A DNA stretch of 64,000 nucleotides from Parerythrobacter aestuarii (lineage in GTDB: Bacteria > Pseudomonadota > Alphaproteobacteria > Sphingomonadales > Sphingomonadaceae), in contig NZ_JARBWD010000001.1 of assembly GCF_030140925.1 (NCBI RefSeq), positions 1,736,001 through 1,800,000 on the forward strand. Direction: 5' to 3'. The notes below the pieces were generated by a model. That model made no database searches, had not been told where the DNA came from, and saw only the letters and a list, made by a program, of their open reading frames with translations. Within the stretch, counting starts at the first letter, position 1, and the number at the start of each line of letters is the position of its first letter. Position numbers and translations under genes: made by a program. This document shows positions 1-64,000 of the stretch, piece after piece.

Positions 1-1
1 C

Positions 2-631
2 ATGGCCCGACGGTTCGCGCTGAGCCGCGAAGGGCAGCGGGTACGGGAGAGCGAACCCTACCTCCCAACCATCCTCGACGATCATGAAGCGTTGCGGCAG
101 ATGCCGGCAGGGTCGGTGGCCCATGCCTATTGCGAATTCATGGAACGCGAAGATCTGACCGCGGCGGGTCTCGTCGAAGAAGGTCAACGAGCCTGGCCCG
201 ATCGCCCGCATTACGGTGACCTGATCGAGTGGTACGCGTGGCGACGACGCGACACGCATGACTTGTTGCATGTCCTGACCGGATACGGCCGCGATGCGCT
301 GGGCGAACAATGCGTGTTGGCGTTCACATATGGCCAGAATGGTGGCTTCGCACATCTGTTCATTGCCTATCTCGGCGCGCTCAATGTGAAGCGGGGCGTC
401 AAGACGTCTGCCCCCGTGCTACGGGCGGTTCGGCAGGCGCACAAGGCCGGCGCAGGGGCGCCCCGCTTGTGTGAAATGCCGATCCGGCAATTGCTTGCGA
501 TGCCGCTCGACGAGGCCCGGGAACTGATGAGAGTCGGTGATCCGAGCGAATACTACCGTTGCCATCGGCTGTGGCGTGATCGCGGGATCGATCCCTACGA
601 CCTCCTGGGCAAGGATCTAGCCGAAGCCTAA
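2..631 (+). CDS. COQ4-family protein (5' end probably outside window)
   Basis: COQ4-family protein, linked to ubiquinone biosynthesis, where COQ4 acts on the C1 position of the quinone ring precursor. The metal-site motif HDxxH-x11-E is intact (HDLLH, then Glu 11 residues later). It is clearly homologous to the gene at 1420-2211, sharing FMERE-LTAAGLV, RDTHDL-HVLTGYGRD and the QN after it. The first ATG falls at base 2 and aligns about 50 residues inside that paralogue. The true N-terminus therefore probably lies upstream of the window, and the 209 residues seen are a minimum. The 3' end overlaps the convergent nitroreductase by 4 bases. Family assignment is firm; the role of this second copy is unknown. 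Confidence 0.85.
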   Translation: MARRFALSREGQRVRESEPYLPTILDDHEALRQMPAGSVAHAYCEFMEREDLTAAGLVEEGQRAWPDRPHYGDLIEWYAWRRRDTHDLLHVLTGYGRDALGEQCVLAFTYGQNGGFAHLFIAYLGALNVKRGVKTSAPVLRAVRQAHKAGAGAPRLCEMPIRQLLAMPLDEARELMRVGDPSEYYRCHRLWRDRGIDPYDLLGKDLAEA

Positions 632-1314
632 AGCCAGGTGGAGATTTTCTCGAGCGGCTTTTTCTTCAGCGCATAGGTCGGGACAGTCGCATCAGGTGAG
701 GGTTGGCCGACGACGACAACCATAAGCGGCTTCTCGTGTTCGGGCCGCCCGCAGAGCTCCCGCAGGAAGCCCATGGGCGATGGGGTGTGCGTGAGTGTCG
801 CAAGACCTGCTTCGTGCAGTGTCGTCAACATCATGCCGACAGCTATCCCAACGCTCTCGCTGACATAATAGTTCTGCGTCCGAGCGTCCTCTTCAATACC
901 ACCCTTGCGTTGTGCAAACACGACGATGAGGTAGGGAGCCGTTTCCAGGAACGGCTTGCTGGCGTCGGTGCCGATCGGGGCAAGAGCATCAAGCCATTCC
1001 TTTCCCGCCTTGGCCTTGTCGCCATCTTCGCCATAAAACTGGCGTTCCTCGCGCTCGGCTGCTTCTCGAATGGCGCGCTTCTTTTCCGGGGTCGAAACAA
1101 CGGCAAAGTGCCAGGGTTGGTGGTTTGCCCCGTTGGGTGCACCGCCGGCAGCAAGGATCGCCTGTTCGACAACCTCCCGCGGTATTGGGGCGTCGGAGAA
1201 GAAGCGGCATGTTCGGCGCTGTGCGAGTTTCTCTCGCAAGGCTGTGGCGCGTGCGATGCGCGATTCGTCGTCCATTTCAGGGAGAGTGTATGGAACCGAT
1301 TCATGATCTTGCAT
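628..1314 (-). CDS. Nitroreductase-family flavoprotein, iodotyrosine deiodinase-like
   Basis: A 228-residue FMN-dependent nitroreductase-fold protein. It reads RRTCRFFSDAPIP, then GGAPNGANHQPWHF (FMN-binding region), EREERQFYG, and near the C-terminus GLATLTHTPSPMGFL and GRPEHEKP. The Glu-x4-Tyr lid segment and the THTPSPM motif resemble the iodotyrosine deiodinase (IYD) subgroup rather than classical NfsB, from memory of that family. It is convergent with the first COQ4-like gene and divergent from the second, with a palindrome in the shared 105-base upstream gap. The substrate cannot be read from sequence; general quinone or nitroaromatic reduction is the alternative. Confidence 0.85.
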   Translation of the reverse strand: MQDHESVPYTLPEMDDESRIARATALREKLAQRRTCRFFSDAPIPREVVEQAILAAGGAPNGANHQPWHFAVVSTPEKKRAIREAAEREERQFYGEDGDKAKAGKEWLDALAPIGTDASKPFLETAPYLIVVFAQRKGGIEEDARTQNYYVSESVGIAVGMMLTTLHEAGLATLTHTPSPMGFLRELCGRPEHEKPLMVVVVGQPSPDATVPTYALKKKPLEKISTWL

Positions 1315-1370
1315 GACACGGTCTATGGCGGCGCTGAGTAATGATTGGAAGGGGCCTGCAGCTCACAGTA

Positions 1371-1386
1371 TTGACAGCAATGTCAG
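1371..1386. promoter_or_regulatory. Possible operator palindrome between divergent genes
   Basis: TTGACAGCAATGTCAG has 5-bp arms TGACA/TGTCA around a 4-base spacer. It sits about 34 bases upstream of the COQ4-like ATG at 1420 and 57 bases from the nitroreductase start. Its left arm could also serve as a -35 TTGACA. The TetR gene nearby (2214-2741) is one possible binder, but nothing links them directly. Confidence 0.3.
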
Positions 1387-1419
1387 TAAGGGGCAGATTT
1401 CGGCGAAGAGGAGCTGAAT

Positions 1420-2211
1420 ATGAGCCTGTCTGATCGCCCGCTAGTCCACCCCGACCGCAAAGTCTCCGGGTTTCGGCCCTTCAAGGCCTTCCATCACTTC
1501 AGCAAGCTGGTGAAAGACAAGGAAGACACCGAACAGGTTTTCCATATCATCGATGCGCTGAAGACCCGGAAGAGCGTGCGCCAGATGGAGGAATTCCTCG
1601 CCACGGACGAAGCGAAGATCCTGCTGGAGCGGGATGAAGAGCTCCCGAAACTTCTGGATGATCATGCGCGCTGGAGCCAATGTCCGCCGAATTCACTGGC
1701 TAGGCATTACATTGATTTCATGGAGCGCGAACAGCTGACGGCAGCCGGGCTGGTGGCCGAAAGCTACAAGTTCAAGCCGAAAGAGGAACGGCTGCCCGAC
1801 CTCTATGAATGGTACATTGAGCGGTTGCGCGACACGCATGACCTGTTCCACGTCCTCACCGGTTATGGGCGCGACCCGCTGGGTGAGATGTGTCTGCTTG
1901 GATTTAGCTACGAACAGAACCATTCGCCCGGGGTACTCTTCATCACATTGATGGCGGCACGCCAGAACAAGAAGGAGAGCGGCCTCAAGGAGCCGGTCGA
2001 TGCAGCGGTAAGGGAAGGGCGCAGGCTAGGGCGCGAAGCACAGAAAATCGCGCATTCCGATCTGCTCTCGATGATGTCTGAGGATATCGGCGATGTGCGG
2101 ACAAGGCTGAATATCGGCACGCCTGTAGCTTACCGTCGGTGCTTTGACCTTTATCGCGAGATCAACCCGCAATACGGGACGCTTGAAGAGAGGCTGGCGC
2201 TTGCGGCCTGA
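1420..2211 (+). CDS. COQ4-family protein
   Basis: Full-length COQ4-like protein of 263 residues. The motif HDLFH-x11-E, within RDTHDLFHVLTGYGRDPLGE near residue 145, is the family's predicted metal site. The start ATG follows a purine-rich ribosome site (GAAGAGGAGC) at good spacing. The N-terminal 60 residues (SGFRPFKAFHHFSKLVKD) are membrane-peripheral-like and absent from what is visible of the first copy. It is the likelier functional ubiquinone COQ4 because it is complete. It ends 2 bases from the convergent TetR gene. COQ4 normally works with other Coq/Ubi proteins, none of which is in this window. Confidence 0.88.
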   Translation: MSLSDRPLVHPDRKVSGFRPFKAFHHFSKLVKDKEDTEQVFHIIDALKTRKSVRQMEEFLATDEAKILLERDEELPKLLDDHARWSQCPPNSLARHYIDFMEREQLTAAGLVAESYKFKPKEERLPDLYEWYIERLRDTHDLFHVLTGYGRDPLGEMCLLGFSYEQNHSPGVLFITLMAARQNKKESGLKEPVDAAVREGRRLGREAQKIAHSDLLSMMSEDIGDVRTRLNIGTPVAYRRCFDLYREINPQYGTLEERLALAA

Positions 2212-2213
2212 CC

Positions 2214-2741
2214 TTAGGGTCTTTGCGCCAGAATCGCGTTGCTGCTGCGGTAGATAGCAGAGGCCATTTCAGTCGGGTTTGCCGTCAACCGTCCTGCTAC
2301 CCACGCGCCCAAAGCAGCAATCACAGTCCCACCGACCAGGATGCCCGCGAGCCTCTTGTCGCCTTCCCAGTCAAGCCGTTGCGACACCGCGCGTGCCAGC
2401 TCAGCCTCTGCCCGTTCTCCGCGCGGACCGGTAAGCAACTCGCGGGCCAAAAGCCGGTTCTCGTCGATATGCGCAGTCAACCATTCCAACCGGTCCAAGT
2501 CTTCTTGCCCCACAAGGCATTTTGCAATCTCGCCGAGCAGTGTGCCCAAACTTTCGTTGAGCAGCGCTTCGACCCCATCGAAATGATCGTAGAATGTTGA
2601 TCGCGCTACACCTGCCTCGGCGATGATTTCGGCCACTTTGGGCCTGCCACTCTGTCTCTGCAGCAGTAATGCATTGAAGACAGCCACCAACCTGGCTCGC
2701 GTCACTGCGCGTTCGCCGTACTTTTCGGCCTGATTGTTCAT
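2214..2741 (-). CDS. TetR/AcrR family transcriptional regulator
   Basis: A 175-residue regulator with an N-terminal helix-turn-helix (AEIIAEAGVARSTFYDHFDG, about residues 35-54) typical of TetR proteins and a helical ligand-binding C-terminus. The start chosen is ATG at 2741 (MNNQAEKYGER); longer in-frame extensions lack TetR-like sequence and run into the divergent gene. It is divergent from the membrane protein at 2800 with 58 bases between starts. That gap holds GACC-GT-GGTC and two direct copies of GAAGCAGGA 12 bases apart, so control of the divergent gene and itself is plausible. The inducer is unknown. Confidence 0.85.
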   Translation of the reverse strand: MNNQAEKYGERAVTRARLVAVFNALLLQRQSGRPKVAEIIAEAGVARSTFYDHFDGVEALLNESLGTLLGEIAKCLVGQEDLDRLEWLTAHIDENRLLARELLTGPRGERAEAELARAVSQRLDWEGDKRLAGILVGGTVIAALGAWVAGRLTANPTEMASAIYRSSNAILAQRP

Positions 2742-2799
2742 TGCTCGTCGTTCCTGACCGTGGTCGATGCGAAGCAGGATTTGAAGCAGGAAATGATAC

Positions 2800-3375
2800 A
2801 TGACAAGCAACAAGGCTGCCGCCGGAACACTGGTAGGAACTAGCATCGCAGCGATTGGATTGATGGCAATGCACCCGACAGGGGAGGCCTCTGACACGCT
2901 CATATCGGGGGTTCATGGCAGCCTGCTGATAGTCCTACTGCTGCAGGCATCAGCGCTCTTGTGGATACTGCGTGCCAGCAGCTTCCGCGATCTCAACGCG
3001 AGTGTTTTCTTCGCTGCAGGAACCATTGCAACTATCGCAGCCGGTACGCTGAACGGCTTCGTCTACCCGGCGATGCGTGCTTACCAGGAAGGCGAGATCG
3101 GACATGACATATTCGACCTCGTCTGGCGAACGAACCAGGCCCTGGCTGAACTGGGGTTGCTTGGCGTCGGACTAGGCTTCGCCCTATGGAGCGTCAGCCT
3201 GTTCAAGCAAGGCGACAAAGCAATTGCAGTGTTCGGACTCGTGGCCGGGCTGGCACCGGGTGTTTTGTTACTGTCCGGCCATCTGGGCATGGACTTGCCT
3301 GGAGCCATGCTCGCTTATGCGATCCACGTGCTTTGGGTTGCGGTCCTCGGCGTGAGCCGCTGGCGCAGGAGCTAG
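2800..3375 (+). CDS. Multi-pass membrane protein of unknown function
   Basis: A 191-residue hydrophobic protein with about five to six predicted membrane segments (near residues 5-22, 38-58, 67-90, 110-130, 140-158, 165-185). Conserved-looking features are an HG in the second segment, NGFVYPAM in the third and SGHLGMDLPGAMLAYAIHVLW near the end. The start ATG follows AGGAAA at about 7 bases. Position opposite the TetR gene suggests it is the regulated target, as seen for many TetR-efflux pairs, but the protein is not a recognisable transporter. It ends overlapping the convergent DUF3052 gene by 4 bases. Confidence 0.7.
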   Translation: MTSNKAAAGTLVGTSIAAIGLMAMHPTGEASDTLISGVHGSLLIVLLLQASALLWILRASSFRDLNASVFFAAGTIATIAAGTLNGFVYPAMRAYQEGEIGHDIFDLVWRTNQALAELGLLGVGLGFALWSVSLFKQGDKAIAVFGLVAGLAPGVLLLSGHLGMDLPGAMLAYAIHVLWVAVLGVSRWRRS

Positions 3376-3779
3376 CGCAGCTCCTTGCGGATCACGAGCT
3401 TGAGGCCGGACCAGGTCTCGTCGACAGCACACACCTTGGTATCGACCAGCCCCAGCGGCAGGCAAACCTCGCGCACGGTATCCTCGGTAATGTCGGTCGG
3501 AACTTTGGAGGCCTTCTTCGGCCAGCTGACCCAGATTTGTCCGTCCTTGGCCATCTGGTACCGGAGTTGCGCTAGCAGGGCCTCGAGCTCAGTGCGGGCG
3601 GTCGTGAAAATATGTGCTGCGTCGACACCTTCGGAGGGATCGCCGACGAAAGTCAGCTCAAGCGCGTATTCGTCGATCTCGTCCTGTACGCTGTCCGGCA
3701 TGGCGTGGAACCAGCAACGTTGCCCATCCCGCAAGGAGAGTTTCTTGGCGAGTGGAGTACCGGAATAGCCGCTGGTCAT
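3372..3779 (-). CDS. DUF3052-family protein
   Basis: Cytosolic protein of 135 residues (MTSGYSGTPLAKKLSL start). The run SGYSGTPLAKKL, the central FTTARTELEALLAQLRYQMAKDG and GQIWVSWPKKASK with a C-terminal VDTKVCAVDETWSGLKLV match my recollection of the DUF3052 family, whose function is not known. ATG at 3779 is preferred over an in-frame upstream codon because AAGGATGG lies 5-6 bases upstream. It follows the DUF6122 gene on the same strand by 1 base and is probably co-transcribed from purL. Confidence 0.75.
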   Translation of the reverse strand: MTSGYSGTPLAKKLSLRDGQRCWFHAMPDSVQDEIDEYALELTFVGDPSEGVDAAHIFTTARTELEALLAQLRYQMAKDGQIWVSWPKKASKVPTDITEDTVREVCLPLGLVDTKVCAVDETWSGLKLVIRKELR

Positions 3780-3780
3780 G

Positions 3781-4134
3781 TCACCATCCTTGCATGATAC
3801 AATCGCCATAGTCGACGGCCAGATGCCACAAGGCCCCGAGACCGAAGGCTCGTAACCACCAGCGCGGCATCAGCAGCATCGCTGCATAGAGAGCCGCAGC
3901 GTAGGCTGTGTGAAGCGGATGGAACCCGATGCTGCATCGATTCGGATCGAAGACCGGGCTCGCAAGCAAGTGATCGATGTCGATCAGGTTGGCGGCGATC
4001 ATGACCAAACCTGCCTGCTTCCACCGATCGCGCCAGAGCAACCAGGCGGCAGCAAAAGGTATCAGCCAGTGGCCGCCGTAGTGCAGGGCTGGCTGGACGA
4101 AACCCACCGGGGCTGCTGTCAGGCTTCCATCCAA
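3781..4134 (-). CDS. DUF6122-like small membrane protein
   Basis: A 117-residue protein with three or four short membrane segments. Histidine/aspartate motifs are spread along it: [11 protein letters not shown] near residue 17, [28 protein letters not shown] in the middle and [12 protein letters not shown] near the end. This spacing resembles DUF6122 and more distantly the YdjM/DUF457 metal-dependent-hydrolase-like membrane proteins. The motif layout suggests a metal site in the membrane, but no activity is known. The start overlaps the purL 3' end by 16 bases, implying translational coupling. Confidence 0.65.
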
Positions 4135-6296
4135 TCGCGGAAGAAGCTGGCGTGAGCTTCTCGCAGGTCAGCCAGTGAAACTGGCGAACCGTTGAAGACC
4201 AGCGAATCCCCGCCAACCGTACCGATTGGCGTAAACGGCACTTCAGACCGATCGAGATCCGCTTCGTTGCGATAGGTCACGATGTAACGGGCCTGGCATT
4301 CATTGAAGGCAAATTCGGCATTCATGCCGTCGAGCTCCGCCCCAATGCCCCCAGCCAGCGCCATCTCTGCGACTGCAACTGCAAGTCCGCCATCGCTTAT
4401 GTCGTGGACCGCCGTGACCTTACCTTCGGCGATCAGCTTGCGGATGATCTCGCCGTGGAGCAGCTCGTCCTTCAGGTCGACCTTGGGCGGCTCGCCGGCT
4501 TCCACCCCATGGATTTCACGTAGCCATAGTGACTGCCCGATCTCCGGGTAGTGCGGGCCGATGGCGGCGATGAGCTCGCCTTCGGCCTTGAAACCCATGG
4601 TCATCATCCGATCGTAATCGTCGATGATGCCGACCCCACCGATCGCCGGGGTAGGCAGGATCGCCGAACCACCGCCGGTCGACTTGCTCTCGTTGTAGAG
4701 GCTGACATTGCCGCTCACGATCGGATAGTCGAGCGCGCGGCAGGCATCACCCATGCCGCGCAAGGATTCGACGAACTGAGTCATGATCTCGGGCCGTTGC
4801 GGGTTGCCGAAATTGAGGCAATTGGTGATCGCCAGTGGTCGTGCGCCCACCGCGCACAGATTGCGATAGGTCTCCGCCACCGCCTGCTTGCCGCCTTCAT
4901 AAGGATCGGCGAAGACATAGCGCGGGGTGCAATCAGTGCTGATCGCCAGCGCTTTCTTGGTCCCGTGGACACGAACCACCCCGGCATCGCCGCCGGTCTG
5001 CAGGGTATCGGCACCGACCTGGCTGTCATATTGTTGCGAAATCCAGCTGCGCGAGGCGAGGGCGGGGGTCGCCATCAGTTTGAGCAGATCATTCGTGATT
5101 TCGAGGCTGTGCGGAACGTCCGGGAGCGGCGCAACCTTGGCCCACGCCTTGTATTCTTCGGCCGAAATCGTCGGGCGGTCATACAGCGGTGCTTCGTCGG
5201 CCAGCGGACCGAGGGGGATGTCGCAGACAACCTCGCCGCCAAACTCCAGCACCATGCGCTGGGTATCGGTCACTTCGCCGATAACCGCAAAATCGAGCTC
5301 CCATTTTTTGAAGATTGCCTCGGCCATCGCTTCCTTGCCGGGCTTCAAGACCATGAGCATGCGTTCCTGGCTCTCGCTCAGCATCATCTCGTAGGGGGTC
5401 ATGCCCTCTTCACGGCACGGTACCTTGTCCATGTCGAGCCGGATGCCGGTCTTGCCATTTGTGGCCATTTCAACGCTGGAAGAGGTCAGGCCCGCTGCGC
5501 CCATGTCCTGGATCGCGACGATGGCATCGGTTGCCATCAGTTCGAGGCAGGCTTCGATCAGCAGCTTTTCCGTGAACGGATCGCCCACTTGCACGGTTGG
5601 GCGTTTGGCATCGCTGTCTTCCTCGAAATCGGTTGAGGCCATGGTCGCGCCATGGATCCCGTCGCGCCCGGTCTTGGAACCGACATAGACGATCGGGTTT
5701 CCCACGCCGGTAGCGGCGGAATAGAATATCTTATCGGTATCGGCGACACCCACGGTCATCGCGTTGACGAGGATGTTGCCGTCGTAGGCGGGGTGGAAAT
5801 TGGTCTCGCCACACACCGTCGGTACGCCGACGCAATTGCCGTACCCGCCGATCCCTGCGACTACACCCTGCACCAAGTGCTTCATCTTCGGATGTTCGGG
5901 ACGCCCGAAGCGCAGCGCGTTGGCATTCGCCACCGGGCGCGCTCCCATGGTGAAAACGTCGCGCAGGATCCCGCCAACCCCCGTTGCTGCGCCCTGGTAA
6001 GGCTCGATATAGCTCGGGTGGTTGTGGCTCTCCATCTTGAAGATGGCAGCTTGTCCGTCGCCGATATCGATCACCCCGGCGTTCTCGCCCGGACCGCAGA
6101 TGACCCATGGCGCCTCGGTCGGGAGTTTTTTCAGGTGGACGCGTGATGACTTGTAGGAGCAGTGCTCGCTCCACATCACGGAGAAAATGCCCAGTTCAAC
6201 GAGGTTGGGCTCGCGTCCCAGCGCGTGAATAAGGGTCTCATATTCTTCGGATGACAGGCCGTGCGACTCGACGACCTCGGGTGTGATCTCGGACAT
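4119..6296 (-). CDS. purL: Phosphoribosylformylglycinamidine synthase subunit PurL
   Basis: Fourth step of de novo purine synthesis: ATP-dependent amidation of FGAR to FGAM. At 725 residues this is the small-type PurL that works with separate PurQ (glutaminase) and PurS, neither of which is in the window. Diagnostic segments are the N-terminal [12 protein letters not shown], the phosphate loop [37 protein letters not shown], and the second half with [11 protein letters not shown] and [17 protein letters not shown]. Length and motifs are complete. It heads a minus-strand run with the DUF6122 and DUF3052 genes. Confidence 0.97.
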
Positions 6297-6306
6297 GGCA
6301 GCGCCC

Positions 6307-6987
6307 CTAGCGAAGCACGCTGGGGACCGCTAGTCCGACCTCCCTTTTATGCCAACGTGTCGAACCGACCCACACCGCAATCAAGGTGGGCAGGCCAAAG
6401 CCGACAAAGCCGAGCAGGGGGGTTGCGATGGTCCATTGATCGGGTTCCGGGGCGAGCCAGTTGAACGTCTGCAAGCCCAACAGCACCACCAGAAGGATGG
6501 CCGGCGGCGCGATCGGCCCTTTGGTACTACGCATGTAGAGGATGAAAGCGCCTACCAGCAGGAACAGCTCCAGCGGTATTTCAATCGCCGGATAGTTCCA
6601 CAAGCCGAGCCCCAACTTGGGCGGTGCCCCGGTCAATGTGAGGTCCTGTGTGTGAACGAGGAAATCGAGCAACCAGTGCGAAACTACGACTAGCCCACCT
6701 ACGATGGCTGCGAAAAGATCGCGACGCCAGAGGATGAGGATCGCCGCAAACGCCAATCCCCAAACGGCGCTGCCCAAGAGACTATGTGTATACGGCATGT
6801 AGTAGAGGTCCATGGAGTTCATGGTCGTCATGCCAGGGGTAATCCGCATCTTTTCGATGCCGACGATGCTGAGGGCAAAGAAGCCCCAGTCGACGAGCTG
6901 TCCGGCCACGAACAGGGTTCCAAGTTTCGGAGCGCGCGGGGAAGCGGCAGCGGCGAGAAATGCGGGAGCCCAGTGGCCGATGAACAT
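6307..6987 (-). CDS. Polytopic membrane protein, YdjM-like
   Basis: A 226-residue protein starting [15 protein letters not shown], with about six membrane segments. Polar residues sit at regular places: GHW near the N-terminus, [24 protein letters not shown] and [18 protein letters not shown]. The recurring H/D motifs near membrane ends resemble the YdjM/DUF457 group of metal-dependent-hydrolase-like membrane proteins. The ATG at 6987 overlaps the preceding DUF2177 stop as TGATG, so the two are translationally coupled. An upstream in-frame extension overlaps DUF2177 entirely and was rejected. Function unknown. Confidence 0.72.
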
Positions 6988-7382
6988 CAGGCAAATTTTC
7001 CTACGATCCAGGTAGCCGCCGTCGCCGACACGCAGGTGGCAAATGCACCCCATACTATGTCGGTGAAGGTCACATATGTCGGCCACGTCTTCATGATGAC
7101 TTGGTTCGTAAGGTCGAACGTCGCGTAACACAACGCCCCTAAGAGCGCGCCATTCAGTGCGGCCGCACCCAGACCGCCGGCCAGGCCTGGCTTGACCGCG
7201 AACCATACGGTCCCTGCGACATAGATGAGGTAGAAGGGCACAGCGACACCCATGCGAAACTCGGTTGCGAGGATATCACCCAGGGCTGGGCGGTAGAAAT
7301 TGGGGCCAGCCCAGCTCAACCAGATCGCGTCAAGCAAGCCAAACACAAGAGCGGTCGCGAGGAACGCGTATATCCAGATCAT
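6987..7382 (-). CDS. DUF2177-family membrane protein
   Basis: A 131-residue integral membrane protein with four predicted helices. FGLLDAIWLSWAGPNFYRPALGDIL after the first helix and ALLGALCYATFDLTNQVIMKTWPTYVTFTDIVWGA in the second half are the family's hallmark (D-x-x-W-L and YATFDLTN). No activity has been assigned to DUF2177. It is the first gene of a two-gene unit with the membrane protein at 6307-6987 and is divergent from xseB, whose start lies 62 bases away. Confidence 0.82.
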   Translation of the reverse strand: MIWIYAFLATALVFGLLDAIWLSWAGPNFYRPALGDILATEFRMGVAVPFYLIYVAGTVWFAVKPGLAGGLGAAALNGALLGALCYATFDLTNQVIMKTWPTYVTFTDIVWGAFATCVSATAATWIVGKFA

Positions 7383-7444
7383 AATCGGTTTCCTTTCAAG
7401 CTCGCCGCTTGACCCGCGCGGGGGGCAAGGCCAATGCTGCAGCC

Positions 7445-7708
7445 ATGGATGAGGTAGGAACCGCCGACACGGCGAAAATATCCGAAATGAGTTTCGAAGA
7501 TGCGCTTCGGGCGCTTGAGCAGGTGGTACGCCAGCTCGAAAGCGGGGAGGTGGCGCTCGACCAGTCGATCACGCTTTATGAGCGTGGAGAGAAACTGCGC
7601 CAGCACTGCCAGGCGCGGCTCGACTCGGCGCAGGCCCGGATCGAGGCCATTGTGCAGGATTCGCAAGGCCGGGCCAGCAGTACCAAGCCGTTTGATTCCG
7701 ATGGGTGA
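7445..7708 (+). CDS. xseB: Exodeoxyribonuclease VII small subunit
   Basis: XseB, 87 residues, binds XseA to form the single-strand-specific exonuclease VII. SFEDALRALEQVVRQLESGEVALDQSITLYERGEKLRQHCQARLDSAQARIE is the full family signature. ATG at 7445 (MDEVGTADTAK) is preferred over an upstream codon at 7409 because the family begins close to this point. It overlaps ispA by 8 bases, the common xseB-ispA arrangement. xseA is not in the window. Confidence 0.95.
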   Translation: MDEVGTADTAKISEMSFEDALRALEQVVRQLESGEVALDQSITLYERGEKLRQHCQARLDSAQARIEAIVQDSQGRASSTKPFDSDG

Positions 7709-8618
7709 CATGCATCTTGTCGACAGTGACGGCGCCAAGCTCAAAGCGGCGCTGACGCGCATCGCGCGCGATGTCGATGCGGTTTTCGATGCACTCCTGC
7801 CGGTCCCGGAAGATACCAGGGCTCCGTTGGTTGAGGCCATGCGCTATTCTGCCATGGACGGCGGGAAACGCGTGCGTCCCTTGCTGTTGATCTCGACGGC
7901 GGAAATGCTCGGCGTCAGTCGCGATCCCGCCCTGCGCGCTGCATGTGCAGTGGAATCGATCCATGTTTACTCGCTTATCCATGACGATTTGCCCTGCATG
8001 GACGACGATGATTTGCGCCGCGGGCGGCCGACCACGCACAAGGCTTTCGATGAAGCGACCGCTGTGCTGGCTGGCGACTCCCTCCATGCCCTCGCGTTCG
8101 AGATCCTGACTGACGAAGAGACGACCAGCGATCCTTTCACCCAGGCCGAACTGGTGCGATGCCTGGCCACTGCAAGCGGAATGAGCGGTATGGCAGGTGG
8201 CCAGATGATGGATATGGCTGCCGAGAGTTCGGAATACGACCTGCGCACGATCACGCGCCTGCAGCAGCTGAAGACCGGGGCACTGCTTGCCGCCTCTGTC
8301 GAGATGGGGGCGATCCTCGGCAAGTTGCCACCAGAGGGCAGGACGCCCTTGCGGGCCTATGCCCGGGATATCGGTCTTGCCTTCCAGATCGCGGACGACT
8401 TGCTCGACGTCGAAGGCGATGAGCAGAAAGCCGGAAAGGCGCTGCGCAAGGATGACGGCCAAGGCAAGCAAACCTTTGTCAGCCTGATGGGGATCGAAGG
8501 AGCCAGGAACCAGGCTCGTGCACTGGTGGACCAGGCTATCGGGCACCTTGGCCAATATGGCGAAGATGCCGCCGTTCTTCGTGCGCTGGCGCGCTATATC
8601 GTAGAGAGAGACAGGTAA
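7701..8618 (+). CDS. ispA: Farnesyl diphosphate synthase (polyprenyl synthetase)
   Basis: Short-chain trans-prenyltransferase that condenses IPP with DMAPP/GPP to make farnesyl diphosphate for ubiquinone, undecaprenol and carotenoids. The two aspartate-rich motifs are present: HDDLPCMDDDD near residue 93 and IADDLLDVEGD near residue 230. GGKRVRP and GMSGMAGGQMMDM are also typical. The length is 305 residues. The start is either 7701 (overlapping xseB) or ATG 7710; neither has a strong ribosome site, so coupling to xseB translation is likely. Stop and the coaD start share a base (TAATG). Confidence 0.95.
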   Translation: MGDMHLVDSDGAKLKAALTRIARDVDAVFDALLPVPEDTRAPLVEAMRYSAMDGGKRVRPLLLISTAEMLGVSRDPALRAACAVESIHVYSLIHDDLPCMDDDDLRRGRPTTHKAFDEATAVLAGDSLHALAFEILTDEETTSDPFTQAELVRCLATASGMSGMAGGQMMDMAAESSEYDLRTITRLQQLKTGALLAASVEMGAILGKLPPEGRTPLRAYARDIGLAFQIADDLLDVEGDEQKAGKALRKDDGQGKQTFVSLMGIEGARNQARALVDQAIGHLGQYGEDAAVLRALARYIVERDR

Positions 8619-9130
8619 TGGCAGACCGGATTGGGGTTTATCCCGGCACCTTCGATCCCATCACGCGCGGGCATCGCGACATTATCCGGCGCGGGGCCAA
8701 GCTGGTCGACAAGCTGATCATCGGTGTCACGACCAATCCATCCAAGAACCCCATGTTCACGCCGGAAGAGCGAATGGAGATGGTAACACAGGAGCTCGCC
8801 GACATGGGTCTCGGCAACACCGAGGTCGTCGGGTTCGACGCGCTATTGATGAAATTCGCCAAGGCACAGGGGGCGAACGTCATCGTACGCGGCCTTCGCG
8901 CGGTCGCCGACTTCGAATATGAGTACCAGATGGCAGGAATGAACCAGCAACTCGATGCCAATATCGAGACAGTGTTCCTGATGGCTGATGTCTCGCTGCA
9001 ACCGATCGCCTCCAAGCTGGTCAAGGAGATCGCCCTCTACGGCGGCGATATCGCACCTTTCGTCAGCCCCTCGGTGAAAGCCCAGGTCGAAGCAAGGGTG
9101 GAGGAAATCGGCCGTCGGGGTGACTACTGA
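8618..9130 (+). CDS. coaD: Phosphopantetheine adenylyltransferase
   Basis: CoaD makes dephospho-CoA from 4'-phosphopantetheine and ATP, the penultimate step to CoA. The nucleotidyltransferase motif GTFDPITRGH is at residues 9-18. VRGLRAVADFEYEYQMAGMN and FLMADVSLQPIASKLVKEIA are family blocks. The length, 170 residues, is normal. It starts within the ispA stop codon, third in the xseB-ispA-coaD unit. Confidence 0.97.
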   Translation: MADRIGVYPGTFDPITRGHRDIIRRGAKLVDKLIIGVTTNPSKNPMFTPEERMEMVTQELADMGLGNTEVVGFDALLMKFAKAQGANVIVRGLRAVADFEYEYQMAGMNQQLDANIETVFLMADVSLQPIASKLVKEIALYGGDIAPFVSPSVKAQVEARVEEIGRRGDY

Positions 9131-9226
9131 GCGAGCCCATCCTATTCATTGCAGTGACAGAGGCAGGGCGCTAGACGGCCCGCCAAGATGACCAAATCCG
9201 CCAGGATCGAATTTTCCAGGACAACC

Positions 9227-9913
9227 ATGATCAAACGCCTCATCGCCGCCACCGCTTTTGCAGCCCTGTTCTCTAGTCCGCTGGTAGCCCAGGACGCAGA
9301 AGCTACGCCTGCCGCTGCCGCAGCAAAACGCTCGCCGCTCAGCTATGCGAAGATCAACTACAACCTGAACGAAGATCGCGAGAACATTCTGTTCCTGGAT
9401 CTGTCGACGGGTGAGCGAGTGGCGATCCGCCTGATGCCGGACTGGGCCCCGAACCATGTCGAACGCATCAAGACGTTGACCCGCCAGGGGTTTTACGACG
9501 GCATTATTTTCCACCGCGTGATCGAAGGATTCATGGCCCAGACGGGGGATCCGACGGGCACCGGACAAGGCGGCTCCAGCCTTCCCGACCTTGAGGAAGA
9601 GTTCAATCCGATGCCGCATGTGCGCGGGTCTGTTTCCATGGCCCGCGCGCAATCGGAAGACAGCGCCAACAGCCAGTTCTTCCTGGTGTTTTATCCCCGC
9701 TTCAATCTCGACAAGACCTACACCAACTTCGGTCGGATCATTTCGAACATGGCTGCCGTTGATCATATTGCCCGAGGCGAGCCGCCGGCGTCCCCGACCC
9801 GCATCCTGCAAGCCTCTATCGCTGCCGATAACAAGCCTGTGCCGCAACCGGCCCCGGCCCCAGCACAGCAGGACATCTCGGTCGACGATCTCAACGCTCC
9901 GATCGGCGAGTGA
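9227..9913 (+). CDS. Secreted cyclophilin-type peptidyl-prolyl isomerase
   Basis: A 228-residue cyclophilin probably exported to the periplasm. MIKRLIAATAFAALFSSPLVAQ is a classical signal peptide, followed by the cyclophilin core with FHRVIEGFMAQTGDPTGTGQGG (catalytic Arg region) and SANSQFFLVFYPRFNLDKTYTNFGRI. An Ala/Pro-rich tail follows. The upstream ATG at 9188 would place 13 polar residues before the signal peptide, so 9227 is preferred. It sits 96 bases after coaD and 53 before queA. Confidence 0.92.
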   Translation: MIKRLIAATAFAALFSSPLVAQDAEATPAAAAAKRSPLSYAKINYNLNEDRENILFLDLSTGERVAIRLMPDWAPNHVERIKTLTRQGFYDGIIFHRVIEGFMAQTGDPTGTGQGGSSLPDLEEEFNPMPHVRGSVSMARAQSEDSANSQFFLVFYPRFNLDKTYTNFGRIISNMAAVDHIARGEPPASPTRILQASIAADNKPVPQPAPAPAQQDISVDDLNAPIGE

Positions 9914-9966
9914 TCGCTGCAGTTGAGGGGTGACGCTGGCGTTGGCGGCGGCTAACGGCGCAGGCC

Positions 9967-11010
9967 ATGCGCGTTGACCTCTTCGATTTCGAGCTTCCGC
10001 CAGAGCTCATTGCCCTGCGACCGGCAAGCCCGCGCGATGCCGCGCGCATGCTTGTGGCACAAGGGCCTGGAGGATTGGACGACTGCAGGGTTTTGGACCT
10101 GCCGGATATCCTCAAGGCCGGCGACGTGTTGGTCTTCAATGATACCAAAGTCATACCCGCCCAGCTGACCGGCAAACGTGGCGATGCAACTATCGGGGCT
10201 ACTTTGCACAAGCGGCTCGACCTCCGGCGCTGGCAGGCGTTCATCCGCAATGCGAAGCGCTTGAAGCCGGGAGACACAGTCGACTTCGGGTCCGGAGTCG
10301 AAGCACTGGCCGAAAGCAGAGGGGATGATGGCAGCTACACCTTGGTCTTCCTCGGCGAGGAACCCGTCGAAGTGCTGCTGGAGCGGGCCGGAACCATGCC
10401 GCTGCCGCCCTATATCGCGGGCAAGCGCGCCACCGACGAGCGCGACCGCGAGGATTACCAGACCCTGTTCGCAAGAGAGGAGGGTGCCGTGGCGGCTCCG
10501 ACCGCGGCGTTGCATTTCACGCCACGGCTGACCGACGCGCTCGATGCAGCCGGGATTGGTCGCGAGACACTGACCCTCCATGTCGGTGCCGGAACCTTCA
10601 TGCCGGTGAAGGTGGAAGATACCGAGGATCACCGGATGCATTCTGAATGGGGCCGGATCGAACCCGAGGTGGCAGAGCGGCTCAATGCGGTGCGTGCAGC
10701 GGGCGGACGGATAATTGCGGTCGGTACCACCAGCCTTCGTCTCCTGGAAAGTGCGACGGGCGAGGATGGCGTGGTCAAGCCATTTGCAGGTGACACCGAG
10801 ATTTTCATCACCCCCGGCTATCGCTTCCGCGCCATCGATGGCTTGATGACCAATTTCCATCTGCCCAAGTCCACGCTCATCATGCTCGTCAGCGCTCTGA
10901 TGGGACGCGAGCGAATGATGGAGGTCTATGCCCATGCCATCGCGCAGGGCTATCGCTTCTACTCCTACGGGGATTCGTCGCTGTTAATTCCCGGCGAAGC
11001 AGCTACGTAG
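9967..11010 (+). CDS. queA: S-adenosylmethionine:tRNA ribosyltransferase-isomerase
   Basis: QueA transfers and isomerises the ribosyl part of SAM onto preQ1 in tRNA, giving epoxyqueuosine in Asn, Asp, His and Tyr tRNAs. The 347 residues begin [19 protein letters not shown] and carry [21 protein letters not shown], the [21 protein letters not shown] block and [17 protein letters not shown]. The start codon fits the family exactly. tgt, which acts earlier in the same pathway, lies 2.5 kb downstream on the same strand, separated by an exporter and a barrel protein. Confidence 0.97.
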
Positions 11011-11038
11011 CTGTCTGCAACTGAATAGCGGGGCGCGT

Positions 11039-11980
11039 ATGTCGGAACCGATCCTCGAAATCGAGGGACTGTCAAAGACCTATCCTGGCGGGTTAAGGGC
11101 GCTCGAAAACGTTGACCTTACCATTCGCAAGGGTGAAATCTTTGCTCTGCTGGGACCCAACGGTGCAGGCAAGACCACCTTGATCGGGTCAGTCTGCGGC
11201 CTAGTGCGTCCGACCGGCGGCACAATCCGCGCTTTCGGCTATGACATGGCAACGCACTGGCGCAAGGCGCGCAGCCGGATCGGCTTGGTGCCGCAGGAAC
11301 TTTCGACCGACATGTTCGAACCGGTTATCCGCGCCGTCAGCTATTCGCGTGGTCTTTTCGGCCTCTCTCCTGACAAGGCACGGATCGAGGAGATATTGCG
11401 TTCGCTGAGCCTGTGGGAAAAGCGCGACGAACGCATCATGGCGCTTTCGGGCGGGATGAAGCGACGTGTGTTGATAGCAAAGGCGTTGGCACATGAGCCT
11501 GACCTGTTGTTCCTCGACGAGCCTACCGCCGGGGTCGACGTCGAGCTACGCAAGGGCATGTGGCAGATCGTCGGCGAAATGCGCAACCGCGGCGTGACCA
11601 TCATCCTTACGACGCATTACATCGAGGAAGCGGAGCTGATGGCCGACCGGGTCGGGATCATCAACGGCGGCAAGCTGCTGATGGTCGATGACAAGGATGC
11701 CATGATGGGCCGGCTCGGGCGGACCGAGGCGCATATTGCGCTTGCCGCACCGCTCGCTGCGCTGCCCGATGCGCTGTCGGACTTCCCGCTGGAACTGGAG
11801 AATGACGGCCACTCGCTATGCTATCGCGGCGGGGACGGTACCGGTAAAGGCAAGGCCGAAGTGGCCGCCGTTGCCAAGGCACTGGTGGCCGCTGGGATCG
11901 ACTTTACCGGCATCGAGACCCGTGAAAGCAGCCTAGAGGACATCTTCGTCTCGCTCCTGGGCGAGGAGGCTTCGGTATGA
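11039..11980 (+). CDS. ABC exporter ATP-binding protein (YadG-like)
   Basis: A 313-residue ATPase with Walker [10 protein letters not shown], signature LSGGMKRR and Walker [13 protein letters not shown], then a C-terminal domain of about 90 residues. [23 protein letters not shown] and [29 protein letters not shown] closely resemble E. coli YadG. It overlaps the permease by 4 bases (ATGA), so both form one exporter. Substrate is unknown. It starts 28 bases after queA and may be in the same transcript. Confidence 0.92.
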
Positions 11981-12741
11981 TCAATTTCCGTTCCACCTGG
12001 TCGATTTACGAGCGCGAGCTGTTTCGCTTCCTGCGCACGGCGTTCCAGTCGGTGCTGGCACCTGTGTTGACCACCTCGCTCTATTTCATCGTGTTCGGCG
12101 CTGCCATCGGCGGGCGCATGCCCGACCTGGGCGGGGTTGACTACGCCGCTTTCATTATCCCCGGCCTGCTGATGCTGACCTTGCTAGGCGAGACCACCAG
12201 CAATTCGAGCTTTGGCATCTATATGCCTAAATTCACGGGGACAATTTACGAACTTCTCTCAGCTCCGGTGGGCGTGGCGGAGACGCTGATCGGTTTTGTG
12301 GGAGCCGCCGCAACCAAGAGCCTGATCCTCGCCACCATCATCTTGCTGACCGCGCGCCTGTTCGTGGATTACAGCATTGCCCATCCCTTGCTTGCGATGG
12401 GCTACATCGTGCTGGTCGCCGCCGCCTTCAGCCTGTTTGGCTTTATCTTGGGCATATGGGCCGATAATTTCGAGAAGCTCGGCATTATTCCCATGCTTTT
12501 CCTGACCCCGCTGACATTCCTTGGCGGGACATTCTATTCCATCGAGATGCTGCCCAAACCGTGGGACCAGCTCGCGCTCGCCAACCCGATTGTCTACCTC
12601 GTAAGCGGGCTGCGCTGGACCTTTTACGGCAGTTCCGATGTCGATATCCGTATCTCGTTTGCGATTACCCTGGCTTTCCTTGCGATATGCGTCGGGATCA
12701 TTGCCTGGATCTTCAAGACTGGCTGGCGGCTGCGCAGCTGA
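11977..12741 (+). CDS. ABC-2 type exporter permease (YadH-like)
   Basis: A 254-residue integral membrane permease with six predicted helices. [21 protein letters not shown] at the N-terminus, [12 protein letters not shown]-type loop ([21 protein letters not shown]), [16 protein letters not shown] and the C-terminal [16 protein letters not shown] are typical of ABC-2 permeases of the YadH group. It pairs with the ATPase just upstream. The cargo cannot be told from sequence. Confidence 0.92.
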
Positions 12742-12873
12742 CATGCCGTTCGTCGAACGCCGTTACCGTCTGATCTGATTGTCTTTTTCCTGACAACGCC
12801 GTTCATTTTCCGGCAATTGGGAATGGCCCAATTCGCTCTCGCCCGCTGAGGGCGGATTATCAGGAATCAGAAC

Positions 12874-13404
12874 ATGAATACCAAATTTCTCCCGGCAACT
12901 GCCGCAGTTGCTGCATCGCTCGCGTTCGCTACCCCCGCGTTCGCACAGGACTCCGACAGTGGCGCAGAGCCGTTCGTTGGTGCCTCCATCGGTTATCATG
13001 ACATTGGGGCCGGTATCCCCGACGATGACGGCATGATCTACGGTGCCGTAGCCGGGGTCGATGTCCCGGTCAGCAAGACGTTCTTCATCGGCGCGGAAGC
13101 AAATTACCACTTCGGCGACGGCGCGATCGACAGTGAGTATGGCGTCGCTGCCCGGGCCGGCGTCAAGCTCAAGGGTGGCACCAAGCTCTACGTTAAGGGC
13201 GGCTACCAGGAAGTCGACTTCGACCTCGCCTCCATCCTCGGCGCTCCTGTCCCGGCCGGTCTCGACGACACCGATGGCGATTATCTGGTCGGTGTCGGCG
13301 CTGATATTGCGCTCGGCGAGTCGCCCGTGAGCCTGCGCCTCAACGCGGATACCATCGCATTTGATTCGACCCGGATCACCGCAGGCGTTCTCTACAAGTT
13401 CTAA
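12874..13404 (+). CDS. Outer-membrane beta-barrel protein (opacity/OmpA-like porin fold)
   Basis: A 176-residue secreted protein with signal peptide [25 protein letters not shown]. The mature part shows alternating hydrophobic strands, Gly/Asp-rich turns and a C-terminal aromatic (ITAGVLYKF), the usual ending for outer-membrane insertion. About eight strands fit the small OmpA/opacity-type barrel. CAGGA lies about 9 bases upstream of the ATG. It is a single-gene unit by position: 132 bases follow the ABC permease and a terminator lies just after its stop. Role unknown; homologues are often annotated only as porin family. Confidence 0.8.
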
Positions 13405-13428
13405 GAGCCACCGCTCTTCGGATACCCG

Positions 13429-13462
13429 GCGGGGTCGGCCTTGCGGTCGGCCCCGTTTTGGT
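13429..13462 (+). terminator. Rho-independent terminator
   Basis: GGGGTCGGCC, loop TTGC, GGTCGGCCCC, then GTTTTGGTTTGG. The 10-bp stem (two G-U pairs in RNA) and T-rich tail lie 25 bases after the barrel-protein stop, so this should end its transcript before tgt. Confidence 0.75.
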
Positions 13463-13505
13463 TTGGCGTGACACAGCGGGCCCGCATCGCTACGCGGCGC
13501 TGGCA

Positions 13506-14639
13506 ATGAGCACGCGCTTCTCTTTCTCGATCCACGCCACCGATGGGAAGGCCCGCACCGGGCTGATCCGCATGCAGCGTGGCGATATCCGCACGCCTGC
13601 TTTCATGCCGGTGGGAACCGCGGCGACAGTCAAGGCGATGAAGCCGGAAAGTGTGCGCGCTGCGGGCGCGGATATCATCCTGGGCAATACCTATCACCTT
13701 ATGCTGAGACCGGGTGCGGAGCGGGTCGCGCGGCTAGGCGGTCTGCACAAGTTTATGAACTGGGACCGCCCCATCCTGACCGACAGTGGCGGCTACCAGG
13801 TGATGAGCCTGAGCGATCTGCGCAAGCTGAGCGAACAAGGTGTTGAGTTTCGGAGCCATATCGACGGCTCGAAGCACATGCTCACCCCGGAAAGATCGAT
13901 GGAAATCCAGCGCCTGCTGGGGTCGGACATCGTCATGGCCTTTGATGAATGCCCCCGCGCCGATCAGCCCCGCGATATGATTGCCCGGAGCATGGAGCTC
14001 TCCATGCGCTGGGCCAGGCGCAGCCGCGATGGGTTCGATGCTGGCAAGGAGCATGCCGAACGGGCTGCCTTGTTTGGCATACAACAGGGCGCGCTCGATG
14101 AAGGGCTTCGGCGGGAAAGCGCGCAGAAACTCACCGAGATCGGCTTTGACGGTTATGCCATCGGTGGCCTTGCGGTGGGCGAGGGACAGGAAGCAATGTT
14201 CGCCACGCTAGACTTCGCGCCAGGCCAGCTGCCTGACGATCGCCCGCGCTACCTGATGGGGGTGGGGAAACCCGACGATCTTGTCGGTGCGGTCGAACGC
14301 GGGGTGGACATGTTCGATTGCGTGCTGCCAAGCCGCTCGGGCCGCAACGGCCAGGCTTTCACCTGGAACGGCCCGCTCAACCTGCGCAATGCGCGCTTCG
14401 CCGAGGATCAGGAGCCTCTCGACAGCCGTTGCCAGTGCCCGACCTGCTCAACCTATAGCCGTGCCTATCTCCATCATCTCGTAAAGTCTCAGGAGATACT
14501 TGGGGCTATGCTCATGACCGACCATAACATCGGCTTCTACCAGCAATTGATGCAAGCCATGCGCGATGCCATTTCGGACGCTCGATTTGGCGCCTTTGCA
14601 GCGCAGTTCCGCCAGGAATACCTGAACCGGGAAGACTAA
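13506..14639 (+). CDS. tgt: tRNA-guanine transglycosylase (queuine tRNA-ribosyltransferase)
   Basis: Tgt swaps guanine-34 for preQ1 in GUN-anticodon tRNAs. The 377-residue protein has the [14 protein letters not shown] substrate loop, [51 protein letters not shown] and the zinc site CxCxxC followed by YLHH. ATG at 13506 ([14 protein letters not shown]) is preferred; the earlier ATG at 13458 lies inside the terminator tail and adds nonfamily residues. It works with queA at 9967. QueF and the upstream preQ1 genes are not in this window. Confidence 0.97.
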
Positions 14640-14715
14640 CCGAAGCCCCCTCTTTTCAAATCAATCCAGCCCGCTAATCTCCAAGTATCTGATTGGGGAA
14701 TACAAGGGTCTGTTC

Positions 14716-16695
14716 ATGCGTTCTTCGTTCTCGCTCGCTGCGATTGCAGCTGTACTTTCGGCTGCACCGGCGGTTGGCCAGACGCTGGCGGAAGACGCCG
14801 CCGCGTTCGGCGCGCGCCAATCGGTCGCGGAGATCTCGATCTCACCCTCTGGGGACAAGATCCTTTATATCCAGCCCGGCAACCAGTCCGATGAAACGAT
14901 CTATGTCGTTGACCTGGCAAGCGGTGGAGCCCCCAAGGGGATCATCACCATGAATGAAGCCACGGCGCGGCTTAGCTGGTGCCAATGGGCTACAGACGAG
15001 CGGATCGTGTGCGAGATTTTTGGCACGGCCGACGCGGGGGGACTGCTGCTCAGCTTTACCCGGGTGATATCGATCGCAGCAGACGGATCCGATACCGAGA
15101 TGCTCACACCAACGCAGACCTACAAGACCATGGGTGTCCTGCAGGATGGCGGCGACGTGATTGCGTTGGAGGCCAATGGTAATCCGGGTGAGGTCCTGAT
15201 GACCAAACGCTACATCAAGGAAGACAGCCGCAACACGCGCTTGTTCAACGACAAGGAAGGTCTGGGCGTCGATCGCGTCGACGTGGTCAACGGCAAGGGA
15301 CGCGCTGTGGAAGATGCTGCGTTGCGCGCAGTGTCCTACATGGCCGATGAAGAGGGGCGGGTGCGGATCATGCTGGCAGGCGACACCCGTGCCAGCGGCT
15401 ATGATGGCAGCGAATATCGCTACCTCTATCGCAAGAAGGATTCGAAGGAATGGCTGCCGCTTTCCAGCATCGATGCCTCCGGGCCGCTCGAAGTCGGTTT
15501 CCGTCCGCTTGCCATCGATAGTGCCAAGAATGTGGTCTACGGCATTGATCGCAAGGATGGCTATGACGCGCTATTTGCCTTCTCGCTCGACGGGACGGAA
15601 ACCAAGACCGAAGTCCTTTCTATCGATGGTATCGACGTAGATGGAATTGCACAGATTGGCCGGCAGCGCCGGGTCGTCGGTGCCAATTTCGCGACCGAGA
15701 AATCTTACACTCGCTATTTCGACGAGGAACTGAGCAAGCTCGCCGGCGCATTTGCCAAGGCGCTGCCTGGCGACCCTCAGATCACCATTGCTGATGCCAG
15801 CGCAGACGAGAACGAGCTTGTCCTCATCGCATCGAGCGATACCAATCCCGGAAAGGCCTACCTGTTCGAGAAAGACACACGGTCTTTGAGCGAGTTGCTC
15901 GACCTGCGCTTGCCTTTGGTAGGGCGCGAGATGGGAGCGATGAAACCCATCACCTATACCGCAGCCGACGGCACGGAAGTGCCCGGGTACCTCACCCTGC
16001 CGCCAGGCAGCGATGGGAAGAACTTGCCAACCATTGTCATGCCGCACGGCGGCCCCGGTTCCCGCGATGTTTGGGGGTTCGACTGGCTGGTGCAGTTCTT
16101 CGCGGCGCGCGGTTATGCCGTGATGCAACCCAATTTCCGCGGCTCTGCCGGTTACGGTTCCGACTGGTTCGGAAAGAATGGTTTCCAGGCATGGGATACC
16201 GCTATTGGGGATGTGAATGATGCCGGGCGCTGGCTCGTAGCTCAAGGCATTGCCGACCCTACCAAGCTGGCTGCCGTGGGATGGTCTTACGGCGGCTATG
16301 CCGCGCTCCAGTCGCAAGTTGTGGATCCGGACCTTTACAAGGCAGTGGTTGCAATTGCGCCCGTGTCCGACCTTGAACTGTTGCGTGAGGAGAACCGCAA
16401 GTACACCAGCTATAGCTACTGGGACCGCGTGATCGGTAACGGGCCCCACGTCGCGGCTGGCTCGCCGGCTCGTCATGCCGACCGGTTCAAGGCTCCGGTC
16501 CTGCTGGTCCATGGGACGTTTGACCAGAACACCAGCGTGGCACAGTCTAAGCTGATGGAGGACCGCCTCCAGAGCGCAGGCAAGAGTGTCGATTACCTCG
16601 AGTTCGATGGGCTCGATCACAACATCGTACATAGCCAGGCGCGCGGGATAATGCTCAAGAGGATCGGCGAATTCCTCGAGGGTTCGCTGCAATGA
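14716..16695 (+). CDS. Secreted S9-family prolyl-oligopeptidase-like peptidase
   Basis: A 659-residue serine peptidase. MRSSFSLAAIAAVLSAAPAVGQ is a signal peptide, then a region of beta-propeller repeats (about 30-400) and a C-terminal alpha/beta hydrolase domain. The catalytic triad reads Ser524 in GWSYGGYAA, Asp603 in HGTFDQN and His635 in DGLDHNIV; the oxyanion region PHGGPGSRD is present. This layout is S9C acylaminoacyl-peptidase/DPP-like, and the substrate is probably short peptides in the periplasm. The stop overlaps the start of a paralogue by 4 bases. Confidence 0.92.
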   Translation: MRSSFSLAAIAAVLSAAPAVGQTLAEDAAAFGARQSVAEISISPSGDKILYIQPGNQSDETIYVVDLASGGAPKGIITMNEATARLSWCQWATDERIVCEIFGTADAGGLLLSFTRVISIAADGSDTEMLTPTQTYKTMGVLQDGGDVIALEANGNPGEVLMTKRYIKEDSRNTRLFNDKEGLGVDRVDVVNGKGRAVEDAALRAVSYMADEEGRVRIMLAGDTRASGYDGSEYRYLYRKKDSKEWLPLSSIDASGPLEVGFRPLAIDSAKNVVYGIDRKDGYDALFAFSLDGTETKTEVLSIDGIDVDGIAQIGRQRRVVGANFATEKSYTRYFDEELSKLAGAFAKALPGDPQITIADASADENELVLIASSDTNPGKAYLFEKDTRSLSELLDLRLPLVGREMGAMKPITYTAADGTEVPGYLTLPPGSDGKNLPTIVMPHGGPGSRDVWGFDWLVQFFAARGYAVMQPNFRGSAGYGSDWFGKNGFQAWDTAIGDVNDAGRWLVAQGIADPTKLAAVGWSYGGYAALQSQVVDPDLYKAVVAIAPVSDLELLREENRKYTSYSYWDRVIGNGPHVAAGSPARHADRFKAPVLLVHGTFDQNTSVAQSKLMEDRLQSAGKSVDYLEFDGLDHNIVHSQARGIMLKRIGEFLEGSLQ

Positions 16696-18692
16696 GGCGA
16701 CTCGTTCGCGCGGTCCGCTGGCCCGCATCGCTTCTGGTCGCTGGCCTCACGGTCCAGTTATCGGCTGAAACGCTGCAGGAAAGTGCTGAGAAGTTTGGCG
16801 CCCGATCATCGGTGCTGGACGTCAGCCTGTCCCCGTCTGGCAACAAGGTTGCCTGGATCGCTCCTGGACCAACGAACGAAGAGGTCCTCCACGTGGTCGA
16901 TCTTGCCGGCGACGGGGCCATGCGCACAATCCTCAACAACACCGGCCCTGATGTAGACCTGACGCAATGCGACTGGGCGACCGAAACCAGGCTGGTGTGC
17001 GAAATCGAAGGTATCCTCGTCCGGACCGATGGAGTGCTTCTCGGGCTATCGCGGCTCTTCGCCGTCGATGACGATGGATCCAATGTCGAGGTGCTGAGCG
17101 AACGAACGAGCTCGCGCGCGTTTGGCACCGTGCAAGATGGTGGTACCATTGTAGCGCTGGATCTACCCGGCGAGGAAGACGGCATCCTGATGACCCGGCA
17201 ATATGTCGAAGAGGCCACGACCGGCTCTCGCTTCGGCAGTGACAAGTCGGGCTTGGGTCTCGACCGGGTGGACATATCGAACGGCCGCAAGCGTGCTGTC
17301 GAACAGCCGGACGATCGCAATGTGCGTTATGTGGCCGATCAGTTTGGGAATGTCCGCATCCGGGTCTGGCGACTGATCGATTCCTACGATGGCTACCAGA
17401 CGGGTGATATCGTCTATTTCTATCGCGATATTGGCGAGAAGACGTGGACCAGGCTCGGTGATGTCACGATTGACGGAAACCCCGGCGCGCGCTTCACGCC
17501 GGTCGCGGTCGATGCAGATCGCAACCTGGCGTATGGTTTTACGACCATCAACGGATTCGATGCCATTGCCGAGCTCCCGCTTGACGGAAGCGGGCAGGGC
17601 AAGGTGTTGATGAAGCGGGGCGATGTCGACGTCGACCGCCTGATCCGCATCGGTCGCCAGCGCCGCGTTGTCGGTGCCAGCTACGCCACGGAGAAACGGG
17701 CTATCCAGTACTTTGATCCGGCGCTGGCCGAACTCGCCAGGCAACTGGGAGAAGTCCTGCCCGGAAAACCGCTCGTCGATATCGTAAGCGCGAGTGCTGA
17801 CGAGAACATCCTGCTGCTGGTGGCATCGAGCGATACCGATCCCGGCATGGTGTACCTGTATGACCGGACAGCGCTGACGCTAGAACCTCTGTTGCCCATG
17901 CGCGATGCGCTGGTTGATCAATCGCTCGGGGCCATGCAACCGGTGAGCTTTCCCGCCGCCGATGGTACTATGATCCCCGGCTATCTTACCTTGCCGCCAG
18001 GTTCCGAAGGCAAGAACCTTCCTGCGGTCGTCCTGCCGCATGGCGGGCCCGGTGCACGTGACGAATGGGGTTTCGACTGGCTGGTCCAGTTCTTTGCGGC
18101 TCGCGGCTATGCCGTGCTTCAGCCCAACTTTCGCGGCTCTGCCGGCTACGGGGAAGACTGGTTTGGGCGCAACGGCTTCCAGGCATGGGAAACCGCCGTT
18201 GGTGATGTGAATGACGCAGGAAGATGGCTTGTGTCGCAAGGTATCGCGGACCCGTCAAAGCTGGCTATCGCTGGATGGTCCTATGGCGGCTACGCAGCGT
18301 TGCAATCACAAGTGCTTGACCCTTCACTGTACAAAGCTGTGGTAGCGATCGCGCCGGTTACCGATCTCGATTACTTGCGAGAGGAAGCGAGAGCCTATCG
18401 CAATTTCGAGCTGGTGGACGAGTTTATCGGGCGTGGCGACCATGTCGCAGCAGGCAGTCCTGCGCGCCACGCCAAGGGTTTTTCCGCGCCGGTTTTGCTG
18501 GTCCACGGCACGCTCGACCAAAATGTCGAAGTTCGTCAGTCACGCTTGATGAAGGACCGTCTGGAAGATGCGGGCAAACGCGTCGACTATGTCGAGTTCA
18601 AGGATTTGGAGCACAGCCTGAAAGATAGCAAGGCGCGTGCAAGGATGCTAAAGAGGATCGGGGAATTCCTCGAACGGAGCCTGGAAAGCTGA
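16692..18692 (+). CDS. Secreted S9-family peptidase, paralogue of the preceding gene
   Basis: A 666-residue protein collinear with its upstream neighbour. The N-terminal stretch (ESAEKFGARSSVLDVSLSPSGNKVAW), the GRQRRVVGA-YATEK segment and the hydrolase domain match block by block. The triad is Ser530 (GWSYGGYAA), Asp609 (HGTLDQN) and His641 (LEHSLKD). The N-terminus is MRRLVRAVRWPASLLVAGLTVQLSA, an acceptable though Arg-rich signal peptide. The ATGA overlap and similarity point to a tandem duplication. The propeller halves have diverged more than the hydrolase halves, which hints at different peptide preferences (inference). Confidence 0.92.
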   Translation: MRRLVRAVRWPASLLVAGLTVQLSAETLQESAEKFGARSSVLDVSLSPSGNKVAWIAPGPTNEEVLHVVDLAGDGAMRTILNNTGPDVDLTQCDWATETRLVCEIEGILVRTDGVLLGLSRLFAVDDDGSNVEVLSERTSSRAFGTVQDGGTIVALDLPGEEDGILMTRQYVEEATTGSRFGSDKSGLGLDRVDISNGRKRAVEQPDDRNVRYVADQFGNVRIRVWRLIDSYDGYQTGDIVYFYRDIGEKTWTRLGDVTIDGNPGARFTPVAVDADRNLAYGFTTINGFDAIAELPLDGSGQGKVLMKRGDVDVDRLIRIGRQRRVVGASYATEKRAIQYFDPALAELARQLGEVLPGKPLVDIVSASADENILLLVASSDTDPGMVYLYDRTALTLEPLLPMRDALVDQSLGAMQPVSFPAADGTMIPGYLTLPPGSEGKNLPAVVLPHGGPGARDEWGFDWLVQFFAARGYAVLQPNFRGSAGYGEDWFGRNGFQAWETAVGDVNDAGRWLVSQGIADPSKLAIAGWSYGGYAALQSQVLDPSLYKAVVAIAPVTDLDYLREEARAYRNFELVDEFIGRGDHVAAGSPARHAKGFSAPVLLVHGTLDQNVEVRQSRLMKDRLEDAGKRVDYVEFKDLEHSLKDSKARARMLKRIGEFLERSLES

Positions 18693-18693
18693 C

Positions 18694-19344
18694 TTAGGCG
18701 CTGGTCGAAGCTGCCTTTGACTGCTGGAGGAAACCTTCCAAGCGGGCAGCTTTTTCCTGGGGCTTGCTAGGTCCGGCTGTTCGCGCCAGCTTTTCGATCT
18801 TAGCGGTCCATTTGACCCAGTTCTTCTCGGCCGAGCCCTGTTTGACCGGGCCCAGTGGCAGTACGCGCGCAGGCTTGAAACCGCAAAAGTCGAGCACCTG
18901 CTTGCGCCAACGGCGAACGATGGAATCGCCATAGGCAAAACGCAGGAAGATCCGCGGCGTGTCCATGGTGATAATGGCATCAGCCGAACGCCCCGCCATC
19001 AGCCGGTCCCACCACGGGTCATCGCTATGATAGGCAAACGTGAAACCAGGCAGAAGCAAACGATCGAGCAACCCTTTGACGATGGCGGGTTCGGCACCCC
19101 ACCACATCGGGAAGCAAACGACGAGATGGTCACAGGCATCAAGCTCTTCAGCCAGTCGTGAGATATCGGGTTCCCAGGGCGTTCGCCTGGCGTAGCCGAA
19201 CCGCAGGTTGGGCGTGAAATCGAGGTCGCGCACCGCAATTCGTACAATGTCGGATCCAGACGGGAGCGCAGCCTCGTAGATATCAAGCAATGCAGACGTT
19301 AGCCGGCTCTCATCAGGGTGACCGTCGATCAAGACCACACGCAT
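18694..19344 (-). CDS. NAD(P)H-dependent oxidoreductase, flavodoxin-like fold
   Basis: A 216-residue protein of the NQO/MdaB-like flavodoxin-fold group. VVLIDGHPDESRLTSALLDIYEAAL is the N-terminal strand and phosphate loop, DHLVVCFPMWWGAEPAIVKGLLDRLLLPGFTFAY the FMN/substrate segment, and DAIITMDTPRIFLRF the next strand. ATG at 19344 is preferred to 19350 because AGGAG lies 6 bases upstream of it but touches the earlier codon. It converges on the second S9 gene, 1 base apart. Likely a quinone or azo reductase; substrate unknown. Confidence 0.85.
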   Translation of the reverse strand: MRVVLIDGHPDESRLTSALLDIYEAALPSGSDIVRIAVRDLDFTPNLRFGYARRTPWEPDISRLAEELDACDHLVVCFPMWWGAEPAIVKGLLDRLLLPGFTFAYHSDDPWWDRLMAGRSADAIITMDTPRIFLRFAYGDSIVRRWRKQVLDFCGFKPARVLPLGPVKQGSAEKNWVKWTAKIEKLARTAGPSKPQEKAARLEGFLQQSKAASTSA

Positions 19345-19390
19345 CGTCATCTCCTGCCTGTGCGCGCATCATGACAGCTTGTGCAACAAA

Positions 19391-19420
19391 CAAAAAGGGC
19401 GGCCGTTTCTGGCCGCCCTC
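19391..19420 (-). terminator. Rho-independent terminator of rpsD
   Basis: Read on the minus strand: GGGCGGCC, loop AGAAAC, GGCCGCCC, then TTTTTG. A perfect 8-bp GC stem followed by five T residues, 24 bases past the rpsD stop. A textbook intrinsic terminator. Confidence 0.92.
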
Positions 19421-19443
19421 TTCGTATTCGCAATGGTCAAACG

Positions 19444-20058
19444 TTAGCGCGAGTAGAACTCGACCACGAGGTTCGGTTCCATGGTGACCGGGTAAGGCAC
19501 TTCGTCGAGCTTGGGCACGCGGGTGAAGGTCACCTTGTCGTTGCCGTCAGGAGCGACGTAGTCCGGAATGTCCCGCTCGGGCAGGCTCTGCGCTTCGATG
19601 ACGAGAGCCATTTCCTTGGCCTTGTTGCCGAGGCTGACGACGTCGCCGACCTTGACGCGTGCGCTAGGGATGTTGGTCTTCACGCCGTTCAGGTAGATGT
19701 GGCCGTGGTTGACGATCTGGCGAGCGGCAAAGACGGTCGGCGCAAACTTGGCGCGGTAGACGACCATGTCGAGACGCTGCTCAAGCAGGCCGATCAGGTT
19801 CTGACCGGTGTCACCCTTCATGCGGCTGGCTTCGGCATAGGTGCGGCGGAACTGCTTTTCCGTCACATCGCCGTAATAGCCCTTGAGCTTCTGCTTGGCG
19901 CGCAGCTGCAGGCCGAAGTCGCTCATCTTGCCCTTGCGGCGCTGGCCGTGCTGGCCCGGGCCGTAGGAACGCTTGTTGACGGGGGAATTCGGGCGACCCC
20001 AGATGTTTTCGCCCATACGACGGTCAAGTTTGTACTTGGCGCTCTTGCGCTTCGACAT
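19444..20058 (-). CDS. rpsD: 30S ribosomal protein S4
   Basis: S4 is a primary 16S rRNA-binding protein that nucleates assembly of the 30S body. The 204-residue protein begins [38 protein letters not shown] and has the S4 RNA-binding domain ([34 protein letters not shown], about residues 97-130). The N-terminal zinc-binding cysteines of some S4 proteins are absent, as in the C-minus form. ATG at 20058 follows AAGGAAAG with 5 bases between. It is monocistronic, with a strong terminator after it. Confidence 0.98.
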
Positions 20059-20258
20059 AAGTCTTTCCTTCAATTTGCTCAGGTCCGCCGTGTGCGAACC
20101 CATCGAACCCGGTGCGCACCACCCGGCCTATTATGCCGGGCGCGGCCACCGCTTCACCGGGGTGCGGGGCCAATCGGGCGCGCAAGTAGCGCGGTGCCGA
20201 AGTGAAGGGCGCCCAATAACGCCCGGACGCCTCAAGTCAAGCAGAACCGCCGCTGAAT
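20059..20258. other. rpsD upstream region
   Basis: About 200 bases without a gene between rpsD and the small secreted protein at 20259. It holds the rpsD ribosome site AAGGAAAG (20063-20070) and a GC hairpin CCCGGC-N7-GCCGGG (20122-20140) with no T-tract. The hairpin could lie in the rpsD leader and end or modulate the upstream transcript. No S4 autoregulatory pseudoknot could be recognised by eye. Confidence 0.4.
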
Positions 20259-20531
20259 CTAGAAGGCAACTTGGCGAGCCAGCAGTTGACCAAGGTGCCG
20301 CAGGTTCGGCTGCGCATTGGCCATCGTCACCGCCTTGCTCCATTCCTTGCGAGTGATGCAGATGCTGCCGTCGCTCGGCCGATCAAGGCAGAGAACTTCG
20401 CCCTCAGTCTGGCCTGCAAGCACCATCTCCGCCTTCTCGGACACGAATGTCTTGTCTGCCGCAAGCCGGCCATCGTCAGCGTTGATGGTAACGAGTGGCA
20501 GGCTACCAGCTAGGATAATGGCAGTGAGCAT
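20259..20531 (-). CDS. Small exported protein with a cysteine pair
   Basis: A 90-residue protein. MLTAIILAGSLPLVTINA looks like a short signal peptide, and the mature part has EGEVLCLDRPSDGSICITRKEWSKA: two Cys 10 residues apart followed by a basic residue and Trp. The same pattern (Cys-x9-Cys-(I/L)-T-(R/K)-x-(E/Q)-W) recurs in the next gene. The two Cys could form a disulfide-closed loop after export. The start follows AAGGGGAAA. Function unknown; possibly sphingomonad-specific (recollection). Confidence 0.6.
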   Translation of the reverse strand: MLTAIILAGSLPLVTINADDGRLAADKTFVSEKAEMVLAGQTEGEVLCLDRPSDGSICITRKEWSKAVTMANAQPNLRHLGQLLARQVAF

Positions 20532-20636
20532 AGGTTTTCCCCTTCGTCGGTCATGTCCCCTTGCCGCGATTAAAGCGTTGCAATGATGACATTTTCCTGA
20601 ACCATTGAAGGCATTACATTACCCGAGGAGATCCGC

Positions 20637-20849
20637 TCAGTTGCCCTGGTTGGCGTCCTGCCACTGCTCCTTCGTCAGGCAGACCTTCTTCTTGCGCCGG
20701 CTATTCATGTCTTCGCGGATATAGCGACAGATCTTTGCGCTTTCAGTCCGCTCTTCGACCTGCGGCTGAGCTTCGACTTCTGGTTTCTCAGCAACTGCAT
20801 CGGGTTGGGCACTGCCTAGAAGCAGCATGGCGACCACGGTCGTAAACAT
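20637..20849 (-). CDS. Small exported protein with a cysteine pair
   Basis: A 70-residue protein starting MFTTVVAMLLLGSAQPDAVA, probably a signal peptide, then an acidic linker and ICRYIREDMNSRRKKKVCLTKEQWQDANQ. It shares the Cys-loop-Cys-(I/L)-T-x2-(E/Q)-W signature with the preceding small gene, but with a very basic loop. The start at 20849 follows AGGAT; a longer frame from 20906 overlaps trmJ and was not used. It lies 38 bases after trmJ and may share its transcript. Confidence 0.6.
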   Translation of the reverse strand: MFTTVVAMLLLGSAQPDAVAEKPEVEAQPQVEERTESAKICRYIREDMNSRRKKKVCLTKEQWQDANQGN

Positions 20850-20887
20850 CGGGATGATCCTAGGTTGGGGTTGGGGGAGGGGGACTA

Positions 20888-21646
20888 TTAGGTGTCTTGC
20901 GCACAAACGTCATCTGGGTCGGGGCGTTCCCGGTCGGATCGCTGCAACGATGACAGGACTCCTCGCAAGGTCCGAATCTCAAGATGATTCCAACCAGGCT
21001 TGGTGAGAACGTTGCGCAAGGTAAGCCGCGTAGCCGCTTCGCGCGATGCGGGCATGAAATAGCCTTTCGGCCGCAACATGCGCTCGAGATGGTCGACCAA
21101 TCCGTCAAGCTCTGCCTGCGGGGCGGGCGGCATGAGCTCTTCTTGTGTTGGTTGAACCAATTGTGCACCCTTTGACCACTCGTATGCACACAGGATGACC
21201 GCCTGCGCGAGGTTGAGCGAGCCGAAATCGGGGTCGATCGGCACGGTCAAAATAGCGCGGGCGAGTGCGACATCATCTGTCTCGAGACCTGATCTTTCGG
21301 GTCCGAACAGGATCGCCGACCGGCCCGGTTCGGTGTGGATAGCCTTCGCAGCTTCCTCCGGAGTGGCGACAGGCTTGGTCACGCCTCGTTTACGCACTGT
21401 CGTGGCATAGATATTCGCGCAATCCGCAACAGCTTCAGCCGTTGTCTCATACACTTGCGCGGCCACTAGTACATCATCGGCACCGGCGGCCGACGGGCCG
21501 GCATCGGGATTGGGCCAGCCATCCCGCGGTGCTACCAGGCGCAACTCGGTCAACCCGAAGTTTCGCATGGCGCGGGCTGCCTTGCCGATATTCTCGCCCA
21601 GCTGGGGGCGAACGAGGACGATGATCGGTTTCCCCGCCAAGTTCAC
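20888..21646 (-). CDS. trmJ: tRNA (cytidine/uridine-32-2'-O)-methyltransferase TrmJ-like
   Basis: SPOUT-fold RNA 2'-O-methyltransferase, 252 residues, most similar to TrmJ, which methylates residue 32 of the tRNA anticodon loop. Motif 1 [25 protein letters not shown], motif 2 [14 protein letters not shown] and motif 3 [16 protein letters not shown] form the knotted SAM site. The start codon is GTG at 21646, overlapping the nrdR stop as GTGA. It belongs to the rpiB-glyA-small-nrdR-trmJ unit. Exact target is inferred from family. Confidence 0.9.
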
Positions 21647-22110
21647 TCTTTCCCCGCTGCCGCTTCCTGCACGGTACTGGCAAATTCTTCAAAGTCTCGC
21701 GCCTCGCTGAAATCGCGATAGACGCTGGCGAAACGAATATAGGCCACGCTGTCGATCTGTCGCAGGCCGTCCATCACCATCTCCCCGATCCGGGCTGATG
21801 GCATCTCATTATCTCCGGCAGTTTCCACCTGTCGCTGGATGCCGGATACGAGCTGGTCGATCTGTTCCTGCGTTACGCCACGCTTGCGACAAGCCAGGGA
21901 AACCGATTGCTCCAGCTTGGCACGTTCGAAGGGTTCACGTCGGTCGCCCGACTTGACCACGGTGACGTCGCGCAGTTGCACGCGTTCGAAAGTGGTGAAG
22001 CGTGCACCGCAGCTGGAACACTGGCGCCGGCGACGGATCGCGGCGTTATCCTCTGCGGGCCGCGAATCCTTTACCTGGCTGTCGTCATGCGCACAGAAAG
22101 GACAGCGCAT
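21643..22110 (-). CDS. nrdR: Transcriptional repressor NrdR
   Basis: NrdR represses ribonucleotide reductase genes according to dATP/ATP. The 155-residue protein has the zinc ribbon CPFC...CSSC (residues 3-34) and the ATP-cone (about 46-136, [27 protein letters not shown]). It follows glyA in many alphaproteobacteria; here one small membrane-protein gene lies between them. No ribonucleotide reductase gene and no obvious NrdR box is in the window. Confidence 0.97.
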
Positions 22111-22344
22111 TCAGGGGCGAAGCCGTTTGTAGAGCATCACACCGGCACCGGCGACACCGCCGATAATCGGTCCAACCACCGGCAGTATCCACCCGGCCAC
22201 GGCCCCAACGGCTGCGCCGGTCAGGACCGGTTTGGTCGAGGGGTGGTGCATGCCTTCCTTGAGCATGCCTTGCAGCTCGGCCTTGGCATCGGGCAGCAGG
22301 TCATGATCCTGCGCGCGGGGTTCTTCGGGTTCATCGTTAGGCAT
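22111..22344 (-). CDS. Small glycine-rich membrane protein
   Basis: A 77-residue protein with an acidic N-terminus (MPNDEPEEPRAQDHDLL) and a Gly/Ala-rich hydrophobic hairpin, PVLTGAAVGAVAGWILPVVGPIIGGVAGAGVMLYKRLRP, probably one or two membrane passes. It fills the space between glyA (10 bases) and nrdR (adjacent), so it is co-expressed with them. ATG at 22344 is preferred; the longer frame overlaps glyA. No function recognised. Confidence 0.6.
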   Translation of the reverse strand: MPNDEPEEPRAQDHDLLPDAKAELQGMLKEGMHHPSTKPVLTGAAVGAVAGWILPVVGPIIGGVAGAGVMLYKRLRP

Positions 22345-22354
22345 ATCAGTCTCT

Positions 22355-23665
22355 TCAGCCCTGGGGGTAAACGGGGAATTGCGAGCATAGCTCACTTACT
22401 CGCCGGCGGACACTTTCTTCGACCTGGGCATCACCTTCGGGGCCATTCTTCGACAAACCGTCGACCACTTCCGCTATCAGGGCACCGACCTTGCGGAACT
22501 CTGCCGGACCGAAACCGCGGGTGGTGCCCGCCGGGGTGCCGAGGCGTACGCCACTGGTAACGAATGGGCTGCGGGTATCGTAGGGGATGCCGTTCTTGTT
22601 GCAGGTTAGCCAGGCGCGATCGAGGCCCTTCTCGGCATCCTTGCCGGTCACATCCTTGGACGTGAGGTCGACCAGCATGGAGTGATTGTCAGTCCCACCG
22701 GAGACGATCCGCAGGCCATGCTCTTCCAAGCTGGCTGCAAGCGCACGGGCGTTTTCGACCACAGCGCGGGCATAGGCCTTGAATTCGGGCCGTAGCGCCT
22801 CGCGGAAGGCAACTGCCTTGGCCGCGACGATGTGCATAAGCGGGCCGCCTTGCAGGCCCGGGAATACCGCCATGTTGAGCGGCTTGGTCAGTTCCTCGTC
22901 ATCCCACAGGATCACGCCTGAACGCGGGCCGCGCAGGCTCTTGTGTGTAGTGGTGGTGACGACATGGGCATGCGGGAAGGGCGAGGGATGCGCGCCGCCC
23001 GCGACGAGCCCCGAAATATGGCTCATGTCGACCATCAGGTAGGCACCTACTTCGTCGGCTACCTTGCGGAAGGCTTCCCAGTCCCACACCCGCGAATAGG
23101 CGGTGCCGCCGGCGATGATCAGCTTCGGCTTGTGCTCCTTGGCGATCGCCATGACTTCGTCCATGTCGATGCGCTCGTCATCCTTGCGCACGCCATAGGC
23201 AACCGGGTTGAACCACTTGCCGCTCATGTTGACTGGCGAGCCGTGAGTCAGGTGTCCGCCCGAATTCAAGTCGAGACCCATGAAGGTATCGCCGGGGTTG
23301 AGCAGGGCGAGGAACACGGCCTGGTTCATCTGCGAGCCCGAATTGGGCTGCACATTGGCAAAATTGCACCCGAACAGCTGCTTGGCCCGCTCGATCGCAA
23401 GTGTTTCGACCACGTCGGCATAGTCACAGCCGCCGTAGTAGCGCTTGCCCGGATAGCCCTCGGCATATTTGTTGGTAAAGACGCTACCGGCGGCTTCCAG
23501 CACAGCCTTGCTGGCGATGTTCTCGCTGGCGATCAGCTCGATCTTGTCCTGCTGGCGCTTCAGCTCCTTGGCAACTGCGTCTGCCACTTCGGGATCGGCG
23601 TCTGCCAGGCTGTCGTGCCAGAAACGGTGCATGATGTCGGCGGTGGTCTGTTCGGCGGTGCTCAT
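22355..23665 (-). CDS. glyA: Serine hydroxymethyltransferase
   Basis: PLP enzyme interconverting serine and glycine while loading tetrahydrofolate with a one-carbon unit. The 436 residues carry [37 protein letters not shown], the PLP lysine in [12 protein letters not shown] and [17 protein letters not shown] at 23665 (MSTAEQTT) is used; the in-frame TTG two codons earlier would overlap the rpiB stop region. It is the second gene of the rpiB-led unit, 2 bases after rpiB. Confidence 0.97.
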
Positions 23666-23667
23666 GC

Positions 23668-24117
23668 TCAAAGTGTTCCCGTTTCTGGGGGATTGGAGAG
23701 TTTATCGACGCGGCGCTGGTGGCGGCCACCGGCGAATTCGGTTTCCAGGAACGCAGTGACGCAGGCCTTGGCCATGTCGCTGCCTGTCAGGCGAGCGCCG
23801 ATGGCGATGCAGTTCGCGTCATTATGTTCGCGGCACAGGGCAGCGGACAGCGGTTCCGACACTAGCGCGCAGCGGACGGCCGTGTTGCGGTTGACGGAAA
23901 TCGAGATCCCGATCCCACTGCCGCACAGGGCTATTCCGCGTTCGGCGGTGCCATCGGCTACGACCGAGGCCAGCCTGTAGCCATAGTCGGGGTAGTCGAC
24001 GCTGTCGGCGGTCTCGGGGCCGAGGTCAGCGACCTCGTGACCCTGTTCGATCAACCAGTCGCGCAGCTCGGCCTTCAGGTCCACGGCTGCATGGTCGGAT
24101 GCAAGGGCGATACGCAT
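23668..24117 (-). CDS. rpiB: Ribose-5-phosphate isomerase B
   Basis: RpiB/LacAB-family isomerase of 149 residues interconverting ribulose-5-phosphate and ribose-5-phosphate. [22 protein letters not shown] and [17 protein letters not shown] (catalytic Cys) are diagnostic, followed by the [23 protein letters not shown] block. The start is ATG at 24117; the upstream extension is not protein-like. First gene of the rpiB-glyA-nrdR-trmJ unit, supplying ribose phosphate beside one-carbon and nucleotide control genes. Confidence 0.95.
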
Positions 24118-24239
24118 GCGCGCGCCATAGGGGAGGCGGGTGATTCCCTCCACCCCTGATCGCGGTCTTTCCTCAAGCGGGTGCAACGGCCGGGATGGAG
24201 AGGCTTGCCTAGCGCAAATCGTCGGCGCACAGGTAGGTA

Positions 24240-25385
24240 ATGCAATGGGTTGAACCATCCGGATCGCCAGAAGAGAGCGTGCTTCGATCCGCCGATTCCG
24301 GTGATGACCTGCCCGAGCGTATCCAGTCGGAACTGTTCCGCATCCGAGAGGCAATGCGACAGGGCCGGCATGCCGAGGCCGTAGACGGTTTCGAAGCCAT
24401 GATCGCGAGGGGTGAGGGCGCCTATGTCAACTGGTCAGCACTAAGCTCGAGTTACCTCGCTTTGAGGCGAGCCGCGGAGGCATTGCAGGCGTGCCAACGT
24501 GGCGAAGAGCTTGGCGTGGATGAACCCCGCCTCTTCATGTGCAAGGCGAGGGCGCTGGCGGCGCTTGGGCAACACGCAGCATCAATCGAAGTTTTTGACC
24601 GGGAGTTCCAGCGAACCGGCGATATCCATTCGCTGTTCGGCGCGCTGCGCCTGCTGGTGCGTGCGGGTGATGGGGCTGAGGTATTGAGGTACTGCTCTCT
24701 TGCCAGTGATACCCATGGCGACAACACGGTGCTGAGGGCGATCCGTGCCATCGCGTATTCAATGACAGGCGATCGCGACGCCGCCTGTGCCCTGGTCGAT
24801 CTCGATCGCCATGTGGCGGTAGCCTCAATCGAAGGTAGACAATCGGGCGATCTGGTCGATTTCAATGCTCGTTTGGCCACCGAGGGACGCCTCCTGCTTG
24901 ATCCGTCACCCGATTTTACGCTGATCAACGAAGTTCATCTGCCGCCGCCTGAATGCAGCGCATTAGTCGAGTTGCGATCTATCGTGAAGACTGCCGTGGA
25001 TTCCTACGTGCAGGAGGCTTCGAAACGGGGGCTCGGCCACTGGTTGCCCTCGCAACTGCCCCCCGTGCGTCTTCGTAGCGGCGTAACCATGGTGCGGGCG
25101 GGCGGAACAGCCGGGCAGCATATCCATCGCACCTCGCTCTTTTCGATTGTCTACCATGTGGATGTACCCGAAGCGGTACTCGTAGCGAAGGATGGGCGTG
25201 GTGACCTGCAAATCGGTGCAGTGGAGAAGTTTAGTGGAGGTCACAAGGCATGCTGGGGTGAGCGCAGAGTTCCTGCGCAACCGGGTCAACTGACCATCTT
25301 CCCGGCGCATTTCTTCCACGATGTCATTCCGACAGGTGTTGATCCGGTACGTACATCGATGGTGTTCGACGTAATCCCAGCCTGA
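24240..25385 (+). CDS. TPR-like protein with C-terminal putative 2OG-Fe(II) oxygenase domain
   Basis: A 381-residue protein. Residues about 28-200 are helical repeats of TPR type (AMRQGRHAEAVDGFEAMIARGEG, ALRRAAEALQACQRGEELG, RALAALGQHAASIEVFDREF). The C-terminus (about 225-380) matches the putative 2-oxoglutarate/Fe(II) oxygenase group PF13759-like: GQHIHRTSLFSIVYHVDVPE (His294/His296) and GQLTIFPAHFFHDVIPTG (His360) with a distal Arg in VRTSMVFDVIP for 2OG. Such fusions hydroxylate unknown targets, perhaps proteins bound by the repeats. It is a lone gene between divergent rpiB and convergent parA-like. Confidence 0.7.
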   Translation: MQWVEPSGSPEESVLRSADSGDDLPERIQSELFRIREAMRQGRHAEAVDGFEAMIARGEGAYVNWSALSSSYLALRRAAEALQACQRGEELGVDEPRLFMCKARALAALGQHAASIEVFDREFQRTGDIHSLFGALRLLVRAGDGAEVLRYCSLASDTHGDNTVLRAIRAIAYSMTGDRDAACALVDLDRHVAVASIEGRQSGDLVDFNARLATEGRLLLDPSPDFTLINEVHLPPPECSALVELRSIVKTAVDSYVQEASKRGLGHWLPSQLPPVRLRSGVTMVRAGGTAGQHIHRTSLFSIVYHVDVPEAVLVAKDGRGDLQIGAVEKFSGGHKACWGERRVPAQPGQLTIFPAHFFHDVIPTGVDPVRTSMVFDVIPA

Positions 25386-25389
25386 TCGG

Positions 25390-26013
25390 CTAGCCGAGCT
25401 GCTTCTTCACCCACTTCCACAGCTTCTTAGCCTCCTTGGCCGCCTTGCCGCCGGAATCGATCTCCGCAGCGACCTCTCCCTTGGCTGAAGATTTATGGAA
25501 ATCTGCGCGTTCGCCGAAGGTTACGGGGCAAACCTCAAGGCCCAGTTGCTTGGCGGCTTCGGTTGCTTCGGCAATCTGCCTGGTGGCACCCGATGGAACC
25601 GCATTGAGGACGACAAAAGCGGGCTTGCCTGAATGCTGCAGCATGTCGGCTACGCCTTCAAGCGCGTGCAGGTCGAAAGCGCGTGGACGCGAAGGGATCA
25701 GGACGAGGTCGGCCGCCTTGATCGCTTCGCGCATGGCCGCTTCGGCATGCGGCGGGGTATCAATCACGACAATCTCGACATCATCCTGCTTTCGGGCTCG
25801 CTCGATCGTCTTGCCTAGCCGTGCCGGGGGGCTGGTGACCACGATCGGGAGGAAGTCCCCGCGCCAGTCACCCCACGCAGCGGCTGTGGCCTGGGGATCG
25901 GTATCGATAATACATGCAGGCAGTTTGCCCTGCGTGGAGCTAGCAGCAAGATGCAGGGCAAGGGTGGTCTTCCCGGACCCGCCTTTTTGGCTGACGATGG
26001 CGATAACGGACAT
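25390..26013 (-). CDS. ParA/Soj-like ATPase, orphan
   Basis: A 207-residue deviant-Walker ATPase: QKGGSGKTTLALHLA (residues 9-23), CIIDTDPQATAAAWGDWRG (Walker A'), EIVVIDTPPHAEAAMREAIKAADLVLIPSRPRAFDLHAL (Walker B). It is shorter than chromosomal ParA (about 260) and has no ParB or parS partner beside it, so it is not the chromosome-segregation ParA. The C-terminus is Lys-rich. Similar orphan ParA proteins position large complexes or act in carotenoid/cellulose loci; which applies here is unknown. It converges on the 2OG gene. Confidence 0.85.
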   Translation of the reverse strand: MSVIAIVSQKGGSGKTTLALHLAASSTQGKLPACIIDTDPQATAAAWGDWRGDFLPIVVTSPPARLGKTIERARKQDDVEIVVIDTPPHAEAAMREAIKAADLVLIPSRPRAFDLHALEGVADMLQHSGKPAFVVLNAVPSGATRQIAEATEAAKQLGLEVCPVTFGERADFHKSSAKGEVAAEIDSGGKAAKEAKKLWKWVKKQLG

Positions 26014-26106
26014 GGAAAGGCTTCCCCGACTAGATGGCGCTCGATCCTCTCCCGACCCGACATCTGCCAGCCCGCACTTGCTAAGTCCAGCCCACCTGCT
26101 GCGAGC

Positions 26107-26748
26107 CTAGTCGCCCTCTTCCGCAGTAGCGAAATTGATCGTGCGCGAGGTCAGATCCAGATAGTAGCGCCGTGCCTGTTTGCCTTCATCCGTCAGGGAA
26201 TATGATCTGCCGTAGGATCCTTCGCAGAACTTGTCCGTACTGGCGATAGGTACCCTCTGGCTGCGGACGAGGTTCATCGCCTCAAGTGAGTCCAGCGAAC
26301 CCAGCAGGCGGCGGCGAGCCTCCAGTTCATCCAGTCGCGCAGCGACAAAGTCGGCTGTCTCCCGGTTCGCACGCCTGATGGCCGCTTCGAAACCAGTGAG
26401 CGTGCACATGTTTTCCAGCGGGTAGAGTTCACCGATGGCCAACAGGGTTTCTCGCTCGTCGTTATCGAGAGAAGCGAGTTTCGCTGCAATAGTGGCATCC
26501 AGCTCGGGCATCCTTGCTGCTTCGCTGCCGTTGAACTCGACATTGAACGAGCCGATCGACACGCGCTGGGCATCCTGCGCCGACATACGCTCCACGAACC
26601 CATAAATGGGCGAATAGAACAGGAACAACAGGATGCCGGCAGTTGCAGGCCAGGCTAGTCGACCAAAAAAATCCAGGTATTTCTGCTGGATGTCGAACTT
26701 GCTCGCATTTGAGCGTCCGTCTCGCGGCGCGTCTTCTTGCTCTGCCAC
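26107..26748 (-). CDS. Single-pass membrane protein, unknown
   Basis: A 213-residue protein. One membrane helix (LAWPATAGILLFLFYSPIYGFV, about residues 31-52) separates a short polar N-terminus from a helical domain with E/L-rich heptads and a C-terminal winged-helix-like segment (GSYGRSYSLTDEGKQARRYYLDL). The start is GTG at 26748, with AGGGGG 7 bases upstream; a TTG one codon earlier is too close. It begins 12 bases after rpoD and is probably co-transcribed with it. No family recognised. Confidence 0.65.
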   Translation of the reverse strand: MAEQEDAPRDGRSNASKFDIQQKYLDFFGRLAWPATAGILLFLFYSPIYGFVERMSAQDAQRVSIGSFNVEFNGSEAARMPELDATIAAKLASLDNDERETLLAIGELYPLENMCTLTGFEAAIRRANRETADFVAARLDELEARRRLLGSLDSLEAMNLVRSQRVPIASTDKFCEGSYGRSYSLTDEGKQARRYYLDLTSRTINFATAEEGD

Positions 26749-26760
26749 CAATGCCCCCTG

Positions 26761-28776
<2,016 letters not shown>

Positions 28777-28786
28777 AAATCCCGTT

Positions 28787-30676
28787 TCAGTCCGTTTCCT
28801 GTTCGCCCGCCGTTTCCGGTTTGCGCGAAGGGCCTAAATCCTGTGGCGAGCCCGCATTGGCGCGTGCAGCCTTCAAACTCGTCATTTGGCCGAGTCGCGC
28901 TTCGAAATCCAGCTTTCGCTTCAACAGCCTCTGCTGTTCGGCGAAAGCACCTTCCGGGTCGGTTTCGAACCGCGCGGTGGCTGCGGCGAGGGCAGCTTCC
29001 AGCGCAGGTCTTTCGACCAGCAACGATACGGCTTCAGCCAGGTCTTCGCGCGCATCCTCGGTCTCGGTGCCTTCTCTAAGGAAGGAAAAATGACTTAGGT
29101 CCGGGGGCGCAAGTTGGCCGCTGCTGCCTGATATGGGCAATTCGCCGCCGTCTTCAAGCATTTCTGCCATGTCGAGCAACGGATTTATCGCAGCCGCGAT
29201 ATTCGCGTCACGCTCGGCAGCTTCTGCCAAGGCCTCCTCGTGCCGTTCGAGCTGGCTCGGATGCCGCATGAGCCCGGCCACAACGGCAGCAGTCAATCGA
29301 TCCCGACCTTGTCCGGAAACCAGCTGCTGCAATCGCTTCAAAGCGGCAGGATCGACCTTGGCAACGGGGCGTTGCTGTCCGCGGAAGCCTTCGGGCTTCC
29401 ACGGCTGGCGCTCGCGCTGCGGAAAAGCGAAGGCCGAGAACCGATCCAGCAGCTCGCGGCGATACAAGGCCTTGATGTCCGGATCGGCGATAGCATCGAC
29501 ATGCACCAGCAGCCGCGCCTTGAGCCCGGCCTTGGCTTCTGGGCTGTCGAGCGGTTGCGCATCGCGCTCGAATTCCCACAGGGTGTCGAGCAGGCCGGCT
29601 GGCTCGGAGAGTATCTCTTCCATCGCCTTCGCGCCACGCTGTTTGATCAGGTCGTCGGGGTCGAGCCCGCTGGGCAAGCGCACAATCGCCAGCGAATGCG
29701 CCGGACGCAGCAGCGGCAGGGCGCGCTGGATTGCCCGCATCGCCGCCTTCTGGCCTGCGGCGTCACCGTCGAAACACAGGATGGGTCGTTCAACCATCCG
29801 CCACAGCATCTCTATCTGGCGCTCGGTCAGGGCTGTTCCCAGCGGAGCCACCGCATCCTCGATCCCGGCATTGGCGAGGGCGATCACGTCCATATAGCCC
29901 TCGACCACCACCATCCGCCCGGTCTGGCGGGAGGCAGGGCCTGCGCGGTGGAGGTTATAGAGGGTTCGGCCCTTGTCGAACAACGGGGTGTCGGGCGAGT
30001 TGAGGTACTTGGCTACGCCGTCGCGCTTGTCGAGGATACGGCCACCGAAAGCGATCACGCGTCCGCGCGCATCCTGGATCGGCAGCATCAGGCGGTCGCG
30101 AAAGCGATCGTAATGGTTGCCGTCGTCAGTTTCGATCCGCATCCCGCTTTCGACCAGCATCTGCTCGTCGAATGCCAGCGCATTCTTGATTGCCTGCTTG
30201 TTATCCGGCGCAAAACCAAAACCGAATTCACGCACGATCGCATCCGAGAAACCGCGTGAGGCAAGATAGTCGCGCGCTTTGGCTCCTCCATCACTGCGAA
30301 GTTCCCGGACAAACCAATCCTGCGCCGCTTCCGTCACGTCGATCAGGCTGGCGCGCTTTTCCGCCTGCTTCGCCGCGCGGGGATCCGCGGCAGGGACTTC
30401 CATCCCGGCTTCCTGCGCCAGCTCTTTCACCGCATCCATGAACTGCAGGCCGCGCTGGTCGGTCATCCAGCGGATGACGTCGCCATGCGCCCCGCAGCCG
30501 AAGCAGTGGTAGAAGCCCTTTTCGTCGGAAACGGTGAAGCTGGGGCTCTTCTCGTTGTGGAAAGGGCAACACGCTTTCCACTCGCGCCCGGCCCGCTGCA
30601 GCTTGGTCGTGCGCATGATGACGCTGGAGAGCGTCACCCGTGCGCGCAATTCGTCAAGCCATTGGGGACTCAGCAT
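28787..30676 (-). CDS. dnaG: DNA primase
   Basis: Synthesises the RNA primers for replication. The 629 residues comprise the CHC2 zinc domain ([35 protein letters not shown], about 35-70), the RNA-polymerase core, the TOPRIM segment ([18 protein letters not shown] and the acidic [11 protein letters not shown], about 255-320) and a C-terminal helical DnaB-binding region. The ATG at 30676 is overlapped 7 bases by the 3' end of a DUF559 gene, which probably inserted upstream. dnaG-rpoD form one unit. Confidence 0.97.
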
Positions 30677-31125
30677 TTGTCCGCTCGCTCACGGCGAGAC
30701 GGACTCCACAAACTCCCCTCCCTCTTGCGGGAGGGGCTGGGGGAGGGCATGTCAGCCAGGGTCTGCTCAATCCGCCGTAACACGCCTTCCACATTATCCA
30801 TGACCTCGTGATTCCAAAAGCGAATGACGGTGTAGCCCTGTGCATGGAGGAATCTGGTCCGACACGCATCGGCCTCATGCGCTTCGTCGGAAGCATGGGT
30901 TCCTCCATCCAATTCAATGACAAGGCGCGGACCTCGGGCAACGAAGTCGCAAATGAACTGTCCGATCGGAAATTGGCGATTGAACCGCACGCCCGCCAGT
31001 TGGCGGCTTCGCAAATGTTGCCACAGGACCCGCTCTGGTTCGGTCGCATTCATTCGCAGCTCTCGCGAGCGGAGGGTTGGCCGCTTGTAGCCCTTGTCTT
31101 CGAATGGAGGCGGGCCAACTGGCAT
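30670..31125 (-). CDS. DUF559 (Vsr-like) endonuclease-domain protein
   Basis: A 151-residue small nuclease-like protein. The restriction-endonuclease-fold motif is visible as FICDFVARGPRLVIELDGGTHAS (Asp ... Glu-x-Asp-Gly) with an upstream ATEPERVLWQHLRSRQLAGVRFNRQ and downstream RTRFLHAQGYTVIRFWNHEV, the DUF559/PF04480 pattern related to Vsr. The C-terminal 28 residues ([25 protein letters not shown]) are encoded by the left inverted repeat and a second hairpin, so the repeat supplied coding sequence. It overlaps the dnaG start by 7 bases. Function unproven; likely a passenger of the flanking repeats. Confidence 0.8.
   Translation of the reverse strand: MPVGPPPFEDKGYKRPTLRSRELRMNATEPERVLWQHLRSRQLAGVRFNRQFPIGQFICDFVARGPRLVIELDGGTHASDEAHEADACRTRFLHAQGYTVIRFWNHEVMDNVEGVLRRIEQTLADMPSPSPSRKREGSLWSPSRRERADKC
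30713..30751 (+). repeat. Left copy of 39-bp hairpin repeat
   Basis: Core CCCCTCCC-TCTTGC-GGGAGGGG followed by CTGGGGGAGGG. Inverted relative to the copy at 31132-31170 with two differences. It lies inside the 3' coding end of the DUF559 gene. Just outside it (about 30682-30710) is a second imperfect hairpin containing TCGCTCACGGCGAGA. Confidence 0.85.
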
Positions 31126-31131
31126 CGCTTA

Positions 31132-31170
31132 CATTCCCTCCCCCAGCCCCTCCCGCAAGCGGGAGGGGAG
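31132..31170 (-). repeat. Right copy of 39-bp hairpin repeat
   Basis: Contains the perfect hairpin CCCCTCCCGC-TT-free palindrome (10-bp arms CCCCTCCCGC/GCGGGAGGGG). Located between the DUF559 start and the yqeY stop. May double as an mRNA hairpin after yqeY. Confidence 0.85.
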
Positions 31171-31172
31171 AG

Positions 31173-31625
31173 TTAAGACAGCGCCGCCTTCACCAGCCCG
31201 CTGGCCTTGCCCATGTCGAGTTGTGAACCATGGCGTGCCTTGAGCTCGCCCATTACGCGGCCCATGTCCTTCATGCCGTCGGCGCCGAGTTCGGCCTTTA
31301 TCGCTTCGATCGCGGCCCTGGTCTCGTCCTCGTTCATCATGGCGGGGAGGAATTCCTCGATCACGGCGACTTCGGCCTTCTCCTTGTCGGCCAGTTCCTG
31401 GCGGCCACCGTCCTCGTACATCTTGATGGAGTCGTTGCGCTGCTTGACCATTTTCTGGAGCACCTCAACCACCAGGTCATCATCCGGGATTTCCTTGGAA
31501 GAAGTGCGCAGTTCGATATCGCGATCCTTGATCTTGGCCCCGATCAGCCGCAGCGCGGCGGTGCGTTCCTTGTCGCCGGCCTTCATTGCAGCGATGGTGG
31601 CGGCCTTGATGTCATCTCTCAGCAT
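31173..31625 (-). CDS. GatB/YqeY-domain protein
   Basis: A 150-residue YqeY protein. It resembles the tRNA-binding tail domain of GatB and is thought to affect tRNA-linked amidation or charging, though this is unproven. MLRDDIKAATIAAMKAGDKERTAALRLIGAKIKDRDIELR and the C-terminal ELGADGMKDMGRVMGELKARHGSQLDMGKASGLVKAAL are the family signature. It is divergent from carA (137 bases) and precedes the DUF559 block and dnaG on the minus strand. Confidence 0.92.
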   Translation of the reverse strand: MLRDDIKAATIAAMKAGDKERTAALRLIGAKIKDRDIELRTSSKEIPDDDLVVEVLQKMVKQRNDSIKMYEDGGRQELADKEKAEVAVIEEFLPAMMNEDETRAAIEAIKAELGADGMKDMGRVMGELKARHGSQLDMGKASGLVKAALS

Positions 31626-31762
31626 GGTCAGTCCCGTAGAAAATTGCCTGATAGTGGATTGATCCCCAAGTGGCGTGCCATGGCGCTTGACGCAAGGGGA
31701 GGGTGTCCCTAGCGGCAGTGTCTTAGCGACATCGCCGGAAACCCCTGACTCGGAGCAGCCCC

Positions 31763-32944
31763 ATGGCCACCGCCGACATTACGCCTGCGCAACCCAAAGG
31801 TGCGACGGGAGTCCTGCTCCTGAGCGACGGCACCGCATTATGGGGCAAGGGCTTCGGCGCGACCGGCAGCGCCGTGGGCGAAGTATGCTTCAACACCTCG
31901 ATGACCGGCTACCAGGAGGTGATGACCGATCCCTCCTACGCTGGGCAGGTGGTGACCTTCACGTTCCCGCATATCGGCAATGTCGGCACCAATGACGAGG
32001 ATATCGAAAGCAAGGTCGAAGGCGCGATCGGCTGCGTAGTGCGCGAGGAAGTGACGCCGCAGAGCAATTTCCGCAGCCAGCAGGAATTCACCGACTGGAT
32101 GGCGGCCAATGGCAAGATCGGGCTTAGCGGGATCGACACCCGCGCGCTGACCCGCTTCATCCGCCTCAACGGCGCGCCCAATGCGGTGATTGCGCATGAG
32201 CCGGATGGCAAGTTCGACCTGCCAGCGCTGCTGAAGAAGGCGCAGGAATGGCCGGGGCTTGAAGGTATGGACCTTGCGCAGAAGGTCACGCGCGATGCAC
32301 GCGAGGACTGGGGTGGTGGTTATTGCCGGCTCGGCCACGGCTATGGACATGCCGACTGGCATGACAAGCCGCACGTCGTGGCGATCGACTATGGCGCGAA
32401 GGACAATATCTTCCGCAACCTCGTGAAGGCGGGGGCGAAGGTAACGGTCGTCCCGGCCAAGACCAGCCTAGAGGATATCCTCGCGTTGGAGCCGGCGGGC
32501 GTGTTCCTCTCCAATGGGCCGGGCGATCCGGCGGCGACGGGTGAGTATGCGGTGCCGGTGATCAAGGCGCTGCTGGAACGCGACATCCCGCTGTTCGGGA
32601 TATGCCTAGGCCACCAGATGTTGGCGCTGGCCGCGGGCGCGAAGACGGTCAAGATGCACCAGGGCCACCGCGGCGCCAACCACCCCGTCCAGCGCGTGGG
32701 TGAGGGCTGGGGCGAGACCAGCGGCCTCGTCGAGATTACCAGCATGAACCACGGCTTTGCGGTGGATGCCGACACTTTGCCGGAAGGCGTGGAGCAGACC
32801 CATGTGAGCCTGTTCGACGGCAGCAACTGCGGGATCAGCATCATCGGCAAGAAGGCGTTCGGGGTGCAGTATCACCCGGAGGCAAGCCCGGGGCCGCAGG
32901 ACAGCTTCTACCTGTTCGAGAAGTTTGTGGGGATGTTGGGGTGA
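31763..32944 (+). CDS. carA: Carbamoyl-phosphate synthase small subunit (glutaminase)
   Basis: Hydrolyses glutamine and passes ammonia to CarB for carbamoyl phosphate (pyrimidines, arginine). The 393 residues comprise the N-terminal CarA domain (SMTGYQEVMTDPSYAGQ, HIGNVGTNDEDIES) and a class I glutaminase with nucleophile Cys281 in GICLGHQML, and HPE in GVQYHPEASPGP. The 3' end overlaps an inserted gene by 4 bases, so carA and carB are not directly adjacent. Confidence 0.97.
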   Translation: MATADITPAQPKGATGVLLLSDGTALWGKGFGATGSAVGEVCFNTSMTGYQEVMTDPSYAGQVVTFTFPHIGNVGTNDEDIESKVEGAIGCVVREEVTPQSNFRSQQEFTDWMAANGKIGLSGIDTRALTRFIRLNGAPNAVIAHEPDGKFDLPALLKKAQEWPGLEGMDLAQKVTRDAREDWGGGYCRLGHGYGHADWHDKPHVVAIDYGAKDNIFRNLVKAGAKVTVVPAKTSLEDILALEPAGVFLSNGPGDPAATGEYAVPVIKALLERDIPLFGICLGHQMLALAAGAKTVKMHQGHRGANHPVQRVGEGWGETSGLVEITSMNHGFAVDADTLPEGVEQTHVSLFDGSNCGISIIGKKAFGVQYHPEASPGPQDSFYLFEKFVGMLG

Positions 32945-33510
32945 CAAATACAGAGCTCATCACGATTGCTGCGATACTGATCGGGCCAATATTTGCGGTT
33001 CTCATTTCTCTATGGCTGACGAACAAGAAGCAGGAGCGCGACCAGAAACTGGTAGTTCTTAGGATGCTTCTGTCGACGCGTCATTTGCCAGCTGATCCTG
33101 GTTTTTCCGTTGCGATCAACCTGGTCCCTGTCGAGTTCAGTTCATCCCGCCCTGTTATGAGCGCCTACAAAGAGTTCATTAGAGCGGTCCAAGATCCAGC
33201 TGCGGCTGATCCGAACGCTCCACCACTACAATCAACCAGCGCCAAGACTACCAAACTAATTTTTGAGATCGTCCGTCATCTTGGCTTCGAAATTCTTGAG
33301 AGTGATATCCAGCACGCGGGTTATGCGGCCGCTGGGTTCGTTGATCGTGACAACCTGCTTTTGGATAGCCAACGTGCAACCAAGAACATTGCAGACATAC
33401 TCTGGATACAAACCCGTTTGCTTGCTGGCGAGTCTTGGGATTCGATCCAATCTTCGCCTGTGCCCAACATTGAATCGCCCCCTGAAGAGAAGGGCAAGAA
33501 GAAGAAATAA
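32941..33510 (+). CDS. DUF6680-like membrane-anchored protein inserted between carA and carB
   Basis: A 189-residue protein with one N-terminal helix ([23 protein letters not shown], about 5-27) and a cytoplasmic domain: [44 protein letters not shown] resembles my recollection of DUF6680 (arginine/T-R motif, then residues that align around N-x-V-x-V-x-F). The tail is Lys-rich (EEKGKKKK). It starts with GTG overlapping the carA stop, and its stop shares a base with the carB ATG, so it is fully embedded in the operon. GC is about 50% against roughly 62-66% in the flanking car genes, which suggests recent acquisition. Confidence 0.65.
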
Positions 33511-36500
33511 TGCCCAAACGCACTGACATCTCCTCCATCCTCGTTATCGGCGCCGGCCCGATCATTATCGGCCAGGCTTGCGAGTTCGATTATTCCGGCA
33601 CGCAGGCGATCAAGGCGCTGCGTGAGGAGGGGTATCGGGTCATTCTCGTCAACTCCAACCCGGCCACGATCATGACCGATCCGGAGATGGCGGATGCGAC
33701 CTATGTCGAGCCGATCACGCCCGAGATCGTGGCCAAGATCATCGCCAAGGAGAAGCCCGACGCGCTGCTGCCGACCATGGGCGGGCAGACCGCGCTCAAT
33801 TGTGCGCTCAAGCTCGATGAAATGGGCGTGCTGGCCGAGCATGGCGTCGAGATGATCGGGGCCAAGGCCGATGCCATCGACAAGGCCGAGAACCGCCAGC
33901 GTTTCCGCGAAGCGATGGACAAGATCGGTTTGGAAAGCGCGCGCAGCGGCGTCGCGCACACCATCGACGAGGCGTTCAAGGTGCTGGAGACCACCGGCCT
34001 GCCATCGATCATCCGCCCCAGCTTCACCCTGGGCGGCACCGGCGGCGGCATCGCTTACAACAAGGCCGAGTTCGAGCGGATCGTGCGTGAAGGGCTGGAG
34101 GCGTCCCCAACCACCGAAGTCCTGATCGAGGAATCGCTGCTCGGGTGGAAAGAGTTCGAGATGGAGGTGGTGCGCGACAAGAACGACAACGCCATCATCA
34201 TCTGCGCCATCGAAAATGTCGATCCGATGGGCGTCCACACCGGGGATTCCATCACTGTCGCGCCAGCGCTGACCCTGACCGACAAGGAATACCAGATCAT
34301 GCGCACCGCCAGCATCAATGTGCTGCGCGAGATCGGGGTCGAGACCGGCGGATCCAATGTCCAGTTTGCGGTCAATCCCAAGGATGGCCGTCTGATCGTG
34401 ATCGAGATGAACCCGCGCGTTTCGCGGTCGTCTGCGCTGGCATCAAAGGCCACCGGCTTCCCCATCGCCCGCGTCGCGGCCAAGCTGGCGGTCGGCTACA
34501 CGCTGGACGAGATCACCAACGAGATCACCGGCGCGACCCCGGCTTCGTTCGAGCCGACCATCGACTATGTCGTGACCAAGATCCCGCGCTTCGCCTTCGA
34601 GAAGTTCAAGGGCGCCGAGCCGCTGCTCGCCACCGCGATGAAGTCGGTCGGCGAAGTCATGGCCATCGGCCGCAACTTCCAGGAATCGATGCAGAAGGCC
34701 CTGCGCGGGCTGGAAACCGATCTCGACGGCTTCAACCGCGTGGTCGAACTGGAAGGCGTACACAAGGATGTGATCACCGCCTCGCTCAGCCAGCGTACGC
34801 CCGACAGATTGCTGAAGGTGGCGCAGGCTTTCCGCGAAGGCCTGAACCTCGAGGAAATCCACGAAGTCACCAGCTACGATCCGTGGTTCCTGCGCCAGAT
34901 CGAAGCCATCATCGCCGCCGAGAAAGACGTCAGCGCCAACGGCCTGCCCAACGATGCGGCGGGCCTGCGCCGCCTCAAGGCTATGGGCTTCTCCGACAAG
35001 CGGCTTGCCACGCTGGCGGTGCGTTCGGTCGGTGTTGCGGGCGGGCTGGGCGAGACCCAGGCGCGCCGTTCGGGTCTGCTGCACGATGCGCTGGTCGCCA
35101 TGGCCGGGGCTACCAGCGAACAGGAAGTGCGCGACCTGCGCAAGAAGCTGGGCGTCTATCCCGTCTTCAAGCGGATCGATAGCTGCGCCGCCGAGTTCGA
35201 AGCCATCACGCCCTACATGTATTCGACCTACGAGGCCCCGACCTTCGGCGAGCCCGAGGACGAGTCCATGCCGTCCGATCGCAAGAAGATCGTCATCCTC
35301 GGCGGCGGACCGAACCGGATCGGGCAGGGCATCGAGTTCGATTATTGCTGCGTACACGCCTGTTTCGCGCTGAGCGAAGCCGGGTTCGAGACCATCATGG
35401 TCAATTGCAACCCGGAAACGGTCTCGACCGACTACGACACCTCCGACCGGCTCTATTTCGAGCCGCTGACGGCGGAAGACGTGCTGGAAATCCTGCGCGT
35501 CGAGCAGTCGAAGGGCGAGCTCGTGGGCGTCATCGTGCAGTTCGGCGGGCAGACTCCGCTCAAGCTGGCGCAGGCGCTGGAGGATGCGGGGATCCCGATC
35601 CTCGGCACTTCGCCCGACGCCATCGACCTTGCCGAAGACCGCGAGCGCTTTGCCAAGCTGGTCAACCAGCTCAAGCTCAAGCAGCCGGACAACGGCATCG
35701 CCTACAGCCGCGATGAAGCGGCCGCCGTCGCTGCGCGGATCGGCTATCCGGTGCTCCTGCGCCCCAGCTACGTGCTCGGAGGCCGGGCGATGGAGATCGT
35801 CGACAGCCTTGCGCAGCTGGATGACTACATCAAGACTGCGGTCAATGTGTCCGGCGAGAGCCCGGTGCTTGTCGACCAGTACCTGCGCGACGCGATCGAA
35901 TGCGACGTGGACGTGATCTCCGACGGCAAGGAAGTGCGCATTGCCGGGGTGATGCAGCATATCGAGGAGGCCGGGGTCCATTCGGGCGACAGCGCCTGCA
36001 CGCTGCCGCCTTACAGCCTGCCCGACGATGTCGTGGCCGAGATGGAACGCCAGGCCGAAGCGCTGGCCATCGCGCTCAAGGTCAAGGGGCTGATGAACGT
36101 CCAGTTCGCGGTCAAGGACGGCGAGGTCTACCTGATCGAAGTCAACCCGCGCGCGAGCCGTACGGTGCCCTTCGTCGCCAAGGCAATCGGCCGGCCGGTG
36201 GCCAAGATCGCCAGCCTCGTGATGGCCGGCGAGCCCCTCTCCAGCTTCGAACCTTTCAACCTGCGACCCGATCACATGGCGGTGAAAGAAGCGGTGTTCC
36301 CATTCAGCCGCTTCCCCGGGGCCGACCCGGTGCTCTCGCCCGAGATGAAATCGACCGGCGAAGTGATGGGGATCGACCGGGCCTTCCCTGAGGCGTTCCT
36401 CAAGTCGCAGCTGGGTGTCGGCATGCCGTTGCCTGAAAGTGGCACACTGTTCGTCTCCGTCAAGGATACCGACAAGGCGACCATTGTCCCGGCGGTGAAG

Positions 36501-36839
36501 ACGCTGATCGACAAGGGCTTCCGCGTGATCGCCACCGGCGGGACGCAGGCCTATCTTGCCGAGCAGGGCCTGCCGGTCGAGCGGGTCAATAAGGTGGCGC
36601 AGGGGCAGCCACATATTGTCGATGCGATTATCGATGGCGAGGTCGACCTGATCTTCAACACCACCGAGGGTTGGCAGAGCCTGCGCGACAGCAAATCCAT
36701 CCGTGCCGGGGCGCTTGAGGCCAAGCTGCCATACTATACGACAGCCGCTGCCAGCCTTGCTGTCGCTCAAGCGATTGCGACGGTTCAATCAAGCATGCTT
36801 GAAGTCCGCTCGCTGCAAGACTATTATAGCGAGACGTAA
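33510..36839 (+). CDS. carB: Carbamoyl-phosphate synthase large subunit
   Basis: The 1109-residue synthase that builds carbamoyl phosphate from bicarbonate, ammonia and two ATP. Two ATP-grasp halves are visible, each starting with a [17 protein letters not shown] or [16 protein letters not shown] motif, each with [12 protein letters not shown] or [12 protein letters not shown]; the C-terminal allosteric (MGS) domain ends at about residue 1090 with [20 protein letters not shown] and [14 protein letters not shown]. Full length. Together with carA it supplies pyrimidine and arginine synthesis. Confidence 0.98.
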
Positions 36840-36964
36840 CACAAGTACCTCCCCACAGTTCGCTATGCTGATCCGCGCGCTCCAAGGCGCGGCAGAGGAT
36901 CGAATTGACGGTCGAAAAGGGCCGTTGGGTGGGTCAACTGGAAAGTGATGAAGTGGGGACAGTG

Positions 36965-37432
36965 ATGGAAAAGGTTCCGATGCTGGCAGAAGGCTATGAG
37001 CGGCTGACCGCCGATCTCAAGGCCCTGCGGGCGGAACGCCCGAAGGTTGTCGACGCGATCGAAGAAGCGCGCGCGCATGGCGACCTGTCGGAGAATGCCG
37101 AATATCACGCGGCGAAGGAACGCCAGGGCCAGATCGAAGCACAAATCGCTGAGATCGAGGACCGTGTGACCCGCGCTCAGATCATCGACCCCTCGACGCT
37201 GTCAGGCGACAAGATCGTGTTTGGTGCCACTGTCACCCTCCAAGACGAAGACGAGAAGTCCGTCAGGTACCAGATCGTTGGCCAGACGGAAGCGGATGCC
37301 GCCAAGGGCCGGATCTCCTACAACTCGCCGATCGGCCGCGCGCTGATAGGCAAGATGGTAGGCGAAGAAATCGAAGTGACGGTTCCGTCGGGCGACAAGT
37401 TCTACCTTGTCGACAAGATCGAGTTCATCTGA
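36965..37432 (+). CDS. greA: Transcription elongation factor GreA
   Basis: Rescues backtracked RNA polymerase by stimulating transcript cleavage. The 155 residues have the N-terminal coiled coil with the acidic tip ([21 protein letters not shown]) and the FKBP-like C-terminal domain ([24 protein letters not shown]). ATG at 36965 ([14 protein letters not shown]) is used; the longer frame begins with TTG and adds nonfamily sequence. It lies 125 bases after carB and may have its own promoter. Confidence 0.97.
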
Positions 37433-37438
37433 GAGATT

Positions 37439-37558
37439 TTCACCCTCTTCCAAGCTGCGCTAGCACCTGAAGGCGCCAGCTTCGCTATCCTTCTCCCATT
37501 GGGAGAACGATAAGCAGACTTGGCGCGAAGCGCCTAGTCGGAGTTGGATGAGGGTGAA
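37439..37558. repeat. 120-bp palindromic repeat (REP/MITE-like)
   Basis: Imperfect inverted repeat. The tips are TTCACCCTCTTCCAA and TTGGATGAGGGTGAA (14 of 15 match), the centre is TTCTCCCATTGGGAGAA, and CTAG occurs in both halves near matching offsets. It fills the whole gap between the convergent greA and GNAT genes and encodes the last residues (SSPSSNSD) of the latter. It could act as a bidirectional transcription stop. No second copy is in this window. Confidence 0.65.
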
Positions 37559-38031
37559 GAGAGCACCTTCTCCATCGCGTAGTTGTGAATAGGCACGCCG
37601 TCGATCGCGAAATCGCGGCGCCGCGTCACTGAATATCCGGCCCGCTCAAATGCAGGACGAGCGAGTTCGCTGGCCTCGGTATAGAGACGCGTTATTCCCT
37701 CTGCCCGCGCATGGGTTTCGGCAGCCATCAGTAACTGCAAGGCCAATCCCCGCCGCGTATGATTGGGGTGGTTGTACAGTCGATCGAGATGACCATCGCC
37801 CTCGAGCAAAGCATAGGCAACGGGCCGGTCTTGCGCATCGGCGGCGACAAAGATGACATGACCGCTCGACACGCGCTCGCGATACATGTCCTCACCGCCA
37901 TGCCGGGCAGCCCACGCTTCCACCTGTTCTGGGGAATATCCATGCACACCGATTGTGCGGATCGCCGCCAAGGCGAGTTTGCTCAACGCCTCCGCATCTA
38001 AGTCGCGATAGAGGCGGATGGAATAGGCCAT
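37534..38031 (-). CDS. GNAT-family N-acetyltransferase
   Basis: A 165-residue acetyltransferase fold. The acetyl-CoA loop is NHTRRGLALQLLMAAETHARAEG (R-R-G-x-A), followed by LYTEASELARPAFERAGY and the C-terminal strand. The LDRLYNHPNHTRRG and YTEAS combination resembles the YafP/ElaA-type subgroup; substrate unknown. Its 3' end lies within the palindromic repeat and may have been extended by it. Downstream of the DUF4170 gene by position, 9 bases away. Confidence 0.88.
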   Translation of the reverse strand: MAYSIRLYRDLDAEALSKLALAAIRTIGVHGYSPEQVEAWAARHGGEDMYRERVSSGHVIFVAADAQDRPVAYALLEGDGHLDRLYNHPNHTRRGLALQLLMAAETHARAEGITRLYTEASELARPAFERAGYSVTRRRDFAIDGVPIHNYAMEKVLSSPSSNSD

Positions 38032-38040
38032 CCGGTCCGC

Positions 38041-38271
38041 TTAGTCGTCCGGCGTCAGCAATTTGTGGATGTGCACCACCACATAGCGCATTTCCGCATC
38101 ATCCACGGTGCGCTGCGCCTGGGCACGCCAGGCATCGACGGCAGAATCATAATCACTGTAGATACCGACGACATGCAGGCTCTCGGGATCTTGGAATTCG
38201 AGGGTCCGCGGGTCCTTCACACGGCCGCCCATAACGAGATGCAAACGCTGTTGAGGTGTGGTTTCTTCCAT
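38041..38271 (-). CDS. DUF4170 protein
   Basis: A 76-residue cytosolic protein: QRLHLVMGGRVKDPRTLEF, LHVVGIYSDYDSAVDAWRAQAQRTVDDAEMRYVVVHIHKLL. This is the alphaproteobacterial DUF4170 family (recognised from its LVxGG and A-W-R-A-x-A-Q blocks), of unknown function. It is probably co-transcribed with the GNAT gene, 9 bases apart. Confidence 0.85.
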   Translation of the reverse strand: MEETTPQQRLHLVMGGRVKDPRTLEFQDPESLHVVGIYSDYDSAVDAWRAQAQRTVDDAEMRYVVVHIHKLLTPDD

Positions 38272-38375
38272 GGTGTCTTACCTTCCTGGGGAGGGAATCT
38301 GGCGTGCCCTTAGCTCAAGCGCCCGCCAAGGCAAACTGCCCGCGCGCGCACTGGATGGTGAATTCATGCAGGAGA

Positions 38376-38867
38376 TCAGTGCGTAATGCGCTTGCGCGTC
38401 TGGCGGAAGGTCCGACCAGCCTTGCGCCCCGCGCGGCGACCCAGATCGTGCACTGCATCGCGGGCTGAACTAGCGAGGTAAGTGCCTTCACGCTTGGCCT
38501 TGCGCCGCGTGCGATCAAGTGTATCCCCCAGGTCCTCCAGCTTCTCCGTACCCGCTTCCTTAACATCGTCCGCCAGTTCGCCGGCCGTGTCGATCACACC
38601 CATCGCATAGGCAATGCCCGCTTCAGTCGCGAAGCTGGCAAGCCCCGCGGCGCGACTACCGAGCCGGCGCCCTGGCTTGGTCATTGCCCCGATAACGATA
38701 CCAATCAAGGCAACACCCGCGACTGTCGCAACCGGGTGGGCGCGGACAAAATCTTTCGCTGCGGCACCGGCTTCCCTCGCTGCAGCGATAAGGTCGCGAT
38801 CTGCGAGGCGGGCTTCGCCTTCCTCGATACGGCGACGGAGTGCATCACGGCTATTTTCGGTACTCAT
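38376..38867 (-). CDS. Membrane-anchored ElaB/YqjD-like (DUF883-like) protein
   Basis: A 163-residue protein with a helical N-terminus, one membrane segment near residues 42-60 (VRAHPVATVAGVALIGIVIGAM) and a long basic helical C-terminus rich in Arg/Lys (RRKAKREGTYLASSARDAVHDLGRRAGRK). The VRAHPVATVAGVALIG block is typical of the DUF883 C-terminal anchor of ElaB/YqjD, which in E. coli bind ribosomes at the inner membrane. It is the last gene of a four-gene overlapping set (overlap 4 bases with its neighbour). Confidence 0.55.
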   Translation of the reverse strand: MSTENSRDALRRRIEEGEARLADRDLIAAAREAGAAAKDFVRAHPVATVAGVALIGIVIGAMTKPGRRLGSRAAGLASFATEAGIAYAMGVIDTAGELADDVKEAGTEKLEDLGDTLDRTRRKAKREGTYLASSARDAVHDLGRRAGRKAGRTFRQTRKRITH

Positions 38868-39193
38868 TGGTGTTCTCCGCTGGGGGTCTCGCCTTCATCG
38901 CCGTCGGGGTCCGCGGGCTCGGCGGTGGTCAACATATCGAGCAATGGCGCGCGCGCTGCCCATAGCCCCACCGCTCCGAGCAAGACAGTCGCCAGCCCGG
39001 CGATGGTACCGCCATTCTCCTTCGCCCGGTCGACCAGCTCAGCGGTTCCGTCCTTCACGCGTCCCACGGCCCGTTGGCCGAGGCTGCGCTCCTCCAGGTC
39101 ACTCTTGACCCGTGCCACATTGGCCTTGACGAGCGCGTGCGCGGAATCTCGCAGCAACTTGTCTTCGCGCAGCTGCCGTTCAAACTTGCTCAT
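38864..39193 (-). CDS. Small membrane protein of the ElaB/YqjD-like module
   Basis: A 109-residue protein: basic helical N-terminus (MSKFERQLREDKLLRDSAHALVKANVARVKSDLEERSLGQRAVGRVKDGTAELVDRAK), one membrane helix (GTIAGLATVLLGAVGLWAA) and a short acidic tail. It overlaps the holin-like gene upstream by 14 bases and the gene downstream by 4. The helix-then-anchor layout recalls E. coli YqjK-type partners, but similarity is by organisation only. Confidence 0.5.
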   Translation of the reverse strand: MSKFERQLREDKLLRDSAHALVKANVARVKSDLEERSLGQRAVGRVKDGTAELVDRAKENGGTIAGLATVLLGAVGLWAARAPLLDMLTTAEPADPDGDEGETPSGEHQ

Positions 39194-39608
39194 CGGTCTC
39201 GCTCTTGAACGCCGAACCAAGTGCCTTGAAACGACGGGAAGCCAGCATGGCAAATACCGCCACCCCAATTAGCAGGGTGCCAACCACAGCAGCCAGCGAC
39301 CCGAAAGCAGTAAGGAAAGGTTCCAAAGCAATGATGAGGCCAACAACCAGCCCAATCAGGGCCAGATGAAGAAAGGCAAGTGCACCAAGACCGAGCACCA
39401 GGCCCTGCCGTGCCTGTTCCCCCGCATAGCTAGCGCGCGTCTTCTGATAGGCGATTTCGGCATCGAGGTAAGTCTTCCCATCCTCGATCAGCGCGCTGAC
39501 ATCGTCTGCCAGAGAAGCAAAGGGTGGGGCGCTCTGTTCGGCTTCATCGCCGGTTGAAACCGGCTCCAGGCTATCGGGCTGCGCCTTGGACGCGTCATCA
39601 TCCAGCAT
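39180..39608 (-). CDS. YqjE-like / holin-superfamily membrane protein
   Basis: A 142-residue protein with an acidic N-terminus (about 1-35), a helical region and two adjacent membrane helices (LVLGLGALAFLHLALIGLVVGLIIALEPFL and LAAVVGTLLIGVAVFAMLA). This hairpin layout is the actinobacterial-holin-X/YqjE pattern often annotated phage holin family. There is no phage context, so the name reflects fold only. Second in the 40180-38376 minus-strand module. Confidence 0.6.
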   Translation of the reverse strand: MLDDDASKAQPDSLEPVSTGDEAEQSAPPFASLADDVSALIEDGKTYLDAEIAYQKTRASYAGEQARQGLVLGLGALAFLHLALIGLVVGLIIALEPFLTAFGSLAAVVGTLLIGVAVFAMLASRRFKALGSAFKSETDEQV

Positions 39609-39628
39609 TCGCGCAGCCCCTTTTCTTC

Positions 39629-40180
39629 TTAACGGCGGAACAATCGCGATAGGAGGTAGCCTGCAACGGCCGCAATACCAAGGGCCGTGCCGGGCTTTTC
39701 ACGCACGAAGGTACGGGCATCCTCGCCAATTTCCTCGATGCTCTTGGCCTCGAGCTTGGCAGCGTTTTCCTGCAGGCTGCGCGCAGCATTGCGAGCATAG
39801 TCGCCATATTGCGGGCCGAAATTCTCGTCGATCTTGGCAGCATTGTCAGCCACCATCTGACCGAGCGCGGCCAGAGCGTCGCTGGCCTTGGTCTTGCCTT
39901 CGACAGCCAGTTCCCCAGCGCGTACCTTGGCTTCCTCTCCATAGGTCTTGGCATCGGTAACGAGATCCGTGCTGCGGCCCTTGGCCTGCTCACGGTAAGT
40001 GCCAACGACTTCGCCAGCTTCGGCCTTGAGCGCTGCGGCACCGGCCTTGGCTTCCTCGAGCGCCGCGTTGAAGCGCGACTTGGCCTCTTCGCGATGTGTC
40101 ACTTCGGGCTCCTTCGCCGGCGTGGCTTTCTTCGCCGGGGCGCGCTTGGCGGGGGTCTTCGGGGTGGTGCTCTTGGCCAT
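39629..40180 (-). CDS. Ala/Lys-rich DUF883-like membrane-anchored protein
   Basis: A 183-residue protein with a basic, Pro/Ala/Lys-rich N-terminus (TTPKTPAKRAPAKKATPAKEP), an alanine-rich coiled coil and a C-terminal anchor VREKPGTALGIAAVAGYLLSRLFRR, close to the DUF883 (ElaB/YqjD) ending. ATG at 40180 is used, MTM just upstream being an alternative. It heads the module, 20 bases before the YqjE-like gene. Nucleic-acid or ribosome binding by the basic tail is inference. Confidence 0.6.
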   Translation of the reverse strand: MAKSTTPKTPAKRAPAKKATPAKEPEVTHREEAKSRFNAALEEAKAGAAALKAEAGEVVGTYREQAKGRSTDLVTDAKTYGEEAKVRAGELAVEGKTKASDALAALGQMVADNAAKIDENFGPQYGDYARNAARSLQENAAKLEAKSIEEIGEDARTFVREKPGTALGIAAVAGYLLSRLFRR

Positions 40181-40310
40181 GGTCATGTCCCTCACAAGTG
40201 GTTTTCATCGAGCGTATCCGGGGGAATACGCATGCACTAACACAACGCGCCTTGCACCGGTACGTTCCGACGCATAGAGCGCTCGCAACCCCGATATGGG
40301 GGTGTCTTAG

Positions 40311-41633
<1,323 letters not shown>

Positions 41634-41638
41634 GCGCG

Positions 41639-41806
41639 CTAGCCGACTTCTTCCCTCAGACGCGTTATCGCAACGTCCAGATGGGCGGCGGCGATATGCG
41701 CCCCCAGCTTGTCTAGCGTTCGGAGATTGGCTTCGAGGTTGTTCGCGACTTCCAATCGAGTATTGCTCCGCCGTTCAGCGGAGGCGTCGGGAGCGATCTT
41801 TCCCAT
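41639..41806 (-). CDS. Small helical protein
   Basis: A 55-residue protein, MGKIAPDASAERRSNTRLEVANNLEANLRTLDKLGAHIAAAHLDVAITRLREEVG, almost entirely helical. A strong ribosome site AGAGGAC lies 6 bases before ATG 41806, which favours it over the longer frame from 41869. It is convergent with eno, 5 bases apart. No family recognised. Confidence 0.55.
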   Translation of the reverse strand: MGKIAPDASAERRSNTRLEVANNLEANLRTLDKLGAHIAAAHLDVAITRLREEVG

Positions 41807-41951
41807 TGCTGTCCTCTTTGTTTCATTCTGCTGACCCGCTGCGCTCTTTGGCGAGAGAGCGCGCATCAATCCATGGAGGATGGATCGGATACGGAGCTAT
41901 CTTGGCAGTACCGCCGATGGACGGCATAGTCCCGCCAGCATGGGAGGGTAT

Positions 41952-43016
41952 ATGGAAGCGTTTCCGTCACAACCGGAAGCTGTTTCAGCGGAGTGGCTTA
42001 GCGATGTGCTGGGCTTCCAGGTCGAGCATGTCCGGTGGGAGCCGATCGGGACCGGCCAGGTAGGTGACAGTGCCCGGTTTACTCTCGGCATTCCCGATGG
42101 CAGCTCGGCACCCGCTACAGTGGCAGGCAAGTTCCCGGCTGCGGATGAGACGAGCCGGGCTACGGCAGCCATGTTCGGGCTTTATGCCAAGGAAGTGAGC
42201 TTTTATCGCGATATCGCGCCTCAGCTCGATGTGCGTGTGCCCGATGTGCATTTCTCCGGACTGGCGCAAAATGGTGGCGAGTTCATCCTCCTGTTCGAAG
42301 ATCTCGGGCCGTGCCGGGGCGGGAACCAGATCATAGGTTGCGACCTCGCCGATGCCCAAGCCGCGATAAGGCAAGGTGCGGCCATCCATGCACCAAGCTG
42401 GCACAATCGACAGATACTCGACACTGATTGGCTCGTGACCAGGCCTGAAGTCTCCGCGCAAATCCGGGCGCTGTACCCACAGGCGCAAGCCGTTTGGCGC
42501 GATCGCTACGCTGATACACTAGAGCCTGAATACATGCAGCTTTGCGAGGAGGTAGCGGAATACACCGCGAGCGTATTCCGTGACGACCAGCCTGCGCCCA
42601 TCAGCCTTGTTCATGGCGATTTCCGCCTCGACAACATGCTGTTCGACATCAAGGGCGGGGCGGAGCCCATCGCTGTGCTCGACTGGCAGACGGTGACCAT
42701 CGGCAATCCCATGACCGACATCGGCTATTTCCTCGGTTGTGGAATTGGTCACGATTTGCGAACCGAGCACGAGGATCGCTTGCTGGACCTTTGGCTATCG
42801 GAAATGGGTAGGCGCGGGGTGCAACTGAGCCGGAATGACATCTGGGATGATTATCGCCGCGGTGCTTTGCATGGGCTGACGACCGCCGTTTTCAGCGCGG
42901 CCTTTGTCGAAAGGACAGAGCGCGGTGATGCCAACTTCCTGTCCATGGCACGCGGTGCCTGTTCGCTGGCACTTGAACACGACAGCCTTGGTGCATTGAA
43001 GGGAGAATCCACATGA
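41952..43016 (+). CDS. APH-family phosphotransferase (choline/aminoglycoside kinase-like)
   Basis: A 354-residue protein-kinase-like phosphotransferase. HGDFRLDNMLFD (Brenner loop with catalytic Asp and Asn) and VLDWQTVTIGNPMTDIGYFLG (Mg-binding Asp) are intact. ATG at 41952 follows GGGAGGG; upstream in-frame codons are weaker. It overlaps the following gene by 4 bases, so the two act together. The sphingomonad APH-like group often accompanies lipid or xenobiotic metabolism, and antibiotic resistance should not be assumed. Confidence 0.82.
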   Translation: MEAFPSQPEAVSAEWLSDVLGFQVEHVRWEPIGTGQVGDSARFTLGIPDGSSAPATVAGKFPAADETSRATAAMFGLYAKEVSFYRDIAPQLDVRVPDVHFSGLAQNGGEFILLFEDLGPCRGGNQIIGCDLADAQAAIRQGAAIHAPSWHNRQILDTDWLVTRPEVSAQIRALYPQAQAVWRDRYADTLEPEYMQLCEEVAEYTASVFRDDQPAPISLVHGDFRLDNMLFDIKGGAEPIAVLDWQTVTIGNPMTDIGYFLGCGIGHDLRTEHEDRLLDLWLSEMGRRGVQLSRNDIWDDYRRGALHGLTTAVFSAAFVERTERGDANFLSMARGACSLALEHDSLGALKGEST

Positions 43017-44089
43017 CCCTCAGCAAGGGCGACGAGTATCCGATCCACCAAACCCCCGAACCCGTTGCGTTCTCGGGTACCGATCGCAATTTCTACGATC
43101 GATTCTTCTTCAACGGCTACGGGCCCGATGGCGAGGATTTCTTTGCCGTAGCTTTCGGGATCTATCCGCACCTCGACGTCGCCGACGCGCATTTCTGCGC
43201 CATTCGTGACGGCAAGCAATACTGCCTCCACGCCAGTCGCAAGCTGGGGATGGAACGGATGGACCTGCATTGCGGACCAGTCCGGATCGAGGTTGTCGAG
43301 CCGCTTGAAAAAGTGCGCGTCATCGTAGAGGGCGAGGGCATTTCAGCCGACCTGCTGTTCACCGGTCGTGCGTTCCCGATCGAAGAGCCGCGCTTCACCT
43401 GGCGGGTCGGCCCGCGCACGGTGATGGACTACACCCGCATGACGCAGAACGGCCACTACGAAGGCTGGATCGACATTGACGGAAAGCGCCGCGCGCTGTC
43501 ATCGGGCACCGCCGGTACCCGCGATCGCAGTTGGGGCGTCCGTCCGATTGGCGCGGCTGACCCCCAATTCAGCGGTGGCGCTGCGGTTCCGCAGTTCTTC
43601 TGGCAATGGACACCCGTCAACATGGTGGGGCGCAGCCTGTTCTTCCACGTCAACGCCTATGGAGACGGGACACCATGGAACACGCGCGGGGTTGTGGCTC
43701 CTGATGGCAATGGTCCAGAAGCCTTCACCGACTATCAGGAACCAATGATGGAGACACCGCTGGAGGCAGGAACCCGCTGGCCCTCAGGTGGCACACTGAA
43801 AATGGGTGGCGAGAGCTTCACCTTCGAACCGGTCGGCCGTTTCCAGATGCGCGGGCTAGGGTATACTTCGCCCAAGTGGAACCATGGGCTCGATCACGGC
43901 ACACTCAAGGTTGAGCGGGAGGATATCGACCTCCAAGGCATCGAACCGGTGCGGCCGGACAATCTTCATGTACAGATGCTATGTCGCGTCACCAGCGATA
44001 ACGGCGACCATGGCATGGGGGTCTTCGAACAGCTCGCCATTGGCGACTACGCGCCACTTGGCCTCAAAGGTTTGTCTGATCCGGCCTAG
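43013..44089 (+). CDS. Uncharacterised protein, possibly CrtC/lipocalin-like fold
   Basis: A 358-residue soluble protein, beta-rich. FYDRFFFNGYGPDGEDFFAVAFGIYPHLDVADAHFC near the N-terminus, GTRDRSWGVRPIG in the middle and FFWQWTPVNMVGRSLFFHVNAYGDG then LPWNTRG-like stretches suggest a two-part beta sandwich like the DUF7064/DUF7065 or hydroxyneurosporene-dehydrogenase-like group (recalled, not verified). It is translationally coupled to the APH-like gene, and its end overlaps the convergent aldo/keto reductase by 4 bases. No catalytic residues can be assigned. Confidence 0.5.
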   Translation: MTLSKGDEYPIHQTPEPVAFSGTDRNFYDRFFFNGYGPDGEDFFAVAFGIYPHLDVADAHFCAIRDGKQYCLHASRKLGMERMDLHCGPVRIEVVEPLEKVRVIVEGEGISADLLFTGRAFPIEEPRFTWRVGPRTVMDYTRMTQNGHYEGWIDIDGKRRALSSGTAGTRDRSWGVRPIGAADPQFSGGAAVPQFFWQWTPVNMVGRSLFFHVNAYGDGTPWNTRGVVAPDGNGPEAFTDYQEPMMETPLEAGTRWPSGGTLKMGGESFTFEPVGRFQMRGLGYTSPKWNHGLDHGTLKVEREDIDLQGIEPVRPDNLHVQMLCRVTSDNGDHGMGVFEQLAIGDYAPLGLKGLSDPA

Positions 44090-45015
44090 TTTGCAGACGT
44101 AAGGCGGGCAACCTGATCATCGCTCAGTTCGACGCGTGTGAACTCAAGCAGTTCGTCGAGCTGCGCCACTGTCCGGGCGCTGGCGATGGGTGCTGGTATC
44201 CCAGGCTGGCGCACCAGCCATGCCAGCGCGATGGCAGCGAGACTTGCACCGGTTTCACCTGCTACTTGATCCATCACAGCCAGCACCTTGGGACCTATGC
44301 CCCCGGCCAGTTCCTTTGCGCGGCCGCCACGGAGCGACTTCGCGAAGTCCTCCTCGGTCCGATACTTGCCGGTGAGATAGCCGGAAGCGAGGCCAAAGAA
44401 CGGGAGCATCGCAATGCCATGCGCGGTGACGAGTTCCTGCAAATCCTCGCCATAGGCATTGCGCGCGACGAGGTTGTACTCGTTCTGAAGCGCCGTGAAC
44501 GGGGTTGCCCCGGTGTCGCGTGCATGAGCGAGGGCAGCGTCCAGACGAGCGGCGTTGAAATTCGAAGCACCGATGGCGCGAACCTTGCCTGACTTCACAG
44601 CCCCGTCGAACGCCTCGACAATGGCTCCGATCTCGAGCTCTTCGTAATCCTTGTGAGCATAGTAAAGATCGATCGCGTCGCTCTGCAGCCGCTCCAGCGA
44701 GGCGTCGAGCGACTGGAGCACGCGAGCTGGGTCGTAGAGTTCCTTCCCGCCCAGCATGCCCGTCTTCGTGTGCAGGCGCATCTCGCTGCGCACGCCGCGG
44801 CTCGCCAGCCATTCACCGAGGACAGTCTCAGATTCCCCGCCCTTGTGACCCGGCACCCAGGCCGAATAGACATCGGCGGTGTCGATCATGCGGCCACCGG
44901 CTTCGTAGAATGCGTCCAGCACGGTGAAGGCTTCGTCGCCCTTGCTTGTCCAGCCAAACACGTTGCCACCGAGGACGAGCGGTATTCCCGCAATGAAATC
45001 GTGCGCCTCGCTCAT
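44086..45015 (-). CDS. Aldo/keto reductase
   Basis: A 309-residue (alpha/beta)8 NADPH oxidoreductase. The catalytic tetrad is visible: Asp in [11 protein letters not shown] with Tyr, Lys in LHTKTGMLG and His in [10 protein letters not shown]. The NADP-binding C-terminal block ([20 protein letters not shown]) is present. The start overlaps the ribH stop by 4 bases, so it is part of the riboflavin unit, though a role in that pathway is not known. Confidence 0.92.
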
Positions 45016-45431
45016 GCAAATTTCTCCTGCAAGGCTAGCAGCGCCATGGCTGCTTTGGCCGCTTCGCCACCCTTGTTCTTTTGTTCGGGGTCCGCTCGCA
45101 CCAATGTCTGCGCTTCGTTCTCGGTCGTGAGGATACCGTTCCCGATTGCAATGCCGTCCATGGTCAGCGCGAGAATGCCGCGGGCACTTTCCCCAGCCAC
45201 GATCTCGAAATGATAGGTTTCACCCCGGATCACTACGCCAATGGCCACGAAGCCGTCATACTGGCCACTCTCAGCTGCCAATGCGATGGCTCCGGGGATT
45301 TCCAACGCGCCAGGAACAGTCAACACTTCAACTTTATGCCCTTCAGCCTCGAGTGCCGAGCTGGCGCCAGCAATCAGCATGTCATTGAATCGGTCGTAGA
45401 ACCGGGCTTCGACAATCAGGAAACGGGCCAT
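45012..45431 (-). CDS. ribH: 6,7-dimethyl-8-ribityllumazine synthase
   Basis: Condenses the butanone phosphate from RibB with 5-amino-6-ribitylaminouracil, the step before riboflavin synthase. The 139 residues carry [55 protein letters not shown] and [23 protein letters not shown]. Short N-terminus typical of the alphaproteobacterial form. It starts 3 bases after ribB and is coupled to it. Confidence 0.95.
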
Positions 45432-45434
45432 TGC

Positions 45435-46676
45435 TTACTCCGGGATTGGGCGATGATCGACGATTTCGAGGCCATACCCTTCGATCGCGACGACATTGGG
45501 TTGCGAATTCGTCAAAAGGATCATGTCGTGCACATTCAGGTCGGCGAGGATCTGCGAGCCGATGCCCACATTGCGGACTTCGTCTTCCTCGCTGTAGCTG
45601 CCTGAGGCTCGGCGACCGGTGATGATGACGATGATCCCGGATCCGTGCTCACCGACTGCATTCATGGCCCGTTGCAGCGTCCGCTTGCGTGGCCCGGGCT
45701 GACCCAAGACGTCGTCGAAGATCGAAATCGGATGGACCCTGGTGAGAGTGGGTTGGTCTTCGACGACCTGGCCTTTCTGCAGCACGTAGTGCTCGCTCCC
45801 ATCGACGGTGTTGCGATAGGTCAGCATCCGCCATTGCCCGCCGTAGTCGGATTCAAATGCGTTATCGTCGACGCGTTTGACCAAGTGATCATAGCGCAGC
45901 CGATACTCGATCAGGTCACGGATGGTGCCGATCTTGAGATTGTGCTTGCGCGCAAAGGCTACGAGATCGTCAAGCCGGGCCATGGTGCCATCCTCGTTCA
46001 TGATCTCGCAGATCACGCCCGAGGGATTGAGCCCGGCAAGACGCGAGATATCGACCGCTGCTTCCGTATGGCCGGCACGTACCAGCACGCCGCCCTTTCG
46101 AGCGGCGAGGGGGAATACATGGCCCGGCATAACAATGTCGCCAGGGCCCTTGGTCGCATCGATGGCGACCGATACGGTCCGCGCCCGGTCGGCCGCAGAA
46201 ATCCCTGTGGTGACGCCTTCCTTTGCCTCGATAGAGATAGTGAAGGCGGTCTGCATGCTTTCGGTGTTGTTGCGCGTCATTGGTTGCAGGTCGAGAGCAT
46301 CGATGCGCGCCTTGTCGAGCGCGAGACAGATAAGACCGCGGCCATAAGTCGCCATGAAATTGATCGCATCCGGCGTAGCCATCTGCGCCGGGATGATGAG
46401 ATCGCCCTCATTCTCCCGATCCTCATCATCGACGAGGATGTACATCCGCCCGTTGCGGGCTTCGTTGATGATCTCTTCAGCGCCCACAAGCACAGGCGTT
46501 TCATCGTTGGCTTCAAGGAAGCGCTCGAGCTTTCCCAAAGTGTCGGCCGTTGGGTTCCAGCCTTCGTCGGTGCAATCCCGCAAAGTGTTGGCGTGGAGCC
46601 CGGCGGCCCTTGCGAGACCAGCGCGGGTCATCAAACCTTCGCCGATGAGCGCGCGTACCTTTTCGATCGTGTCCAT
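45435..46676 (-). CDS. ribB: 3,4-dihydroxy-2-butanone-4-phosphate synthase with fused N-terminal HTH
   Basis: A 413-residue protein in three parts. Residues about 1-55 form a helix-turn-helix (MTRAGLARAAGLHANTLRD then WNPTADTLGKLERFL, Cro/CI-like). Residues about 60-265 are the RibB domain, with YILVDDEDRENEGD, TGISAADRARTVSVAI, GHVFPLAARKGGVLVRAGHTEAAVDI. The C-terminal part is GTP cyclohydrolase II-like but lacks its zinc Cys motif (HSECxTGD is replaced by HPISIFDD), so only the RibB activity is expected. ATG 46676 has little leader. Together with ribH it forms a riboflavin pair, and the HTH sits next to a large operator-like repeat. Confidence 0.9.
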   Translation of the reverse strand: MDTIEKVRALIGEGLMTRAGLARAAGLHANTLRDCTDEGWNPTADTLGKLERFLEANDETPVLVGAEEIINEARNGRMYILVDDEDRENEGDLIIPAQMATPDAINFMATYGRGLICLALDKARIDALDLQPMTRNNTESMQTAFTISIEAKEGVTTGISAADRARTVSVAIDATKGPGDIVMPGHVFPLAARKGGVLVRAGHTEAAVDISRLAGLNPSGVICEIMNEDGTMARLDDLVAFARKHNLKIGTIRDLIEYRLRYDHLVKRVDDNAFESDYGGQWRMLTYRNTVDGSEHYVLQKGQVVEDQPTLTRVHPISIFDDVLGQPGPRKRTLQRAMNAVGEHGSGIIVIITGRRASGSYSEEDEVRNVGIGSQILADLNVHDMILLTNSQPNVVAIEGYGLEIVDHRPIPE

Positions 46677-46682
46677 CCACCC

Positions 46683-46710
46683 GCAATATCACATCATAAT
46701 GTGATGTCAA
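46683..46710 (-). promoter_or_regulatory. Predicted sigma-70 promoter of ribB
   Basis: Minus-strand -35 TTGACA (46705-46710), 16-base spacer, -10-like TATTGC (46683-46688). The predicted start point falls within a few bases of the ribB ATG at 46676, so the transcript would have almost no 5' leader. No FMN riboswitch is present. The promoter lies inside the inverted repeats listed next. Confidence 0.5.
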
Positions 46711-46729
46711 ACTTCACATCACATTATGA
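46688..46729. promoter_or_regulatory. Operator-like inverted repeat overlapping the ribB promoter
   Basis: Perfect 14-bp arms TCATAATGTGATGT (46694-46707) and ACATCACATTATGA (46716-46729) with an 8-base spacer; the arm centres are 22 bp apart, about two helical turns. The left arm also nests in ATCACAT-CATA-ATGTGAT (46688-46705). It spans the -35 element and spacer, the ideal place for repression. The HTH fused to RibB is the obvious candidate binder (inference). Confidence 0.65.
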
Positions 46730-46758
46730 CATTACCCCCTGATCGGACCGCCTACGCC

Positions 46759-48975
46759 TTAACGATCGTCTGCAACCGCGACAACCTGTCCGGCCTCGCG
46801 GCGGACGTTGGCTCGCCGCTGGGCCTGCCGTTGTTGCTGCTGCAACGCGGCCCTTTGCTGCTGCGCTTCAGCCCGCCTTCGAGCCTGTTCCGCCCTTTCG
46901 GCAGCAAGGCGCTGACGCTCCTGCTGTGCCGCCATCTGCTGCTGGCGCCGAGCCTCGGCCTGCTGCCGGGCCTGCTCGCGCTGTGCCGCCAGCTGTCGCC
47001 GCTGCTCCGCGGCAGCCGCCTGCTGCTGTTGCCGTTGCTCCGCGGCAGCCGCTTGCTGTTGTTGCCGTTCGCGCTGCGCGGCCTCACGCCGAGCTTGCAG
47101 TTCGCGGGCCTGCGCCGCCCGCTGGACCCGCTGCTCCCTCGCATCGGCAACACGCCGGGCTTCCGCCTCACGCTCAGCAGCCAGACGACTACGTTCCGCA
47201 CGCGCAGCTTGTTGCTGCTGTCGGCGCGCTTCTGCCTGCTGTCGCGCCTGCTCTCGCTGCGCAGCCAGTTGGCGACGCTGCTCTGCAGCCGCCAATTGTT
47301 GCTGCTGCCGTTCACGCTGGGCGGCAAGGCGCTCCTGTCGCTGGCGTTGGGTATCGAGTCTCTCTTGGCGCTGCTGCGCGACGGCCTGCTGCTGCCTTTG
47401 CCGTTGCACAGCCAGGCGCTGTTCGTTTTCCCGCTGAGCTGTCAGCCGCGCCTCGCGGTCGCGTTGGTTGGCAAGGCGCTGCTCCCTTTGGAGCCGCACT
47501 GCCTCTCGCCGTTGCTGCATCAACTGGCGCGCATCGTCTTGGCTCTGGACGCGGTTTGCACGCTCCGTCAATTGACGGGGCTGCGCCCGAGTACCATCGG
47601 TCCGCTGCTGGCGCCGCTGCAGTGTCGAGCGGCGCTCGGCACGATCACGGCGTTGGGCGCGGCGGTTTGATATCCCTGATGTTTCGGCAGCGGGGTCCGC
47701 GCGGGCAATCCTATCCTGCAGCGCTTGCCGCCGCTCTGTTACCGGACCGTTCCTACTTGCCCGTAGCTGTCGCCGCGCTTCACGGCGCTCCATAGCAACC
47801 CTCCGCGCCTGAGCGCGTCCTTGCCGGAGGACTTCGGCCCTTTGCTGCTGCTGCTGCTGCTGGAGTGCCGCTTCGCGGCGTTGTTGACGTTCGGCTATTC
47901 GACGCTCGCGTTCTCGGCGTTCGGCCTCGTAGAACTGTGGTGCCGGGCCAGTGTATGAAGCGGCCTGCCACTCGGCATAACGTTCCGTGGCGGCTTGGCG
48001 AATGTTCCGCTCGTCTTGCCAACGTTGGCGGAGCGGGCGCTCATGGCGCTGGTTCCAGGCCTGCCACGCCTGACGCCGCTCACGGGCCCTTTCGAAGGTG
48101 CGCCGGTCCGCGGCGACAGCATCGCGCCGAGCCTCCCACCGGCGTGCCGCCACACCATGCCGCCGCTCCGGCCGGCTCGCACCATGAAGTTGTTGGGCCC
48201 GCTGGAAATAGCTTCGTGCCGCACGCCGTTGGCGCATCACTGCGCGGCGGTTCATTACCCGGCCTTCGCGGTCGTAGATCGCAGCCAGGCGATCACCTCG
48301 ATAGCCATAGCTGTAGTGGGGGTCACGGACGAGGAACGGCCGCGACGCTCCCGGCGCATAGTAGTAATAGCGATGCCCGCCGCGGATCGGCTCCGAGTAG
48401 CGGACATAACCTTCACCGGTTCGCCAGGCCCACGGCCGCACACCTCGGTGATCGAAGCCATAGTCAGGCGGAGCATCTCCGATGACATTGGCTACGAGCG
48501 CTGCGAGCGCGAGCCAGGCGTATTGATCGCTATCGGGGGAGTCTTCGTAATAGTCCGACTGATCCCCGTCATAGGGGACATAATCGTCATCGTACTCCTG
48601 CGGCTCGTCAGAGCCATAATAGTCGTCGTAACCGGCATAATCCCCTTCCGGGCGATCGTCGCGATCGTCAAAAGACGCCTTGGCAGGTTGGTAATCGGTG
48701 TAAGAGTTGCTGCCGTAATCCCAACTGGGAGCATAGGCATAAGGGCCCGTGTCCCGGACTTTCATTGGCAAGGCTGCAGGCAGTGGCGCAGGAGCAGCTA
48801 GATCGCCGCTATCCTCACCGTCGAGCGCCCAGTCTTCCCCCCTCGTGGCGTCTTCAATCGTGAAGTTCGCAAGATCGCTGTTCGTGGGCGGCGCTTCACC
48901 GCCGCAGGCGGCAAGGGCCATCGCCAGCACGGTGAGGCTGCCAAGGCGGAAGGTTGATCTGGAACGGCCCATCAT
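46759..48975 (-). CDS. Lipoprotein with long Gln/Arg/Ala-rich repeat region
   Basis: A 738-residue protein. The lipobox is clear (LAMALAACGG, Cys24), so the N-terminus is probably lipidated. It is acidic and Tyr/Asp-rich to about residue 150 (DDYYGSDEPQEYDDDY), has WLALAALVANVIGDAPP (hydrophobic stretch), then RYYYYAPGASRPFLVRDPHYSYGYRG, and from about 260 to the end a charged coiled coil built of QRQERLAAQRERQQQ, AEQRRQLAAQREQARQQAEARRQQQ and similar repeats, some duplicated almost exactly. Long antisense frames are composition artefacts. Not a recognised family; perhaps an envelope spacer or RNA/DNA- or surface-binding protein. Confidence 0.7.
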   Translation of the reverse strand: MMGRSRSTFRLGSLTVLAMALAACGGEAPPTNSDLANFTIEDATRGEDWALDGEDSGDLAAPAPLPAALPMKVRDTGPYAYAPSWDYGSNSYTDYQPAKASFDDRDDRPEGDYAGYDDYYGSDEPQEYDDDYVPYDGDQSDYYEDSPDSDQYAWLALAALVANVIGDAPPDYGFDHRGVRPWAWRTGEGYVRYSEPIRGGHRYYYYAPGASRPFLVRDPHYSYGYRGDRLAAIYDREGRVMNRRAVMRQRRAARSYFQRAQQLHGASRPERRHGVAARRWEARRDAVAADRRTFERARERRQAWQAWNQRHERPLRQRWQDERNIRQAATERYAEWQAASYTGPAPQFYEAERRERERRIAERQQRREAALQQQQQQQRAEVLRQGRAQARRVAMERREARRQLRASRNGPVTERRQALQDRIARADPAAETSGISNRRAQRRDRAERRSTLQRRQQRTDGTRAQPRQLTERANRVQSQDDARQLMQQRREAVRLQREQRLANQRDREARLTAQRENEQRLAVQRQRQQQAVAQQRQERLDTQRQRQERLAAQRERQQQQLAAAEQRRQLAAQREQARQQAEARRQQQQAARAERSRLAAEREAEARRVADAREQRVQRAAQARELQARREAAQRERQQQQAAAAEQRQQQQAAAAEQRRQLAAQREQARQQAEARRQQQMAAQQERQRLAAERAEQARRRAEAQQQRAALQQQQRQAQRRANVRREAGQVVAVADDR

Positions 48976-49108
48976 AGCAAGTCTCCGTGGCGACCCTTGG
49001 TTGGAGTAGCTACGGAAACTAACCGGGCGTGACTGAACGGCCCTTGGTCGAGCTGTTCATCTTGAGTCATATTTTAATGAATGGATTGAGCCGTTCGCTG
49101 AAATGGTA

Positions 49109-49184
<76 letters not shown>

Positions 49185-49258
49185 ACACACCGACATGTCG
49201 GCCTGTCCCGATTCCCGGGAGGCGCGTCATCTAGCGATTCTCGTGCGCGATGCAAGCG

Positions 49259-50380
49259 CTATCTCGCGAGCAACCCAGTACTGCCAGAGTCCCGCCGCCA
49301 GCGGTGCACCATCAGCAATGTCCCAAGGCAGATCATGTTGGTCATCATCGAGGACCCGCCGTGGCTCATGAAGGGCAGGGGTATTCCGACGACAGGTGCC
49401 AGGCCCATCACCATCATGAGGTTGATAGCAATATAGAAGAACATCGTCGCGACCATGCCGCCAGCAAGGAGGCGGTCGAACCGGACTTGCGACTGACGGG
49501 CCACCTTGAGGCCCCAGCCCAGGATGAAGCCGAACATCGCCAACACGAACAGCCCGCCCAACAAACCCCATTCTTCTGCCATCGTCGCAAACACGAAATC
49601 GGTGTGGGGTTCAGGCAGGTAGTTGAGATGGCTTTGCGAACCTTCGTTAAACCCCTTGCCGGTCAACCCGCCCGAGCCAATGGCAATTTTCGACTGGGTG
49701 ATGTGGTAGCCGGTACCGAGGGGATCACTTTCGGGGTCGAGGAAGGTCGTTACCCGCTTTTGCTGGTAATCCTTCAGCGCGAAAAAATAGGCCAACGGTA
49801 CGGCAATCACACCCAGTACGCCGGCTCCGACGAACCAACGCATGGGCAATCCGGCGAGGAACATGACGACTGCTGCCCCGAACCCAATCGCCAGGGCGGT
49901 TCCCAGGTCCGGCTGCATCAACACCAGCCCCATCGGCAAGATAACCAGCCCTCCGGCCGGTATGAGCGAGCGCCATGTCCCGACCATGCCGACAGGCAGG
50001 GTATCGTAGAACCGAGCGAGCGCGAGGACGATCGCAGGCTTCATCAATTCGGAGGGCTGGATGCGGATAGGGCCGACCTCGAGCCAGCGCTGGCTACCGC
50101 CTCCCATGGCACCCATGAGTTCGACACCCAGCAGCATGACCAGGACAATGCCGTAACCGGGATAGGCCACAAACTTGACCAGATCGCGCGGAAAAACCGC
50201 CATGACCATTGCCATGACAAAGGTCACTGCAAACCGCAGCAAGTGAGACGAGGCAAAGGGCTGGAAATTTCCACCCGCCGCGGAATAGAGCACAGCGGCA
50301 CCGAAGATGACCAGCAGGAACAACGGGATGAGCATGCCCCAAGGCTGGCGTGCGATGGGTGCAGGGACGACGGAATTCAT
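49259..50380 (-). CDS. rodA: Rod-shape peptidoglycan polymerase RodA
   Basis: SEDS-family glycosyltransferase, 373 residues and about ten membrane helices, that polymerises lateral-wall peptidoglycan together with PBP2. IQPSELMKPAIVLALARFY and LVLMQPDLGTALAIGFGAAVVMFLAGL mark the family; near the end GIPLPFMSHGGSSMMTNM is the conserved loop. The start overlaps mrdA by 4 bases. Last gene of the mreB-mreC-mreD-mrdA-rodA unit. Confidence 0.96.
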   Translation of the reverse strand: MNSVVPAPIARQPWGMLIPLFLLVIFGAAVLYSAAGGNFQPFASSHLLRFAVTFVMAMVMAVFPRDLVKFVAYPGYGIVLVMLLGVELMGAMGGGSQRWLEVGPIRIQPSELMKPAIVLALARFYDTLPVGMVGTWRSLIPAGGLVILPMGLVLMQPDLGTALAIGFGAAVVMFLAGLPMRWFVGAGVLGVIAVPLAYFFALKDYQQKRVTTFLDPESDPLGTGYHITQSKIAIGSGGLTGKGFNEGSQSHLNYLPEPHTDFVFATMAEEWGLLGGLFVLAMFGFILGWGLKVARQSQVRFDRLLAGGMVATMFFYIAINLMMVMGLAPVVGIPLPFMSHGGSSMMTNMICLGTLLMVHRWRRDSGSTGLLAR

Positions 50381-52416
50381 TCGCGTCGTGCTCCGTCCCT
50401 GGACCCCTCGGGTTGTCCCTCTGCCGCAGTTTCACGGGCGATGGCTTCTTGTTGTGCAGCTGCCGCGCGGGCTTCTGCATCGACCCGGTCCAGCAGCTCG
50501 TCCTGCCGCTCCTTGAGAGGCACGACGGTTTCGCCAGCAGCTTCCGCGTAGGCCGCATACTTGCGTTCGAGCCGTTCCTTGGCGGTTCCGCCCCACTGTT
50601 TCTCATAGTCTCGCAATACTTCGAGACCTTTTGCCGGGTCGAACAGATAGGTCATCACGTCGCGCGCAATGGGATATGCTGCGCCAGACCCTCCTCCGTG
50701 CTCGATGACAACAGCGCCCGCATACTTCGGCTTGTCGGCGGGGGCGAAGAACACGAACAAACCGTGGTCGCGATATTTCCACGGGCCAGACCGACCGTCG
50801 GAGACGCTCAGCGACACAACTTGCGCAGTGCCGGTCTTGCCAGCCATCTTGATATCGTCGAACGGCAAGCGACCGCGCCCTGCAGTACCGGGGCCGTTCA
50901 CCACATCGCTCATGGCCTGGCGGATGTAAGCGAGCTGATCCTGGTTGAAGCCTTCACTCTTGAATACTGGCTGCTTGCGATCGATCAGGAGCCGGGGCGT
51001 CACCGCCTTGCCGGTAGCAAGACGGGTTGCCATGACCGCCAGTTGGAGCGGGCTTGTGAGGTAATAGCCCTGGCCAATTGAAGCGTTGACCGTGTCGAAC
51101 GGCTCCCACGCGCGATCGTATTTGCGCTGCTTCCAGGCCGGATCAGGCACAGTGCCATAGAACTGGCTCAGGACCGGCAGGTCGAACTCCTGTCCGAGAC
51201 CGAATTCCTTGGCAAAAGCCGCCACCTTGTCGAAGCCGACTTGCTGGGCGAAGTGATAATAATAGCTGTCGCAGCTCTGGTAGACGCTCTTCGCCATGTC
51301 CACGACGCCGTGGTTGCTCCAGCAATTGAAGAAGCGGTTGCCGACGCGACGTCCCCCACCGCAGACGATCGTTTCGGATGGATCGACCCCGTGTTTCATG
51401 AAGGCCATGGAATGCATGGGCTTGACGGTAGAACCCGGCGGATAGAGCCCTTTGAGAACCTTGTTACGGAGTGGCACCCGGTCATCGTCGCGCAACATGG
51501 CATATTCGACGCTGCCGATGCCGGCCGAGAAGCTGTTGGGATCAAAACTGGGCATGGAAGCCATGCAAAGCAGGTCGCCGGTATCGCAGTCCATCACGAC
51601 AACTGAGCCGCTCTCCAGCCCGATGCGGCGCGCTGCATAATCCTGCAACGGTCCATCGATGGTGGTGTGGAGCGGGTCGCCTTGCTTGTCCGGACGGGTC
51701 GAGAGGTCGCGTACGATACGGCCGGACGCAGTCACTTCGACACGGCGCGCGCCGGGCTCACCGCGGATCTTTTGCTCGAACTGCTTCTCAAGACCATCCT
51801 TGCCGATCTTGTAGCCCGGCGTCACGAGCAAGGGGTCGCGTTCCTGCTGGTACTCCTCGGCATTGGCCACGCCGACATACCCGATCAGGTGGCCGACGCT
51901 TGGCCCGGTGGGGTAGTAGCGTGAGAAGCCACGCTGTGGAATTACCCCGGGCAGCTCCGGTAGGCGGAGGCTCACCGCAGCAAATTCTTCATAGTCGAGC
52001 CCGCTGGCAACTTCGACCGGCTGGTAGCTGGTGCCTTTGTCGATCTGTTCGAGCAAATCGGCCTTTCGAGTTTCGTCGAAACCGAGCAGCTGCGCCAGCG
52101 TTGCCACCTCGCGCTCCGGGTTCACCAGGCGTTCGGGAATGATATCGACCCGGAAGTCGGCACGGTTCGAGGCAAGGGGGGCACCATTGCGATCGAGGAT
52201 CCATCCACGGCGAGGCGGGATCAGCGTGAGATTGACCCGGTTGCTCTCGCTCTCAGTCGCGTATTTCTCATTTTCGGCAATCGCGATGTATCCCATCCGC
52301 ACCGCGAGCAGCATGCCGACGCCAGCCCCGAAACTGCCAAGCACGAAGCTGCGTCGATCGAAACGGTTCTTGAGAGTTGTTGAGCTGACAGGAAGTTTCG
52401 CGGATCCAAGGGCCAT
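50377..52416 (-). CDS. mrdA: Penicillin-binding protein 2 (transpeptidase)
   Basis: The cross-linking enzyme of the elongasome, 679 residues. One N-terminal membrane anchor (FVLGSFGAGVGMLLAVRMGYIAI, about 28-50), a dimerisation domain and the transpeptidase: SxxK at GSTVKPMHS, SCDSYYYHFAQQVGF and KTG in AGKTGTAQV. A C-terminal acidic helical tail of about 70 residues is longer than in E. coli. It shares a base with mreD and overlaps rodA by 4. Confidence 0.96.
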   Translation of the reverse strand: MALGSAKLPVSSTTLKNRFDRRSFVLGSFGAGVGMLLAVRMGYIAIAENEKYATESESNRVNLTLIPPRRGWILDRNGAPLASNRADFRVDIIPERLVNPEREVATLAQLLGFDETRKADLLEQIDKGTSYQPVEVASGLDYEEFAAVSLRLPELPGVIPQRGFSRYYPTGPSVGHLIGYVGVANAEEYQQERDPLLVTPGYKIGKDGLEKQFEQKIRGEPGARRVEVTASGRIVRDLSTRPDKQGDPLHTTIDGPLQDYAARRIGLESGSVVVMDCDTGDLLCMASMPSFDPNSFSAGIGSVEYAMLRDDDRVPLRNKVLKGLYPPGSTVKPMHSMAFMKHGVDPSETIVCGGGRRVGNRFFNCWSNHGVVDMAKSVYQSCDSYYYHFAQQVGFDKVAAFAKEFGLGQEFDLPVLSQFYGTVPDPAWKQRKYDRAWEPFDTVNASIGQGYYLTSPLQLAVMATRLATGKAVTPRLLIDRKQPVFKSEGFNQDQLAYIRQAMSDVVNGPGTAGRGRLPFDDIKMAGKTGTAQVVSLSVSDGRSGPWKYRDHGLFVFFAPADKPKYAGAVVIEHGGGSGAAYPIARDVMTYLFDPAKGLEVLRDYEKQWGGTAKERLERKYAAYAEAAGETVVPLKERQDELLDRVDAEARAAAAQQEAIARETAAEGQPEGSRDGARRE

Positions 52417-52970
52417 CAGCCGATCACTCTCACGCGTAGCAACCGGATCCTGTCAAGCGCAGCCACAAGCCGCGCGACAATAGGGAAGGCCAGGATCGCC
52501 AACACGACCTGTGGGAGTATGGAAACAACGACGGTCACGCTGATATCTGCCCCCGAGAACATGGCACCCAGCCAAAGAAAGGCGAAGATTGCCAGTGATG
52601 CTGTGATCCAGTCCTGAACGAAATTACGCCAAGGGAAGCGGCTGTCGAGAATTTCGATCGCCAGCATTGTCAAGGAGAACAGGAGCACCGAACAGCCCAT
52701 CGGCTGCCCGCTGAAAAGGTCGTTCCACAGGCCCAGGGGCAGGCCCGCCCAGACAGGCAAGACGCCGGGTCGCACCAAGCGCCAACCCAAGAGGAACAAG
52801 AATGCAAGCGGTGGAACGATCGGCATCCCGGACGTAAGGATGAAGAACGGGACGATTGCCCCCAGCATGATCGAGCCCCACGGGACCAATGCCAGCAGCA
52901 GAGGCGAATGGTCGCGATTGATCCGACTACCGTAGCGGTCTCGCCGCGATGCAGGATTAAGCCGCTCCAT
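52416..52970 (-). CDS. mreD: Rod shape-determining protein MreD
   Basis: A 184-residue inner-membrane protein with about five helices that links the MreC-MreB complex to PBP2-RodA. LPVWAGLPLGLWNDLFSGQPMGCSVLLFSLTMLAIEILDSRFPWRNF is the most conserved part. Each junction with mreC and mrdA is a one-base stop/start overlap, as expected for a stoichiometric operon. Confidence 0.9.
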   Translation of the reverse strand: MERLNPASRRDRYGSRINRDHSPLLLALVPWGSIMLGAIVPFFILTSGMPIVPPLAFLFLLGWRLVRPGVLPVWAGLPLGLWNDLFSGQPMGCSVLLFSLTMLAIEILDSRFPWRNFVQDWITASLAIFAFLWLGAMFSGADISVTVVVSILPQVVLAILAFPIVARLVAALDRIRLLRVRVIG

Positions 52971-53872
52971 CAGTCTTCCGTCTCAGCCGCAAGCGCTTGC
53001 TCAATCGGCGTTTGCGAGGCGCGCACCGTTTCCGGCTGGAACACCGGTTCAACTGCTACGAAATCAGTTTCCGCCGGATCGCTTATGATGCGGGCGATTG
53101 CCCCATCGTCGTTGACTTTGGTCACAATGGCGACAGCAACGCCCGGGCGGAAGAATCCACCCGCACCGCTGGTTACGAAGATGTCTCCGGCTTCGAGCGG
53201 GTTGATCCCGAGATTGATGAGGCGGATATTGATAAGTCCGTCACCGCGACCTTCCGCGAAAGCTACAACGTCATCGGTCGCTCGCCGGACGGGTACCACG
53301 CTCTCGCTGTCGGTGAGCAGCAGGACGCGGGAGGTATTTGGTGAAACTTCCAGCACTCGCCCGATGAAGCCCTGGGGCGAGCGGACCGGCATCCCCCGTC
53401 TCACCCCATCGGTGGATCCAACACCCAGATACGCAAAACGCCTGGTGCTGGCCGCTGTCGCCCCGACAACCCTCGAAATGACGATTGCTTCGCTTTCACT
53501 GTCGTCAATATCGACCAGCGACTTGAGCCGCGCGTTTTCCTGCTTGATGGCTTCCGCTTCGGCGAGGCGGATGCGCGCAAGTTCGACTTCTTTCTTGAGA
53601 GCGTCGTTCTGGCTGCCTGCTTGCAAATATCCTGCGATGCTATCGAGCCAGCTGCGACTTTCGGATCGCACCACGGCGACCCCTTCGCCTGCGGGAGCAA
53701 CGACTTCGTTGGCCGCACCCCTGACCCCGCCAAAGGCGGAAGGGTTGAAGAGAGAGATAATCAGCAGCACAGCGCCGACCAACGCCCCGATCGAAGCGAG
53801 TACGTAACCGGTAAATTGTCCGTATTGCGCCCTGCGAGAATGCCCGGAGCGCCGTTTGGAAGGCGGCGCCAT
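52970..53872 (-). CDS. mreC: Rod shape-determining protein MreC
   Basis: A 300-residue periplasmic protein with one N-terminal anchor (GYVLASIGALVGAVLLIISLF, about 22-42), a coiled coil (about 65-115) and the double beta-barrel domain: VVGATAASTRRFAYLGVGSTDGVRRGMPV and GLINIRLINLGINPLEAGDIFVTSGAGGFFRPGVAVAIVTKV. MreC switches PBP2 on in the elongasome. An Ala/Glu tail follows. Confidence 0.95.
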   Translation of the reverse strand: MAPPSKRRSGHSRRAQYGQFTGYVLASIGALVGAVLLIISLFNPSAFGGVRGAANEVVAPAGEGVAVVRSESRSWLDSIAGYLQAGSQNDALKKEVELARIRLAEAEAIKQENARLKSLVDIDDSESEAIVISRVVGATAASTRRFAYLGVGSTDGVRRGMPVRSPQGFIGRVLEVSPNTSRVLLLTDSESVVPVRRATDDVVAFAEGRGDGLINIRLINLGINPLEAGDIFVTSGAGGFFRPGVAVAIVTKVNDDGAIARIISDPAETDFVAVEPVFQPETVRASQTPIEQALAAETED

Positions 53873-53891
53873 GTCCTTGCCCCTCCTTCGC

Positions 53892-55122
<1,231 letters not shown>

Positions 55123-56943
55123 ATGCCGACAATTCGCCGTCTTCCCGAAGCCCTGGTCAACCGCATTGCGGCCGGTGAAGTCGTCGAGCGTCCGTCGGCT
55201 GCGCTCAAGGAACTGGTGGAGAATTCAGTCGATGCCGGTGCCACGCGAATTGCGGTCAAACTGGTCGACGGCGGGCTGACGCGGATCGAAGTGACAGACG
55301 ATGGTTGCGGGATGGATCCGACGACGATGGAGATCGCGCTGGAACGTCATGCGACATCCAAACTGCCTGACGAGCTGATCGGCGAGGAGCAAGCGATCGA
55401 GCGTGTGGCAACGCTCGGTTTTCGCGGCGAAGCGCTGCCATCGATTGCCAGTGTCTCACGCTTCACCTTGGAAAGCCGGCCACATGATGCCGCCGAAGGT
55501 TGGCGACGCGTCGTAGATCATGGGCTGCTCGTGGAGGAGGGGCCCGCCGCCCTACCTCCGGGCACTCGGGCGCGGATCGAGCAGGTCTTCGCCAAGGTGC
55601 CCGCGCGGCGCAAGTTCCTGCGCACGCCACGCAGCGAATACGCCGCTTGCCTCGATGTCATCCGCCGCTTGGCGATGGCTCGCCCCGACATTGGCTTCAC
55701 GCTCGATCATGGTGAGCGGCGGACACTTTCCGTTCAGCCGGATGAGAACCTGCCTGATCGCGTGGCCCAGATCGTCGCGCGGGAACTCAAGGACAACGGC
55801 GTGCTGCTGAACATGCAGCGCGGCGAGATGACGCTCACCGGCGTGGCGGGTCTGCCGACCTACAATCGCGGCGTGGCCGATCACCAGTACCTGTTCGTGA
55901 ATGGCCGCCCGGTGAAGGACCGCCTGCTGGTCGGTGCAGTGCGCGGGGCCTATTCGGACATGTTGGCGCGTGATCGGCATGCGGTGTTGGCGCTGTTCCT
56001 CGACCTGCCGAGCGAGGATGTCGACGTAAATGTCCACCCGGCCAAGACCGAGGTCCGCTTCCGCGATGCGGCGGCGGTGCGCGGCTTTATCGTCTCCGGT
56101 TTGCGCCAGGCCCTATCGACCGGAGATCGGCGCAGTGCGCAAACTCCGGATGCCGGCGCGATGACGCGCTGGCAGCAAGAACCTGTGCGGGAGGAAGTTT
56201 CTCCAGCGTTGCGCTCGATTTTCGAAGGCCGCGACTGGAGCGGGCCGTCCGCAGGTGTTCGCGAGACATCACGCGAATGGCACGCCTACGAAGGCGAAGT
56301 GATGGCCGCGCCACAGGGCAGGGCGGTCGAGGCTGAAGAGGTAGCAACAGAACCACAGGATTACCCGCTCGGCATCGCGCGTGGCCAGGTCGCCAACACC
56401 TACATCGTCGCCGAAGCCAAGGACGGGCTGGTGCTGGTCGACCAGCACGCCGCGCACGAACGGCTCGTTCTCGAACGCCTCAAGGCTGCCGGGGCGGGGG
56501 AAGCAGTTGCCCGCAGCCAGGCGTTGTTGCTGCCTGAAGTGGTCGAAATGGACGAACCCGCCTGCGACCGGCTCGAGGAGTCAGCCGACAAGCTGGATGC
56601 CATGGGACTCTCCATCGAGCGCTTCGGCCCTGGCGCGATGCTGGTGCGTTCGCTCCCGCATGCGCTGGCGGGCTCTGACCCGCACAAGCTGCTACAGGAT
56701 ATCGCCGACGATCTCGCCAAGCATGGCGATGCGCTGTGGCTCGAGGAGAAGCTCGACCTCGTGCTCGGCACGATGGCCTGCCACGGCTCTGTCAGGGCCG
56801 GTCGCGTCCTGCGCGTCGACGAGATGAACGCATTGCTGCGCGAGATGGAGCGGACCCCGCGCTCAGGACAGTGCAACCACGGTCGCCCGACATGGGTAAA
56901 ACTGAGCATGGAAGACGTCGAGAAGCTGTTCGGGCGGCATTGA
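55123..56943 (+). CDS. mutL: DNA mismatch repair protein MutL with endonuclease motif
   Basis: A 606-residue GHKL ATPase. ELVENSVDAGA, VTDDGCGMD, ATSKL and GFRGEALPSIASVS are the N-terminal ATP-site motifs. A linker of about 110 residues follows (330-440). The C-terminal domain contains DQHAAHERLVLE, the DQHA-x2-E-x4-E endonuclease motif, and GQCNHGRPTWV (the CxHGRP metal motif). So this is a nicking MutL, as expected where MutH is absent. Start ATG 55123 (MPTIRRLPEALVNRIAAGEVVERP) fits the family. Confidence 0.97.
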   Translation: MPTIRRLPEALVNRIAAGEVVERPSAALKELVENSVDAGATRIAVKLVDGGLTRIEVTDDGCGMDPTTMEIALERHATSKLPDELIGEEQAIERVATLGFRGEALPSIASVSRFTLESRPHDAAEGWRRVVDHGLLVEEGPAALPPGTRARIEQVFAKVPARRKFLRTPRSEYAACLDVIRRLAMARPDIGFTLDHGERRTLSVQPDENLPDRVAQIVARELKDNGVLLNMQRGEMTLTGVAGLPTYNRGVADHQYLFVNGRPVKDRLLVGAVRGAYSDMLARDRHAVLALFLDLPSEDVDVNVHPAKTEVRFRDAAAVRGFIVSGLRQALSTGDRRSAQTPDAGAMTRWQQEPVREEVSPALRSIFEGRDWSGPSAGVRETSREWHAYEGEVMAAPQGRAVEAEEVATEPQDYPLGIARGQVANTYIVAEAKDGLVLVDQHAAHERLVLERLKAAGAGEAVARSQALLLPEVVEMDEPACDRLEESADKLDAMGLSIERFGPGAMLVRSLPHALAGSDPHKLLQDIADDLAKHGDALWLEEKLDLVLGTMACHGSVRAGRVLRVDEMNALLREMERTPRSGQCNHGRPTWVKLSMEDVEKLFGRH

Positions 56944-57000
56944 GCCTAATTGCCGCCTGTCACGGTGCGTGGCTGCTCGACAATTGTGGCGCACCTTATC

Positions 57001-57486
57001 CTAAAGCCGCTCCGCGATTGCTAGTACCAGCAGGATCAGGGAGCCAGTACACGCTATCGTTCGGACGTGGTTCCAGATCATCCATTTCCGTAGGTATTCC
57101 GCCCACATTTCGGCTCCTTCTTGACCGTCTGCAGGGGTCGCTTCCAACCGATTGTTGAGCGGGACATTTCCGGCGATGGTCACGACAAACATCCCCACGA
57201 CGTATGCCGCACTGCCCGACAGCGTCCAAATCGCTCCTGCGGCCCCAAGATCCAAGGCGGCGATAACCACCAGCACCGCACAGGCGATCGTGCTGACAAA
57301 GAAAATCGGCAAGAATGACGACTTGACGATTATCCGGTTGATCGATTGCATCGCCAGCATCCCAGCGGGAGCTTTGATCGCATCGAGCGACCTCATGACG
57401 AAGGCAGAGAAGGTGAAAAACACGCCTGCCATCAGTCCTGCCGAAATGGCGGCAATCCAAAGCAAGATGTCACTCAGATAAGCCAT
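57001..57486 (-). CDS. DUF1772 family membrane protein
   Basis: A 161-residue protein with four membrane helices. FSAFVMRSLDAIKAPAGMLAMQSINRIIVKSSFLPIFF and NVPLNNRLE are the DUF1772 blocks, a family that includes anthrone oxygenase-like enzymes in fungi; bacterial members are uncharacterised. ATG at 57486 (MAYLSDILLWIAA) is used. It is separated from mutL by 57 bases, convergent. Confidence 0.85.
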   Translation of the reverse strand: MAYLSDILLWIAAISAGLMAGVFFTFSAFVMRSLDAIKAPAGMLAMQSINRIIVKSSFLPIFFVSTIACAVLVVIAALDLGAAGAIWTLSGSAAYVVGMFVVTIAGNVPLNNRLEATPADGQEGAEMWAEYLRKWMIWNHVRTIACTGSLILLVLAIAERL

Positions 57487-57591
57487 GCAATGCTCCACAG
57501 TCGCGCGCGAACCCTCGTGAAGCTAGCAAACCTTCAAGGAACCGCAAATTCGGGGGCAAATCACCGGTGACCGTGATCGGCGTAGCGTTTC

Positions 57592-58329
57592 CTAGAGACT
57601 GGGCCTGACAATCATCCACACCGCCATCCCGATCATCGCCACGTTCTCAGTCAGCGAGACAAAGCCTAGCGGCACATTTGCGCTGCCGCCGACGCAGGCG
57701 CATTTGATGTCGCGCTGCTGTATGTAGACCGCGTAAAACACGCTGATCGCTCCGATCATTCCAATGGTGAAAGCGATGGGGATGGACAGCCACGGCAGCA
57801 CGCGCCCGGCCATCAGCACGGCGGCCAATGCCTCCAGATAGGGATAGGCATAGGCATACGGCACCCAGCGCTTGCCCAGCAGGTCGTAACCGACGAACAT
57901 GCTCGAGAAAGTTTCGACATCCTGCAGCTTGAGCATGGCCAGCATCGCCATGGAGAAGGCGACAAACCATTCGGCCGTGCGGATTGTCAGCGGCGTCCCG
58001 AACACAAACTGGCTTAGCGAGAGGGCGAGGGCGAGGCCGACCGCGAACACCGCCAGAACCGGGCGGTAGCTCTTGGCATTCGGATCGCGTGCCTTGCCGA
58101 AATGCTCGCGAAGGGCGTCGTAGCCACCGACACGCTCACCTCCGATGAACGTCTGCGGCGTTGTCTGGACCCCGTGCTTGTCCTTGAACGCGTCGGTTTC
58201 CTCACGTGTGGTGAGGGGATGATCCTCGACCTTGAAGCCCTGGCTTTCGAGCAGCCATTTCGACTTGATGCCATAGGGACAGACATGTTTGTCCATCACC
58301 ATGCGATAGAGCTGGGCAGTCCTGGTCAT
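57592..58329 (-). CDS. Glutaredoxin-MauE fusion protein
   Basis: A 245-residue protein. Residues about 1-80 form a glutaredoxin domain with active-site motif VCPYGIKSK (single Cys, so monothiol type), TTPQTFIGG (cis-Pro loop) and GGYDAL. Residues about 90-245 form a MauE/DoxX-like four-helix membrane domain with MLKLQDVETFSSMFVGYDLL, and CACVGG near the C-terminal end. The fusion suggests electron or thiol transfer at the membrane, as MauE supports disulfide formation in methylamine dehydrogenase. Its promoter carries a CsoR/FrmR-type palindrome. Its start gives little or no leader. Confidence 0.82.
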   Translation of the reverse strand: MTRTAQLYRMVMDKHVCPYGIKSKWLLESQGFKVEDHPLTTREETDAFKDKHGVQTTPQTFIGGERVGGYDALREHFGKARDPNAKSYRPVLAVFAVGLALALSLSQFVFGTPLTIRTAEWFVAFSMAMLAMLKLQDVETFSSMFVGYDLLGKRWVPYAYAYPYLEALAAVLMAGRVLPWLSIPIAFTIGMIGAISVFYAVYIQQRDIKCACVGGSANVPLGFVSLTENVAMIGMAVWMIVRPSL

Positions 58330-58338
58330 GGCCGCGAT

Positions 58339-58363
58339 ATATACCCTATGGGGGTATATTCAA
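58339..58363 (-). promoter_or_regulatory. Promoter with CsoR/FrmR-like operator upstream of grx-mauE
   Basis: ATATACCC-TATGG-GGGTATAT (58339-58359) is a perfect 8-bp inverted repeat with a GC-rich heart and A/T flanks, the shape recognised by the CsoR/RcnR/FrmR (DUF156) repressor family. It lies between a -35 TTGAAT (58358-58363) and a TATATC-like -10, and 10 bases before the ATG at 58329. A DUF156 gene is not in this window. Confidence 0.6.
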
Positions 58364-58381
58364 GGCACCGCGCGAGCGTTG

Positions 58382-59482
58382 TCAGACGTTGAACTTGAAC
58401 AGCATCACGTCGCCGTCCTGCACCAAATATTCCTTGCCTTCCTGGCGCAGTTTTCCGGCATCGCGCGCAGCGGCTTCGCCGCCCAAGGTCACATAGTCAT
58501 CGTAAGCAATGGTCTCGGCCCGAATGAACCCGCGCTCGAAGTCGGTGTGGATCTCGCCTGCCGCCTGCGGTGCCTTGGCCCCGGTGGGGAACGTCCAGGC
58601 GCGCGACTCCTTCGGGCCGGCGGTGAAGAAGGTCTGCAAACCGAGGAGCTTGTAACCCGCCTTGATCACGCGGCTGAGGCCACTTTCTTCGAGCCCGAGG
58701 GATTCGAGGTATTCCGCCCGGTCTTCAGGCTCCATCCCCACCAATTCGGATTCAATAGCGGCAGATACGACAACCGCTTCAGCACCTTCCTCCGATGCCT
58801 TGGCGAAAACCGCTTCCGACATCGCATTGCCGGTCGCAGCTTCGTCTTCGGCGACGTTGCAGACGTAAAGGACTGGCTTAGCCGTAAGCAGCTGCGCCTG
58901 GCGGAAGATACGGGCTTCTTCTTCATCCTTGGGTTCAGTCAGCCGCGCGGGTTTGCCGTCGCGCAGCAGTGCCAACGCCTGTCCCAGCACACTAGCGGTC
59001 AGCTTGGCTTCCTTGTCACCGGCGGTTGCGCGCTTCTCTGCAGCAGGGACACGCTTTTCGAGGCTTTCGAGGTCGGAGAGCATCAGTTCGGTCTCGACCA
59101 CTTCGGCGTCAGCCAAAGGGTCGACCTTGTTGGCGACATGCTGGATGTCGTCGTCTTCGAAGCACCGCAAGACGTGCACGATTGCATCGACCTCGCGAAT
59201 ATTGCCGAGGAACTGGTTGCCCAGGCCTTCACCCTTGCTCGCACCTTTCACCAGGCCGGCGATATCGACGAAGGCCAGCTGGGTCGGGATGATCTTGGCC
59301 GACTTGGCGATGGCAGCAATCTTGTCGAGCCGCTCGTCGGGCACCGCTACTTGCCCGACATTGGGTTCGATGGTGCAGAACGGATAGTTCGCGGCCTGCG
59401 CAGCCTGCGTCTCGGTCAAGGCATTGAACAGGGTGGACTTGCCGACATTGGGCAGGCCGACGATCCCGCAACGGAAACCCAT
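58382..59482 (-). CDS. ychF: Redox-regulated ribosome-binding ATPase YchF
   Basis: OBG-family P-loop protein, 366 residues, which prefers ATP to GTP and binds ribosomes. GLPNVGKSTLFNAL (Walker A, residues 9-22), DIAGLVKGASKGEGLGNQFL (G3), and VCNVAED in place of NKxD. The TGS domain is at the C-terminus (LQTFFTAGPKESRAWTF, IRAETIAYDDYV). It stands alone; its stop is 18 bases before the grx-mauE -35 element. Confidence 0.97.
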   Translation of the reverse strand: MGFRCGIVGLPNVGKSTLFNALTETQAAQAANYPFCTIEPNVGQVAVPDERLDKIAAIAKSAKIIPTQLAFVDIAGLVKGASKGEGLGNQFLGNIREVDAIVHVLRCFEDDDIQHVANKVDPLADAEVVETELMLSDLESLEKRVPAAEKRATAGDKEAKLTASVLGQALALLRDGKPARLTEPKDEEEARIFRQAQLLTAKPVLYVCNVAEDEAATGNAMSEAVFAKASEEGAEAVVVSAAIESELVGMEPEDRAEYLESLGLEESGLSRVIKAGYKLLGLQTFFTAGPKESRAWTFPTGAKAPQAAGEIHTDFERGFIRAETIAYDDYVTLGGEAAARDAGKLRQEGKEYLVQDGDVMLFKFNV

Positions 59483-59602
59483 TTTTCACTCCGGATTTTT
59501 GTGTGGCGCGCCCCTTAGCCGCTCCCACCGGTGAAGGGAAGCGCCGCGCTCGACAGCGTGAGCAGCAATGCTAAGCATGGATCAACCCATCAGGAGGATT
59601 GC

Positions 59603-61969
59603 ATGCGCCCATTGGTCTTCGCCGCCGCCCTTGCCCTGTCGACCGCTCTTAGCCCGACGATTATACATGCACAGGATGGATTGCTGCAGATCTCGGCAGA
59701 GGTCGATGACGGGACCATAAAGGTTACGCTGCCCAAACCCGGCGAGGATGGCATCGCGGCGCGGTATATCTACATCGCCCAGGTAGAAACGGGCCTCGGT
59801 TCCGCCGCAGTCGGCGTAGACCGGGGTGCCTGGCTCCAAAACGGCATGATCCGCTTCCGCCGTGTCGGCGGCAAGGTAGTGGCGGAGATGGAAAACCAGA
59901 CTTTCGTCGCGCCCAATGGCAGTTCGGCCGAACAGGAGGCCGTTGCCAACAGCTTCAGCAGTGCAACGCTATGGGTCGGCGATATCGAGTCCACCGCGGA
60001 AGATGGCAGCTTCACCTTCGACTTCGCATCGTTCCTGACCAAGGACCATTTCGGCTTCGCTCGCCAACTGGGCGGAGACAGCAATCCCTACAAGCTCGAC
60101 AGCGCACGCTCACTGGCCGATCCCAGCAGGGTCAAGGTCTTCCCGAAAAATGCCGAGTTCAGCGCTCTCTTGAGCTTTTCCTCGGACAAACCTTCGGCTG
60201 AATTGCGCAATGTCTCGCCGACCGGACCGGACGTCGCCATGTGGGTTCGGCATTCGCTGATTGCACTACCGACGGAGCCCTTCGCGGAGCGGACCGATCC
60301 CTATGGTTTCGTCTTTTCGAACTTCAAATACGACTATTCTGCCCCGCTGGGGCAACCCATGCTGAAGAAGCAGGCGTTGAGGCATCGGTTGGAGAAGGTC
60401 GATCCTTCCGCTGCCACGTCTCCGGTCAAGGAACCGATCGTGTTCTATATCGATCCGGCAGCACCGGTACCGGTTCGGCAAGCACTGGCTGACGGGGTTG
60501 GTTGGTGGTCGGAGGCATTCGATGCGGCCGGGCTCCCCGGTGCCTTCCGGGTCGATATCTTGCCGGAGGGCGCTGACCCGCTCGACGTGCGTTACAATGT
60601 CGTCAACTGGGTCAACCGAGCGACCCGGGGCTGGTCCTATGGTGGGATGATGGTCGATCCGCGCACCGGTGAAGTCATCAAGGGCAGCGTGATGCTCGGA
60701 TCGCTGCGGGTGCGGCAGGACATACTGATCTTCCAGGCTCTCGTTGGCGCGGGCTTGACCGATACCGGCAACCCGAATGATCCCGTACCCGCTGCGCTGG
60801 CCCGGATCCGCCAGCTGGGTGCCCATGAAGTCGGGCATGCACTTGGCTTCTCGCACAATTTCGCCGGCAGCAGCCAAGGCCGCTACTCGGTGATGGATTA
60901 CCCGGCCCCGCGCATCCGTCTCACGGATGGAGTGATCGACCTCACCGATGCCTATGGCACGGGTGTGGGCGAATGGGACAAGTTCGTCGTCCGCTATCTT
61001 TACGGAACCAACAGTGACGCGGAAGCCAAGGCAATGGTTGCAGGGGCCAGGGCACAGGGCCTGCGTTTCGTCAGCGATGGCGATGCGCGCGGAACCGGCA
61101 CGGCCAATCCGCAAGGCGCGCTGTGGGACGATTTCGGCGATCCTGTGGCGGAGCTCGGGCGGGTCCTGCAAGTGCGACAGGCCGCGCTGCAGCGGTTCAA
61201 TATCGATGCTGTCCCTGACGGGCAGGACCTCGCCAGCCTGCGCCGTGCATTCGTGCCGATCTGGCTGCTGCACCGCTATCAGGTGGAAGCAACTGCCAAG
61301 GCCATTGGCGGGGTCGTTGCGCCGGTGGCATTGGCAGGGGAAGATGCAAGGGTCGAAACAGTCGCGCCGGAAGTGCAACAGGCGGCGATCCAGCATCTGC
61401 TGGCAGCGCTGGCTAATGATAGCCTGACTGTCCCGCAGCGCCTGCAACCGCTGTTGTCGTTCGGCCCCGGCAGGGATGGAGATTACCAGACCGCCATCGA
61501 AGTGATGCCGACGGCCGGAGGGCCGGTATTTGACAGCCTGCGCGCAACGGAAATCGCGACTGTTATGGTGCTCGACAGCCTGCTTGACCCGCAGCGGCTC
61601 AACCGGCTGGACCTGCAGCACTCAGTCGATCCGCGCATTCCCTCCGTTCTGGAACTCGTCGGCAAGCTGATCGGGCATGGCGATGCGACAGCTACTACAA
61701 GCGGTGCTGTCGGGCGGCGAAGCGCCACCACGATCGCGCTTCATCTCGCGCGGACCGCCCAAGATGCCCGGCTATCCCCTGCGCTGGCCGTACAGATTGA
61801 CGACACCCTCAGGAAGTGGGGCGAATCACTGTCACGCGCGCGATCGAGCGGTGAAGAGGGCAGCTGGCGGCGAGGGCTGGGGGCCCTGCTGCTTGATCGC
61901 GAGGCCCTCACTGAAGCACTGAAGAACAAGGACCTGCTACCGGATATCCCTCCGGGCATGCCGATCTGA
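59603..61969 (+). CDS. Secreted zinc-dependent metalloprotease (metzincin-type)
   Basis: A 788-residue exported protein. MRPLVFAAALALSTALSPTIIHAQ is the signal peptide, the N-terminal 260 residues are beta-rich, and the catalytic domain has HEVGHALGFSH (residues 408-418, three zinc His and the catalytic Glu) followed by the Met-turn YSVMDYP. The length and layout fit the large zinc-dependent metalloproteases with DUF5117/DUF5118-like flanks. ATG at 59603 follows AGGAGG at an ideal distance; the longer frame from 59531 is rejected. Confidence 0.88.
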   Translation: MRPLVFAAALALSTALSPTIIHAQDGLLQISAEVDDGTIKVTLPKPGEDGIAARYIYIAQVETGLGSAAVGVDRGAWLQNGMIRFRRVGGKVVAEMENQTFVAPNGSSAEQEAVANSFSSATLWVGDIESTAEDGSFTFDFASFLTKDHFGFARQLGGDSNPYKLDSARSLADPSRVKVFPKNAEFSALLSFSSDKPSAELRNVSPTGPDVAMWVRHSLIALPTEPFAERTDPYGFVFSNFKYDYSAPLGQPMLKKQALRHRLEKVDPSAATSPVKEPIVFYIDPAAPVPVRQALADGVGWWSEAFDAAGLPGAFRVDILPEGADPLDVRYNVVNWVNRATRGWSYGGMMVDPRTGEVIKGSVMLGSLRVRQDILIFQALVGAGLTDTGNPNDPVPAALARIRQLGAHEVGHALGFSHNFAGSSQGRYSVMDYPAPRIRLTDGVIDLTDAYGTGVGEWDKFVVRYLYGTNSDAEAKAMVAGARAQGLRFVSDGDARGTGTANPQGALWDDFGDPVAELGRVLQVRQAALQRFNIDAVPDGQDLASLRRAFVPIWLLHRYQVEATAKAIGGVVAPVALAGEDARVETVAPEVQQAAIQHLLAALANDSLTVPQRLQPLLSFGPGRDGDYQTAIEVMPTAGGPVFDSLRATEIATVMVLDSLLDPQRLNRLDLQHSVDPRIPSVLELVGKLIGHGDATATTSGAVGRRSATTIALHLARTAQDARLSPALAVQIDDTLRKWGESLSRARSSGEEGSWRRGLGALLLDREALTEALKNKDLLPDIPPGMPI

Positions 61970-61979
61970 CGAGATGCAC

Positions 61980-62975
61980 TCAGCGTTGGTGGACGCCCTT
62001 GATGAGCGGTCCGACACCGCTTTCGCCCAGCCATCCGACCTGCGTTGCGGCAGTCACTTCGTTGATCCGCACTTGCGGAATGCGGCCGCCGCTCACCGGT
62101 AAACGCAGCGGACGGGTGCCGGGGATCATCGCAATCGTTCTGGCAATCGCGCGCGGGACATCCATGGGATCGGCACTCCTGCCCGAGCCGTCTTCCATCC
62201 CCATACGAGCGACCTGCTGCGGGTAGCCAGAAGTGTGCAGATCCGATGCGCGCTCGCGAAGAGCCTTTGTATAGATATTGCGATTGACCCAGACCTTGGT
62301 CGGATAGCCGCCGGGTTCGATGATGGTGACATCGATATTGTGCGGGACCATTTCGTAAGCGAGCTGCTCACTCATTGCTTCGAGCGCGAACTTGGTGGCG
62401 GAATAGTGCCCAGAGTAAGGTACGATAACGCGGCCAAGCTGCGAGCTGATCTGGAAAATCTGCCCGCCGCCCTTCTTGCGCATGCCCGGAAGGATCGCCC
62501 GCGCCATGCGATGGCAGCCAAAGACATTGGTGTCGAAGATCAGTTTCGTCGCTTCCATGTCCTGCACTTCGACAGGCGAAGTGATCCCGATCCCAGCGTT
62601 GTTGATCAGGACATCGATCGGGCCGCCATTGATACTTTCCGCGCGCAGGACACCGGCTTCGACCTGCTTGTCGGACAGGACATCGATTTCGATGATGTGA
62701 ATGTCGAGCCCTTCGGCCTGAGCCAGCGTAGCGAGTTCATCGGCTTCAGGGCGGGGCAGGTTGCGCATGGTGGCAAATACACGCGCGCCGAGCCGGGCAT
62801 AGTGCTCTGCGCCGAGCCTGCCGAATCCAGAAGAACAACCTGTGATCAGGATCGACTTGCCCGAGAGGTCGGGATCCGCCTTGATGACATCCGGCTGCGC
62901 AAGCGCGCCGGTAGCTGTCAGAGCAGCGGTGGCAGCGGCGCTTGCAAGCAAGGTGCGGCGATCAATTGCAGGCAT
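61980..62975 (-). CDS. SDR-family oxidoreductase with Tat-like leader
   Basis: A 331-residue short-chain dehydrogenase. The Rossmann motif TGCSSGFG (about 47-54), NNAGIG and the catalytic YSATK (Tyr-x3-Lys) are intact with NAG. It is preceded by MPAIDRRTLLASAAATAALTATGALAQ, a twin-arginine-like signal (RRTLL, then a hydrophobic stretch and AxA site). SDRs are normally cytosolic, so an exported, cofactor-loaded SDR via Tat is suggested. Convergent with the metalloprotease, 10 bases apart. Confidence 0.85.
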   Translation of the reverse strand: MPAIDRRTLLASAAATAALTATGALAQPDVIKADPDLSGKSILITGCSSGFGRLGAEHYARLGARVFATMRNLPRPEADELATLAQAEGLDIHIIEIDVLSDKQVEAGVLRAESINGGPIDVLINNAGIGITSPVEVQDMEATKLIFDTNVFGCHRMARAILPGMRKKGGGQIFQISSQLGRVIVPYSGHYSATKFALEAMSEQLAYEMVPHNIDVTIIEPGGYPTKVWVNRNIYTKALRERASDLHTSGYPQQVARMGMEDGSGRSADPMDVPRAIARTIAMIPGTRPLRLPVSGGRIPQVRINEVTAATQVGWLGESGVGPLIKGVHQR

Positions 62976-63480
62976 GTTTTCTCTCCAACTTCACGAGCCA
63001 GTCCTCCATTGCGCGTGGACTCGTGAAACGGTGAACCTTCCCTTCCGATCCCGCAAGCAGTGCTTCGGTCCTCGGACGCGCGTGGCGGTTCCAGTTTGCG
63101 ATGTAGAGGAAGAACGCGAAATCGAAGCGTTCCGGGCATCCTTCGGTCATGTCTGGCCGGGTTCGCCCGCGAAACCTCCAGACGCGCTTCGCCGCTCGCC
63201 AAAGGCAAAGCGACACGGGGTAATCCAGGTAGATGACAGCATCCGATCGTACAATTCGCTGCTGCATCGTGCTGCCGTAGTTGCCATCGATTATCCAGCG
63301 ATCTTCGGCAAGGATGGGAGCGAGAAGCTCATGCAGCTCTTCCTTGCTGCCCTCTACCCAACCTGCCTTCCAGTGCAAGCGGTCGAGGTGGTGAAGGGGC
63401 AACGCGAGTACCGCCGCGATACGGCGCGATGCGGTGCTCTTACCGGCACCGCAGGGACCGATGACAAGCACGCGCTCCAT
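62962..63480 (-). CDS. P-loop nucleotide kinase-like protein (FlaR-related)
   Basis: A 172-residue protein with Walker A GPCGAGKST (residues 8-16) and AEDRWIIDGNYGSTMQQRI, SDAVIYLDYPVSLCLWRAAKRV and RFDFAFFLYIANW. This resembles the adenylate-kinase-like group annotated as topology modulation protein or FlaR. Substrate unknown. It overlaps the SDR by 14 bases and starts 4 bases after pth, so pth-kinase-SDR may be one transcript. Confidence 0.78.
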   Translation of the reverse strand: MERVLVIGPCGAGKSTASRRIAAVLALPLHHLDRLHWKAGWVEGSKEELHELLAPILAEDRWIIDGNYGSTMQQRIVRSDAVIYLDYPVSLCLWRAAKRVWRFRGRTRPDMTEGCPERFDFAFFLYIANWNRHARPRTEALLAGSEGKVHRFTSPRAMEDWLVKLERKHACN

Positions 63481-63484
63481 TCCA

Positions 63485-64000
63485 TCAGTCCTGCATCCTG
63501 AGCGCCATTTCGCTCATGAAACGGGCATCGTCGCCTTTCGCCAGCCATTCGGCTTCGGCACCAATCGCTCCGAGCATCTGGACAAGATCGTCCTGTTCGC
63601 TCTTGGCGTAGTTGCCCAGAACGTGGCCGTGGACCCGTTCCTTATGGCCAGGGTGGCCGATCCCGATGCGCACGCGACGAAAATCGGGACCCAGGTGCTT
63701 GTCGATCGAGCGCAAGCCATTGTGGCCCGCGGTCCCACCGCCGCGCTTCACCTTGACCTTGAACGGTGCGAGGTCGAGCTCGTCATGGAATACTGTCAGC
63801 GCGTCGAGATCTAGCTTGTAGAACCGCAACGCTTCGCCGACGCTCCGACCACTCTCGTTCATGAAGGTCCCGGGCTTGAGCAACAGTATCTTTTCCGTGC
63901 CGATCCGCCCTTCCTGAACCCAGCCCTGGAATTTCTTCGTTACCGGGCCGAAGCTGTGCATTTCGGCGATCACATCACACGCCATGAAGCCGACATTGTG
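63485..64000 (-). CDS. pth: Peptidyl-tRNA hydrolase, 5' end outside the window
   Basis: Pth frees tRNA from peptides dropped by ribosomes. The visible frame continues to the last base, with HNVGF encoded at 63986-64000 just upstream of MACDVIAEM; HNVGFM is the usual early motif, so about 15-20 residues and the start are beyond the window. GTFMNESGRSV, FHDELDLAPFKVKVKRGGGTAGHNGLRSI (catalytic region) and RVRIGIGHPGHK are intact. Confidence 0.95.
   Translation of the reverse strand, partial: HNVGFMACDVIAEMHSFGPVTKKFQGWVQEGRIGTEKILLLKPGTFMNESGRSVGEALRFYKLDLDALTVFHDELDLAPFKVKVKRGGGTAGHNGLRSIDKHLGPDFRRVRIGIGHPGHKERVHGHVLGNYAKSEQDDLVQMLGAIGAEAEWLAKGDDARFMSEMALRMQD

Follow-up and report, generated by a model that had tools for sequence, protein, structure and literature searches.

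In the window, the 64,000-nucleotide stretch of Parerythrobacter aestuarii DNA that was analysed, the gene under study codes for a glutaredoxin fused to a MauE membrane domain, and a palindrome lies within the 52-bp gap between this gene and ychF (Table 1). Pfam searches placed a PF00462 glutaredoxin domain at residues 13-67 (28.2 bits; cutoff 22.9) and a PF07291 domain, which assigns the membrane part to the MauE family, at residues 116-241 (51.4 bits; cutoff 27). The N-terminal glutaredoxin, with the active site HVC17PYG, is followed by five predicted membrane helices, and C210-A-C212 occupies the loop between predicted helices 4 and 5.

Table 1. Positions in the window of the fusion gene and of the putative elements of its promoter
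Feature	Position	Strand	Basis and remarks
Glutaredoxin-MauE fusion gene	57592..58329	minus	245 aa; Pfam domains, AlphaFold2
Putative operator (CsoR box), ATATACCC-TATGG-GGGTATAT	58339..58359		Fits published box TATACCCnnnnnGGGTATA (PMC5057107)
-35-like hexamer TTGAAT	58358..58363	minus	Sequence; overlaps outer end of operator
-10-like hexamer TATATC	58336..58341	minus	Sequence; overlaps other operator end

Residues C17, C210 and C212 are the only cysteines of the protein, and alignment of 39 homologues indicated that all three are invariant, as are P18, G20 and P58. The CPYG motif is a single-Cys site, and the glutaredoxin features TTPQ (with the cis-proline) and GG are intact in the homologue alignment. 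The AlphaFold2 model (mean pLDDT 87.3) shows five long hydrophobic helices besides a domain with the glutaredoxin fold. Foldseek matched it to glutaredoxins (best E 1.2e-3) and, together with PF00462, identified the thioredoxin fold, the active-site Cys-Pro and the TxP loop; the fold search returned only glutaredoxins and GST-like partial matches among solved structures, and no counterpart of the MauE part. In the homologues, the second and fourth loops are rich in Lys and Arg (2.13 and 3.05 per sequence), which the other loops nearly lack (0 to 0.46). The N-terminus and the CxC loop are therefore expected in the cytosol, and C17, C210 and C212 are all predicted to lie on the cytosolic side of the inner membrane. 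Since the model and the positive-inside count place C17 and C210/C212 on the same side, a DsbD/Scs-like electron relay across the membrane from cytosol to periplasm is not favoured. Downstream of the fusion gene, on the minus strand at 57001-57498, lies a gene for a PF08592 DUF1772/anthrone-oxygenase-like protein (64.7 bits), which also gave a below-cutoff match to NCBIfam ChrI, a chryseobasin maturation helper; no link between this gene and the operator was seen. Anthrone_oxyd is listed among the proteins following MNIO genes in one report (PMC12452194).

The palindrome is a perfect 8-5-8 inverted repeat with arms at 58339-58346 and 58352-58359. It is unique in the window even when up to 3 mismatches are allowed, against 0.01 occurrences expected from shuffling. 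Read on the minus strand, TTGAAT is followed by the palindrome, TATATC, six bases and the ATG (58329). The original prediction had placed the palindrome between the -35 and -10 elements; this geometry is correct, except that the outer arm bases of the repeat overlap both hexamers, whose spacer is 16 nt. Since TATATC stands only six bases before the ATG, the mRNA of the fusion gene is probably leaderless. Positions 58340-58358 (TATACCC-n5-GGGTATA) overlap the promoter and fit exactly the CsoR box consensus of Bradyrhizobium, for which Cu-dependent regulation was demonstrated and where the csoR mRNA was mapped to start at the ATG and is thus leaderless (PMC5057107).

The whole genome (3,018,242 bases in three contigs) contains exactly one PF02583 (DUF156) gene, G000:C2:15369-15614 (96.1 bits), located on a contig other than that of the fusion gene. 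The pattern ATACCC-n3..7-GGGTAT occurs at two places, the window site and C2:15304-15320, which are the identical 17-mer read in opposite directions and found nowhere else in 3.0 Mb; allowing three mismatches added one further weak place. The second site lies in the gap between csoR and copA and precedes the csoR match by 49 bp. Here csoR is divergent from copA, coding for a multicopper oxidase, followed by copB, and the promoter region with the palindrome is common to both directions. The view that the palindrome is a CsoR/FrmR-like operator is thus supported by a DUF156 repressor gene with the same putative operator sequence in its own promoter. In the alignment of the deduced repressor with its best match, the CsoR structure 4m1p, the YC, H and C residues coincide; the repressor combines PF02583 with a Cys ... 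His-x3-Cys arrangement in which Tyr precedes the first Cys, and it is genetically linked to the copper-handling genes copA and copB. CsoR of Mycobacterium tuberculosis binds Cu(I) through two Cys and one His (PMC10141476). Taken together, the single DUF156 gene, the identical 17-mer at csoR, the fit to the published box and the copper-type residues argue that the palindrome is very probably a CsoR operator, and the fusion gene very probably a remote member of the copper regulon of CsoR.

Under this regulation, the CsoR-type repressor would occupy the operator at low copper and block the overlapping -35/-10 promoter, and binding of Cu(I) at its Cys-His-Cys site would release it. The fusion gene would then be transcribed, probably as a leaderless mRNA, alongside csoR and the divergent copA/copB. 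Its product would be an inner-membrane protein whose glutaredoxin domain and C-x-C loop face the cytosol. Copper toxicity strikes cytosolic thiols, and glutathione matters. The invariant and predicted cytosolic C17, C210 and C212 suggest that the protein handles thiols or Cu(I) at the inner membrane in a glutathione-dependent manner; it may carry out glutathione-based reduction or de-glutathionylation of copper-damaged thiols, or deal with Cu(I)-thiolate at the membrane. We tentatively name thiol repair as its exact role, with rather less than even confidence.

The same regulation might instead serve a protein that mainly handles Cu(I) as a membrane-bound buffer, shuttle or efflux partner and is not a thiol-redox repair enzyme, with M10-x-M12-x2-H15-x-C17 and C210-x-C212 binding Cu(I) or Cu(I)-glutathione. 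The Met/His/Cys cluster and the CxC are invariant, the only three cysteines are all predicted to be cytosolic, and genes for copper ATPases, DUF305, DUF411 and CopB neighbour the fusion gene at other loci. Against this, the Met/His positions fall in a strand and an active-site loop that are usual for a glutaredoxin, and the TTPQ and GG features noted above are intact, which leaves a mainly Cu(I)-handling protein possible but rather unlikely.

With respect to the signal of the CsoR-type repressor, the original prediction had listed copper, nickel, formaldehyde and sulfane sulfur, of which copper alone was retained. FrmR is without the second Cys ligand, RcnR and InrS possess an N-terminal His ligand, and CstR is without the His ligand between the two Cys. 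None of these patterns was found in the repressor, which has both site cysteines and the His and no His in its first 16 residues. An operator of the FrmR, RcnR/InrS or CstR type, answering formaldehyde, nickel/cobalt or sulfane sulfur, would agree with the use of related GC-rich palindromes across the DUF156 family, and a glutaredoxin would suit thiol stress; it is nevertheless very unlikely, given that the sole DUF156 protein of the genome has CsoR residues and adjoins copA/copB, and sensing of reactive sulfur, formaldehyde or nickel was rejected on these residues and neighbours. Among 60 csoR loci of relatives (a few of them duplicates), the C-H-C pattern was present in all 60, the box lay within 150 bp upstream of csoR in 54 and copA was adjoining in 50. 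Copper is most likely the signal of the repressor because of its Cys-His-Cys residues and the kept copA neighbours at csoR loci. Side responses to zinc or cadmium are possible by analogy with those reported in Bradyrhizobium (PMC5057107).

Eighty related loci were fetched, and the palindrome was kept in the promoter of 28 of them, nearly all at the same distance. In these promoters the arms and the TTGA and TAT-A hexamers are retained and the 5-bp centre is variable, TTGA being at the same -35 position in most of 29 promoters. The distance from the site to the ATG is constant (11-12 nt); shorter distances in some loci reflect an in-frame GTG or TTG taken as the start, with an ATG at the usual place. 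A DUF156 gene was identified in 21 of the 22 tested genomes with a palindrome-bearing homologue, the exception being that of locus L038, whose site is poorer.

A survey of 100 genomes of the same family yielded 56 places with the palindrome. Of these, 34 stood upstream of csoR at a distance of at most 100 bp, four immediately preceded a lone fusion gene (the window site included) and one preceded another copA/copB pair. About 17 of the 56 adjoin no csoR, fusion gene or copA, and a reversed control pattern gave about 18 places over the same genomes, which indicates a background of about that size. The csoR and fusion genes lie within 2 kb on one strand in 17 of the 100 genomes, often 12-45 bp apart, and several of these loci also carry a divergent copA/copB. 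The closeness of the unassigned places to the reversed control would suit a chance match or vestige exerting no control over the fusion gene, which is very unlikely given the promoter position fixed in about 28 homologues despite a variable 5-bp centre, the presence of an identical core at this genome's csoR and the csoR-fusion operons of other genomes. Two single places deserve mention: a third palindrome in genome G006 (L175 3139-3155) is upstream of a second copA/copB and far from csoR, and one in genome G078 (L176 2582-2598) lies between a porin-like gene and a small membrane-protein gene beside a cytochrome-oxidase gene; the latter may be coincidental or may mark another copper-controlled gene.

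The fusion gene was present in 49 of the 100 genomes. Both csoR and the fusion gene occurred in 29 genomes, each one alone in 20 and neither in 31, a weak association (one-sided p = 0.04) that is explained by other regulators driving the fusion gene elsewhere; this co-occurrence was not relied on as proof of the csoR-fusion link. The genomes of L061, L063 and L074, three orphan homologues next to a divergent MerR-family gene, contain no DUF156 gene. The other palindrome-free genomes possess one in 22 of 25 cases, so that lack of csoR does not account for the missing site. Many Erythrobacteraceae homologues are without the palindrome despite csoR in the genome, which shows that CsoR copper control is not universal. 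On a quick tree, the distribution of the site called for about 12 gain or loss events, of which well-supported branches forced at least 6; for the MerR arrangement, at least two changes were needed. Control of the fusion gene was rewired repeatedly.

A MerR-family regulator divergent to the fusion gene was observed at L061, L063, L070, L071, L073, L074 and L075, and further at L082, L083, L085, L225, L227, L233 and L238. The DNA-binding helix of this MerR-type neighbour is of the mercury type, and its Cys-x7-Cys pair has the spacing found in CueR (both seen in the L061 and L082 regulators); it is without Cys82 of MerR and in most cases is accompanied by a mer-like operator, CCGTAC-n4-GTACGG. 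The fusion gene was also found in 294 plasmid records, of which 156 are predicted to be conjugative. In ten of the 294 records, sampled at even steps, cueR was close by in five, a csoR-type gene in one, a divergent MerR-family gene in three and DUF305 only in one. In the csoR case, a Sulfitobacter plasmid, a separate palindrome, TATACCCCATATGGGTATA, lies between csoR and the DUF305-fusion operon. On plasmids, DUF305 genes are repeatedly found next to the fusion gene or to the copper regulator that goes with it (L228, L229, L235, L237, L239 and L240), and in several of these loci DsbB, CcdA or DsbD-like genes lie near. The linkage of the fusion gene to unrelated copper sensors provides independent support for a copper role.

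On this basis we lean slightly towards regarding the fusion as an undescribed and widespread alphaproteobacterial copper-tolerance protein, a membrane-anchored enzyme or Cu(I) carrier linked to glutathione, which on chromosomes and conjugative plasmids would be controlled by at least three kinds of metal regulator (CsoR, CueR and a MerR type whose cysteine pair resembles that of CueR). The search for earlier descriptions covered the open-access literature; no description of a glutaredoxin-MauE protein in a copper response was found there, and nothing relevant was found on MauE with copper or CsoR. The original prediction of an undescribed metal or reactive-sulfur response therefore holds in part: the fusion gene is likely a metal-response target and the fusion seems undescribed as such, while the CsoR switch is of a known kind (PMC5057107) and reactive sulfur is unsupported. 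A dedicated copper-controlled membrane glutaredoxin, from a family common on chromosomes and plasmids, is thus seemingly new to that literature. The fusion protein, the putative effector, is uncharacterised, and the proposed regulation yields a direct and easily testable prediction.

Comparison with known systems indicated partial likeness in each case. The C-terminal membrane domain belongs to the same Pfam family, PF07291, as MauE of methylamine utilisation, but here a glutaredoxin is fused to it, copper regulation is proposed and no mau gene was recognised among the neighbouring ORFs. The ScsABCD suppressor of copper sensitivity (e.g. PMC8900818) likewise comprises copper-linked thiol-disulfide proteins with a membrane partner, by analogy only, since Scs works on periplasmic disulfides while the cysteines of the fusion protein are all predicted to be cytosolic. 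GigPABT of Cupriavidus metallidurans (PMC10304878) and the DoxX-containing bufferin clusters (PMC12452194) link DoxX-related small membrane proteins to copper stress, and an interplay of Gig with glutathione was proposed (PMC10304878); in the accessible parts of these reports the DoxX-like proteins, GigT among them, are separate and have other partners, and neither a glutaredoxin fusion nor CsoR control is reported. The RicR regulon of M. tuberculosis (reviewed in PMC10141476) also combines a CsoR-family repressor with several scattered targets, including a multicopper oxidase and membrane proteins, but no glutaredoxin-MauE protein is among the listed targets. The csoR-cueA divergon of Bradyrhizobium liaoningense (PMC5057107), also an alphaproteobacterium, shares the box TATACCCnnnnnGGGTATA overlapping the promoter, the divergent csoR and, as is probable here, the leaderless transcript; its partner gene is the P-type ATPase cueA, whereas here the partners are copA, coding for a multicopper oxidase, with copB, and a distant glutaredoxin-MauE gene.
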